From: Polytrichum commune
Lineage: Eukaryota; Streptophyta; Polytrichopsida; Polytrichales; Polytrichaceae
Direction of reading: 5' to 3'
Length of the DNA stretch: 64,000 nucleotides
Assembly (NCBI GenBank): GCA_950295325.1
Contig: OX485809.1
Location: 41,137,081-41,201,080, forward strand
Below the pieces are notes generated by a model. It saw nothing but the letters and a program-made list of their open reading frames with translations, searched no databases and was not told the DNA's origin. Shown here piece after piece: positions 1-64,000 of this stretch; the first letter of the stretch is position 1, and each line of letters begins with the position of its first letter. Made by a program: the position numbers and the translations under genes.

Positions 1-2201
1 ACACTAAATACAATATCTACTAGTGTATGTATAGCCGTGTGGATTTGTGATGGCGGAGCTCGTAACCAATTATCAAGGTCACAAAGCTCATGAAGGCTAA
101 ATCAATGGAGAAAGGCTGGAATCCTGTTTCAAAATTTTGTATCTGCATTGTTTGAACAATTTGGTACACCAGGCAAGGTATCTCCTACATTTCAATAACC
201 GTTGCTCAAGTGTTATGGGTTGCCCACAATTCCAGTTTCAGATTGCGATGGTCTTCAGCAGAACGTCATCAACGAGAGGAATAGAATTTGAATGAGGATG
301 GCGGCAGGTTGCTCATGAAAGTGTGTGAATACCGAAGCAAGCTATGCACAAAAACTCACGAAGTGTCAGTAATAATCAGATACAGGATTAGCCAGGTTCA
401 TAGATTGCTATGAAACTCCTTTATTTGCTCAATCGTGGCAGTTGTATAATTGAATTTGCAGAAATTTGAGGCGAGTTTGTAAGCGAGATCATGAAGGGAT
501 GGATCATGGTTTCAGGTGTCTGAGGCCGAGGAGGACCAAACCTGGTCATGATGAAATTTGTTGCAGCTTTCCGCAGATTTCACCTTTCTGCAATTGACCA
601 TCAAGTGCGGCGTTCTTGTTAGAGTGTGTGCTATTTTGCACTATTCATTCTATTCGCCTGAATTGTGGTGAAGGAGAGGTATAGTTCTTTGTATTTTTGA
701 CTAAGCTAGCTTTGGTTTTACAGTGTTGATTTGTGTTGTTTGTTGTATTAAAGAGGTTTTGGGTGGGATGTTTGTTTTAGCACCCTCTACCTTATATCAT
801 GCACATGCCACACCTTCTTTAGAATATCTACAATGGATATTGTATTTAATGTTAATAATTCTATTACTCCTGATCAAGACAATTAATTGCAAACTGCACA
901 TGTACTGGTACCAACACTAAATGTAAACGTAATATTAACTTATCAAATCTTGTGGGCATTGAATATTTATAAATGTGCCAATTACTGTCACTTACTAAGT
1001 GATTTTTCATCCAAATTTCAATCATCCATGTGCTTTTGACGAAATCAATTTCCAGAATTGCTGAAAAAAAAGTGATCAGGGTACAGTATGAACATAAAGA
1101 GAGAACACGCCTGATACTACTGCCGGTGAAAGGCAAATGACAACAAAATCTCCCTTCCCCGAGATGATACATGTGGAGGTGAATGCAACTAGAAATAGTT
1201 TTTCTTGAGATGCTCGAATCTCGTATAAATTGTTTAGGGTTTATGTCTCAGAATGATGTTTGGGCTATGTCACTCGTCCAAGACGCTTAAGGACTTAAAT
1301 AAATTATTTTTGCATATTGCTGTGTATGCTAGCCACTCTTCCTAGATGAAGGAATGAAATCAAAAGTGCAGCTGCAGGTACAACCTTCATCACCATGATG
1401 CAAACGCCACCCGAACACAAAATCATTACCACTCACCGCACCTCAGATTATAGACTCGCCATTGAATACCGGTTTGTACTTGGCTATCCCAATCCCTAGA
1501 GACAACGGATTGTGCCACTTTTGCTCTGTGTCGAAAATGACGCGCACTTTGTGTTAAGAGTGTCCTCTCTCCCTCGAAGATAAGGTCCCTTCACTAATAG
1601 TGACATTAGCCACTACACTCCTCTACTCTAGGGAGTCAGCCTCGTGAAATACACCATCTCTGGTTTTCCGGACTTTAAAAATCGATTTCGTTTGATTTCC
1701 TTACCATATCTACTAGTCGCAAAATGCAGACTTTAAACTCCTCGATGTTGTGAGGGAGTGAACATTAGTATGTACATGATGTGGGAGCACTGAAGCTCCT
1801 AATGTCAATCTCTGATGGAAAATACACAACGGCCACATGTTGCCCACAATAACACAAACTCTGCATTATCTCCCAAATGTCCAAAACGATTGGGGATTGT
1901 TTAAATTCTAGAAAATGTTGACTGCCACGTCTGATGAGTATTCAGATCAGATTTCTGGTAGAACGGGACTGCAAAATGTCCCGAACTCAGGCCACCTATC
2001 TGTCTGTTAAAATAAATTTGCAATGCAAGCATGCCTACATAAAAGGGACATTTGTGTCTGACAGGTGAAATAGAGTGGAGCTGTTCTTTTAACATGGTCC
2101 ACTCTGATCACATTCGCCAGTTTTCATCACACACACGAAGCAAAAAGCTGCCACCCTGATTGATATCTGTGGGAGAAAAACAGCCAGCACCTCGACGACC
2201 A
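1..2201. other. Intergenic, downstream of the LLG gene; dispersed repeats
   Basis: I see no gene here. Positions about 594-757 recur in inverted orientation at about 19880-20043. Positions about 1030-1190 recur in direct orientation at about 21528-21695 with moderate divergence. The short open frames in this stretch have no recognisable domain and are not conserved between the repeat copies. Confidence 0.5.
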
Positions 2202-4996
2202 TTAAAAAATAATTGCCAAAAGACTGAATATCATCAAGATGGTAGAACATGTCCATGGTGTATGAGTGAAGGCACCAGAAGGAAGGGCAGGGGCTGGAGC
2301 TGGGGCCACGGGACAGGGAAGGCCATCCGCATTACCTTGACAGAGACTTGAAAATAGCGCCGCTGGATACTTCCCGGCCATAGTGAGGTACGAGAACAGG
2401 TTGGTTGCACAGTTGGTTGCAGCGTTGTTGATGTAATCCGCGTATGGGCACGCAAAGTCGACAAAAGATGTGCAGCAAAGAGTCGTGTTAGGGTCTGTCC
2501 CATTGCAAACACTCGTGATTGAGGTGTAGTTCATGCTCGCAAAGTCAATTGGGCATTCTGTGCAACAAACAAGAAATCAGTGTGAACAGCACTTTTTCTG
2601 TAAACTATAAACTAAGAAGCTCATGGCTTACGGAGTCACAGCATTGTATCAATCAAGCTAAGTTACAGTTCTGTTCTTGTATTGTATATCAGAGAAAACA
2701 GATACAACAGACTTCCCTTGTTTCTTTCTCATTCAGTTATGGATGCTACAGTCAGTGACAACAAAACACAACGATTTCATAGCAGGTCCTAATCCTTGCC
2801 TCTCCCCTTAGCTTGAGGGCAAATTTTTGGACTTTCCAATGTGACCTAAACCCTAAACCCTAAACCCCCTATCAAAGTTTTCGCACTGCAACCCAAAACA
2901 CATTTTTCATAAAATGATGAATTAGGTAACCATTGTAGGTGATTATAGAATATTTTCAATTCGCCAACTTGCATCTCTGCACCTCTGTCCAAAAGAAGCA
3001 TTCTCGTCACTTAAGAAATACAGTGAGGACACATTTGACACGATAAATGGGTTTGAACAGATGAATTTCTGTGAGCCGTATGTAAAGAACCTCATGCTTT
3101 ACAAATGAAAATACTGTGAATCAAGCTAGCATTATGTTCTTTGTATTGTAGAATAGTAGGAAACATATAACCATACTGGACTCCCTCTTGCTGCTTTTTC
3201 ATTCAAACTTGGCAGTGACAATAAAACAAAAAAACTTCTGAATTCATCTTTCTGCAAGGGATGCCAGGTTCTAAGCCCTACCTCTCCCCTTAGCTTGAGA
3301 GAAAAGATTTGGACTTTCCACTGATGTCCAAAGTTTCTGAAACAAAGGCAGGGTACCTTGCTAATGACAATTTGAGACTTAAAACTTTGAGAGACCAAAG
3401 TCCAAACAACTGGAACCAATGAATGTCTTTGGTGAACTAAAATCGGAGGTGGTTACAGAATCTTTTCAAGTAATCATGAATCACTATTACCAACCCTAAT
3501 TTCTTGTCACTTCTTGAGAAATTCAGCGAGGACACATTTGTCCAGCCCTTTCTATGCTTAGTGGAACATAGAGAACACTTCAAGACCCTAAAACAAGGTT
3601 GCTAAACCCTCAACTCTGCCCTGATGTTCAATATGGTCAGTTAGAATAACTTACGTTGCTTGGTCTGGAGCAGATGCCTTTGCATCAATGAAAAAACCTC
3701 CGACACGCTTTCAACATCCTCAACGAGGCTTTGGTTGTCTGAAGTCCAAGATGCATTTTTGCCCCATTGCCACGGTTAGGATTACAGTCCACAGAGGACT
3801 TTCACATCCAGATCCATATGCAAAATTGCAGAACCACAAATAAAAAATCATCTACTTCATACAGCCCAGAGCACTCAATGTTGCACTTCGAGTTGACCAG
3901 TCTAGCTTTATAAGATTCTACTTAAAAGTAGACTTTCAGTAGACTTTCAGAACTGTGAAGATGTGCCCACAACAATCATAAATCCCATCCTTGATTCAAG
4001 AGCTTCTCATTGCAGCTCCAGCAATTTCTAAAAGAAAATCACTCGTGACAAATATTTATCCACTCTGTTAATTTTATGTGTTTTCCAATGCAACCACAAG
4101 AGGCTGAAAGAACCAATGCTCTCACCCTAATTCCTCCCCTGCTCTATCAATCTGAACGTCACAAGCACACAATGCACAAGATCCAACTAAAGGCCAAAGT
4201 TAAGCCCATCAAACACCGAAATTTCCAAAAACAGGAAGGGACAAGTGACTCCAAAAAATTCTACCCATAAACAGACTTCAAGGACTGTGAGGATGTGCCC
4301 ACAACAAGCATATCTTTCAAACGTCATTCAAAAAATTATCAACGCAGCTCCACCATTTCCTGAAAAAACAACCCCCACACAAGGAAATGTGCATCCACCA
4401 TTCACTGTTTCGACCATCTTCTATCTCTACTTGGATCCGAATATCGTGTAACCAACACAACTCCAGCTCTCCTTAATTCTCCCAAGTTCCAACCCACCAA
4501 TCTCAACCTCACAAAATCCCACTTGAACCCCAGAAAAACCAAAACCTCACAACAAGGACGAGAAACCTCAACAGACTTCAATGACTGAGAATGTGCCCAC
4601 AAAAATCCTAGCTTCTCCTATCCTTGGTTCGATAACTTATCATTGCAGCTCCACCACTTTTAGAAAAAAGATCACACATAAGCAAAATATGTATCAAACA
4701 ATCACTGTTGCAAGTGTTTCACATTTCCACTCGGATCCGAATATTAGATACCACTAATACTCTTATACGTCTCCCAGATTCCTACGACACCATCCATCTC
4801 AATCCCAAAACCCTACAACCCCACAATGCACAAAAGCTAACAAAAGTCCCAAACTTTAACCCCGCAAACACCAAAATCTCCCATTAAATTCACAAGAGAA
4901 GAACTTAAGATAAGATCCACCTGCTGATGAAGAACGCGGGGCTGCAACTACAACATAGAGGAGAAGAACTGCGATTACTAGCGTAGACCTCGCCAT
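2202..4996 (-). CDS. LLG: LORELEI-like GPI-anchored protein (LLG family), three exons
   Basis: The product is a small secreted, GPI-anchored co-receptor of CrRLK1L (FERONIA-type) receptor kinases; in the known family it binds RALF peptides with the kinase at the plasma membrane. Exons on the minus strand are 4996-4921, 3738-3655 and 2557-2202, with GT-AG introns of 1182 and 1097 nt. Both introns are phase 1 and the frame closes exactly to 171 residues, the usual family length. Residues 1-25 are a signal peptide (MARSTLVIAVLLLYVVVAAP then a Ser-rich cleavage region). A short acidic stretch leads to RHLLQTKQQCPIDF, matching the family's LLQ-K-CP-F motif. The core carries the eight cysteines (CPIDF, VCNG, LCC, FACPYAD, NCA, LCQ, LPCP) and the YLTMAGKYPAALF block. 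A Pro/Ala-rich linker, a PSGA omega-site candidate and a hydrophobic tail ending LLAIIF are typical of GPI addition. Start and splice sites are my inference from family matching. Confidence 0.95.
2600..3555 (-). repeat. Two-copy degenerate tandem duplication inside LLG intron 2
   Basis: Two roughly 460-480 bp units, about 2600-3060 and about 3085-3555, share ordered blocks. These are a polyadenylation-like ATTGTAT block, a CAGTGACAA-AAAAC block, a CTCTCCCCTTAGCTTGAG block with GGACTTTCCA, and a GAGGACACATTTG block. Divergence is considerable, so the duplication is old. The first unit also contains a short telomere-like run of CCCTAAA at about 2846-2872. Confidence 0.7.
3945..4875 (-). repeat. 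Three-copy degenerate tandem repeat inside LLG intron 1
   Basis: Units of about 300-325 bp begin near 3945, 4272 and 4569. Each carries in order an AGACTTCA-GACTG-GA block, GATGTGCCCACAA, GCAGCTCCA-CA-TTTC, a CACTGTT block and, in units 2 and 3, CGGATCCGAATAT or TTGGATCCGAATAT followed by a C-rich stretch. Unit 1 is truncated or diverged at its right end. The array accounts for most of the first intron. Confidence 0.75.
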
Positions 4997-5345
4997 AGCT
5001 GCTGCTCCGATTGCACTCCCCCAAAGTCCGATGACCAGCTCTCAGTGAGCTCAGATGAGCTCCTCCTGCGTATCCAAATGGTGTGTGAATGTGTGAAATA
5101 TGAGTGAGGGTGAATGTATGCTGTTGTTGCGGTGGTAGTGGTGGTGGTGGTGGTCTGAAGTTGCGATGGCGATGGAGAAGAAGCTCGGAGGTGTCTTCTT
5201 CTCCGAAGTTCTGGCGATGGCGAAGCTGCGCTGAGCGTTGGTTTCGCTGCCAGTGCCACTGTGAAGGAGGCGAGCGAAGCACGGACATAGCATAATCAGA
5301 CCTATTTCCGTGGGACAAAGGGGCCTATATGTAGACATATTGACA
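4997..5345 (-). promoter_or_regulatory. 5' flank and leader of the LLG gene
   Basis: This stretch lies directly upstream of the LLG start codon. It is rich in pyrimidine and ACC triplets on the coding strand; the GGT microsatellite on the plus strand is near 5131-5154. A TATA-like ACATATAGG sequence sits at about 5320-5332 on the minus strand. Open frames such as 4978-5259 overlap the start codon in another frame and look like leader sequence or upstream ORFs rather than genes. The transcription start is not determined. Confidence 0.3.
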
Positions 5346-6333
5346 AAAAATTGAGGGATATAAGGATTTCATATTTTCACGGGCTGCCCGACAAATAGTT
5401 TAAATTTCATGGAACTGTCCGAAAATGGTTGAGGGGTGCCCAAACACTATTCACAATTCACTACATTCTCGCAATGAGGTTCTGCATTTTTTTCATTTAC
5501 AAATATTAAAATATTAGCTATGCTATTAATTGGAGTAGTCTAAGTTGTTATGCATGTCTCTAGGCTAGATGATACAATATGTTGCCTACATTGTTGGCAT
5601 GTGTCAAAAAAGAATGTATTTGAACCCTAAACCCTAAAAAATGGATAGTATTGCACATTGGTTTGGTTACATCATAGACCACATGTTGAACAATAAACAA
5701 CACGCTTTTCATCTTAATCAAAATAATGTGCATAACGCGAGAGCGCGTTGTGTATGCATGAAGGTGGGGGTCCACATCATATTCAAGGTCATCGTACACA
5801 AGGCTTAGGGGTTGGTTCAAGGAAACCAGTGGTTTTTGACTTTGAGTATTCTTCAATATTCAATTGAGGCTAAAATTATTCTTTCTTTTTCTATACCTAT
5901 GTTTAGTCCAAAGGCTAATATCAACCATATAGCCATATGTATGTGCAATAGCTTAAAGTGTTGGTTTAAGCACCCTCTCCCTCCTAAAATTAAGAAAATT
6001 AAATATTTAAAAAATGTGGACTTAGCCCACACATTTTATTATTGGACATTATTTAAATCATATTGTGTGCTCCCATCACAACATGGACTAGTTCTCTCCA
6101 CAACCAAACTGTGTTAAACATAAACATAAACATAGACATTCTAATATATTGCATAGAGGGATCACCAAATTCATAATACATTGTAAATATTGGATAGTAC
6201 TTGTAGTTAGGGTTTTGCTATCACTCTAACTAACCCAAGGAAAACAACCTAGGGTACAAGGTCTTAGGGAAGGTTGAGATAGTATCTATGAGGATTAATC
6301 TCACATTGGATTAAGGTTTCTAATAATAATATA
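5346..6333. other. AT-rich intergenic sequence
   Basis: No gene is seen. A short telomere-like run (AACCCTAAACCCTAAA) occurs near 5621-5637. The remainder is AT-rich without a clear repeat structure. Confidence 0.4.
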
Positions 6334-7281
6334 CAGTCAAGACTCTATAAGTGTTACCCCTATAAGCTTTATAATTTCATATATGTTAAGAAAATTTTAT
6401 CTCCCCTACAAAAACACAATTGGTTAGACTAGTGAGTGTTATGTGTTAAGTGTTATAACATGCTCTACTCCCTTCTTTGTTAAATGCACCTCTATAAGTG
6501 TTAATTTTGAGAAAATCAAGGTAATAATATATGAGAGCATACATTTTAAACGTGTAATCACATTTATCCCATATTCTTTGCGAACAATTCAAAAATTTTG
6601 GAGGCACACGGTGTTCTATCGATCTTTATTGAGAGGTAGATAGAGCAAGCTAAGCGCTTGGTAGAGGTTGATGAAGTTGCTACTCTACTTCATCAACTGA
6701 CGTTATTGTCATCTTATAATGAGGTGGGTGACGTGCTGAATGCTCATGAATACCTCAATTATGAGATAGGGTTTGATTTAAACAACCCCTATGAACCTAC
6801 CGATGAGGAGTTTTTGGATATGTATTCCTCATAACATCAAGAAATTGATGTTGATGAGGTTATGGTTTATGTAGTAGAAGGAGTTGTAGGATTTAGTGTT
6901 ATTGAGCATTCTCTAGAGACTTTGAAGAAATACTTTGAACAAAGACCAAATGATGCCCTATCACATATCATGAGCATTCAAGGACTCTAAAAGGGAATTT
7001 CATCTCATCATTTGGAAGCTTCTCATCATACTACTATAGACTCTTTCCTTCAGTTAGTTTAGTTGGAAGAATCTCGTAAAGTTACTACTATATGGATTAT
7101 TTCTTTTAATTAGTTTAGTTGAATTATGTATATCATTTGTACTTTTATTTTTATTTATTTTTTTTTAAAATTTCATTTTTATTAAGCATCGGTATGAATT
7201 CTATAAGTGTTACTTGTTATAATTCTATATATGTTATTATTTTGCTACTCCCAACCTGCAACATTTATAGAGTCTTGATTG
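6334..7281 (+). mobile_element. Pogo-like (Tc1/mariner) DNA transposon remnant
   Basis: The element is bounded by inverted termini: CAGTCAAGACTCTATAAGTG on the left and CAATCAAGACTCTATAAATG on the right, read inward. Both ends are flanked by TA (6332-6333 and 7282-7283), the target duplication of the Tc1/mariner superfamily. At 948 bp it is much shorter than an autonomous pogo element and holds only a decayed C-terminal coding segment. The terminus resembles the pogo/Fot pattern, which is a family-level judgement. Confidence 0.8.
6643..7062 (+). pseudogene. Pogo-type transposase C-terminal fragment (broken)
   Basis: One frame reads as protein across several stop codons: QAKRLVEVDEVATLLHQL, then a region ending in YEPTDEEFLDMYSS, a TAA at 6832-6834, and after it QEIDVDEVMVYVVEG and SLETLKKYFEQRPND. 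The acidic tail with a final leucine- and glutamate-rich segment is like the C-terminus of CENP-B/Tigger/pogo transposases after the DDE domain. The DDE core and the DNA-binding domains are absent. The assignment rests mainly on the surrounding TIRs and TA duplication. Confidence 0.5.
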
Positions 7282-7283
7282 TA

Positions 7284-8794
7284 TGTCTTTTACTTCTTCA
7301 CTCATTCTTCATTAAGTTTAATTCACACTCTTATGGTTCATATGTGTTTTCTTAGTAGTTTGTGGTTATATCCTTTGTGTGTGAATCCCTATCACTCTAA
7401 TTCCATTCTCTATATCAATCATGAAGCTCAAAAACTTGGCAAGTAGTCAATGGCTCATAGTCAAGAGTCAAGACAATGTATGGGGGTAATGTCTTTTGAG
7501 CAACCGCATAGTCTTTAATTGCCATGAATTATGCTTGCGATAAACTCATAGTTAAATTCTCTTAATCCATTTATAATCATCAAGCAAATTTTTATAATTG
7601 TGATCACCACCTTCATCTTCAATAGACCTTGCAACTTGTCTCAAGAATCATCCACACAAGTTAACACAATAACAACGCATCACCAATATAGGGCATATCC
7701 TTTGTTCATATTATTTAGACTAATTTTAGTTCATCAAATAATCCCCACCGGTCACAAACTTACTTTAGTGAGGTAAAATGTTTCCTCTCTCAAGGTAGCG
7801 TTTTTGGCAGCCTGCCCAAAATATCTTAAGTCTCATCATCCACGCATGCAAACTCTTTGTGTTTTCATGACAAGGTGCCGTAGACCTACTAGGATGTATC
7901 CTAGTTGCATTCTTACCCTTTGGTAATGTCTTTCACTCACTTGGTTGACTCTCATCTCTCAACCTAAGGCTTGGCTATGGCCTATTGCCCTCATTGATAC
8001 CAATTGTGTCCATCTCAGGCCCTCTAAATCCATTTAATTCCACTTTGGCTATTTGTTTTCTATCTTCCCATGCTAAAACTAAAACATCTATTAACCACTT
8101 CATTGATCATATTTATATATTTCTTTATCCTTTGTGGATTATTGCCTCATCACAAGCCATTAACTTATTATTTCATCCTCCACCCAAAAGATATCTTCCT
8201 CGTTGCTTGTCTCTTAAAATTATCTCATTGCTCAAGTATATGGCCCATAAACGTATTTAAACTACTCCAAGTGTTGGAGAATCTCTTATCTCATTCCTCT
8301 CCTTTGAGTCAATCACCTACTTGGATTCCAACGACTCACGATCCTACACTTCATCCCCCTCGCATTGACCCTCGTGGCTATTGCCCTAAGGATGTCACAC
8401 TCAAATTTAACTTTGGCCCCCATGACCTTCAATCTCTCTTTCCCGAACATTGACATACAACTCCCTCTTGGACTATCAAAATATTGTCCATTCTCATGAC
8501 TTCATTAAGGTCATGTTGTCACAACTGACACGGTTCATATTGTCTCTCACTCATTTTTCTTCTTCTTTGGACTATCGTCAAAGCTTCTTTATTGACGCTC
8601 AACTTGATTATCACAATCTTTGATGCATTGGTTTTTAATCTTCACAATTCATTGGTCCAAACTCAAGGCAATAGCCACTACTCTCCCACTCAATCTTTCT
8701 CTCTAATTATTACCTTAGATTAAGTTGACTATACTCAAATTTAAATCTAGCAACCTCTAATTAACCTTGAGAGTCCACTTGCATGACTTGATAC
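7284..8794. other. AT-rich intergenic sequence
   Basis: No gene, RNA or clear repeat boundary is recognised. Open frames of 91 and 127 codons at 7985-8453 overlap one another in different frames and carry no domain. Confidence 0.35.
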
Positions 8795-8797
8795 TTA

Positions 8798-9292
8798 GGG
8801 GCAGTTTACACTATGGACCATGAAGTCGTCCCACGGCCGTCTAAGCGATGTGATTGGACGTTGAAGTCGTCCCGGGACGACTTGGGTTTACACCAAGGAA
8901 AAAATGGCAGAGTGACCACAGAGGTTGAGGTCCACAAATTTGTTTTTTTAAGCCTACTCTATCCACTGCCATGGTCCAACGGGTTTTCCGTTGGGACAAG
9001 AAAAAGAGGTGGTCTAGGAAAAATAGCAAGGGCCCATGTCAGAAAAATGCCGTTTTAATGATTTTTTTGGATTTTTTAATGATCTTTTTTCCAACTTAGT
9101 TAATGACTCCACTTTTTGGTGCATGGTCATTCTTCATGGTCCACATTCGGTTTACACCTAGTGAAGGGCCCACGAACCATGAAAACTAATATTTTAGTAA
9201 CTCGGACCATGGAAGTCGTCCCATGAAGTCGTCCCACGCAAAATAGGCCTCTTACGTGGGACGACTTCATGGTCCATAGTGTAAACCGCCCC
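8798..9292. mobile_element. Harbinger/Tourist-like MITE, copy 1
   Basis: A 495-bp element with near-perfect inverted termini of about 40 bp, starting GGGGCAGTTTACACTATGGA on the left and GGGGCGGTTTACACTATGGA on the right. It is flanked by TTA on both sides (8795-8797 and 9293-9295), the target duplication of PIF/Harbinger elements. The TIR continues with CATGAAGTCGTCCCACG, and that motif repeats internally. No transposase is encoded, so it would be mobilised in trans. Confidence 0.88.
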
Positions 9293-9295
9293 TTA

Positions 9296-10014
9296 GAGCC
9301 TTACACATGCCACAACTTCAATCAATTCCAATTGCAAAGTTCAACAATCGGCATTCCATGCATCAAGACAATCACAAAAATAACGGATTTATTCACTCTC
9401 ATGTCAAAGTTCAATCGTAAAGTTTTGGTGTCCGAAGCATTTGGCTCCATCAGAGTACGTCTATTAAGTCTTTGCTTGGGATTACCCCTATCAACTATAT
9501 CACTAATCTCAGTTGTTGAGATTTAGGGTTCAAAAAGCCTATTGCTTTGCTATGATGAGACTATCTCCAATTTTACAAATGAAGATAACTTAATTATACC
9601 TTGGTCAACCTTCTCCTTCTTGAGTTGAAAGGAATTAGAAGGTGGTTACACGCAATAACCAACTTATCATAGCAATAGCCTTCAAATCCTACTATGGATG
9701 AAATTCTAACTACCAAACATTGAATGAAAGCCACCAAACTTTGAGAATTGGCCAGGCTATGGACCAAAAACATGGCTTAAAATACTTATATATAATACTT
9801 ACTATGCAAATTTGGTGCAACACATTTAAATTGAAGGCCTCCTCCTGATACAAACAAATGCATTCTTAAGACAACATGCTTTGAGTGTACTAGTTGTTGT
9901 TGGACATTAATTGAATCCGTGATTGAATCACATAGTAAGCCACCATTACATCATGTTATCTATATAACCAATCTGTGCTATGACTAGATAGTTCATCTAG
10001 AAAATAAATAAATA
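9296..10014. other. Intergenic sequence
   Basis: No gene or clear repeat is recognised between the MITE and the retrotransposon 3' end. Confidence 0.35.
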
Positions 10015-13000
10015 TGACACCCGTAGCCAGGTACTGGCGTGACTGAGAGCCCGTTAGCTTATTGTTGATCCCGGTTTTCCGTGATGCAGTAATAAGCGTT
10101 ATGCCTCTTACGAGGAGGGCTCGATTGTTATATCCAAGAAAGTTTCTTTCCCTTAGGGAATGGGGACATGTGTTTGTTTGTTTTCTAGGTTTCTTTTGTT
10201 GAGAATAATGTATGTGAGGTAATTGATGGCATTTTGGTGGATATTTTTCATGAGGGTTTTGATGGCTAGTTTTGGGATTTTAAGGTGGGTGAGCTTGTTG
10301 ATGGAGTGTTTGTGTATGGCTCCTCTGACTCCGGCTGTGATGGTGATGAGTGGGTTAGTTTTCCATCCGTTGTTTTGTATGGTGTTTACTAGTGGGTCGT
10401 ATTTAGTGTGTTTGTGTGTGATGGCTTGGTCGGGGAATCTGTCATGATAGTATGTGAATTCGATGAATTGGGTTGTGATTGTGGGGGAAGGTGTAATTGG
10501 GGTTGGTGTGTGGTTTGGGGCTCCTATGAGACATAGTATGTCGGGTCGGAGTTTGGCTAGGCATAAGCATGGTGGTTGCGGGCATGTACATCTAAGGAGC
10601 CAATGTGGAATTGTTTTGTCCGGTGACCTATTGTTATTGATGCATGCATTGGTTAGTGTGTAGTATCGGGTGTTTTTGTTTGCTTGCAGGGTCTGGTTGA
10701 TGAGGTGCACTGCTTTGGGGTGCCGAGCGATTCTTAGACCTTTTAAGTATGGGTGTTTGCATGTAGATAGTAGGTGTGGCCACGTGTCTCTGTCATTGAG
10801 GTGGCATAGTGTACAGTTGGGATTGTGGTGTGTAAGGGGCCAAAATATGGTTTTTCTATGGTTACCCATGTATTGTGCATATCTAAATGTTAATGTTTGT
10901 GTGATTTGGGCATTTGTCACGGTTTTGTCTTTCCAGAAGTGGTTGGAGAGCTTTTGGTGTATTTGGGTGTTCGAGAGCCATTTGTCTACTTATGGGAATT
11001 TGGCTTTGGCCATCGCCGTTTCTCGTGTTTGGTGTTCTTTGGTTATGAATGTGTGGAGATTACGTATGGCTCCGTCGTGCGTGGCTGACGGGCAACTTGC
11101 AAGCCAATAGGGGGTGGGGTGTGTTGTGTGTATACGTGGGGTTTTGGTTGGTTTCTCTTGGGATGTTCCCTCATTGGCTAGGCTATCGGCTATCTCATTC
11201 CCAGTAATTCCGGCGTGAGCACGTACTTCATGTATATGTATGGTGTGTGGGGTCCAATATATTTGGCGTACTATTGTTGCTATTAGCAGTTTGTCCGGGT
11301 GATGGTGTTGTGATGTTGGGTGTTGGATGTGATTATTAATTAAAAATATGCTATTTAGGCTATATGTGAATATGTGTATGTCCTGTTGGGGGGATTTGAT
11401 GTTTTTGATAACAATGAATATTGCGTTAAGTTCGGCTCTTAGTATGTTTTGATATCCTGGCAGTCGTTCGGCTATTCGGGTGTTATTATTAGGGCTATAT
11501 ACTCCCGAGCCTGCTGTATTACCCTCTATATTACCTTCTGAGTTTTTGGTGGGTGGTATAAATGACCCATCCATGTAGTAGCATTGTTGTGGGTGGTATT
11601 TGAGGGGGTGGATGTAATAGTATTTGTTTGGTATGGGTGTTGGGGGTGTGTATGTTGGGGGCTTCCTTCCATGTTTTGGAGAGTTTGACATGGTAATTTA
11701 TGGGAGTGGGTTGGATGGGGTGTGTGTCAATGTGTATGTTGAGTTTGGTTCTTAGGACATTTTGGAGTTCGCTCGGGGTCTGTAGGGTTCTTGTAAGTGT
11801 AGTTTGGTTGTGTATGCATATTATGGAGGTTATGGATGGTTCCACATAGCTGTAGTATTTGGGCCATTATGGTGTCGGAGCATAGAGTATGGTATGTGGT
11901 GGGATGTTGGTGATTGTATGTATGTATGCGTTTGTCGTGATTGGGAGTTGTTGTGACGTCCAATCTCTGTGGTTGAGTATTAGGAGGGTGATGGTGTTTA
12001 TGTCTTCTTTGGCTGCCATTCGTGCCCAGTGGATGGCTTCTAGGGGCGTGTTGTGGTCTGTGGGGTACGCTAGACCTATTCCTGTCCATCTAGAGGATTT
12101 TGCGTGTCCCATGGAGCCAAATATTATGTCTCTGGTATTTGGTGAGTTGTATTGTGTGAGTTGGATAGGACAAGTGAGCGGGGAGGAGTAGTATGAGTGT
12201 GTGATTTGGAAGGATTCTATTAGTAGTTTGGTGATGGCTAGGTTTAGTGTGTGGTGGTTATTGCAAGGTTGTATAGTCTTAGGTTTCTTCTTGGGGAGTA
12301 TAGTGATGTATCTTTGTATGAGCCACAATACTTCGGTTTCAAACTTTTGTGGAGGGGGTTGTAGGAAGGTTGTTAGATGTTGGAGTTTGTTATGGGAGTA
12401 TTGGTTCCATAGCCATTGTAGTCTTTCGGTTGTGATGGTAGCCATGTAGTACCCGTTTTGGTCAAAAATGTGAGATTCAGAGTCTTGTATTTGTATGGTT
12501 GGGGCGGTAGTATGGATGTCTCTGTCCGGGTTCCTTTCTTGTGTGGATATTTTGAGGTTGGTGATTTTAAGTGGGGGGTGTATGAATTTGTTGTCTTTGG
12601 TTTGTGTGAGGTTGAGGTATTTATCAAAGGTTTGTAGGGTTTTATGTTTTAAGGTTCTCATATGGTGTTGTGTTATGAGGAGGTTATGATCCAGTAGTAT
12701 GTTATTTGGGTGGGTGAGGTCCTCTTCTGAGCGCCATTGTTGTGTGAAGCCTTGTGCGGTATGCCATTGGCAGAGGTATGTTCTTTTGATGGCTTTTGCT
12801 CCCCATCTGTCTTTTCTAGTGGTAGTTTTTTCTTTAGTGATGTGTTGGATTGTTTGTCCTAGTGCATGTTGTGGTAGATCGTTCGGGTTTTGTTCAATGA
12901 TTGGGGGTGTGTGTAGTGTTACTTGTATGTGGTGTCTATGGGGGATGAGGGGGGGGGGTGGGGGAAATAGTGAATGGGCCTGTTGTAGAGTTGCTTTGAT

Positions 13001-13348
13001 GATTTTAGGCACATGTTTGTGTGTGGTACGGAATTCTTCCGGAGTCAATATGGTTTTAGTTTCTATATTTTGGATTTGTTGTAGGGTGGTGATACCGTAT
13101 GTGTATAGTTTGTTGAGATATTGTTGGGATTTTGTTTTGGCGATGTCCGTGAGGTTGTTGTATGCTGGGTTGGATCTCCATACTTGTTTGAGTGGGGTAA
13201 TTTTTATGGGGAATGCTCGGTTCGTAGTGGTGGCATGGATTTCGTATTCCCGTTTGAATAAGTATAGTGTTCTGGCAATGGGATCTCCTCTGAAAAATCC
13301 CGATGCTACACTCTTATGAGCGCAGGTGCCTTTAATGACAACCCCCAA
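10015..13348 (-). pseudogene. Non-LTR retrotransposon 3' half: RNase H, zinc knuckle, restriction-like endonuclease
   Basis: Reading the minus strand from 13348 down, four frames connect through frameshifts (13348-11867, 11845-about 11690, 11691-10990, about 10960-10153). The first holds a long A/C-biased connector. The third holds a type I RNase H: MDGSF near 11575, LRAELNAI, TYSLNSI (family Asp replaced by Tyr) and HAGITGNEIADSLANEG. The fourth holds a CTLCHLNDRDTWPHLLSTCKH zinc knuckle, a second Cys cluster (CTCPQPPCLC), then RPDIL, FIEFTYYHDRF and KHTKYDPL, which fit a PD-(D/E)XK restriction-like endonuclease as in R2-type and Dualen-type LINEs. The reverse transcriptase is missing: the copy is cut at about 13310-13348, where another copy joins head to head. 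The 3' tail runs to about 10015 with an ATTTATTTATTTT end. Inactive. Confidence 0.75.
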
Positions 13349-13817
13349 GAAAACACTGTCCCTAACTGGCTTTTACCCTGTACATGTGGAACCCAAAGAT
13401 GCCATTGTAATTCTCGGTTTAGACCTGACATTCTTTACGTTAAAGGGTTACCATATCAAAATGAACCCCCCACAAATATAGACCAAACACTTACCATACA
13501 ATTCATTGAATTTACATACTGTAATGACAGATTCTCACCAGAAACACTAGAAGCCAAAGCCAACAAATACAAACCCCTGATAGAAAACATTGCCGCCCTA
13601 GCTAGGCTGGAAAATCGATCCGCTCATTGTTATAACAGCCGGTGCCAGAGCCGCAACACACATCCCATCAATGAAAATACTTGAAGACAAATTTAAACTG
13701 CCTATGCCAGCCATCCGCAATACCTTCAAAAACATCAATACTATAGCCATACAATACGCTATGTCCATCCTCCTCCACGGCGGCCGGGGATTCGTGGCAC
13801 TCATGTATTTTCATTAG
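13316..13817 (+). pseudogene. Second copy of the retrotransposon endonuclease tail, opposite orientation
   Basis: The plus strand encodes the same C-terminal domain as 10153-10920 on the minus strand: VPNWLLPCTCGTQRCHC, FRPDILYVKG, FIEFTYCNDRFS and KANKYKPL. The frame shifts by one near 13605 and then reads GWKIDPLIVITAGARAATH, LPMPAIRNTFKNI and GGRGFVALMYFH before the stop at 13815-13817. The Cys cluster spacing (CxCx4CxC) and the RPD / EF / KY motifs match the first copy, but identity is moderate. This is therefore an independently inserted or rearranged relative, not a recent inversion. Only the last about 165 residues are present. Confidence 0.75.
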
Positions 13818-14010
13818 TGAGAGTTCATTCATCTTTGCGGATGAGATGAACCACTTTAGACACTACCTCACGTTGTCGACTCCTTGTCTCAAGGGTTTCA
13901 AAAATACCAAGTTTTAGTAGTTCTAAATGATCCTAGTCTAATCTAATACTTAAGGCAATAATACAAAGGGGGCTAGATAAAATAAAAATGCCTCATATAG
14001 AAACAAGTGG

Positions 14011-15297
14011 GTGCATCATGGCGGACGCTAAACACCCCCCCCCCCCCACGAACTTTTCGGGGGGGGCATATTCTGTCAGGGGCAGCCCCTGACATTTTTT
14101 ATGCAACCGACCGCAAATTGTTGCCCGCCCGCCCGATTTCGAAAAAACTAGTGTACTTGCATTTTTGAAGGCTACTTGTCCACAAATCCCATATTGAGTG
14201 CACTTCATTTTCAAGGTCTCAAATCCAATATATATGTTCACTTCCATTGAGTAAATAAGCAATTGACTAGATTTCATTTTCAAAGTGAAACCGTCAATAA
14301 AGCATGTAATTAACTTGAAAGTCAAAAATATTACAAAATCTTCATTACCAATGAGGTTATAATTTTTGTCACTTACAATTGAAAGGGACTTTGTCATTCT
14401 AAAATGAAACTAAAATTTATGATTTTTTCTTTTATTTATCATATTTATCATATTTTAATATAATATAGTTAATACATTCTACTATGACAAAGTTTTCGTA
14501 CGCATTTAAACTATTTAAGTAAGATTGAATGCAACTAAGTCTAATAATTTCTGATTAATCCTAATTAATCCTATTCAAGCCCAATAAAATCAGAAAATAT
14601 GCGTACCAAATTAATTGACCCTAATCAATTATAAAATGTACTTACTGGAATTAGTCATGATTTAAATGGAATTAACTCCAGTAAATATAATTTATGATTA
14701 ATTAGGCTTAATTATTTTGGTAAGCATATTTTCTGATTTAATTGGGATTAATTAGGATTAATCAGAATATATTAGACTTAGTTGCATTCAATCTTACTTA
14801 ACTAGTTTAAATGCATATGAAAACTTTGTCATAGTAGAAGGTATTAACTATATTATATTAAAATATGATAAATAAAAGAAAAAATCACAAATTTTAGTTT
14901 CACTTTAGAATGACAAAGTCCCTTTCAATTGTAAGTGACAAAAATTATAACCTCATTGGTAATGAGGATTTTGTAATATTTTTGACTTCCAAGTTAATTA
15001 CATGCTTTATTGACGGTTTCACTTTGAAAATGAAATCTAGTCAATTGCTTATTTACTCAATGGAAGTGAACATATATATTGGATTTGAGACCTTGAAAAT
15101 GAAGTGCACTCAATATGGGATTTGTAGACTAGTAGCCTTCAAAAATGCAAGTACACTAGTTTTTTCGAAATCGGGCGGGCGGGCAACAATTTTCGGTCGG
15201 CTGCAGAAAAAATGTCGGGGGCTGCCCCTGACAGAATATGCCCCCCCCCCCCCCAAAAGTTCGTGGGGGGGGGTGTTTAGCGTCCGCCGTGCATCAT
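14011..15297. repeat. 9-bp target-site duplication around the fold-back element
   Basis: GTGCATCAT occurs immediately outside both ends, at 14011-14019 and 15289-15297. A 9-bp duplication is the usual length for Mutator-like elements. Confidence 0.85.
14020..15288. mobile_element. Long-TIR fold-back (Mutator-like) element
   Basis: The whole 1,269 bp is close to one inverted repeat centred near 14650, with arms of roughly 600 bp. Both ends begin GGCGGACGCTAAACACCCCC, followed by a C-run, a short G/C hairpin around CACGAACTTTTCG, a GGGGCAGCCCCTGACA block and then AT-rich sequence. Each arm contains the same 134-codon open frame (minus 13993-14397, plus 14910-15314) simply because the arms mirror each other. 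No transposase motif is present. The very long TIR with a 9-bp duplication fits a non-autonomous MULE or fold-back element. Confidence 0.9.
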
Positions 15298-15348
15298 GCG
15301 TTGCCAACCTATGATTACTAGTCCGGTTATTTTTAAGAAATTAATATG

Positions 15349-15725
15349 GGCGGACATTAAATACCCCCTCACGAACTTTCGGGGGTGTCAAATCCGGGCT
15401 AGGGCAACCCTCTAAAGAAATTTCTAAACCTAATAAAAAATTGTTGCCCATCCCGCCCAACTTCGAAAAAAAACATTGCCCTTGCATTCTTGAAGGCCGC
15501 TTGATTACAAATCCCATATTGAGTGCACTTCACTTCAAGGTCTAAAATCCAATACATATGTGCACTTCCAATTAGTAAATAAGCAATTGATTGGGATTTC
15601 ATTCCGGAAGTGAAACCATCAATGAAGCACGTAATTAACTTGGAGGTCAAGAACATTGCAAAATCCTCATTAACATTGAGGTTATAATTTTGTGACTTAA
15701 AACTATCTTTGTCATCCTAATGATA
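15349..15725 (-). mobile_element. Diverged half-copy of the same fold-back family
   Basis: The sequence starts GGCGGACATTAAATACCCCC and follows the left arm of the element at 14020 block by block: CACGAACTTTCGGGGG, GTTGCCC, CCCGCC, AAATCCCATATTGAGTGCAC and the GTAATTAACTTGGAGGTCAA region. It ends after the conserved TTTGTCATCCTAA. The second arm is absent, so it is a solo arm or a truncated element. Only 60 bp separate it from the complete element. Confidence 0.8.
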
Positions 15726-16470
15726 GATTAGTGCAAGTGTTCATAAAATGACCAAAATGAAACAATGAACGTAGAATATAAAACATACAACAAATATATA
15801 TATATATATATATATAATTTTTTAGGTAATATAATATGAGCTATAAATAAATGGTATGTTATTTGGAATTAGACTTGTGGGATAACATTATGTATGGGGT
15901 ATACTCAGAAAATCATAAGTTTCTGACTATAGCCTATCTTAAATATTGTAAGATTTTATCCTCATCAAATATTTTATTATCTTTAAAATCGCATGGTGTA
16001 TATTAATTATTTTCAAATAAATGTTATATAATAATAATAATAATGAATTTATTTTTGAGTTCACCAATTTACCATAAGTTGATAATATTATAATGACATA
16101 TTACAAATGTTTGAGCAATCACACCCGTGCAAAATAAATGAATTGTGAACAAAAAAAATCTATGACAACACATCATAATTATATGTTGCACACGTTGATA
16201 TCTTGTGATATTTATCAAAATAACCATGTGGAATTCAAAGCCACATCATGGCCTTGGAAACAACTTATGGGAGGTTAGAAAATAGGCTTAGAGCATCCAA
16301 TGCCACATTGTTGCCTCTTGCCAACTAATTGATATTTACAAAATAGCTAGTAGTTCACAATAACTACGAGGGAGAAAATAGGTCTTACATGCCAACTCGG
16401 AGATGTTTCACTAAAGTAAGCTCCATCCGAGCTTCTTGATGGACTCATCTGATTTTTGTTACCGGATGAC
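15726..16470. other. AT-rich intergenic sequence with microsatellites
   Basis: A (TA)n run at about 15794-15816 and an (ATA)n run near 16030-16044. No gene is seen. Confidence 0.4.
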
Positions 16471-16471
16471 T

Positions 16472-18960
16472 TTACTTGAGTGCCACGAATCCCCGGCCGG
16501 CCCGGGTTGGTTTCTATGTCCCCACTTAGTATAATGAGTGTGGTGTTATCCCATGTGTAATATCTTGTGTTCTTAATTTTTGGGGTTTGGAGGTGTGTAT
16601 GGGTTATGTAGTGGAAGTGTAACGGACACTCTATTCATGCCGGCCCCTAAAAGGGACCGGAGTTTCTATCTATCTGTAGTGGAAGTGTCCTATAAGAGTT
16701 ATGGTATGTATGGGGGGAATTGTGGTTGAGTTTAGGAGGGGGTCTTTGTTTGTGTTTGGTGTTGCGTGTTGTAATGTGTGTTGTATCGTGGAGTGTTTGG
16801 GTATGTGTGATGATGTTGTGTGCTTGCATTATTACTAGGAGGATTGTGATTATTGTGGTGGGTGTATAGTAGGTTTTATTGTAGTGTTTCTGTTTTGGGG
16901 GGTGGTGTTGGGGTACATAGGGGGTTGTATGTGGTGGGTGCGTGTGTGTTTTTGTGTGGGGGCCTTGGGTTGTGTGTGTGAGGTGGTCGTGTGTGTTGGG
17001 AGAGTTTATGTTGTTTTTGGGTTTATTTGTGTGTGTTGTGTTGATGTTTGTATGCATTGTGCAAGTGTTCCGTGCTAGGAGTATTGTGGGAATGATGTTA
17101 AACCCTTTATTTATAAGAGGGTAGATAATACATCTCATGTGTATGAGGATCCTTATTGGACATGCTAAAAAGTCGCTATTCATGTGGGTGGCGGTGGTCT
17201 TTGTGGAGGCTTCATGATGAGCTACGGAGGTGTGTGCTGACAAATCCCGGCAGTGCTAGGTGCGTGTTGGCGTCTCCCGCGTATGTGTTGACCATAGATG
17301 TGTTCGGCACGTGTGAGAGGCGTGCGATGGTGGTTGGGGGGGGGGGTTCCGATGAGGTGGCGGCCAATGTTTGCATGATGTTGTGGATGCGGTTGTTGGA
17401 TTGTTGGAACTACATCGCACTCATGATGTTGTGCATGTTTGACACGTGTGTTTTGAGTGTGTTTGTGGATGTCTCAATTTGCTTGTCCGTGTTGAGGTTG
17501 ATGTTGTTGGCTAGTGTGGTGAGTTTGTCGTCCACCGTCTTGACTAGCTCTTTGATGGTTTTGGTGAAGAATTTTTCCGAGACGAGGGGCGAGGATGCGG
17601 CGGTGTTGCTCATAGCTTGGGCTTTTTGAGCTATAACTTCACGCACGGGGGCATGTGCTAGGCGTATGGCCGTTTGGTTGGGTTCGGTGCCATCGATGCT
17701 ACCTTTGTGTGAATGGTTTGTGTGAATTCTAACGCCTTGTCTTTGTGGGTGTGGTGGGTGTTTCGGTCGGGAGGGATATTGGTGAAGAGCGCATGTTGGG
17801 TGTAGGGTCCGTTGGTGGAGCTTCTGCGACGGTTTCGGCTGCTCCGTTGTTTGGTTCGAGCGTTTGGCATGTGTTGGAGGAGGTGTAGCCGGCCCTTGTT
17901 TAGATATGAAGGGTAGGGTGGAGAGGCCTCATGGGCATTAGGATTCGGGTGGTGTTTGTATGCATGGGTCTGTGTTTGATCCGATGTTGTCATGTTTTCC
18001 TTGGTGGGAGGTGTGTGTAGGCGTGTAGGTGTTGTTTTCCTGTTTGATTTCTTTGTGTGGTGTTTTGTGTATGTAGGTTTTCGTGTGGGGCGGCTGTGTG
18101 TTTTATTAGCCAGGTACTTCGTTGTGGTGGGTTGTTATTGTTTGTTGGGGGTGCGGGGTCCCGGCCTGCTGGAGGTTGGGATTTGTGGCGTATGCACCGA
18201 GGGGCGATTTCTGGCATGTGGAGGTGTTTGCTCATTCGGAGGAGTGTGGTCGGCTGGTGGTGTCAGGCAAGCGATTCGTGGCAGGTTGCGGTAAGTACTC
18301 GCTTGTGACTTTTTTGTATGGTGGATGAGTTGTGTGAGAAGTTGTGTGTGTGTTTATGTGGATGTTTGTTTTGTGTGGGTGATGTGTGGGCGTGGGGCTG
18401 TGTGGGTTGTTGTGTGTGGGATCGGAAACGTATCATAGAGTTTAGGGTTGGGCGGCACCTTACATTGTGTAGGTCGGCTCGAAGCTCGTGATCGGTGATG
18501 TGTGTGGGTCTTGACGCGTTGTTGTTGTGGGTGTGGTGGTGGCATCGGGTGCGGACGCTGTTGGCGAGGCGCGCCTCTTGGGGGATGAGTGTGCTATGGA
18601 GGTTCCCGATACAACTTCTCCTGCTCCATCGCTTGGATCGCGTCCATGGTTGACGTTGGGGGGTGCTTGTGCGGCGCGGGGTTAGGTCAAGGGATGTGGG
18701 GGGGAGGTGACTTGAGCATCCGGGTTAGGGTAGAGCTTGTAGTGTGTTGTTGCCTGGTTGAGGCAGATTAGTGTGCAGATTACTATTACGGTTGCGAGGT
18801 GTTGTTCCCGGCGGATGTATCTTTGTTGTACTCTTGACGCTACATTGGAAATGAGTTGATTCTTTCCTGGAGCCCTCCCTGCGCATGTTGTTGCTTCATG
18901 TTTGTGCTTTGCGCCAACGGATGTCGTTGTGTTGGGTATCGATGCTCTTGAGTCTGAGGT
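16472..18960 (-). pseudogene. Retrotransposon fragments: ORF1-like coiled coil joined to a 3' terminus
   Basis: The minus strand is strongly A/C-biased, as in the retrotransposon at 10-13.3 kb. Broken frames run from about 18545 down. A His/Pro/Thr-rich frame (18235-17990) overlaps the next one (17993-17658) by ATGA. A frame at about 17655-17410 contains KFFTKTIKELVKTVDDKL and NTLKTHVSNMHNIM, a coiled-coil-like stretch as in LINE ORF1 proteins. The left end reads GRGFVALK and a stop (16472-16474), the same C-terminus as the copy ending at 13817 (GRGFVALM). So 5' sequence appears joined to the last codons of the 3' end, with the enzymatic middle missing. Assignment of the ORF1 part is inference from composition and position. 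Confidence 0.5.
16608..16687. mobile_element. 56-bp insertion flanked by 12-bp direct repeats
   Basis: GTAGTGGAAGTG occurs at 16608-16619 and again at 16676-16687. Between them, 16620-16675 contains a hairpin (CCGGCCCCTAAAAGGGACCGG) and ends in a CTATCTATCT tail. The exact direct repeats look like a target-site duplication, and the short tetranucleotide tail resembles a retroposed RNA end. It interrupts the A/C-biased retrotransposon sequence. Confidence 0.5.
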
Positions 18961-19338
18961 GCGGGCACTGCAGCAACGGGGAGTTCCATCCGAGCCATCT
19001 CAAGAAACAATCTATGGTCCTAAATCTAACCGCACAATGATTAGAATCCAAGCTAAAGATTCATCTAGAAAACAATAGGTTTTAGTTTATTAACAAAAAT
19101 TAAACCCATCAATGTCCCATGAAAAATGGTGCACCAAAATAAATATAATTACTTCAAAATAAGACAAAAATGTCAAGTACATTTGCTACTAAATCCTCAT
19201 CCAAGGTTTGGATTATAGAAACACAATGTGCATGAAATTCCACCATGAGAAATCCATATTCATCGTATGGATGATAATAACAAAACTATGTGAATAAAAT
19301 CACCATAGGATATTTCCACTGTAGTTCCAATATATATG

Positions 19339-19781
19339 CTAGTTATCCAAAGTACACCATGTCAACGATCTAGCAAGTTCATCAACACTCCATGTGGGAT
19401 TGTGAATGCAGATGCCAACTTGTGGGTCCAATCTAAACCCACCTAGGAATAGATGGTTTAAATGTTTACAAGGACTATATTTCCTTCTGCCACCAATGGT
19501 GCCTAAGTGCATCTCCCAATAATTTAGAGATTGCATCTTGGATACTAATTGATTGTCAACACGTGCTTCGCACTTGGTATGACGTTGTTATGGCTAATGA
19601 CAATGTAGACCTTGCCGTACGAAGGAGGGGTCAGTTGCATCCTCTTCGCAATCTTAAGGGTCAAGAATTGTCTAAGGTTCATCTTTAAATAATGTTCTTC
19701 ATCAAGTTTGCAACATTTGATAATTTGACCTTCGCAAACTATGGGATATCCCACCAAAGAGGCATTGCCAACATCCTCCAT
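19339..19781 (-). other. Unassigned short open frames
   Basis: A 78-codon frame (19781-19545) begins MEDVGNASLVGYPIVCEGQI and continues with a charged, non-repetitive composition. A second frame (19536-19339) follows in the same orientation. The composition is more protein-like than that of the surrounding shadow frames, so this could be an exon pair or a gene relic. I recognise no family, and no splice structure could be fixed. Confidence 0.2.
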
Positions 19782-19879
19782 AATGGGAGATAATGTTTAC
19801 ACAACTCTTTCGAATTACAATCATGCAACTTCCAAAGGAATATTTTAGGAAAGAAAATCCACAAACAAACCCGTCACTC

Positions 19880-20043
19880 ATGCAACAAACAACACAAATC
19901 TACACCGTAAAACCAAAGCTAGCTTAGTAAAAAATACAAAGAACTATACCTCTCGTTCACCACAATTCAAGCGAATAGAATGAATAGTGCAAAATAGCAC
20001 ACACACTCTAACAAGAACGCCGCACTTGATAGTCAATTATAGA
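19880..20043 (-). repeat. Inverted partner of the repeat at 594-757
   Basis: On the minus strand it reads the same ordered blocks as 594-757: CAAGTGCGGCGTTCTTGTTA, GTGTGTGCTATTTTGCAC, TTCGCTTGAATTGTGGTGAA and AAGCTAGCTTTGGTTTTAC. The two copies lie about 19 kb apart and differ at scattered sites. Confidence 0.75.
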
Positions 20044-23000
20044 AAGGTGAACCCACAACACAAAAAGAAGAAAACCCTTATAGGGATACCAATTTGCACA
20101 AAGTGTCAAGGTCACAATAGCTACCATCGCTGCCTTTCCATAACGGGCCTCACAAGCTCGTACCACTTCTCAGCACCCCCCCATTCTAACCCGACCAATC
20201 CCGGAGTTGTTTCACCAAGACTATGCACAATGCCATTCTTGGCCAATACTTGAAAGAACGCACTACCTAATGACAAGTTCTTCGTGACCTTGAATGTTTT
20301 TTGCGAAAATGGAATAAAATCTTATTTCATTTGTTGCTAAAAAAATAAAATTTGTATTTTGTGGACGGAGTTTCTGTAAAGCTCCAACAGTTCATACAAA
20401 TTTTCATCCATCCATGTATCTAAACCTAGAAGATTGTAATGTAATTGTGTAAGCCAATATTGTCGGACATAGGTGAGTGCTTGAACAAAATAGTCCATCT
20501 TTAACCTTTAGAGATAACATGCAAATCAAGTTTCAAAATTTGGAAACTACAAATCTTGTGCCAAATCCACATTACACATTTGCTTCATTATGCAAGTTTG
20601 TATCACATTTCTTATGATAGTTACTGCGTCGGGTTTTGGGAGCTGCCCAATTAAGCTTCATTCACCTTATTCTCCTAAGATATACCCTCAACCTACATAA
20701 ACCAACAACAAAGGAGTCGTATCATCAATCGTGTAACATACTCAATTGCTATGACATCCAATCTTGACTCTCCTGCTTCACACTCATGCTTGATCAGCCT
20801 TCTTTCACATTGCATTGACATGATGTTCCTTTCCATTCCCCTTGAGGACATATAGTAATTTCTCACTTAAGTTCGCACTTTGAACCGTAGCGTACTTTAC
20901 TCATATCACTTTCTAGACCTTCTGACTTGATGAAACACAACGGGAAGTGGATGAAACATGAGGCATCCCACTTGAACAAAGCCCAATGATGTGAAATCAT
21001 TGCAAAGTTGGACAGACCGAATGCACCGAGCAATAATACGCTGGGGCGGACATATGAAGTCAGTGAGGTACCATCTAAAAAGTTATGGAAACGACATGAA
21101 TTGAAGAAGAACCACCTCTCTACAAAATCCAACCTATCCAGACATTTGTTGAATCTAAAAGTGCTACGGATTTCAAAGGCTTTGAAATTATATTCTTCTC
21201 GACATTGACAACCAATTGCTTTGCTATGATGTTCAAATAGAAACTAGACATATGTATAGTGAAATATGACAATCATTTGAGATGTTTCAACAAAACGTTA
21301 ACAAATTGACAACAAATGTCAACAATACAAAATTCATGCATTCACGGCAAATGAATCTGAATGTACAAACAATAAAGTATGAACTCTGATTTTCTCAAAA
21401 ACATTCAGCGCTTGATTGCGATGCATACATTAACGGGTGCATACTTCACCAGAGGAAACCTGTATTTATCAATGCAAAAAATAATGTGCTGTAAGATACA
21501 CTGTTTTGAGTTCAACGAAATCCATTATGTGCTTTTCACAAAATCAATCTCCAACACCCAAATTGCTGAAAAGGAGAGATAAATGTTTAATATGAACACA
21601 AAGAGACAACACGCTTAATACAATTCCTGATGAACGCCAAATGACAGCAAAATCTCCTTCCTCATAAATGATACATGCGCAGATGAATGCAACTTACATA
21701 AACACCAAAAAGCACCGACAGAAAAAACAAGTACACCTCTGAGATGAACCTGACAGAACCAACCCTAACAGATGCCCATTTTCTTCAATAAAACTCCAAG
21801 TTGGACTGGATTGACCTGGAGGGGTCGAAGCGAGTAAGGAATAGTCTCGCCTAATTACCAATTGAGAATCCCTAGAAGACTCGTTTCAAGTGCCCATATC
21901 CCAGTCAACATGCAAAAAGTGCAACTCAAAGTCCAGATCCCGTTACTCCCCAACCCATTCCATTCCACCTCCGATCTCATCTTAATATGTCTTTTCAGTG
22001 TCCATTCCCGACTCCAATCATTGCCAGTTCGAGAGTTTATTCCATTCTTAATTTGAGTCAGATTTGTGAGGCTAAGTGTTCAACACTTACACCCCCATGG
22101 AATCTTCTTGGGGTTCGTATTAAATCTCAGGCCCTACACTGCGGCGGATCACAAGTTGCTTCACACACTCACATTCTGTAGGTTTCAAAACATGGAGGAT
22201 CATGAAATGGTACACTCGGGACACCTTTCCAATGGCATGTGGAACATTGATTTTTCAGACTTTTTGTGAAACAACAGACAATTGGAGGTGCATCTGTGGA
22301 CACCGCTATTGCTAGGCTTCTTGGACCGAGTCCCTCTCCCTATAATCTACTTCGTCAACCTACTTCGTTTCGACTTCTCGGTAGCACTGCACGCCACGTA
22401 AGTTGCTCAAAAACAACCTACCTGTTCAAGATGCTGTGACATGAGAAATCCTACCGGTGATTGCCTCCCAGCGGTGTATTAGTATAGTCATCCAAAAAGT
22501 TTTCAAGCGACCCTGAAGTAGACAACCGAACATGATTTCTTATAATGACCAGGTACTAGTCTCTCCATAACAGAAGAGCAGAAAACAAGAGCACAACAAA
22601 GGATATGCCATGTCCTTCCATAAAAATATGCCAGTTTTGGCAAGGGCATGAGATCTGCTGCAATAGCAAGGAGAAGGTGCACCTACCACTTTCGGCTGTC
22701 CTGGCAAAAGATGAAACACAAGTGACGTACAGGCTCATACACTTGTGTAGATGATACGCCCAACAGGACAATTTGGGTAGGGCAGGAAATAGACCTGACT
22801 AGATCACCAATGCTAACCCATATTTGGTGCTCTTGTTCTTCCAACTTGAAAGGCCCCTCTTGACTAGATTAGCAGACCACACTTTTGAAACCTACGAATA
22901 TGTTGCAACATCAACAACAGCGGCACGGTGGCACAAACCTCCTCCCCAGGGGCTTGGTATGGAAGTCCAACTTCCTGACCTTATAACCCACTCCTTTCCC

Positions 23001-23087
23001 ACCACCCAACGAGTGGAAAGCCGTTGTCTCCTCCCCAAACACAAAACCCCCACTTCGCTGCCAATTCTGCAGCTTCCCTTCTTTACA

Positions 23088-25611
<2,524 letters not shown>

Positions 25612-26100
25612 ACCAAACGCAACCCTAGCGTCTCAGCCTTCTCTCCTCCTCGAACAGAAAGAATTCCCACACCGACTTCAACCTCTGGCTACAAGCAGCG
25701 ACACTCTCACGCACGGCACGCGCTCACCAGCTTTTATCTCCACGCGGCCAGCACCAAACGACCGCCAAATCCTGCTCCCACTCGGCTCTCGCGAGGGAGA
25801 TCCCGTTCAGCGCAAAATGGCAAAGATCCACGAAAAGCTCTACAATCAAGTCACGCCCTCGAACCGTAGAACCACGGCAATAAAAGCCGCAACCAAACTT
25901 CGAAAGCCTTCCAGAAGACACAGTCGATGGCGGAACGAAACAGAGGCGGAACGAAACCCCAGGGGGCCGAGCGAGCGAGCGAGCAAGGCAACGAAGCGGA
26001 GGGGAGATGAATACTACTTTGATTCCACGCGCAAACTGGCTCAACTAGTAAGACGCCCGCGCGATCCCCGCCGTCCGATCGAGATTTGGACGCCCCCTTG
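25612..26100 (-). promoter_or_regulatory. CpG-rich 5' flank of the E2 gene
   Basis: Relative to the AT-rich surroundings this stretch is rich in G+C and CpG and lies immediately upstream of the E2 start codon, as expected for the leader and promoter of a constitutive gene. No TATA box or transcription start can be assigned with confidence. Long open frames on the opposite strand (25253-26119) follow from the composition and overlap exon 1 antisense. Confidence 0.35.
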
Positions 26101-27075
26101 CCATCCGATCCCCCAGTAGTGACTCACTACACCGTGTGTCTTGGTGTGGCAGCCAATAGTGTGTGTACTTGTAGACGAAGCGGTAAAAGCGGAACCTGCC
26201 AGAAGTCGGGGCTATACTGTGGTATATCTGTTGCGAGTGTCAGCCGTGAGATCAAATCTTGGGTCGATCCTGATCGTCCGAATAAGAGGCAGTGAGTTAG
26301 TATACCATGGCGCAATAGGTATAGAGGAGCAGGAATGACGGCATAGAATTAAAGTGGGAAGATATTGGTACTTAGCTGGGAAGATACTTGGGGCATGGAC
26401 ACTGTCCGATCGAAATTTGGACACCCACTGGCCGTCCTATGTCCAATGTTTAATTTACTAGACCATGTCAAGGATGGACACAACCCAACTTTCCCCGGCC
26501 GATGCATTGGGTTTTTGGTTTCAATTCCAAAAACGTGAATTCTACTAATAAAACCATGGTTTTATTCTAGTTATCGGCATGTGTATTTCATCGAAGGTGA
26601 AAATCTCCCAACTTTTTTCGGATCGATGCATTGGGTTTTTGGATTCAATGCAAAAACAACCCGAGTAAAACCGGATTTTTGTTGGACCTCAAATGAAAAA
26701 CTATGAAAAACGTAATTGTAAAAAATTGTGTGGCATCAGCCCTGGACCATGTGTCTTGCTGGTGGAGCCAACATAGTGATAATGGAGTTGCTATATAGAA
26801 GGCAGAGGGGGGGGGGGGGGGGGGAGGGGGCTCCCTGCTAATATCTCCAATGGACAAGCCGCATTCGTTAGATCAACTCCTGGGTCATTCTTGGTCGTCC
26901 GATTGTACTCAATCATCATTCACTATAGCATGTGTAGTGATGAGAAGGACCGACAAGTTGGCAATTAATGGAGGAAGGCGATAATGGGAGCCCGCGGGGG
27001 CTTGAGGGGGTAAGATAGTTGATGGTCTCATCACCGTCCGATCGGGATTCAAATGGCCAGTGGTCGTTAGATCTG
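26060..27075. repeat. Degenerate tandem repeat with GTCCGATCG motifs
   Basis: A CCGTCCGATCG-ATT block followed by a GGCC-or-GCCATC-GAT block and an AGTA-ACTAC block recurs near 26068, 26404 and 27044, with partial copies at about 26268 and 26885. A second internal duplication places CCCAACTTT--CCGG--GATGCATTGGGTTTTTGG at about 26488 and 26608. A G-run of about 20 lies at 26807-26824. No coding capacity is seen. Confidence 0.5.
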
Positions 27076-28935
27076 CAATAGTAAACTACGGTTTCTTATG
27101 TGTTGTATGGAGGTATTGTTGGTCTTGAGGGGTTTGTTACGTTAACTTATGTGTCATTATTGTTGTGTTGTTTTATTATCCCAGGTCAACACCGTTCAAT
27201 GCTAGTCTGCCCCTAGGCGCGGGACAGCGTGGACGCGGAGTCGGTCGGTGGGCCGCCTCCCTTGCCCCGGAAAGTTCCAACTAAAAATCAAAAAGTGAAG
27301 GTTCAAGAATGAAGGTTTTCCGTAGACTTGGTAAACCGGAAAGTCACCCTATCCAAATGACAAATGAGTAACTGAGTTTGTGGGTGTTATTTGGTTACTT
27401 TTCTTAATGAGAGGCATGTGTTTCATTGGTGTGTGGTTGGGTGAGGATCAAAGAACGAACGAACGTCATAAAGAGTTGGAGTCGATTCTTCCTTTGTCCC
27501 TTATAGTTTAAAGAATGAATGCCCTACTTGTAGGTGACGGGGTACTATGCACAGTACTATGGTCCGTGCCCATTACATGCAGCGTAATGCACTAGTAGCA
27601 TTTTCTTGTCTATCTTATTATTTAGTTTGTTTTCTTTCTTTATTTTGGTTTCTTTACACGGTCTTTGTAGAAAATTGACTTCAAACATTGTTGTCAATAG
27701 AAATTTTTCGAGAGAAAGGACTTTACCGGTTGATCGATAGACACACGAGATTTGATGTGTACATGAAAATGTGCAACATTGGTTAGCAAATATGGCAACG
27801 TGCCCATGAAGTAGCACTGTGCCGCAATCAAGACTAAGACCAAAAACGAATTGAGCTAGCCATTTGCTGAAAAACAAGTGCAAATATGCAAGACATTCTA
27901 TACATGTGTCCATGAGTAGGAAGAATCCTTCTAAAAACTAATCGGTAGCTTGCTCGTTGTTCTGCACAAAGTGGAGCTCAAAGAAGACTTGCGGTTTGTA
28001 AATATTGCATTGAGCATTGCAATCTCTGAGCATTTTGTCAATCCTTAAGTATTTCTCAAAAGATTTTTGGCCCATTAATCTCATATTGGTTCTTGAGGGA
28101 CATAAGCCTCATGCATCCAAGTAGTTTTGGTGCTACTACCTTATTTGTTTGTCACATTTTATTCCTAATCCCAGGATTCCTCTAGTCATTTTCTTGGCCA
28201 TACCACCCAAGGCGTTCCTTTCCACGTGACCCTTGGAGTACCAAACAACGTCATTTGCCTTCCACTTAGCAAGGGGCGTAAGAAAATCGGGTGTGGTGTT
28301 GATTCTTGAAAAATAGGATGGCAAGAAATCATCATCTCAATCGTGTCGATTACATTTCCCACAAGAAAATGACAAGTTTACAAAATAATTGCAGTCCACA
28401 TTACACTAAATATGACATTTAGTATCACCAATTCTAATTGTCTTGCTCAATACATTTTGTGAACCGTTAGTGCAGTGTGTTAACATTAAACTAAATGTTA
28501 ACTCAAACATTATTTGTCATTTCTTGTAAATTATTTTTTGGGAATTATAGATTTACAGAGTTGCATTTACTATCACTTACCCAGTCATATTTCATCCAAA
28601 TTTCAATCATCCTTGACAATAATTCATCACAAGTTGATGACAAGAGAAGGTAGGGTTTTGGCCATCATCCATCATCCATGACAAAAAAATTACACTTATT
28701 ATAAGAAGTGCCATCCAAAAAGTACCGTAGTGACATAAAATTCCATATGACACTAAATGTCATATTTAGTGTAGTTTTATATTTCATAAACTTCAAGCTC
28801 CACATGTGGTACACTCAAAGGTTATTATATCTTGTGTTACATTAATAGTGTATTTACACGTGTCTTGATTATGAAATTGAAGCATGCGTAAAAGCCATGT
28901 TGTGCCCTTCAGCCTCAACAAGTATAGGAAGTAGG
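27076..28935. other. Intergenic sequence
   Basis: No gene is recognised. The 118-codon minus frame at 27557-27913 has no domain. The block ATTTCATCCAAATTTCAATCATCC near 28588-28612 also occurs at about 1003-1026, so dispersed repeat fragments are present. Confidence 0.35.
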
Positions 28936-29520
28936 GGGCAGTTTATTTATGTAGTAGGAATTAGTGTGGGTGCCACACAATGTGCTTCATGTGTGGTTGC
29001 TTAAAAGGTGGACAAACCAATTCTCGGGGAACATGCACATGCTTGTTTTATCAACACGCACAATCTTTGTGCATGCACACTCACAACCCTCCATTTTGTA
29101 AAGTCAAGAGTTTACATATCTTTGAGTTACACAAATAGTGTGGGCCACTCTTTAAGAGGTAGGAGTTAGTGTGGATGCCACACAAAGTGCTTTATACATA
29201 GTTGCTTGAAAGGTGGACCAACTAATTCTTGGATGACATACACAACACTTGTTTTTATAAACCCACACCATTTTTTGCGTGTACACTTACAACCATGCAT
29301 TTGAGAAACTCAATTGTTGCCGTGTCTTGAGTTACACTAAATAGTGTGGGCCACTCTTTATGTAGTAGGAATTTGTGCCGGCACCACACAAAAGGCTTCA
29401 CCGTGGCTTAAAAGCATACACATTAATCTTTGGTAGCCATACACGTGTTTGTTTTCCCAAATTACACCTTCATCCGGGGGTGCACTCCATTGTCAAGTTG
29501 AACACCACATGTGATATATA
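28936..29520 (+). repeat. Three-unit tandem repeat of about 205 bp
   Basis: Units start near 28936, 29150 and 29352. Each opens with GTAGGA-TTAGTG or AGGAGTTAGTG, then a GCCACACAA--GCTT block, GGTTGCTT-AAAGGTGGAC, an AATTCT block, a CATACAC or CATGCAC block with TTGTTTT, and closes with TTGAGTTACAC--AATAGTGTGGGCCACTCTTT before the next unit. The third unit is incomplete. Divergence is about 20 percent by eye. Confidence 0.75.
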
Positions 29521-30527
29521 TACATACTTTTTACATAAAGCATCACCAAAAGTGGGTCAAAATTTTATCATTTTTTTCCATGAGTAGATATATACGGTAT
29601 CTATTACATAGTAAAAATGGTAACCAAATTCGATGATTTGTGTTTTTTTAATAAAGCATACCGTTTCTAACTAGAATAATGCATAATTGAACTAAAACAA
29701 TCACTACAAAAACGATGATGACTAAAAATTTCAAAATATATATACAAAAGATTTAATCAATGGTTATGTATATGTAAAGAAATTATCATAATTTTAAAAA
29801 TTATCTATGGCGTATAATATAGGGTAGCAAAATTTTATCGCACGTGGTTATGAAATGTAGGGGGTGTGATTGCCCTGAGTCCTCCAACACCTATTAAGGT
29901 GGTCTAAAACTTAGCATGGGTGTAAAATATTGTGGCATATTGTGTTCTATGTGTGGGTTGGAAATTTTGGTGGCAACAAACCTATAAAATTAGTTAAAAA
30001 TCAAATATAAATTTTGATAAATGTGGTTTAATCTTTATATTATGTTAATAGTGTAGTTGTCAATTCACAAAAATTGACTTCAATGGTTGACATGAATTCT
30101 TTATTCTTAGTTCCTCAAGATATGATAACGTGAACTCAAACACATAACTAAGATTGTTAACATATTCTAGTCAATATTCTTGAAGGAGGGCGCATAAGAT
30201 TGCTCATAGTCATAATAAGGTTGCAATAAGCCTACAAGGCTGGTCCATAGTGGGAGAAGAGTTATCCCATGTTGTTTGTATCAACCAAGGTGATAATGAA
30301 CAATAAAGGGCAAGGCAAGGGACGGAGGAGACCATCTCACTCCAAGCATTGTTCATATGCCTACGTGTATGTGTAACTTGCTAGAGCAATCTCGTTTCTA
30401 GACCTATTTGAGTTCCAATAAATATGTTGTACCTATGGACATACTCTTGCATAGTTTTGAACAAACCTAGGGAAAGTATTAGAATATGTGATTAATTTTG
30501 GATTTTGGATCAAATCAAGTGACCTCT
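29521..30527. other. AT-rich intergenic sequence
   Basis: No gene or clear repeat boundary is seen. Confidence 0.35.
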
Positions 30528-30864
30528 AGGTACACTAAATAGTCCTATTAGTGCAGGTGGAAAATAAGCTTGGAAATATTTAACGTGAGCCACTCTAAAT
30601 GTCTAAGTCAATGTGAAAATAACATGAGTCCAAGACCTCATGTCTTCCCCAAGCAATCTTCCTTCAACTTCCAACCCCACCATACATAGAATACAATAGT
30701 TGCTTTAAATCAAAAGTTCCATAAAATAAAACATTCACACATGTTGTTTCATGGAAATAAAGTAGCCCACACTAATTTTAACTATAAATTTGGCATGGGT
30801 TGAGAATTAATGTGGGCTATAGAAATCATGGCGACCCACATCGATAGGACTATTTGGTGTACCT
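30528..30864. mobile_element. MITE with 21-bp inverted termini
   Basis: AGGTACACTAAATAGTCCTA at 30528 is matched, one base different, by the inverted right end at 30844-30864. The 337-bp interior is AT-rich and contains a further hairpin (TAGCCCACACTAATTTT against GAGAATTAATGTGGGCTA, about 30768-30820). A target duplication is not evident, so the superfamily is not assigned. Confidence 0.65.
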
Positions 30865-33310
30865 CATTTTAGAGATTTAGACTTTATGGATTTCATAGTA
30901 AAATTCATTATCATGTTCATTCATTTTTTTCAACAAATTATATTTTCTTAAGCTATTTTATAGAAAGGTCTAAGTAGTGTGAATTATGGTAAGTGATAAT
31001 ATATCATAAACTGACTATGAACGTCTTAGGAAGGTAAGGTAAGGTATGTGGGCCTTGTGTTGTTACTATTCTTATGAATTGGATAATTGTTTAAGTGGTG
31101 TATGGCAAGGTTTGGAGTTATATTACATGGATACCAAAAAAGGACATGATGAGAGGGCTATTTGCTCAAAATATGTCATCAATTCTGGTTCATTAATTTA
31201 CACAATTGGAAGGGTCTACCTACTCACCTTAAGAGAGCAAGACTCAACACTTGACCTCTTATAGTTTTCGCTTCTCAATGGCAATTAAGATCCTACAATT
31301 GCGGTCTATGTGATTCACAATTGCTAATTGGACGAGAAGATTCTCAATATGATCCAATGGCTAAAATTGTTGGTGGAGTGTAAAGTGCCCACAATAAGAC
31401 CACGTATTTAGTTCTAAGTAAGTGAACTTACTTATGGTACTCATCTCAAATGAACACCTTTATTGAGTGGTGTGTGCTAAAGCGTGGATGTAGAATTGGA
31501 CACAAAAGGACATGTGTTGAAAAGAGATCGGACTATGTGATTTGAATTTGTGTGCAAAGTTTATGGTAAGAGTGTCACTTACAATATTATGAGGCCCATG
31601 CAAGTTTACACTTATGGCTAACGACTTGACCATTAGTGTAACCACACGATGATTGGCATTATTGTGCTTATTAATACCCTTGCATTAATATGCTCAATAA
31701 TATTATGAGCTCTATTATTATGTTACACAATGGTCAAGAAGCTGACTATAAGTGTAAACACATGACACATAGCACTTGTATGCTCAATAAGATCTTTACT
31801 TGCATATTACATTGATTTAACCCAATTAGTGAGTGTTACTATTCAAAGTTATGGAATGCAATAACCTCTTACTCATGAGTTAAACTTTTACAAACGAAAG
31901 TTCAATAGGTAGTTCGGACATTATAGAACATAGTGACTTTGCTTGGTAAAATATTAAATTCTCGTTATTTACTTATAACATTCTGTAAGTTCAAATAGTA
32001 ATACATACTAATTATGATAATCAATGTTTATTTTAAACACACACTACTTGTCATTATTATGCTAGCAAATGTCTCCCTCTTGCATACTAAAAAGTAATAC
32101 TATCATCTCAAGCACTCCAATGTGATATGCTAAATATCATACTATAAATAATTATGCATTCCACAAAGTTATTCAAGTTGATAATTAGTGGATGTAACAT
32201 TGCCGGGCCTTTAGGCATCTAATTTAGATTGTTCACCAAGCATTTTATATACATTTTCAACAACCTACAAAGAGGGGCAAGCAAGTGCCAATGCAATCAC
32301 CGTTCCAAAGTTTCAAAATGGCTAGTTTTTGATGGCGGCATGTTGAGCAAATGGTTTAGGGATGGTACGACACATTGATTCATATGCACGGGTACAACAA
32401 AACAAAATGGCATGCATGATGAGGATGTCATTTCTTTTCTTTTTTTAAATAAAATAAGTTTCAAACTTAAAGTTGGTGATTGGATCTCATGTTTTCTTCA
32501 AAAATTGGAGTTAGGTCACAAGGGAATAGCTTATTATGATTGATTTGTTGACAACAACATAGGGTTGTATACATGAAATTTGATGCGGAATTGGCACTAA
32601 CATGTTAAACCACATTGCTTTGTTGTCATTTGTCATTTTTTTCAAGCTTTTGTTCTAAAGAGAAAATCACCTTATTAAATTTTGGTGCAATTTGGCCTCA
32701 TGAAGCTCATGAACACACACACTCACTCTCTCACTCACTCACAAGGATTTTCGGATCTGAGCTGAGACGATTCCCACTAGATTCTCCCCTGTGTATGTAT
32801 AAACGTTAAATTTCCTCACCCCAACCAAGCATAAACCAATGCTACACTAATTATATCAATTAGTGTGTCTCGTACTAATTCCCAAAACATACACTATTTA
32901 GCCAAGTCTCAAAGTTAATGAGGGTTGAAACTTTTGCAAAGTGAAGCTAAATTCATGAATATATGCTCATTTACTGTAGATTTCAAAAAAAAAATTGTCC
33001 ATGCTCCAAGGTGCTTGTAGAGTGATATAAAAGAGTTATACCTAAACACAAGCTGGTCTTACTCAATCCTACAGTCGAGTTACATTTCTACATTTGGCAT
33101 ATGATAGGGGCCTCCACCACTTTACCTTTATGGGAAGAAACTTCGATAATAGGAAGAAACTGACACCAGTATGAGAAATAATAATATCATGATTAGTGTT
33201 TGGAGGAATAGGGTTTCCTTGATCTTTTGGTGGCACTAATTTCATAATTAAAAAATAAAAATAAATCACCTTCACTATTTTCCCACACACATTCTTAGCC
33301 CTCCCTCACT
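30865..33310. other. AT-rich intergenic sequence
   Basis: No gene is recognised. A fragment of the dispersed GACA-GTGTTGAAA-GAGAT-GGAC repeat family occurs near 31495-31545. Confidence 0.35.
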
Positions 33311-33469
33311 AATAGCCCTGCCACACAAGGGTTGGTTGGGCCAGGGAGGCGTTTGGTTGAGCGGGCTTAGTATGGCAGTTCACCAGTGGATGCTCCAACT
33401 CCTGGCCCTGCTCTAGCTCCCTAGTAAGCAGTCCCCCCCCCCGGGCTTGATTGCCATGCCTGACCTGAG

Positions 33470-33545
33470 GCATAGAGCAGGTGCTCCGACTGGCTGGTTG
33501 CAAGGGGGGGGGTGCCTTGCAACTAGCCAGCCGGAGCACATGTGG
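33470..33545. repeat. G-rich hairpin (about 25-bp stem)
   Basis: GTGCTCCGACTGGCTGGTTG and its near-complement on the other side (CAACTAGCCAGCCGGAGCAC) enclose a CAAGGGGGGGGGTGCCTTG loop region. The neighbourhood 33310-33645 is GC-rich in an AT-rich setting and starts and ends with weakly inverted TAGCCCTGCCACAC and GGTGTGGCAGG, so the hairpin may be the core of a small inverted-repeat element. Confidence 0.5.
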
Positions 33546-33733
33546 GGTTTTGTCCCCATGTCTGCCTGCCACCTCCCTCGTTGGGCTGTGGACTGGGGGG
33601 GATTGACAACCTGGGACCTTCATCCCCCCGGTGTGGCAGGTGTAAAATGGGGATAATTAGTCTAGTAGAAAAACCATCAAAGTCACCTTGCCACCATAAC
33701 ACTCACCCTTAGGGTACCCACACAAATATATGG

Positions 33734-34085
33734 ATAACATTACCCAACCCAATACTCTTAACTCCGGCGTGGAGTTCGATGCGGCTCCGGGGAGGTTCGG
33801 ATGCCAGCTCCGGTGGGTTCGGGTGGGTTGGGGCAAAAATTGCCCCCTATTTTTTTGATTGGGTGGGGCCTTACTTGATCTCATAAGGGGCCTCCTAGAG
33901 TAATTTGGGGCCGTAGAACCCAAATTTAGCAAAAAAAAACCAAAAAAAATCATCAAGGGGCCAAAACGGGGAGGGCCAGAAAAATGGACCCACCGGAGCT
34001 GGCATCCGAACCTCCCCGGAGCCGCATCGGAGCCGCATCGAACTCCGCGCCGGAGTTAAGAGTATTGGGTTGGGTAATGTTAGGG
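33734..34085. mobile_element. 352-bp MITE with about 85-bp TIRs and 11-bp target duplication
   Basis: Both ends carry TAACATTACCCAACCCAATA followed by CTCTTAACTCCGGCG, GGAGTTCGATGCGGCTCCG and GGTTCGGATGCCAGCTCCGG, in inverted orientation. The right arm has one extra GATGCGGCTCCG repeat. The sequence CAAATATATGG stands directly outside both ends (33723-33733 and 34086-34096), an exact 11-bp duplication. Duplication length and long TIR suggest a Mutator-like non-autonomous element. Confidence 0.82.
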
Positions 34086-34499
34086 CAAATATATGGCCTT
34101 TTGACCAACAGAGGGTCCTCTCCAAGTCCCTTCATAATTTATTTCATATCGGTACAACCAAAAACAATTTGGTGACTTCGCTCATTGGTGTAGTTTGACT
34201 TTGTATGACCACAACATATATAGTCAAGGGAGGAGGTATTGACAATACAATGACACGAATGTGCTCATCTCCAAAGAATATTGCCTCAGGAATGACGTGG
34301 GTTCAATTGTCCACATGTCTGTACTTATTCTTGGGTGAGCATTTTGTCCACAATTTCAATAAAAGGACATGAGTTTCAAATAGTTGTTTTTTTCGACCTG
34401 CCCTTTTCTCTTAGGACATGAAACATGTGATTAAGTTAGTGCTAGGCGGTTAGCAAATCCAAATTCAAATGGTTGTAGCCGCTTCCCTCATAAGTTATG

Positions 34500-36800
34500 G
34501 AGCTCGTATGAACATTTTATTCATTACCAAAGTGAATACTCTCATGCTCATTCAGTGGTCACATAGGTCCTCCCATTTTTGTTAACTATCGAGTCTAGAA
34601 TAGTTATCATTGTTTGAGCATATCACACGATCTCTTTTAAACACATGTGTAAATTCAAGCCTATGAATAGACTTCCAAGTGGCAACATTTGCATGGTCGG
34701 GTCACTACAAAAGGGGCCAAGGGGAATCACCATTCAACTCCTTTGGAGAAAGCCATGTGAGTTATGATGGATGGGTCCTAAATGGTTAATTCTTCCAACT
34801 AGGTAGCCCACTTCTCCTGGGATATGAAACACATGATTAGTATGAATCGGTTAGCAAACCCAAATCGAGGCTACAACCACTTCTCATAAAATTTGGAGCT
34901 CATATGAATATCTATTTCACTATCAACATGAGGGTTCTTGTGCTCATTATATGGTCATATAGGTCCTCCCAATCATGATGACTATGGAGGATAGAGTGGT
35001 TACCATGTTTTGAACACGTGGTCTAATCACTTTCAAATACATGTCTTTTGGGAATATGCTTTTGAAGCCACACCTAACCACATACCAATCACATATATGT
35101 ATTTGATCAAGAAAGTAATTGACCAAGGGTTTCTACCTTAGTATAAATTACCCATAACCAATAGTGTCACTAAGGTATATTGGTGTCATTCGATAATCTT
35201 CATTAACTATGTTCTAAGTACTTCTAGACTTATGCATGAACTTAGACATAATAAATTGATTTATCTGCACTTCTAACGGCGAATCCTATGATAGAAAAGA
35301 CATAAACTAACACTAGATGTGGATTGCATCTCACGTAGTAGCACATGTTGGTTGCATGCACCCCGTGCTATTCATGAAAAAATACACGTCTAGAGGGGTA
35401 ATTTGCCCATGTTGCTTCTCAAAGTATGTACAATTGGGTTTTTCTTTGTCGTATTCTTCCAATTTCTCCCACCATGCTTCCCCCAAATAATGTGTTTTGC
35501 AATGTGCATGTTTGAACCATGCAAAAAACACTCTCATATGTATTATCATTCACTTGGGGGGTGACTCTTCATTGGAAACCTACATGACATGTGTGGCTCA
35601 CTATGAAATAAAACCCATTATATATGAGAATTCTATATAGAAGAGCCAATGTATATGTACTAACGACATGCTAGAATATGGATTCATGTATTTATAATAA
35701 TATTTTAGCTCAATGTGATAAAAGCCTCCATTACATATACATAATCTAATTTTTTGAATTAAATAAACCTTTATTACTTATAAAATTCACTTATACTTCC
35801 AATGAGAAAGTCAAGGAAGGTTTCATTCATAGCATATAACTCAACAATTGCATCAAACAAACAAAGACAAGAGCACAATAACTTAGCCAAGAGCAAAACT
35901 CAAGGGAGCCATGAGCACTCCAAGAGCCTAAAGTTTGTAAATTAAATTAAAATAAAATAAAATGCAAATGTAAACCCTAACAAGAATGGACAAGGTGGTC
36001 ACTGAGGACTATTACCATATGACAATAATGAATGAAAACGTGAATTAGATGAAACTAACAAATCAATTGTCAACATTTTCTTTAAACTTAGAGCCCTCTT
36101 TTGTACATTTGACTTTACCTTAAAGTTCTTAATAACCTTTCTCTATGTACATAATGAAGAAAAACAATACCTCTCCCTTATGTATTTTATGTATATCAAT
36201 GCCTCAAATAAAACCCCTATTACACTTACGTTAGTTCGTATATTGTATGAAGAGTCCACCCCCCGGGATCATTCATTACCACGTTCATGATGCTCCTTTA
36301 CGTCCATACCATCTTTTTATATCATATGGTAGTTCTTTGTATTTTAGTATAAAGAGATGACAAAAAATTGCATACCTAACTAAAATGTAGTCCTTACTAA
36401 GGTAGAAAGGCCTTATCAAGTTACTGCAATTATTTGAACACCTAATTCTAGGTCCAATTTTGTCCGTTTATGCCACCAAAAAGTCAACGCACTTTAATAT
36501 TGAACATAAAAAGACACGTGTTTAAAAGAGATTGGACCACATGCTCAAAATTTGTTGACCATTCCATGTTCAATTATCAACGTAATTGAGGGTTAGGAGG
36601 AGGGGTATGTGACCTTCTTACAGTTGACCATCAATGGACTTTGATAGTTTATAACAATTTGAGATTGACTCCAAGACTTTACGGAATTGATCGCGGCTTC
36701 TTCAAATACATTTGCAAATGCACATGAATTTGGACCTCGTGAATCCAAATAGTACAAGGTAGCAAACAACAACAAAGGTATCCAAGTAGGATAAAATAGG
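34500..36800. repeat. Copies of a dispersed repeat family; inverted partner of 62.5-63.9 kb
   Basis: Positions about 35760-36790 match, in inverted orientation and in the same block order, about 62500-63860. Shared landmarks include the GGAGTGGACTCTTCATA-like block beside CCCGGG, a CTCCAAGAGCC--GGAGCACC region, AACCCTAACAAGAATGGACA, CATATGACAA and CAAGGTAGCAAACAACAA. Related shorter pieces with GTCATATAGGTCCTCCCA and an ACACATGT--TTTGAA block occur at about 34555-34650 and 34965-35060. No coding capacity is recognised. Confidence 0.65.
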
Positions 36801-36971
36801 ATAAAGTGGTGTAGTTCTTACATTTGTCTAGGCATAACATTACTCAGTTGATGAGTTGTGTCCAACTACCATGACTTCGTATTCAATATGAAGCATTGGG
36901 ATTCCAACATCTAGAGGCTTTATTCTCGAATCTACTACGGGGCCCATGAACACAACTCATCAATCGAGCAA

Positions 36972-37530
36972 GGGGTTGCTTACATCACGGACCTTGAAGT
37001 CGTCCCTTGCTCCTCTAAAACATGCGATTGGTAGTTGAATTCGTCTCAGGACCACTTTGGTTTACGTCAAGAGAAAAAAATGTGAGAGTAACCATGGAAC
37101 TTGAGGTCCCCAAAAGGCCTATTTTTGGGCCTACATTATCCACTATCACAATCCTACATGTTTTATGATGGGAGAGGCAAAATAGGTTCTCTCGCTGCAA
37201 ATGTCAAGGAGCCATGGTAGGGATATGCCCACTTTAGGGTGTGTTTATATATACATTCCAAACGTTTCCATAATTACAAGGAAAGAAGGGAAGAAGGTTA
37301 AACATGAACAAACTTTTCAAAGTTGCCCTTTTTGGACATATAGTTTTTTTTTAAATTAAAAAAAAACACATCCACTTTTTGGTGCATGGTCATTTCTCTT
37401 GATCAATGTTCTGGTTAACACCTAGTTAGGGGCCCACATGCTTTTAAAAATGCATTTTTATAGAAATCGGACCATGGATAAATACCTTAAAGACATGGAA
37501 CAACTTCATGGTCCATGATGTAAACAACCC
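36972..37530. mobile_element. Harbinger/Tourist-like MITE, diverged copy 2
   Basis: The ends GGGGTTGCTTACATCACGGA and, inverted, GGGTTGTTTACATCATGGAC correspond to the TIR of the MITE at 8798-9292. The interior is collinear with it: GAAGTCGTCCC, GCGATTGG--GTTGAA, GGTTTAC--CAAG, TGAGGTCC, TGGTGCATGGTCATT, GGGCCCAC and ATCGGACCATGG. TTA follows the right end (37531-37533), but the left flank is no longer TTA. This copy is clearly older. Confidence 0.75.
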
Positions 37531-38040
37531 TTAGAGATAAAGCAGTTTTATGATGTGTTCATGCATGCTCTCTTGCTTGGTCAACTTTGGGATTGAAATT
37601 TGGAATTTCCAAATCTCCGATTCGGACCAAGCTCATTGAGGTGGGGTGAGTTATTCCCGAGATATTAAAGAAGCCGAAGGTGTATGGCCCACGTTGAATT
37701 TCGGTGGGTGAATGGCTTTCGTAGGCTACCCAATTCACCGTGTGAAGACCGCATTTTAAGCTTTGATTTTGATTTTGTTTTTGGTTTGTGTGACCAATAC
37801 AATGGGCGGATAACTTTGGACCCATCCACGAATTGTCCTTGAGGCCACCCTTGGATGCGGATAGCTTGGGGGTTGGGCGGTGATATCCACAACAAGACAC
37901 TTACCGTTAGTGGGTGCATGCTTCCATAATATGATGATATATGTTCCCATTCTTAAACAACGGTGGGCCACTTGATGGGTTCTTCTTAATCCTTGTCACG
38001 AATTACAAATTTTGGTTACATTCATATAATTATAACACGA

Positions 38041-38342
38041 TACACTCTAAACTTCGTAGTATCACACTTGTGGCAACCAAAGTGCATGTGATATTGTGGA
38101 GTTTTGTAGTGTTAACATGGATGCGTGATGCTATAGAATCAGTGTAGCATGTGACATTATGGAATAACACAAAGGAGATGTGAGGATAATTTGAATTCGT
38201 TCTCCCGTCACCTACGTTAGTGTGGTCCACTCCACTTGGCCTTCCCGGGCAATGTCGCGGACGCATGCACCAACATTCAACAAGTGACATAAGATGAAGA
38301 AGAAGAATAAGAATAAGAAGGTGACACTCCACATGTTGACAC
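38041..38342 (+). mobile_element. MITE-1, left part (interrupted by the large transposon)
   Basis: The left end TACACTCTAAACTTCGTAGT is inverted relative to the right end of the second part at 49880. The sequence is collinear with the left two-thirds of MITE-2 (55305-55758), through GTGGCAACCAAAGTGCATGT, GTGGTCCACTCCACTTGGCC and GGACGCATGCACCAACATTC. It stops exactly at CATGTTGACAC, the target duplication of the 11.3-kb element. Confidence 0.85.
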
Positions 38343-41300
38343 GGGGAGTGCTATCTTATGAGCGGTGAGCGATGAGCGGTAACTTATGAGCAGTGAGGAA
38401 GATGAAAATTTTGGTAATAGGGCCACCAATATCCTATAACCGTGGAATTGTGGCCTTAAAAATGATGATTTTAGGGTTTAGTAATAAGAGGGTTGAGAAG
38501 GATAAACAACATGAAGTCCAAAAATTTATTCATCAGTAGTAGCACTAGACATGAAACTATCTTTTGCCTCGTCATCTATATATATTCGAGCACCTTTGCA
38601 TTGCGAATTGATTTTTGGAACTATAGCAAGATTCTTCATTTGGATCCGAATCTTCGAGATTCAACATTGCAATTGCAACATTCTCGGCATATGATGGGAG
38701 ACGCGGGCTACGGCTTGGACTTCGTAGGAATTGTCTATGTGCCCAAAACGGGAGACATGTCCTCTTTCCAATCGTATTCCTGAAATCAAATCGATGAAAC
38801 ATGTAAATAATGTGAAGAAATAAAAATGAACCAATGAATTGAATGAAACGAATGAATTGAATAAAAATTTATTGTATTAAAACTTACTCACACTCAAATT
38901 CAAGCATCTCCTCGTCCGAGAGGTTATCATATTCTTTTGTGAGATCTTGTATATTCTCCTTAGATGACCCCTCTTTCAAAACGTTTTCCAAAAGCGGTTT
39001 CAATATGTGCTCAAACATGTCATTATCACCCTCAAATGCAAGAAGATGTCTGCCACATGCGCGTGTTGCTAGGATAGAAGCTCCAGTGGAACATGTCAAA
39101 TCAACAACGCGTCCATTCGATGGTGTAACAATTCAATAAGATCTTGAAAAAAACGCGGCGATTTTTTATATGGCCCCCTCCAAGGTCTTCCCGATTTTTG
39201 AAGAAACATGTTTTTTTCATCCACAAAATTGAAAAGTAAGTTTTTGCTTTTCAATCCAGTGCCAAAAAAATGGATTTTGGTTGTCTTGTGGATTTTGTGG
39301 TAGTAAAATCCCTTACCAAGATATGAGCCATAAATGCCGGAGTCTACAAAAAATGTAAATTGTGTTAAAATTATATACAATGCAAATAACACCAAAATAA
39401 TTAAATAGAAACAATTGTGATGTGTTATACTTACGGTGTAGGTTGGAGACTCCGGATCCTTGAACACCATGTACGAATTGAGGCAAATAAAAGCCCTAAG
39501 AACTTTCATGTTGCCGTTGTGTAAGGTTGAATTCAAAACCTTCTTGGTTTGCATATCAATAGCAGAAAATACTATGAGGACGCCATCATCAGACAAGATG
39601 GACTTGTACAAGGACATTGTTGCAACCATCCAGTTCTTGTCATATTTATTCCAAAGAGGAATTTTAGCAGGTCTATTGGAGAGGTTGAAGTCAAGACCGT
39701 CGGGAAATTGCAGAAAAATCAAGTCAACGGCAAATGGAGTCGGACTTCCCATGACATGAAATTCGCGATTGTCTTTGAACTGAAATACCACAACATATCA
39801 CAATATAAGACACAAAATAAAATCCAAATGAAAGTAAGAACATTACAGAAAATACCAAAACAATAATACTTACGTTTTCAAGAAATGTCCGCCATTGGAT
39901 CCACTCAGGAGGGCCTACTTCAACCCCTTCAGACTTGTTCTTGATAGCAGTAGATCGAGCAAAAGAGAGCGTGAGAAAGTTCTTCAGTATGAATAACTCT
40001 TTTCTCAAAACATTCGTTGGCGCATGATGAATAGCGTCATAGGTGCTCGAGTAATGGAATTCCAATACATCGCACTCTGACTTTGAACTTTCACCTCGAA
40101 ATGGATTCTTATCCAAATCATTGGAAAGAACAAGCAATTCTTCATGTTGTGACATTTCCGATTGATCTTGTATTTTGGTTTCAGGAACATGTTTCCTCTT
40201 ACGACGTTTTGTCTCTTTTGGTTCTGGCTCTCTAAGTTTAAGCTGCATAATTTGTGCTTGCAAAATTGCAATATCACGAGGATCCATATTTTTAGCATCA
40301 TTTATCTGACGGATTGTCTTCTCACTTGACGGACATGCATCCTTAGGACAATCAAGATACCAACCACAATCCTCATAGTGTAGGAGCGACCAATCCAAAC
40401 AAATCTCAGTAGTGAACATGCATGAATATCCTGTACTAGTGTCACGCCAATTTGGGAAAAAATGAGGTTCCCCTATAACGCATTTATGTGGAATCAAAAC
40501 ATATCGAAAATACCTACACACAAAAATATTGTAAGTCAAATATTCTATGACAATTTGACAAAATGAAATCAAAAAAATCAAAAAAACAATAAGATTAGGT
40601 TGTACCTGTATAATACACGTTTCATAGCAAGATCAATATTAGGTTGCTCATCCCAACCATTGTGTATTTTAACTTTTCCGCTTTGGAATTCACGATAGAA
40701 TATTGAATTGAAAGCCGCAAACTTCCAGGTTTGGATATACTCGGAGAGAGTAGGCACATCTGCAGGCAACTGAAGAGGAGATGAAAGAATACTTTGAAGC
40801 TTTTCGATAGCCTTTTTTTTCCAACTGTGCCCAATATGTAGACTTTGATAACCAATCATCAAGTGCAGAATTAAAGAGGGGCGATTTCGGGAAATGCAAT
40901 GCATCTTTGTCAAATCTATTGCCATTCCAAAGCTTGAGCCATCCAACTTTGACTTCTGCATCCACATTACTGACAGCAACACGATGAAGTTTCTCTTGTA
41001 GCATTTCAGGCACCGAAAATGAACCCCAATGGTGCTTAACTTCTTGAAGGAAAGCAGAGGTAAGGTTGATATCGGCAATCGCTAGTTGTTTCGTCAAACT
41101 AGAAGATAACATTGCACGTTTTTTGTTGACAGCTGCGGACATTGCTTTTGAAACTCCGTCTGATGTCCGTTCAAGAGGATGAGTTTCATTGTACTGGTTG
41201 AGAGCAATATCGCTAGCCTCAGCAAGTTCTTGCTGAAAAATCAAACAAAAGTCAATATTTATAAGTTCATATAGATGTAATGTAAAATGAAGGTGAATAA

Positions 41301-42595
41301 ACATAAGGCACATATTAACAATGGTAGAAGAACTTACACTGTACATGTAATCTTAAAAAATTGGTCGTGTCAAAGAATACCAAGTTTCGACGGACTTCTC
41401 CTCACATCGTTTATAACTCTTTAGATCCAGTTGCTTTCTGAAGGAAGTCAAAGGCATGGTGCCAATACTTTGCATCCGATATAAAGTATGCACTAAATTG
41501 GTGGATACGTGAGAATTTTTGGTTGAACTAAAAGAAACATTAAATTGATTAGATTCATGATGATATAATTTGGAAAACAAAATATAAACTAGAAATAAGT
41601 GTAAAAAAATAGGTAAGAACATTACTTGTTGATGTCATGCATAGCAGTCAACAACTTTGGAATGTCGTCAGGCTCGGGCGCCAAAATGATAGAATCCACA
41701 AAGACATGACGTTCATAATCTTCGGTATATACGTGGTCAATATAAATTTTCCAAGCAAGAAATCTGTGATTTCCATCTCATACAGAAAACATCTTGTTTT
41801 TGTATGACGTCAATGACAAATCTGTATCCAATTGAGATTCAAACAGGGCATTGGCTTGAGCCCAATTTGGGCTCCAAGATGCGCGAACCTCATCATCCAC
41901 GAATTGAAAGTTTCCCTTAGAATCGGTGGCCGATATATAAAACACACGGTCACCATCACGATAACCATTGAAAAAATCAGCCTCCAATTTAGTAATGTCA
42001 CCATTCAAAGCAGGACGCACAATCGGCATAGGAACCATGTGACATAAGGGTACACGCAAGCGAGCATTAGGTCCAGCACGGATTGAAGAAATTATGGAAG
42101 TAGATTTGACCTTTCGTTTGTTCGTAAGCTCCCACACTTTCTCTTGATAAGTTTTATTGTCACCATCATTATCTTCATCCGAGTCAAAATCATCGAGGAA
42201 TTCATTAATTTTTTTCTTTTTCTTATTATGAAGATTTGACGATATGTCCTGATGATGATGAACTTGTTGAAATTGACGATCTTGAGTTGAATGCATTGTG
42301 GAATCATCATCAGTAGAAATAGGAGTCGTTCTTTCCAAATCCATTGATTGGTCCTAAAACAAATGAAATAAGTTTCATAAATATTTCAAAACAAGTAGCA
42401 ACACATTAGCAATAACATTACAAAAACAACAACAATAACAACAGAATACCACGAACACAAGGAAGAATGACAAAAATTATTCTAGACACAGCCATTTGCA
42501 CCTTTAAATATTGTACGATTAGGGTGGCCGCTCACCCCAAAACTACAAGGCCAGACCCTGTGCGTCCAACTACAGGTCTAACAAAGTTGGACGCG

Positions 42596-42912
42596 AGGTT
42601 TGGGTCGTTCGACCCAAACCATGCTCATAGTTTGGGTGGAATGACCCAAACTAGGCACACAGTTTGGATCGAACGACCCAAACTAGGCACACAGTTTGGG
42701 TCGAACGATCCAAACCATGCTCAGAGTTTGGGTCGTTCGACCCAAACTAGGTAGACAGTTTGGGTCGATCGATCCAAACTCTGAGCATGGTTTGGATCGA
42801 TCGACCCAAACCATGCTCACAGTTTGGGTCGTTCGACCCAAACTAGGCACACAGTTTGGGTCGTTCGACCCAAACTAGGCACACAGTTTGGGTCGAACGA
42901 CCCAAACTGTCC
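42596..42912. repeat. Array of ten palindromes, family A
   Basis: Ten units of TTTGGGTCGTTCGACCCAAA or variants (inner bases TT, AA or AT; occasional GGATCG) are spaced by 8-14 bp linkers (AGGCACAC or ATGCTCA), giving a period of about 35 bp. Each unit is a 20-24 bp perfect or near-perfect palindrome. Reading frames through the array repeat a short peptide, but this follows from the repetition and is not taken as coding. Confidence 0.92.
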
Positions 42913-43121
42913 GCAATTTACGCCTGATTATGCGCGATTTCCCAGTCACTATGAAAGTGCAAACAAACCTTGTACTGCACCTGTAGATGAGAGAGTTTGC
43001 AGCGATGAGCTCAGGTTCGACGGAGGAGAGAAAAAAGACTGAATGCTTTGGGGTTGTGGCAATTTATACTACTAATCCCTGGAGCCATATTTAGCGTGGC
43101 TCTTCGTGGCCCCGCATAGCC

Positions 43122-43320
43122 GCTAGAAAGTTGCCATCGCAGACCCTATGCGTTAACGCACAGGGTCTACTTGCCCAACTTTGCGAAGCCTCTAGCTAGG
43201 CAAGTAGACCCTGTGCGTTAACGCACAGGGTCTGCGCTGGCAACTTTCTAGCCACTATGCGTTAGCGCATACACCCTGTGCGTTAGCGCATAGACCCTGT
43301 GCGTTAACGCACAGGGCCGA
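43122..43320. repeat. Large cruciform-like palindrome plus family B palindromes
   Basis: Positions 43122-43252 form one long inverted repeat: CTAGAAAGTTGCCA...CAACTTTCTAG at the ends, and inside each arm a 20-bp palindrome CCTGTGCGTTAACGCACAGG. Two more family B palindromes follow immediately, at about 43256-43316. The nested symmetry would allow extended cruciform or hairpin RNA structures. Confidence 0.9.
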
Positions 43321-43734
43321 GACGTGAATTTTTTTTTTTTTTTTTTTGCCAAAACTTGTAAAATCTGGAAAAAATGCTAATGGGGTAAAAAAAAACAAAA
43401 ATATGCTATATTATCTAAATTTCCGTAGCTACAAATTCTTCTCATATTTTGTTTTGGTTTGAAATGATTTTCTTTTCTCATTCTTCTATCTATTTCCTTG
43501 TTTTGGGCCACCTCGTAGATTTTGGGTTTCGGGGCAAAAAAAAATTTATGTTGTTTTGTGTCATTTCCTAGCTCCTATAACGTATTGCATGAGTACTTGA
43601 GTAGTCATATTTCTCATTTCTTGCATTCTAACCTCGTTTTCAATAGTTTTTTTGCTCCTAGGTTTTGAACATCGATTTAAATTCATACAATAGATATTTG
43701 TTTTAATTTTAGGCTCTCCTAGTCGTTTTACCTT

Positions 43735-44190
43735 CCAACTTTTGGCCTTCCTAAATTGCTCTTACAAACCCTGTGGGTTAACGCACAGGGTTTCTCCTCC
43801 CAACTTTGGCCTTCCTAAGTTGCTCTTACAAACCCTGTGCGTTAACACACAGAGTTTCGCCTCCCAACTTTGGCCTTACTAAGTTGCGCTTACAAACCCT
43901 ATGCGTCAAAGCACAGGGTTTCTTCTCCCAACTTTGGTCTTCCTAAATTGCTCTTACAAACCCTGTGCGGTAACGCACATGGTTTCGCCTTCCAACTTTT
44001 TGCCTCCTAAGTTGCTCTTATAAATCCTCTGCGTTCTCCTCCTGATTTCTAGCCTTCCTAAATTTCTGTTATATACCATGTGCATTAACGTATAGGGTTT
44101 CTCTTCTTTAATTTATAACCTCTATAAATTGCTACTACATGACATGTGAGTGAACGTACAAGGTTCTCTGTCCTAACTTACAACTTATGC
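43735..44190. repeat. Tandem array of family B palindromes, decaying toward one side
   Basis: About six units of roughly 65-70 bp consist of CCCAACTTTGGCCTTCCTAA, GTTGCTCTTACAAA and the CCTGTGCGTTAACGCACAGG palindrome followed by GTTTCTCCTC. The first units are nearly exact; units toward 44190 accumulate changes and lose the palindrome. Confidence 0.85.
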
Positions 44191-45069
44191 ACTATCAAAT
44201 TATGTGAACGTTGAACTGACTTACCTTTTTGTTTGTCGTCTTCTTTGAACCCGTCTTCAATTCGGACTCTGATATACGATCGTCTACATCTTCTTTGTTC
44301 TTTGCACCTTCATCATCCTCCATCGCATCAAAATCCAATGTCTTCACAGTTTCTTCTACCGTACTCAACAAGTTTCTTTTCCCTTTTTTTTTTGCGTCCT
44401 TCTTTCCCACACTGAGTCTGAACCTTTTTTTCTCGGAAGTGAAATACAAAGCTTTCCTACGTCTTGCCTTCGGCCTCACGGGCGTTCTCTTTATATCGTC
44501 CACCATCGTTGGTGTCTATGATATGTTTTTTATCAGGTACTATCATTTATTCTTCCAATGTATCTATCTCACAAAATCCGGCGTATATTACGATCATATG
44601 TTGTAATTGGCGTTCAATGAACGAGATATTTCGACGCGTTTGTCATTATGTGTTTATTTTTGTTATATCCGCCAAAATTTTCTGACACCTACTTTGTTCT
44701 ATTCATAATGATCAATAATTTGTTTTTCCAACCAATTTTAATTCTTTCTACATCTGCGTCAGTCCACACATATATATTTTTAATTTCTACCAATACTTTT
44801 AGTATTTGACGCCGTTTTGTGTATATCTTGCTCGTAAATAGTCTCTGACTATTATTGTATTATGGTCATTTCTGTATTATTAGATGCTATGTATCATACG
44901 CTTTCATTTCCATCCATTATTGTATCACACGTTTTCATTTCCATTCATTTCCTCACACAACTCTATACAAAAACAACATTCACCCCATATTTTTGTGATG
45001 TGTTGTTCATATGTTCTTTTGATTTTCTATGGCTACCATTAGATCTCATGGATCTTTGTTCCCTTCATT

Positions 45070-45740
45070 TTGCCACTCCAAGATGATGGTCATGTGAGTG
45101 TTTCAGAGGATTTACTTAGTTTGAGATTCAACCTCCAGATAAGAACCATGTATTTAGAGCATGAGATGTACTCTGCAGATAGAGAGGTGTATGAAACGAT
45201 TTTGGTTCCAAAAAATAGAACTGATGTTGGTTTTATGTGGATCTTAGGACCTGGTTCATTTAGGGTGATAGGATTTTTTGAGTCTCAGATGCAAGCTTCA
45301 ACTGTCATTTTGACAAACGAATCCGGTACATCCACAGTTCAAATTTCTTCTATCACACCTGTTAAGGTGAAACCCCTTGATGATAGTTGTTTGTGCTATC
45401 AGATTCAGAAGATGACATTTGTGCATCTGTTAATCTTTCAAACACATCGCCATTTCCATTTAGAAGTGTTCATTCTACTCCTTCCCAACTTCCTATACAT
45501 GTAGCCAAATCCCCTTGCGGTCTTATGTACAAGAAGATGGTTTCCCCAAATCTCACCTTCTCAACGTCCTCCACTACACCCTTCACCTTCATCTATAGGG
45601 TTGACTATGGTTGATGCCTTGAAGCTGATAAAGTCAAGAAAAAGATCAAAGTCCGATCTTGCATCCATTGATTTTGACAGTATAGATGTTCGTGAAGTCA
45701 AGACTTACCATCTTCTTTTAATGGTGATGTTTTATTTCTC
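45070..45740 (+). other. 5' coding region of the transposase gene, structure unresolved
   Basis: Frames here read as protein but do not join cleanly to the main frame: EDLLSLRFNLQIRTMYLEHE with TILVPKNRTDVGFMWILGPG (45085-45370), then LSDSEDDICASVNLSNTSPF (about 45393-45490), then VDALKLIKSRKRSKSDLASI (45610-45700), then SSFNGDVLFLLPPVALKAPS leading into the transposase frame. Either small introns or one-base indels separate them. The first ATG and the true N-terminus are not fixed. Confidence 0.45.
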
Positions 45741-48700
45741 TTGCCTCCTGTGGCACTCAAAGCTCCAAGTACGTATGGTCGCTCAATGGACGGCATGGAC
45801 AAGATGTGCGACAGTCACCCTTGGTGCACCACCAAAACCACCAATATCCAAAATGATTTTGGACTGTCCTTCCGGCGTTCTACTTGTGCTGGTCATCTCC
45901 AATGTCATAATGACTACTGTGATTACATAAATTGCAACGGGGGCCTCCGGAACAACACTGAATGGGCCGGTTCAACTCCTATCCCATTTGCTGTGGGTGT
46001 TGTTCCCCCTACTAAGTCCACTGTCGAGTGTAAGGTATGTCGTTCCACACCTGTGTGCATTGCTTTGTGTAATGCTCGAATCATATACATCCACTCCACA
46101 TCCGTTGGAATGTCCAGGGCTTGCATTCATCTTGGTGTACATGATCACCCTGTGGCCAATGGCACATGCCGTGAATCATTGGACATGGCATACGAATGCG
46201 TTGCAAATGAAGTATTGAAAACACCCACAGCAAAAAATTCAGCCATAGTTATGGCGGCGAGTAAACAATTCTTGGCCGATTACCTTCTCAAATCTCCCGC
46301 AAATGTCGAAGGCCATCACTTGGTTGGTTCATCCCTAGAGGTCGTGATGGACAAATTCAGCACTCTTGCCTCTCCAAATTGTCGTAACTTTGTATCTGGA
46401 TCAAAGCGTTTTTTGCGTAGTGGAATGGGAACTATGGATAGTATTATGGCGCTCAAAGACCACTCTGCTTTCAAATTCGTCCATGGTAGTCGGTTCCCAG
46501 GGCAGTCAAAGGACAAAGTGTTTGTTTTCAAGATGTCTATAGACCTTCCATGTAGTGGTGTGGAGCTTGTGAAGAGGATGCAAGTCGGTGGGGATATGGA
46601 GAATTCATGGATTATGTTTGAGCATGTCAAATGTTTGAAGGACTGGACGACCATGGCTTGCCATGTGTACGACAGTCGATACTGTAAAGTGTTGACTATT
46701 GCCTGTTGTGACATGCAATCTGAAGATGGTGCAGCACAAATTCTCTTTTGGGAAAATTTGAATGCTGTCATGGCAGATAATGATGTACCAAACGTAAACT
46801 TCAAAGGGTTTATGGCTGATAGTACTCAAGCTAATTGGAATGCGGTGAGGGCAATTTACGGGGATGGTGATCCAAGTCTACCCATGGTTGCATGTGAGCG
46901 TACATGTCTTTTCCATTGGTCCGCAAGCTTGGATAAGGTGACCCAAAAGTATATCAAACCATCCTTGCAATTTCAACACAAACAAATATGCAAGGATTAC
47001 AAAGACGCGAAAACAATGGACGACGCTGAGACCAAGTACCATGTGATTCGTTCTTGGTGGTTGTCTTCTGGAGCTGCCTCCGAAGAAGGCATCCTTGGCC
47101 TTTCAGAGTGGTTGGGATTTTGGCACTTTCGTTATAGACAATGGGGTGGCCATATGCTACTTGTAAGTACATATCAAACTTCATTAGTCAATGTAATATA
47201 TCCTATGTTTTTCTTATCTTTGTCTTTCTGTGTTGTTCATAGGATATGACAATAAAAGAGCGTGCGGGAATGCCAATATGCAACCTTGCAGAGACTGTAC
47301 ACAACAAACAACAAACAGTTTGGGTCGTTCGACCCAAACCTTGTATGCAGTTTGGGTCGAACGACCCAAACCTAGATATATAATCTATCTTATGTTTGTC
47401 TTATCCTTATATTTGTATGTTGTTCATAGGATATGACAATAAAAGAGCGTGCGGAAATGCCAACATGCAACCTTGCAGAGACTGTACACAACAAATGGCT
47501 CCAACAGTCCGGCAACAAAATTACTTGTTTATATGAAGCTACAGTGGACGACATGATCCGTGCCTTCATGCAAATTGCAAATTACCGGACATGGTTGAAA
47601 GGGGGGTCTGATGGTAAAGGTCATGATTCGACCTCCTTGAAACTCAAAGCAGCTGCCAGGTGTGGAGATCCAAAAATGTTGGCCGATGCCATGAAGTCTT
47701 ATCCAGGGGCAGAAGACGTCAACACGAGAGATTGTGCATTGGAAGGGTCAGAGCTCTTTGGTTCCACCAAACGCAAACTCAACCTACCACCAGGTGCTGA
47801 TTGTGGCTCTCATCGACCCGACAAAGTGAACTATTCCATTCCTCGTTCCAACACCCGAGCAACTCGTCAACGCATAGAGGAATCGTTGAGTTTTGCAATT
47901 CACGGTGTGGCTCATACTACATCTGTGTTAGAGACTGATTGTCTTGCTTCTAAGTGGCACATTGCAAGATTGCCACCCAACTCTGCCAAACGTTGTTGGG
48001 CACTGCAGGCCATTACAGGGACTATGTGCAATGCCAAAGTCGGGACTGGGAAACATGGCACACCTGCTTCAACATACAAAGGGCTCAGGAAGGAATTTCG
48101 CTCTCCCAACAATGTGGAGTATGAATTTTGGTTTTGTCATGACGACATCAAACGTTGTGTGAGTGGCAGTAAGAAGAAATATGTGTTGGATTGGCCTATA
48201 GTACCCAACACGTGGCCAGTGAAGATAGGTACCAATCTATCGAGAGAGGAGGTTTTGGCACTTGAAGATGCTGGATTTCAACTACAGCAGAGGGAGGCAT
48301 TGTCTCCTCGTCGTAGGCTTTCAACAATCGCAACTCTTCCCATCCCTTGCTCGCATTTTTCTATGCCACCAAACCCAAACGCCCACCCTACATTCATATT
48401 TGGGAAGACAGTGCGTCGTAATCCAACAGCACCTCTGGCGGATCACAAAAACAAATGGGAGAGCGCCGGACTCATGGAAGGTTACTATGTGGTTGGGGTC
48501 ACTGCCATTCCATATCCGGGCTTTGGAGTGATAATCAACATTGTCTCCAAGCAGGATATCACCTACCATGTCACAATTGGCGATATCCCGCATTGCACAT
48601 GTCCAGATTTCACGAAAATGTCCTCTCATGCATTGGGAAAGAAAGGAAAATGGGTGTATTGTAAACATCTTTATTATGTGTTTAGATTTTTGTGCAAGGT

Positions 48701-48797
48701 GGATTACGAGAGTGACAAGTTCATTCATGCACCTACATATACCTATAATGAGGTCATGCGACTACTTGAACTTGCTGGTATTTTAGAATGTGAGTAG
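45741..48797 (+). CDS. MULE-type transposase with Cys/His N-terminal domain and SWIM zinc finger
   Basis: Two exons are supported, 45741(or upstream)-47162 and 47430-48797, joined by a phase-0 GTAAGT...TTCATAG intron, giving about 930 residues. In order: a Cys/His cluster (CAGHLQCHNDYCDYINC, ECKVCRSTPVC, HLGVHDHPVANGTCRE) like the zinc-binding WRKY-GCM/FLYWCH-type domain of MULE proteins, then an RNase H-like core. Candidate acidic residues are in CHVYDSRYCKV, in FKGFMADSTQANWNAV and in SEEGILGLSEWLGFW, and a MULE-like CxxH is in ERTCLFHWSASLDK. Exon 2 carries a SWIM finger, CTCPDF near residues 855-860 and CKHLYYVFRFLC about 25 residues later. The protein ends LLELAGILECE, and an AATAAA lies at about 48838. 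It would bind the element ends and catalyse excision and insertion. No stop interrupts the two main exons. The catalytic assignments are by pattern only. Confidence 0.82.
47163..47429 (+). repeat. Transposase intron with duplicated splice acceptor and exon start, plus two family A palindromes
   Basis: The 3' part of the intron and the first about 70 bp of exon 2 occur twice (about 47195-47312 and about 47385-47500). Between the copies sit two TTTGGGTCGTTCGACCCAAA-type palindromes (about 47318-47371). The first acceptor is the AG at 47241-47242. Using it would read through the palindromes and stop at a TAA near 47380, giving a truncated protein; using the second acceptor (47428-47429) keeps the frame open. 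Confidence 0.85.
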
Positions 48798-49475
48798 TAT
48801 TGCAAGTGTTCTATTAAGTAACATATATTTGAATGTCAATAAATGACATGTTTTGGTTTGGATTATTATAATAAAAATTAGCAGTGGACTGAAAGTATTT
48901 CAGATAATTCAGTAACTTTATTTTTATTTAGATTGTGACCCAACTATGTGTGGTTTGATTGATTCACACGGATAAATAATAACACATTTCTAAAAATAAA
49001 AAATAATTAGGAAGATTCTACGCACATCTGCGTAGTAACGTCTTCTTGGTATCCGCCTATAGATTATTTCTGCTTTATCACTAGCTCAATTTGGGATAGC
49101 ACCAGTCAATGTAACCAACCGGATTCGAACCCGGGTTGATCCAGACCTAATACCAGTCTCTTACACAACTCGCATCCACAGGCGGATGTCTCAAAACCTA
49201 GTAGCTACCTACATATTCATTATTTCTAATATCTAATTTTCTTTCTTTTGTAGATTCAGGGCCTTTATTCAACCTGTGGGCAGTTTGAGTGGCTCACAAT
49301 TATGGCACCGACATATATGTATAATGCTGTTATGCACCTACTTGAATTTGCTGGTGTTGTAGAATGTGAGTAGTTGTACAAGTGCTAGTTGTAGCTATAT
49401 GTATAAGGATGTCAATAAATGACAAGTATTGGTTTGAATTATTATAATAAAAATCAACAATGGATTGAAAGTGTT
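48730..49475 (+). repeat. Partial tandem duplication of the transposase 3' end
   Basis: Positions 48730-48900 (last codons, stop and downstream region) are repeated at about 49304-49475. Both read LLE-AG--ECE and a stop, and both contain a CAATAAATGACA polyadenylation-like signal. The second copy follows a TTTCTTTTGTAG acceptor (49242-49253), so it may be an alternative or ancestral last exon. Confidence 0.8.
49005..49205 (-). mobile_element. tRNA-derived SINE-like insertion
   Basis: On the minus strand a perfect pol III B box, GGTTCGAATCC (49121-49131), lies within a T-arm-like CCGGGTTCGAATCCGG. A weak A-box-like segment is about 45 bp upstream. Downstream sequence is unrelated to tRNA and ends in a short inverted CTACGCAGATGTGCGTAG and an AT-rich tail. 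It sits between the two copies of the transposase 3' end. A complete tRNA cloverleaf does not fold by eye, so a SINE or tRNA relic is more likely than a functional tRNA. Confidence 0.45.
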
Positions 49476-49691
49476 CTAAATGATTTATGGAAATAGGGCC
49501 CTTTCACTTGTGCTTCATTTAAAATATTGGCAATTTACAATTGAAAATATGCAATTAATTTGTCAAAAATTTGGTTGTAAACCCTAAACCCGTGTGTCTT
49601 TACTAAATTTGGATTCATTGCTCATGTGTTACTGCTCACCGCTCACCCTCACTGCTCATCGCTCATAAGATAGCTTCCCTCATGTTGACAC

Positions 49692-49880
49692 ATGGCGCAA
49701 TGTGAGGGTGTGGGTTGACTTCTTGGATGGTTTGCATTAATGACAAAATTCGTGATATAAGGGAGAGAAATGTGACAATAAGGAGTGACATTCTAACTAT
49801 GAAGATCCGTTCCCTAGGGTTTCGGGATATTAGAGAGTGTGTAACATTATGGAGGTTGATATTACGGAGTTTAGGTTGTA
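49692..49880 (+). mobile_element. MITE-1, right part
   Basis: This is collinear with the right third of MITE-2 (GGGTGTGGGTTGACTTCTT, GGGAGAGAAATGTGACAATA, CCGTTCCCTAGGG, TATGGAGGTTGATATTAC). It ends AGTTTAGGTTGTA, the inverted counterpart of the left end at 38041. Adding both parts gives a MITE of about 490 bp before interruption. Confidence 0.85.
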
Positions 49881-52265
49881 TTGTCTAGAGAGAGAGAGAG
49901 AGAGATGACGTCAACCTTGGGTGTTGGCGTGACTGAGGGCCACTTCACACACAAGCCAAGAGTTGTGACCATGAAATTGTGAGAGCCCAAAAGAAAGTGT
50001 CCAAAGGCCTTTCCAACACACCTCCAACATCATGTAGTGTGGTCACGGACCCTCAAGTGTAGTGTGAAGTCATATGGTCTGGGCCCTCAACCAAACGCTA
50101 TTTCAATGAATTTCTATTCATGCGGGTCCTCACACTTGATAAAGTAGAATAAATCAACGGTTGTGAAGGTTCGGAGTGCCATGGTCTCCCGGTTTTGTGT
50201 GAGACCTACCTCCAAGAGGTGGTTTTTGAAAACATTCCAAGTGACCATGAAACATGATCCATTCGATGCCATGTAGGAATCCATGTACACTTTACATCCA
50301 TCTTGCATTCACATGCTTTGTTGGTCCCTCAAGCGTAGTGTGAAGCGAACTTGGACCAACTCTGCCTTTTCCACCAATGAGAGTGCTTGAAGTGTAATGG
50401 TCACGGGCTCTCAGTCTCATGTGTGAAGTGGCCCAAAGGGACACTTTGCCTTGATCACAAGCGCAAGTTCAAATGTAAATCCAAAACGGGTTGATGGAGC
50501 ATGGCTATGTGAGACAAGAGCTATTGTCTCATGTTGGGGGTAGTGTGAGCCCAAAAGCATGTGCTCACATGTGTTTTTAGTTTGGAAACTATTAAGATTT
50601 GAGTTTGGATATATTATTACCTTATAAAAACATAAAAAGAGTGAGCTTTGATCATGCTTTGATGATCATGCTTTAGGCTGGATAGTTAGTGTGTGGTAGT
50701 TGCATCACTGAAGGATTAGGCTAAATGTTAAGTAGGATTTAGATTTGAAGTGTGAGTGTTATGTTGACTTGAAGGCCGGGGCTAAACTACGGAATTAGGT
50801 AGAGTTGTTGTCCGAATTAGGCAGGTTGGTTGTTCGTAAGAGGGTGGCTGGGACTGTACCCTAGCAATTCTCGGCTGGTGTGTTTGACATTCGGGAGTCG
50901 GAGGAGAGCTCAGGGTGAAAAATGCGAATGTGGGTTGCAGCTAAGCCGAAGGGAAGAGCCTAGGCAGGGGCAACATAAAATCGGTTGGGAGGCCAGGAAT
51001 GGATTCGCCCACAGCTACAGAGCAACATTGTCTAATACCAGGGCAAGGGGAGGAGCTACGTGATGGGCATAGTTTCAGCCAAAGAGGAAAACAACTGCTT
51101 GGACAATGGCCACATTCTGAGGCCGAAGGGATTGTGCAGGCGACTGTCTGTGGGTGTGAGAAGGAAGAAAATTGAGGATTTGCCGCGGGGAAGGGTAAAG
51201 ATCAACTGAGCTGAATGAGGGGGTAATTCGCACACTCTGGCAATCTGCGAACATGGATTCAATGCAGAGTGTCATTATGTGAGGAGACAGGTAGGTTGAA
51301 AAGGAATGAGGATTCGCGCCAAGTCGGGAATTGTTTGAACTAGAGGCGCTACCGCTCTGCACAAAGGGGAGCACTGCTGGATTCCGATCCACATAGGCTA
51401 CAGAAGCGGTAATGGGGACCATGAAGGAGGTGGCGCAGAGCACCTGTGCAATTGGGAGTCGGAGCTCAACTGTTTCTGGGGCTTGAGTAATCTCTGGGCA
51501 ACCAATTTGCGGTGGCTGGGCCAGCCGGCTGACCGAACTTTGATAGTTGACGGGCGATGACGTCCTATGACGGGTGATGACGGGCTCATCATCTGCCCAA
51601 CAACGTAGAATTACGCTCAGCCACTTAACACTGAGGATCCGGTAATCAACTCTAGGGTAGGGGATTAGCATTTAGGAGGTGGGAAATGCTAGGTTACGGA
51701 AGAATTAGTGGGATAAGCAAAGAAGGGCCACCAATTAGGTGGTAATGGTCACTTATTAGGTACTTAATAGTTAGTTAGAGAGTAGGGCTTGAATTTCAAG
51801 GAACATGGATAACTAAAGAGGGGAGTTGTGTGAATGGTTACAGTGAAAACTGACCATTGGGGGTTGGGTGTTTCTAAACACTTGACACTTGGGTGGTGGA
51901 ATAAAGTTGTGAATTGATGAAGTTGTTTTATTGGTAAGAGGGAACTTAATCCTAAGGGAGGGGAAATCACACTGAGCTAGATGTGGGCCTTGGACTCTCA
52001 CCCGGACTACGAACGCATAAGGGTGGGAGTTTAGGCCTCACATGTAGCCTACAATATTGTCTAGACCTAATATGACATCAATGAATCCTCAACTTATTTA
52101 TGTTACTTGTTTGACATTCATAAATGATGTCATTTGTTGCTTAGGATTGGCAATGCCGTGCTCTAATGTTGAACATGTGGTAACATTCCAAATTTTATTG
52201 TGATTGCATTGTACACTAGAATGGTGTATAGCATGAGGTCAAAAATATTTTGCATGTATGACTTC
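49881..52265. other. Intergenic sequence, partly GC-richer
   Basis: An (AG)n run follows MITE-1 (49886-49904). A 198-codon open frame on the minus strand (51671-51075) lies in a GC-richer island. It has no recognised domain and overlaps shadow frames, so I do not call it a gene. Nothing else is supported. Confidence 0.3.
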
Positions 52266-52268
52266 TAA

Positions 52269-52656
52269 GGGCAAGCCCAGTGACCCTGCACCTGCATTTG
52301 CATTTGCGCTTTCTCATCCGCAATGCGGATGCGGATGCAGGATACTAGCCCAGTCACCCTGCTATACCCTAAAATTGAATGTAAATTAATACATGAAGTG
52401 CAGAACTCCCTGCATTTTGGCGAGATATGCAGGGAGCCTGCTATCAGCTAAGGACAAACAACTTCATGGCGGCTTTTAACTAAAGACAACTCAATATGGT
52501 AGGGCCGCAGAAAACTACAATTCATTTTAGAGGGAATTATGAGGTAGTAAGGTAGAATGAGTGGTAGTTTTGCCTGGGTCTGCATCTGCAATCTGGGTGG
52601 AGGCCACTTTTCATTCCCGGATGCAGATGCAGATCCGGGAACGACTGGGCTTGCTC
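52269..52656. mobile_element. Harbinger-like MITE flanked by TAA
   Basis: The ends read GGGCAAGCCCAGTGACCCTG and, inverted, GAGCAAGCCCAGTCGTTCCC. TAA stands on both sides (52266-52268 and 52657-52659), matching the 3-bp target duplication of PIF/Harbinger elements. Inside both ends, GCATTTGC and GGATGCAGATGC-type short repeats form extended imperfect symmetry. At 388 bp it has no coding capacity. Confidence 0.78.
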
Positions 52657-52659
52657 TAA

Positions 52660-55195
52660 GTCATAGTATTTGCAGATCACTTGATATGTGTGGCATGTCA
52701 TTGATAAAGGCTAGGATACCCAATGGCCTTCGAGAACATGCAAGGAAACCTATAGCAACCATATTTTTTACATGGAAATCTTGTATTGCTAGTTACAAAA
52801 TAGAAGTTGAACATTCTGTCGACTTTTCATAGGTGAAATCTCCACAAACATCCTCAATATCATAAAATTTTGAGTGAATGTATTCATATTTGTATGAAAA
52901 TTTGTAATATTGTCCATATGTGGCTTCACCATTCCAATGGCTATTGCCATTTTGGCTTTCTTAAAAACTTGAAAAAAAAAGTGTTGATTGGCATGATTAC
53001 GCATTGAAAAACTTACCACCGATTATCATCAAAGTGCATTTGCAAATGCTACGGTCCACATAACCAAATAGGCAACTACTATAAGTATCCTACATATTTG
53101 TATTTTATGACAGGCCATTCAAATTGGATGAAAATGGTCAATCCAACAAAAACCCATCTCCTATAGATTTATTGAATCTTTTATTCCAATTGGACGCAAC
53201 TTGAACACACTATGTATTTAGCTTAATGTGGCTCACACTATTCATCATTGACCAACGTCAAATGAAATTGTAATCACCTAGTGGCAACCGTAGAAATTCC
53301 AAGCAATTTATGTAGGCATAAAAATCTTTTAGACAAATCTAGATATTTTAGAAGATGGTGCAAGTGGGTGTGCAAGTGGTGATATTGAACAACCTAAGCC
53401 CAAATTCATGTTTAAAATATGATACAATTATGTTGAATTGATGATTCTCTACAAAATATTTGATGGTGACCTCCAGTGTATAATGAATTCAGGGAATGTG
53501 ATAAATACAAAATTAAAAATAGTTAAAGTCATGAAATTTATGTCCAAAACCAAATCTAGCCATTTTCTTTCGAGCATTACTTTCAATGAAAACTTTTGGA
53601 GATCTCATCTTAGTATTTTATATTTGAATATTTAGCACAATAAAAGAGGTCACCATGAAAAATATTCAATTTAAACAATGTTTTTTCTATTATTTTAAGG
53701 CATTTGACCAAAAAAAGGTTTTAAGTTACTGGGGCACTTTCTTGGTCCACTCTACCATGCTTGCACCCATTCCAGAGTTCGAGGCCTCTTGTTTGCTCCC
53801 AACGATGTATATTTTGGGCAAAATTTTGCCAAATACTTACCTATGTTTATGGGTGTTGACCTTCGCATGTTAAAACACGGGTAAGAAACCATGGCACGTT
53901 GCCAATTACTTATTTGGTCCATGCTATAGATAGCCAGTTGCCTCACCCAACATTTCGAGTATTGCCAACATTCACAACGAATGAGGTTAATGGAATTGCC
54001 ACCCCCCAATCCCATGTAGTAGGCAAATTTGACACTCAAGTGCCGTGAATCGCCAACCCTCTCAAGTGGAAGAGATTTCACGTCGCTTGTACAAACCCAC
54101 CATGCCAAGCGTCCCATTGCCAATTTGAGCCTTGCCACAATGTTTCAAGTTGCCATTTGCTAGATGCAACATCCATCTCCTTGCCAATCATCTATTCTTC
54201 GATGTGGCCATCACTAGTTTTGGGAATTCATATGTGCATGTTGCTAGTCTTTTGCTTATTTTGGTGTTTGCAAGGATGATTGAATTTCCTGACCGCATTG
54301 TGCATTTTGCAGGACCTGTAGATGCGAAGATGAACAAAGGGATGAGTTGTAAAAATGAGCACAAAGGATGAGCAAAGGGATGAGCAAAGGGATGAGCACA
54401 TGGGATGAGCAATGCGAGTGAGCATCGTTGATAGAGAGTCATTGGAGTTAGGGGAACGATGAGTTGCAAGGTAAGTGCATGTATAAGTCTCGTCCTCATC
54501 TCTGCTTCTCATCATTTGGATTTTCCTGCTACTTTTGTGTGTGTTGGTTATCAATTCTTTGCATGTTGCATTTGTGTTACATGTTGTCCAACTCTAAGAG
54601 ATGGCTCTCCCTCTTAGATTGCCAATTCATTTCACATGTTGTTGGTCCCCTTGAGTCTCTTCTTGAGGGCCTTCAAACTCCTATCAAACTTGATCCAATG
54701 CTGGTAGTTGCCAAAACTAGAGAGAGTAGACAAAGGTATGAGAGGAAGAAGATGTTTCAGGATGCATGGGCAACAAAAACAACCTAGGCGGAGAGTAAAC
54801 TAGGTGACGATGGTAAGGCCACCAAGTCCACTGCCTAACCTACACCAAAATTCTTAAACTATCTCATGGGGTTGCCTCACTAGGTTGGGCCACCATTTTG
54901 GATTTGACCGGTCACAAGCCACAAACTCAAGTATTCAACAAAAAATTTGTAAGCTAAAACTTCCAAGCTGACTGTTTAAAGTCGAAGACTTGAAGAATGG
55001 ATCCACACCTTTTTTTATAGAAGATAAAACAACACCGAGCATTTACGTTGGAGCTTCTCTTGTAGCATTACACTAAGAGAAAATAATGCACATTGCTACT
55101 AGTATGAGGGATACTCAATCTCTTATTGGTTTTGGAGCAGGCTACGCTTGGCCTACACACTATCGCATGTTGGAGTTGGTAGGCGACATTGGTGT
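52660..55195. other. Intergenic sequence with a GATGAGCA minisatellite
   Basis: No gene is established. Positions about 54338-54427 hold an irregular tandem of GGATGAGCAAAG-like units. Short open frames here have no domains. Confidence 0.35.
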
Positions 55196-55199
55196 GGGG

Positions 55200-56250
55200 G
55201 TGGGCCTTCATAGAGGTTGCTTAATCCTTAACTTCCTAGAGGGTATTGTGGTTTTATTAGGTCATCTAAAAAGTAAGTTTTTTAGAGCTCACTTTTTATT
55301 GTTGTACACTCTAGAAATTCCATAGTATCACATATGTGGCAACCAAAGTGCATGTAATATTACGGAGTTTTGTAGTGTTAACATGGATGTGTGATACTAG
55401 TGAATTAGTGTAGCATGTGACACTATGGATTAACACAAAGTGCAACATTTTAATGGTGTGGTGTGGTCCACTCCACTTGGCCTTCCCGGGCGATGTGGTG
55501 GACGCATGCACCAACATTCAACAAGTGGCATAAGAAGAAGAAGAAGCAGAAGACACTCCACATGTTGACACATGGCACAATGCGAGGGTGTGGGTTGACT
55601 TCTTTGGTAGTTTGCATTAATGACAAATTTTGTGATATAAGGGAGAGAAATGTGACAATAAGGAGTGAGATTTGAACTACGAACATCCGTTCCCTAGGGC
55701 TTCGGGATGTTAAAGAGTGTGACATTATGGAGGTTGATATTACATAGTTTAGGGTGTATCTACGAGGAATGTTCTTGTTGATGATTTTTAGATTACATCA
55801 ATACAATAGCAATATTCATTGATTTTCACAATTCGTTTATGATCTATTGAGAATCATTAAACTTCAAAAAGTTGTGATAAATATATGCAATAAAATTAGA
55901 GTCAAAACTTTCAAGATTATATTAAGAATAGATGCACACTTTGAGGTGAGAAAAATTGTCCATAGAAAATTGACAAGTTTCAATCAAAATAGGACGAAGT
56001 TATTATGTGTAGTAATGTATCAACAAAGGGGAACGTTAGTTCATTCTCGACTTTAAAAAATTATTGTGAACAACCAGGTCTTCATATTGAACATGAATTG
56101 TCACCATTGACAAGACGATTTCGTAAGGAACACAATGATGCCTATTGCGACATTCCTAGCACCTTCCTTTTGGATGAATTCACCTTCAAAAGTCATTCAT
56201 AAGCCCAAAATGGGCCTCTCATGAAGTAAAGAGTTAAGAATTTCAAGAAG
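55200..56250 (+). repeat. Dispersed repeat, inverted partner of 60065-60560, carrying MITE-2
   Basis: Blocks around the MITE (TTAACTTCCTAGAG, GTCATCTAAAAAGTAAG before it; GATTACATCAATA, ATGCAATAAAATTAGAGTCA, TTGAGGTGAGAAAA, TATCAACAAAGGGGAACGTT, AGCACCTTCCTTTTGGATGA after it) occur in the same order, inverted, at 60560-60065. The second copy lacks the MITE, so it shows the empty insertion site. Confidence 0.8.
55305..55758 (+). mobile_element. MITE-2, uninterrupted relative of MITE-1
   Basis: The 454-bp element has inverted ends TACACTCTAGAAATTCCATA and TACACCCTAAACTATGTAAT (inverted right end). It is collinear with both halves of MITE-1. The TA at each outer end could be a TA target duplication. 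The related repeat at 60065-60560 has no insertion at the corresponding position. Confidence 0.82.
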
Positions 56251-59200
56251 TCAAGCTCTCATTTTAAGGGCCCCAACCCAAAAGATATCCAAGCATGCTT
56301 TGCCTTGTCACAACTTCCCCTTGGTTGGTATTATTCCCCCTTGATATCTCCATGACATTATTCAGTTGTGTATGTACATAGTACGTTGGTTGGGGCCAAG
56401 AAGCATCTAGATTCTCTTCGGAACTATACTATGTTTACTTTCACATCAAAGCAATGCACTAGTATATTCAGGCTAGAAAAACTCGGGTGAAGTGTTGCAC
56501 TCATATTATTAGAATGGAACAACTTACAACAATTGGATAATATTATGTCACTTTGAACATGATCATTGTACACTTGCTCAGATTATCTAGAGCTTAAAGA
56601 TATCTTGTCAAACTCTTGCTAGTTTGAGCTGGTGGGAAGAAAGGTTGTTAACTCCAAGAATCAAACTCCCCAAAATTGCAAGTTCTATCTCTTAACTTGA
56701 GTTTTGGTGGTAAGAAAGCGTATAGTAACAATTTAAGGCAAATGTGCCAAAATCAAACACAAAAATAATTTGGAAACCTAAACTTGAGTGGTCTATGGTT
56801 AGGTTTAAATCTCATAATTGGAACAAAAAAGACACGTGTTTGAAAGAGATTGGACTAAGAGCTCAGAGTATACTGATCATTCTAGACTTGATAGCCAAAA
56901 TGACCGTGAGGGACCTATATAACCACTTAATGAGCAAGAGAATCTTCGCTTTGATAAGAATAAGATATTCATCAGAGCTCCACAAAATTTGAAGCCAATG
57001 GGCACATGGACAATTTGGATTTGTTAATCACCTTGCACTCATTGCATGTTTCATATCCTTCAAGATGTGAGTGCAGATAAAAAAGGTAGGGGATTGTTAA
57101 ATCGACCATGTAATTTGTTACAACGACCACAACTAACATGTAAGTACATTTGGATAAACCACTTGTCCAAAAATAGGATGGGATGTGCACTTGTGGAGAC
57201 AAAAACATCAAACGACAACTGCAAAAGCAACAACACAACAATCACAACTTCAAATGTTTGTATTTCATGTTCACCAACCATTAGATTCGTGTAGTTTTGC
57301 GATCTAGTGTAAGTCATATTGGCGGTTGGAATTGTCCGAAATTCATTCATAATTCCAAATATACTTAAATCCTATTTCTACATAGATGCATCACGCAGTC
57401 ACATGAGCTATTAACATTTAATTCTCCATTGCACGCATGAAGAGGAGCAAGGTAATTGGTTTCATGTTATAACTAATAAACTTGGCCAACTTGGATGACA
57501 AGTGAGAGCATGTAGCCTACATGTGACCATCTTTGTGGTTGTTTTAACTACTGTGTGGTTGATTTAACAATCTTCGAAACTATCCATCTAAGGCACGTCT
57601 AAAGTCGAGGCATCTTTAACCCATAAAATAAAAGGGTTTGCATCTGTTTGGGAGAAGGAGTAGCGGGATATTGATTTTCTTGTGAAGAGAAACAAATTAT
57701 AAGGAAAATGCAACAAAATATAAAGTTTTTTCACGAATATGGAAATTGCTCCAAATTTCAAAGCAGTAATTTAGGGTAACACTCTATAGCATCATCCATA
57801 ACATAATTGATCTGAATCCTACTACTTGGCTATGCCAATTCTCATAACTCTTACGAGGGTAACCAACCACAAGCTGCCACCACATAAACCCTAACTCCGT
57901 TTGCACAGTAAAAAATATAGATCTCATCCATGTCGGCATTACATGACCCTAGTGAGAGGTTAAATGGACTTGGTCGTCTATGGATGCATGTCTTAACCTT
58001 ACTACCTTATGTCAAGCACTTCTCCTAGAATAGATGCCTCAATGTCGGCAATAGGTGACCTTACCGTGTGACAACACGTCCCGGCCACTCAAACCTCGAC
58101 ACCTGTCACATGCACCCTTTTCCACATGAAATTTGTCTTGGCCTCCACCTTGCCTACACACAAGGGGATGATGCAACTACCTATCTAGCCCTTGCCTTGT
58201 GGTTGGTTGGTCGGTTTCCCTTTGATGCCCCTTCGGTGTCAATGACCTTTTGGAGGCCCCTCGAGGCGAGAGCCGGTGCATTGCTTGGTGCACGTGGAAA
58301 GGCCTTTGTTGCGTCGATGCTACGCACATATTTGGCATCCACACTCTCGCTAACTTCAATGTTTTCTCTTTCTCTTCTTCATCCCTCGACCCGACTTCCA
58401 AAAGACGCGTTAGGTATCGATGTGGCATTTGTTCGCGATTTGTTTCGTGGGCCATGGCGATGTTTCCCTATTCCCTCTTCTTCCCAAAGTGGAGCCCATC
58501 GCGGCGTGGCATGGAGGCGTCATTTTGGTTTGTTTGGTTGACAATCATTTGCTATTATTGAACTACTCCCAAGAAACTTGAGGCCCCAAACGACGCACAT
58601 ATAGTCGCATCCACACTTGCTTAACACTTTGTTCTCTTATCGATTTCTCAACCCCCAAAGTCGCCAAAGACGCGGTGTTGATGTGGCATTTGGTTGAGTT
58701 TCGTGGGGCCATGGTTCTCTTTCACTTTTTTCAAAGTGGCTTACTTACCATGACGTTGCTATTGTTTTACTACTTCAAGAAGCTCGAGTTCCCAAATTCT
58801 GGGAGACTTGAAGGAATTCGATAAGGATAACCTAGAATTGTCTCACTTTAAGGTGGACGTGCCTAAATTGAACACAACAATAATCTAGCCATTAATATTT
58901 GAATGGTATGTGGTTGTTTGTGGATCTAAGAACTGGCACCAAAAAGACAATTTATATTTTATATTTTATATTTATTTTTAAAGAGAATGAATTCCGTGCT
59001 TAAAAATTGCTAGTCATTCTAAGCTCAATAGTCAACATAATCTGGAGGGACCTATGTGACCACTTAAAGAGTAGGAGAATTTTCACTTTGATGATGAAAT
59101 CTAAACAAGATGTTCATATGAACTCTGAACATTGTGAGGCAAATGACTACAAACACGATTTGGATTTGCTAATTATCTTGCATTGATTATGCATCCTACA

Positions 59201-59940
59201 TCCTATGAGAAGTGCTCGGGGGGGGGGGGGGGGCACCGGCCGAAAAGTAGAAACCACGTGAGAACAACTATAGGGTATTTTTTATTCATTGGAAGGAAAA
59301 TTTCTATAAACTTTGGATCTACCATGGCCTCCTTAAATTGCAAAACATGTGATTATATATAATTTAGTGTAAGAGGAAAACCCCCACTTTAGGTTTGAGG
59401 TAGAAATAAATTAGGGTGACAAAAAATAAGGAGGATTAAAAAATAAAAATAAAATGAGTATATTTACATATAATACAAGAATGAAAGAAATATTGAATGA
59501 ATATTAATGGATGGGTCAAACTATGGATGAAGACTTAGAATTGATTGGGATTTAGGATCAGGGTTTAGCCTATGCGCCTCCACGCCTCACATTCCCTTCT
59601 TTGCTTAGCTTTACTTTCTCTTTCTCTTTCTCTTGCTCTTAGCATTTCGCAAGTCACTCTGGGTTTGCATAATACTTATGCGGGCTGCACCGTGTGATAT
59701 TCTCAAGCTCTAGCAACAACTCTTCGACTCTTCTATTAGCTTCCTCAACCCTCTCCTCAGCTTGAGGCGCCCAATCTTCGGCTTCATCTGTTGCCTTCAT
59801 GAATACTTCTCAACCATTGTGATAAAGGTTGCACTCCTTCTCCAAATGGATGCATTCTTGAGTTAGTCTTCCATCTTCATTTATAGTTCTATGGTTTAGG
59901 GTTTAGGGTTTAGGGTTGTAGTTTAATGTATCTAATTTGT
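56251..59940. other. Intergenic, with dispersed-repeat copies
   Basis: Copies of the AAAAAGACACGTGTTTGAAA / GAGATTGGACTA / GGGACCTAT--ACCACTTAA family lie at about 56820-56960 and, more diverged, at 58940-59110. Positions 58250-58530 and 58575-58745 form a diverged tandem duplication (GACGCGT, GATGTGGCATTTG, TTTCGTGGG-CCATGG). A G-run is at 59217-59233 and a telomere-like (TTTAGGG) run at about 59891-59917. The 157-codon plus frame at 58068-58541 has no domain. Confidence 0.4.
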
Positions 59941-59943
59941 TAT

Positions 59944-60030
59944 GTGGGACTAACAGTATTATGTGGAATATTTCTCACATTCAGACTGAATGTGAGGAAT
60001 ATTCTGTAGAATATTGTGAGTCCCACAAAA
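59944..60030. repeat. Long hairpin
   Basis: GTGGGACTAACAGTATT...GAATATTTCTCACATTCAG pairs with CTGAATGTGAGGAATATTC...GTGAGTCCCAC across a two-base centre, giving an imperfect stem of about 40 bp with a perfect or near-perfect 19-bp core. It could be a small MITE or a hairpin RNA source; nothing decides between them. Confidence 0.6.
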
Positions 60031-60064
60031 CATTGCTATGGATCTAAATAATGTTATGCAACAC

Positions 60065-60560
60065 CTAGGATTGCTTAACCCTTAACTATCTAAGAGGCCC
60101 ATTTTGGGCTTATGAATGACTTTTGAGGGAAAATTCATCCAAAAGGAAGGTGCTAGGAAGGTCACAATAAACTAATGTCGAGAATGAATTAATGTTCCCC
60201 TTTGTTGATACATTATAGTACATAGTAACTTCATACTTTTTTGATTGAAACTTGTCAATTTTCTATGAACTCTTTTCTTACCTCAAAGTGTATATTTATT
60301 CTTCAAAGTTTTGACTCTAATTTTATTGCATATACTTGTCACAATTTCTTGAAGTTTAATGTATCTAATTTGATTATTAACAAATTATGAAAATCACTTA
60401 ATATAGTGTTCTTATTGATGTGATCCTAAAATCATTAGCAACAACTTTTATTTTAGGTACAATAAAAATTACACACTAGAAAGCTTACTTTTTAGATGAT
60501 CTAATGAAACCACAATATGCTCTAGGAAATTAAGAGTTAAGCCATGCCTCAAGGTAGAAG
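60065..60560 (-). repeat. Inverted copy of the 55.2-56.25 kb repeat, without the MITE
   Basis: Read on the minus strand this follows the order of 55200-56240 but has direct continuity where MITE-2 is inserted (TTTTTATTGTA followed by CCTAAAATAAAAG). It serves as the empty site for MITE-2. Confidence 0.78.
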
Positions 60561-62495
60561 CGGTTTGTAACACAACTCTCTATGTTACATCTTGTTGTAG
60601 CCTTGCTCAAGGCACTTTGGTAAAGTTAAGTTCGTGTTGTAATGGAGCTCACTAAGACTTATGCTAAGGACTAACCCTCAAAGTGATTGTGAAGTCATGT
60701 TCAAAAAAACTCTAAACCCCTAATGTTCTATGTGACCATAATTTGGTCGTGTGTAGTTCATTCTGACTCCTTTGACACTAGTTCAAATGGTTTATTGATT
60801 GTTTCAACTACTCCTTTTGTTTATGTTCAAGTATGCTATGTTCTACCATGTGAATAATTTTGGTTTTGGATTAATTCAAATATGGGAATATGCTCTCATT
60901 TGGTTTACAATTAAACCGGTCTACGAACCAAAACTTGACATTTGTCACCTTCGTGGGTTAGGGAGGGCGTATCCTAAACATTTTTTTTGTTGATCCCTAT
61001 ATGCAAATGATTCCCAATTGATCTGAAAATTTGCATGACACTCAATCGCAATATATCCCAAACAATTGCCATGGGAATTTTTAGTTGGACATGTGTTGGT
61101 GGGTGTAAATCCATGTGGAAAGTGTGTAGTTGTGGCAACGTTGCCTCACATTCCAAGCTTCCCAAAATATCATAAAATAATGGTTTCAAGTTTTGTGAGC
61201 TTATTTGAGTATGTTTATTGTCCTTCTTTTGAATGAGGATAACATTTTGTCATTTGGAGATGATTTGAGTGGAGATTAGATCCAAAAACCAACCCTAATT
61301 TTATTTTTTCTAAATTGTTGCCCTTCAAGACCACTATTGACATTCCTATTGTAATCTCTTACATAAGACAACTTCAACTTCAAATTGGACTATAAAGAGT
61401 GACCGTCACGTCTAACACGAAAACATCTATTTGATTGGATTTGTCAAAGAAACCTTAGAACTTCAACTATGATTGTTGAAATTGAGGTCACATTTTTTGG
61501 ACAATTTTGAGAGAAACTGGACATGGGAAGTTAGGGATTAATGAACCTTATCTTTGAACCCAAGTTTGACCAAAAGTTTGGAGTTTGGTTTCTCAAACTA
61601 GGAAGAGTTCTTTCTCAAGTTGGAATGATGAAGTTTCCTAGGAGAATAATACCACACAAAAGCCATTGAACCCAAACCCCAATATATACACTCCTTGAGT
61701 TCAATATAATCAAACTCTTGACCAATAAGATAGTTGGCTTTAGGACCTTTTTCAGTCTTGAACTTGGATGCAAACAAGTACTAATATTCACCTCTAAATC
61801 GAGGCAATAACTTTTGGGTGAAGAGACTCTTAAAGTCATTCTAGGGTTTGAAAATCTTAAAATTGCCTCTTTCGTAAAATTTGGAACCACGAGGGCACAT
61901 GGGTGATGACACAATTGTTGTTCCAAATTTTCAAATTCAATTGACCGTTGATAACATGTTGAATGGATAGTTTGAATATAATCCGGATCATTAATTCATA
62001 TACACGAGTGCAACAATCTAAGATAACATGGGCTAAAACTAGTTTGATGCAAGTTAGGCAAATGCCAAGCAAACTTTAAATAGAGGCATACTTGACATGC
62101 TCAAAATTATAGACATAATAATTCTCAAACTCCAAAACTACCCTAAAGATGGTAACAACTAGGGTCATCTCCTACACTAGATTATTGTGGCTATGGCTTC
62201 AATACAAGTTTTCCACAAGACACATGAACATACACCCCCCCCCCCCAAGAAAAGAAAACACACACACACACACAAACAAACTTCAAGACTTCAACACAAA
62301 CTCACATGCCTCCCATAAAGATATATGTCCAATAACCTCCTCAAATCATCCACATCCACTACTAAACAAAGCCAAACCCTATCTCATTCATCGCACTAAA
62401 CTTGCTAATAAACAAATTTATATTAAGTAACATGCAACAAACTCTTCAATACAAGACCCATACACGATCTTAACACACATCTCTTCTAAGGTAGA
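60561..62495. other. AT-rich intergenic sequence
   Basis: No gene is recognised. There is a C-run at about 62237-62246 and a (CA)n run at about 62258-62273. Confidence 0.35.
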
Positions 62496-62499
62496 TGGG

Positions 62500-63860
62500 C
62501 CTTATTTAGTTCCATTTTGTTGTTTGCTACCTTATACAACTCAATTTTGTGAGTTCAAGTTTATGTGCATCCACAAATGCATATTAAGAAGCTAGGAACA
62601 CTTTTATTAAGCTTTGGAGCTAGTAATTAAAAGTTGGTATGAATCATCAAAGCTCATTGACAGAGAGCTGTAAAAAGCCACATAGGTCCTCCCCCCAAAA
62701 ATGTTCAATGTTGAGCATAGAACGGTCAACAAATTTTGAGCATGTAGTCCAATATTCTTTAGATACATGTCTTTCTAGTGTCAAGTCAAATTAGGATGTT
62801 GACCTTTTAGTGCCATAAGCTAAATAAAGTAGACCCAAATTTAGATGTCTAAATAATCATAGAAAAAAATTAGGCTATCTACCTTGTAACATATCCATAG
62901 GCCAGACGTCACCATCCCAAACTACCCCTCCATCCATAAATAGAAAAACTATGAACGCCTCAATCACACCCTCTCAAATCCCTTATGGGCCAACCCATCA
63001 ATTACACTTCCCCACATCTCTCAAACCATTATATTATGAAACGGCCAAGACACTTGTGCAACTAAAGAAACCACGTCTTCTAGCGACAAAACCTTCCTCC
63101 ATCTCTTGTGCACTAATGCGGATAAGGCCGTATCCAAAGTGAACACCAAACCTCACCTCATAGTCTCATAGCCTCATGTACAGTACAATCCCATTCTTAA
63201 AGGACTTCACATGGACAAACACAACAAAGCCTTAAACAAGATTTGCAAAATGCTCTTCACCCATCATATCATCATATTGAAATGTCTTCATCCCTCTTCA
63301 AGTCCATGATTGGATCTATGTTAACATTGCCCATGTAGCCTTAAAACTATCAATGCCCACCTCCCGGGGGGTGGACTCTTCATACAATGTACGAATTAAC
63401 ATTAGTGTAAGGAGGGGTATCATGTGAGGCATTGATATACATAGTGTACATAAGAGAGAGGTATTGATTTTCTCTAATGTTTATATTTGGAAAGGCTATT
63501 GGCAATGTCAAAGTAAATGTATATGTACAAAAAGGGGCTTAAGGTTTAGAAAAAATATTGACAATAGATGTTAGTTTCACCCAATCCACGTTTTCATCCA
63601 TTCTTGTCATATGGTAATAGTCCTTGAATGACTACATTGTCCATTCTTGTTAGGGTTTGCATTTGGGTGCTAGGTTTTACAAATTGGAGGCACTTGGAGC
63701 ACCCATGGGCTCCCTTGGGCTTTGTTTTTTGGACTGTGGCTAAGTTATTGTGCTCTTGGCTTTCTTCATTTGATTTAAACGTTGCATTCCATGTTCATTG
63801 GAAGTGAAAGTGGATTTTATAAGTAATAGAGGCATATTTGATTCATAATTATAGTTTGTA
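62500..63860 (-). repeat. Inverted copy of the 35.76-36.79 kb repeat
   Basis: The minus strand is collinear with about 35760-36790 over most of its length, including TTGTGTAAGGAGGGG-like and CTTCATACAATGTACGAA blocks and CCATTCTTGTTAGGGTTTGC. It is the largest dispersed duplicate in the window. The inner part near 62680-62790 belongs to the GGTCCTCCC / ACACATGTCTTT family. No coding capacity is seen. Confidence 0.65.
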
Positions 63861-64000
63861 TTTGTAGTGAAGGTATTCATCGCATTAAATTGAAAAGCTT
63901 AGCATAAATACATGAGTCCATTTTCTAGCTTGTTGTTAATACATACACATTTGTTTTTTTTGTTATTATTATTATTATTATTATTATTTTCTCTTGTAAA
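63861..64000. other. Window end with (TTA)n microsatellite
   Basis: A (TTA)n run lies at about 63962-63988. Nothing else is seen. Confidence 0.6.

Follow-up and report, generated by a model that had tools for sequence, protein, structure and literature searches.

Anatomy of the element and its two genes

The window, that is, the whole stretch of 64,000 nucleotides that was analysed, contains a MULE-like element at positions 38343–49680 (Table 1). The element is a degraded member of a MULE-like, cut-and-paste transposon family with more than 100 copies in this green-plant genome. A plastid contig (C8, 146.6 kb) bearing rbcL and an accD of 315 aa identifies the host as a green plant. The ends of the element, GGGGAGTGCTATCTTATGAGCG... 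and, as the reverse complement of the other end, AGGGAAGCTATCTTATGAGCG..., are inverted and related to each other; they are also present in two further copies, el1 and el2. MULEs typically produce target-site duplications of ∼8–11 bp. The window copy is flanked by an exact 11-bp duplication (CATGTTGACAC) and el1 by another (CATCGAAGTTA), and the duplication of el2 matches at 10 of 11 bp. Related inverted ends and an exact duplication had been proposed as borders in an earlier, sequence-only reading of the locus, and both were confirmed.

CATGTTGACAC has three exact matches in the window, compared to 0.09 expected; it is itself repeat-derived, with 1049 genome matches versus 71 for the reversed control. 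The third match had been taken as a surviving empty site. When the two flanks of the element are joined around a single duplication copy, they align across the junction to this region (494 columns, 41 gap columns, 82% identity). This supposed empty site is therefore another, diverged member of the host repeat, uninterrupted and located at a different locus. Rfam search of the window gave zero matches.

Table 1. Features of the element and its surroundings (positions within the window)
Feature	Position	Strand	Remarks
Target-site duplication, left copy	38332..38342	.	CATGTTGACAC, exact match
Left terminal inverted/subterminal repeat region	38343..38400	+	CTATCTTATGAGCGGTGAGC...; resembles the right end after reverse-complementing
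Cargo exon 6, motif I region	38884..39343	-	Contains VVDLTCSTGAS and the stop codon; window copy has two 1-bp deletions
Cargo exon 5, motif IV region	39435..39779	-	VDLIFLQFPDG
Cargo exon 4	39874..40513	-	
Cargo exon 3	40606..41232	-	One 1-bp insertion in window copy
Cargo exon 2	41338..41527	-	One in-frame stop in window copy
Cargo exon 1, ParB-like region	41626..42353	-	DGNHR motif; in window copy, one in-frame TGA just before motif
Palindrome array P1	42597..42907	.	GTTTGGGTCGnnCGACCCAAAC and near variants, 32-bp period; cargo intron 1
Palindromes P2	43140..43324	.	CCCTGTGCGTTAACGCACAGGG type
Palindrome array P2 and near variants	43765..44000	.	64-bp period
Putative cargo exon 0	44225..44505	-	Basic, Lys-rich; inferred from reading frame and donor GTAAGT at 44224
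MULE-like transposase exon 1	45055..47162	+	5' part frame-broken; tblastn with el1 protein; open frame 45696–47246
Two further P1 palindromes	47317..47371	.	Transposase intron
MULE-like transposase exon 2	47430..48794	+	CxC...CxH SWIM-like zinc motif; open frame; PF04434 below cut-off
Right terminal inverted/subterminal repeat region	49615..49680	-	Related to left end
Target-site duplication, right copy	49681..49691	.	CATGTTGACAC, exact match
Paralogous empty site	55305..55759	+	Uninterrupted second host-repeat copy; 11-mer at 55561–55571

The element carries a plus-strand MULE-like transposase gene and, divergent from it, a second gene on the minus strand (the cargo gene), an arrangement that our data support. 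Pfam transposase models found zero matches in exon 1; against exon 2 of the window copy and relatives, the SWIM zinc finger model PF04434 scored 8.6, 14.0 and 13.2 bits (cut-off, 19.6 bits). Along the cargo gene the motifs follow one another as first read, DGNHR, FLQFPDG and then DLTCSTGAS. The cargo gene of the window copy is disrupted: compared to el2, it has two in-frame stops, has gained 1 bp at one place and has lost 1 bp at each of two others. In el2, the cargo gene forms, on inferred splice sites, one unbroken frame of 996 codons (a family-A protein of ∼1000 residues); the putative exon 0 lies outside the el2 reconstruction. With this gene model, 6519 of the 11,668 bp of el2 are coding. 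Stops or frame breaks are also present in el1, el5 and el7, and the ParB-like exons of the decayed elements el12 and el13 contain five and six stops, respectively. All proteins in alignments A1–A4 were confirmed segment by segment against their loci; the window methyltransferase query of the early searches included ∼25 residues in a shifted frame.

The cargo gene travels with the transposase

Whether the two genes occur together in other genome copies had been left as a check. A cargo exon lies within 15 kb of 79 of the 124 listed transposases, and 78 of these 79 pairs are oriented head to head, with a median distance of 4967 bp; random placement gave a mean of 1.1 and a maximum of 6 pairs. 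The count paired 124 transposase entries with 129 cargo-exon entries from the listed part of 151 matches; 15 entries of a 40–43% family were set aside, as were 6 that represented the second piece of an exon already present. Since only top candidates were scored by the search, the fraction applies to the most similar copies.

The pN/pS ratio of the cargo exons is 0.57 for exon 5 (14 copies), 0.56 for exon 6 (10 copies) and 0.23 for exon 1 (3 copies). Only gapless full-length copies were used, drawn from 15 sequences: el2, el1, the window copy and 12 loci of ∼3.4 kb each, which mostly stop short of exon 1. A stop is present in a single copy of each of exons 5 and 1. These values, the identical head-to-head placement in 78 copies and the retention of the gene across families whose full-length proteins differ at ∼70% of residues all speak against a captured gene that merely hitchhikes without a role in the element. 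Stops or frameshifts in many copies would fit such a gene; we regard it as extremely improbable.

Methyltransferase-like and ParB-like regions of the cargo protein

A ParB-like domain fused to a beta-class methyltransferase had been suggested for the cargo protein. At the level of sequence comparison, the methyltransferase fold of the C terminus is supported. The relative el5 matches PF01555 (N6_N4_Mtase) with 32.4 bits (E = 1.1e-7) over profile positions 1–216 of 221, and el6 with 35.3 bits, its best stretch covering positions 163–216; the cut-off is 26.7 bits. The family-A copy el2 scores 16.1 bits, under the cut-off, and its cargo is homologous to the el5 protein over the full length. The family profile also matches DpnA, over its motif I part, with E = 7.5e-4. 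Genome-wide, PF01555 search gave five matches, including el5 and el6 and zero family-A copies.

In beta-class methyltransferases, motif IV precedes motif I, and the canonical catalytic motif IV is [DNS]PP[YFW] (DPPY). The full motif is absent from the family-A copies, el3, el4 and el6. Of 14 family-A copies, 13 have FLQFPDG at motif IV and one has FLQFSDG; the counterparts are ADLPEG in el3, ADIPEG in el4, VDIPDG in el6 and VDLIIVDIPYG in el5. The el3 gene model has no motif I. Owing to the degenerate motif IV (QFPDG), we class the family-A cargo as a protein of predicted methyltransferase fold and not as an active enzyme; its enzyme activity appears doubtful.

For the N-terminal region the call of the sequence-only reading stands at motif level only. 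A MFxIWDGNHRxxAW motif and the domain layout weakly suggest that this region is ParB-like. The nucleotide motif is DGNHR or EGNHR in el2, el3, el4 and el10; the conserved Arg, which belongs to the ParB NTP motif according to the available text of PMC12704722, is seemingly replaced in el5 (DGNHP) and in el7/el8 (DGQYN/DGQHS). Pfam ParB models (PF02195) gave zero matches to the cargo proteins at E ≤ 5, PDB search with the ParB-like profile A2 returned only unrelated weak matches, and el10 matched phrog_1033, a 'ParB-like partition protein', with an E of 0.15. The AlphaFold single-sequence model of the ParB-like exon has a pLDDT of 40, useless for fold assignment. A full-length profile built from three sequences gave a single weak, unrelated match in the PDB and was discarded.

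Palindrome arrays in the non-coding DNA

The anatomy described in the sequence-only reading stands, but its interpretation missed arrays of palindromes. The palindromes are ∼20–24 bp in length and form tandem arrays with periods of 32, 64 and 78 bp; they sit internally, in introns and between the genes, and the end repeats are of another kind (TGAGCGGTGAGC type). Palindromes recurring in at least three places are present in 9 of the 11 elements chosen by their genes (the window copy, el1–el6, el10 and el11). The other two, el12 and el13, both decayed, have no recurrent palindrome and contain one TGTGCGnnnnCGCACA each. Recurrent palindromes were found in 0 of 8 control stretches, and Markov shuffles gave at most 2. 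Because el7 and el8 were fetched for their P1 sites, their recurrent palindromes are not counted as a test. Elements el4, el6, el10, el11, el12 and el13 were analysed as pieces of 10–13.5 kb, without the methyltransferase exons of el10 and el11.

The palindrome arms differ among the five element groups. In el2, the element in which position was measured, 14 of 14 P1/P2 sites are non-coding. Like the VANC-type elements, these elements hold element-specific arrays in the non-coding DNA of the encoding element (non-coding as measured in el2).

The two arms of the palindromes covary. For P2/P5, outer pairs 1–4 are complementary in 14, 16, 16 and 15 of 18 distinct sites, compared to 7.0–8.5 after re-pairing; for P1, the fifth outer pair is complementary in 47 of 63 distinct sites versus 22.0, and beyond it there is zero excess. 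In both, the excess stops at ∼11–12 bp per arm, despite the different periods. Among P4a/P6 sites, complementarity is not clearly in excess at outer pairs 2, 3 and 5–7. Covariation was assessed on 18, 21 and 63 distinct sites, each including its flanks, and members of one tandem array are non-independent observations.

For three palindromes, nearly all of the first-listed sites in the genome fall within such elements. The 50 P2/P5 sites form five clusters, all with a cargo ParB-like exon no more than 2 kb from the nearest site; the 50 P6 sites form six clusters, five of them with ParB-like or methyltransferase-like sequence. The 100 P1 sites also form six clusters: three in el7/el8-type elements and three at family-A elements, two of which adjoin the ParB-like exon and one, a single site, the transposase only. 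These are the first-listed 100 of 9231 P1 sites and, for the other two palindromes, the first-listed 50 of 852 and 50 of 997 sites, all on contig C1. One P6 site, at C1:10990945, stands alone.

Proposed function of the cargo protein

We give an even chance to the following reading: by binding the palindromes of its own family in a VANC/parS-like manner, the cargo would act in self-recognition and probably against silencing, with a methyltransferase half that is probably non-catalytic. The cargo protein would recognise, and gather on, the palindrome arrays that its own element family carries in introns and between genes; the gathered protein would then protect its element from silencing, much like VANC in VANDAL MULEs. 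In family A, the methyltransferase half probably lost catalysis and may have become a module for binding or for AdoMet sensing; methylation may persist in some relatives, such as el5. What we observe is the anatomy, the pairing of the two genes, recurrent palindromes specific to each family, arm covariation and near-confinement of the sampled sites; palindrome binding by the cargo protein and the anti-silencing outcome are our inference.

The palindromes may instead serve another protein, such as the transposase or a host factor, or act as hairpins, the ParB-methyltransferase gene being a separate passenger. The arrays are able to form RNA or DNA hairpins, and P1 occurs in two types of transposon that differ in their remaining genes, el8 having DUF7869; however, the palindromes are internal and differ in kind from the end repeats, and the cargo gene type is the trait common to these elements (at motif level for el7/el8). 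We consider this unlikely. Active self-marking, in which the cargo would be a functional N6A or N4C methyltransferase and modify the element that encodes it, was already raised by the sequence-only reading. The beta-class order of motifs is kept, el5 has the VDLIIVDIPYG stretch and passes PF01555, and each palindrome consensus (P1, P2, P3, P4a, P5 and P6) has two CpG steps, which the patterns fix. The idea is doubtful for family A, given QFPDG; with motif IV degenerate in el3, el4 and el6 as well, and motif I missing from the el3 model, it is quite unlikely overall. Since the CpGs are set by the search patterns, CpG counts within the palindromes were not used as a test.

Perfect palindromes can arise by template switching, a known mutational process, and the tandem periods of 32, 64 and 78 bp would suit non-functional palindromes that spread by duplication, their arms kept complementary by such quasipalindrome correction. 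Yet the complementarity excess ends at ∼11–12 bp per arm in P1 and P2/P5 although the periods differ, recurrent palindromes are lacking in the eight control stretches and the two decayed copies, the el2 sites are all non-coding, and the arms differ among groups while remaining similar in length. This non-functional reading is very unlikely.

Sharing of P1 between two transposon types

Family A bears two unrelated palindromes, and one of them, P1, is common to el7/el8. In hhalign, the family-A and el7/el8 proteins have a probability of 0.4%, with no detectable homology; the label ParB-methyltransferase-like is therefore a motif-level one for the el7/el8 protein, and three of the six P1 clusters count only if that reading holds. 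PDB search with the el7/el8 profile gave nothing relevant. The el8 element carries DUF7869 (E = 7e-38). Since P1 is shared with el7/el8 and family A has two palindromes, a scheme of one protein and one site is too simple. We tentatively consider, at somewhat less than an even chance, a ParB/parS-like self-recognition within a transposon community: each family would have its protein and its own co-evolving palindromic addresses, and with P1, shared by the window MULE and the DUF7869-type el7/el8, one would exploit or cooperate with the protein of the other. If so, address sharing between unrelated transposons becomes measurable.

Comparison with known systems

A MULE with such a gene was not known to the sequence-only reading; the pairing of transposons with ParB-methyltransferase genes has already been published. 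As stated in the available text of PMC12477816, which cites Iyer 2011 and Petroll 2025, transposons of green and red algae and of Ectocarpus carry ParB-like and N4mC/N6mA methyltransferase genes, so far with only a proposed role. Sola1-1_Ec32 of Ectocarpus encodes a ParB-like and methyltransferase protein of 1104 aa opposite to the transposase, for which self-binding and self-modification were already proposed (PMC12477816). Compared by description, both cases join the two domain types in one protein divergent from the transposase. Different from Sola1-1_Ec32, the window partner is MULE-like, with 11-bp duplications, a degenerate motif IV and family-specific palindrome arrays; the string 'palindrom' has 0 occurrences in PMC12477816. 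The arrays give each family a concrete candidate target, and recognition becomes testable with purified protein and synthetic DNA.

In the VANDAL elements of Arabidopsis, as described in the available text of PMC5735166, VANC21 binds motif arrays in the introns and upstream regions of VANDAL21. Both are MULE-type elements with a second gene and family-variable tandem short motifs in non-coding DNA; the VANC21 motif is 9 bp, compared to ∼20–24 bp here, and 'palindrom' has 0 occurrences in PMC5735166. Binding and hypomethylation were shown for VANC, whereas the window family is known from sequence. VirB is a ParB-family anti-silencer that acts on a palindromic parS-like site (available text of PMC10653881). 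A ParB-like motif and palindromic sites are common to ParB/parS, VirB and our elements; here, however, the host is a eukaryotic transposon with zero ParB family or PDB matches at sequence level. If our reading is true, motif-array self-recognition of transposons arose at least twice (VANC and ParB-like), once from a prokaryotic-type toolkit.

ParB-N6_N4_Mtase fusions, with both domain types likewise joined in one protein, occur in phages and prophages (available text of PMC12704722). Among 50,697 phage records, tblastn with the last exon of el5 detected zero relatives, and pattern scans of viral contigs (IMG/VR; A2 and A3) and prokaryote contigs (GTDB; A2) gave zero confirmed relatives. Retrotransposons of dinoflagellates and charophytes also combine a transposon with a DNA methyltransferase; according to the available text of PMC5890265, these are cytosine methyltransferases, and they differ from our case in being C5-cytosine DNMTs of retrotransposons.

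Element borders, copy number and gene pairing

The MULE-like element is flanked by an exact 11-bp duplication, and sequence comparison relates its inverted ends to each other. An uninterrupted copy of the target repeat is also present in the window, so the borders drawn in the sequence-only reading hold. That copy had been taken for a surviving empty site; it is uninterrupted, but diverged (82% identity to the joined flanks, 41 of 494 alignment columns being gaps), and it is paralogous, since the duplicated 11-mer is part of a dispersed repeat (1049 genome matches versus 71 for the reversed control). Two further copies have the same ends as the window element and carry 11-bp duplications, one exact and the other 10/11. 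Searches of the same 408-Mb assembly (64 contigs) gave 124 matches to the transposase, 151 to the ParB-like exon, a 40–43% family among them, and at least 206 exon matches to the methyltransferase-like part. One contig of the assembly, 146.6 kb long, bears plastid rbcL together with a 315-aa accD, so the host is a green plant.

A ParB-like exon of family A, the MULE-like elements of the window type, lies within 15 kb of 79 of the 124 transposases (median distance 4967 bp), head to head in 78 of the 79 pairs; random placement gave a mean of 1.1 and a maximum of 6. Among the 45 transposases without such an exon, those of el3 and el5 are paired with a divergent cargo-gene relative. This pairing contradicts the possibility that the two genes never co-occur; they travel together.

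Coordinates of the features
Feature	Location	Strand	Remarks
Element under study	window 38343-49680		
11-bp duplication	window 38332 and 49681		
Target repeat copy	window 55305-55759		
Duplicated 118-bp stretch	window 47191-47495		round the transposase intron acceptor
501-aa frame	window 11870-13372	minus	PCIF1_WW, 26.5 bits, sub-threshold (cut-off 31.1)
Adjoining frame	window 10993-11697		RNase_H, E 3.8e-13
el5	C1:9650500-9664500		cargo-gene relative
el6	C4:44109500-44119499		cargo-gene relative
Apparently split family-A element	C1:461578-482718		insert with P6 array and el4-type methyltransferase exon
Young high-copy element type	C1:607500-628000		dense P1, DUF7869 gene, NLI/FCP1-type phosphatase domain; relatives elsewhere

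Domains of the cargo protein

The window copy of the cargo gene is broken by two stops and three 1-bp indels. Another family-A copy, el2, retains an unbroken frame of 996 codons in six exons, its splice sites being predicted from GT/AG dinucleotides and homology; its protein can be aligned end to end with those of el3 (31%) and el5 (27%). In el5 the last open frame, 577 aa long, covers positions 1–216 of the 221 in the Pfam N6_N4_Mtase profile (E 1.1e-7, 32.4 bits; cut-off 26.7 bits), and el6 reaches 35.3 bits, chiefly in the C-terminal part, whereas el2 stays at 16.1 bits. Searching the whole genome with this model recovered el5 and el6 and none of the family-A copies. Against the PDB, the profile of the methyltransferase part matched the adenine-specific DNA methyltransferase DpnA (E 7.5e-4, motif I part), and el6 matches a phage DNA-methyltransferase family in PHROGs (E 3e-5). 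These matches give good support to a beta-class methyltransferase fold in the C-terminal half. The same cannot be said of catalysis: motif IV reads FLQFPDG in 13 of 14 family-A copies and FLQFSDG in the other, and is also altered in the relatives (ADLPEG, ADIPEG, VDIPYG and VDIPDG). The pN/pS ratio is 0.23 for exon 1 (3 copies), 0.57 for exon 5 (14 copies) and 0.56 for exon 6 (10 copies).

The order of motifs in the N-terminal region, IPLCRM..VRP..L...F.NGYR.G.....MF.IWDGNHR..AW...N.STE, appears ParB-like. Neither the ParB models of Pfam nor any PDB chain matched this region; PHROGs gave one weak match to a ParB-like partition protein (E 0.15). The proposed fusion of a ParB-like domain to a beta-class methyltransferase thus stands for the fold, through the N6_N4_Mtase and DpnA matches, whereas the ParB half is suggested by motif order.

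Upstream of the methyltransferase gene, el5 and el6 have frames whose motifs (HCDLSFTNI...IGDWGSA) resemble those of protein kinases; the PF00069 match, at E 0.016, is below cut-off. Strong PF01555 matches were seen on the small contigs C10 (98.5 and 55.4 bits) and C12 (68.0 bits), which are perhaps bacterial or organellar sequence within the assembly.

Palindrome arrays accompany the cargo genes

Palindromes of the elements
Type	Sequence	Occurrence
P1	GTTTGGGTCGnnCGACCCAAAC	cargo intron 1, 32-bp-period array; again in transposase intron
P2	CCCTGTGCGTTAACGCACAGGG	close to P1 array
P5	TTGTGCGnnnnCGCACAA	el5/el6; core identical to P2
P3	GGCATCTCGGATCCGAGATGCC	el3
P4a	GGTTTCGGnnCCGAAACC	el4
P4b	TTGAAGCCnnGGCTTCAA	el4
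P6	GTGTCTCGGnnCCGAGACAC	el10/el11

A palindrome recurs at three or more places in 9 of the 11 elements chosen by gene (window, el1–el6, el10 and el11; five groups). No recurrent palindrome is present in the remaining two, the old copies el12 and el13, whose ParB-like exons are interrupted by 5 and 6 stops. The DUF7869-type elements el7 and el8 also have one; both were chosen because of it and are outside this count. Such recurrence was reached by none of 8 control stretches of 10–12 kb and by none of 20 Markov shuffles per element (maximum 2 in both). The arrays are family-specific, and in el2 all 14 P1/P2 sites are non-coding, with 6519 of 11,668 bp coding in the gene model. Both P1 palindromes of the window transposase intron sit between the copies of the 118-bp duplicated stretch (91% identity).

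Genome-wide, the P2/P5 core has 852 sites versus 4 for its control, P1 has 9231 versus 0 and P6 has 997 versus 0. Placed sites were the first listed of each search, all on contig C1. The first 50 P2/P5 sites form five clusters, and in every cluster the nearest site is at most 2 kb from a ParB-like exon of family A. The first 100 P1 sites form six: three at family-A elements (two of them next to a ParB-like exon, the third, made up of one site, next to a listed transposase only) and three in el7, el8 and one more element of that type. Of the six clusters formed by the first 50 P6 sites, four are accompanied by a ParB-like exon of el10 type and a fifth by a methyltransferase exon of el4 type; the sixth is a lone site. 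The sampled palindromes are nearly confined to these elements. On C1, one family-A element is apparently split by other DNA between two palindrome groups.

Covariation was assessed at outer pairs beyond the fixed core, using distinct sites and re-pairing right halves at random 5000 times; array copies are non-independent, so the figures overstate the evidence. For P2/P5, outer pairs 1–4 are complementary in 14, 16, 16 and 15 of 18 sites versus 7.0–8.5 on re-pairing, levels reached by 5, 0, 2 and 0 re-pairings; pair 5 is no better than chance, and the level of pair 6 (11/18 versus 6.7) was reached 101 times. The fifth outer pair of P1 is complementary in 47 of 63 sites versus 22.0, never reached, and pairs 6–8 are at chance in the same 63 sites. 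In P4a/P6, pairs 1 and 4 (19/21 and 21/21) were never reached, pair 2 (15/21) was reached 471 times and pair 8 (14/21) 34 times; pair 3 is nearly invariant, and pairs 5–7 have no excess among the 21 sites. These data suggest a palindromic site of about 20–24 bp.

P1 in a second element type

For el8 and its relatives, 95 matches were scored of 1226 candidates; many are 99–100% identical, so the type was recently active. el8 has 36 exact P1 sites. In these elements, DUF7869 lies in a divergent gene (E 7e-38); they also carry an FCP1/NIF-type phosphatase domain (E 4.5e-15). A protein of this type bears the motifs FWLIDGQHSVEASKK and GDCIFNVFGGSKP and looks ParB-methyltransferase-like by motif; it matched no Pfam model, and its homology to family A is not significant. 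The sharing of P1 suggests either that the two types make use of one and the same recognition protein or that the array was captured independently.

Proposed mechanism and precedents

Beyond the anatomy, gene pairing, C-terminal fold and palindrome covariation observed here, the cargo protein may bind the palindromes of its element and, once bound, would counter silencing. The nearest working model is VANC, where arrays of motifs that vary by family occupy introns as well as upstream regions (PMC5735166). VirB, of the ParB family, is an anti-silencer acting at a palindromic site, so a ParB-like protein can act in this way (PMC10653881).

The element is real, and its cargo is of an already known type, in a MULE-like setting. 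The configuration had been thought undescribed; the fusion was, however, already published in transposons: Sola1-1_Ec32 carries, opposite its transposase, a 1104-aa gene for a ParB-like protein with an N4mC/N6mA methyltransferase, for which self-binding and modification are proposed, and green and red algal cases are cited there (PMC12477816). ParB-N6_N4_Mtase fusions are also reported from phages (PMC12704722). A 2026 review on how plant transposons capture genes covers VANC and does not mention 'methyltransferase' (PMC13317346). Among the papers listed by a literature search, in a collection mostly of papers free of subscription, none deals by title and abstract opening with palindrome arrays alongside such genes; these companion arrays are likely new, and they are testable.

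Elsewhere in the window, the two neighbouring frames, one with a sub-threshold PCIF1_WW match and the other with an RNase_H match, are perhaps a non-LTR-like retroelement.
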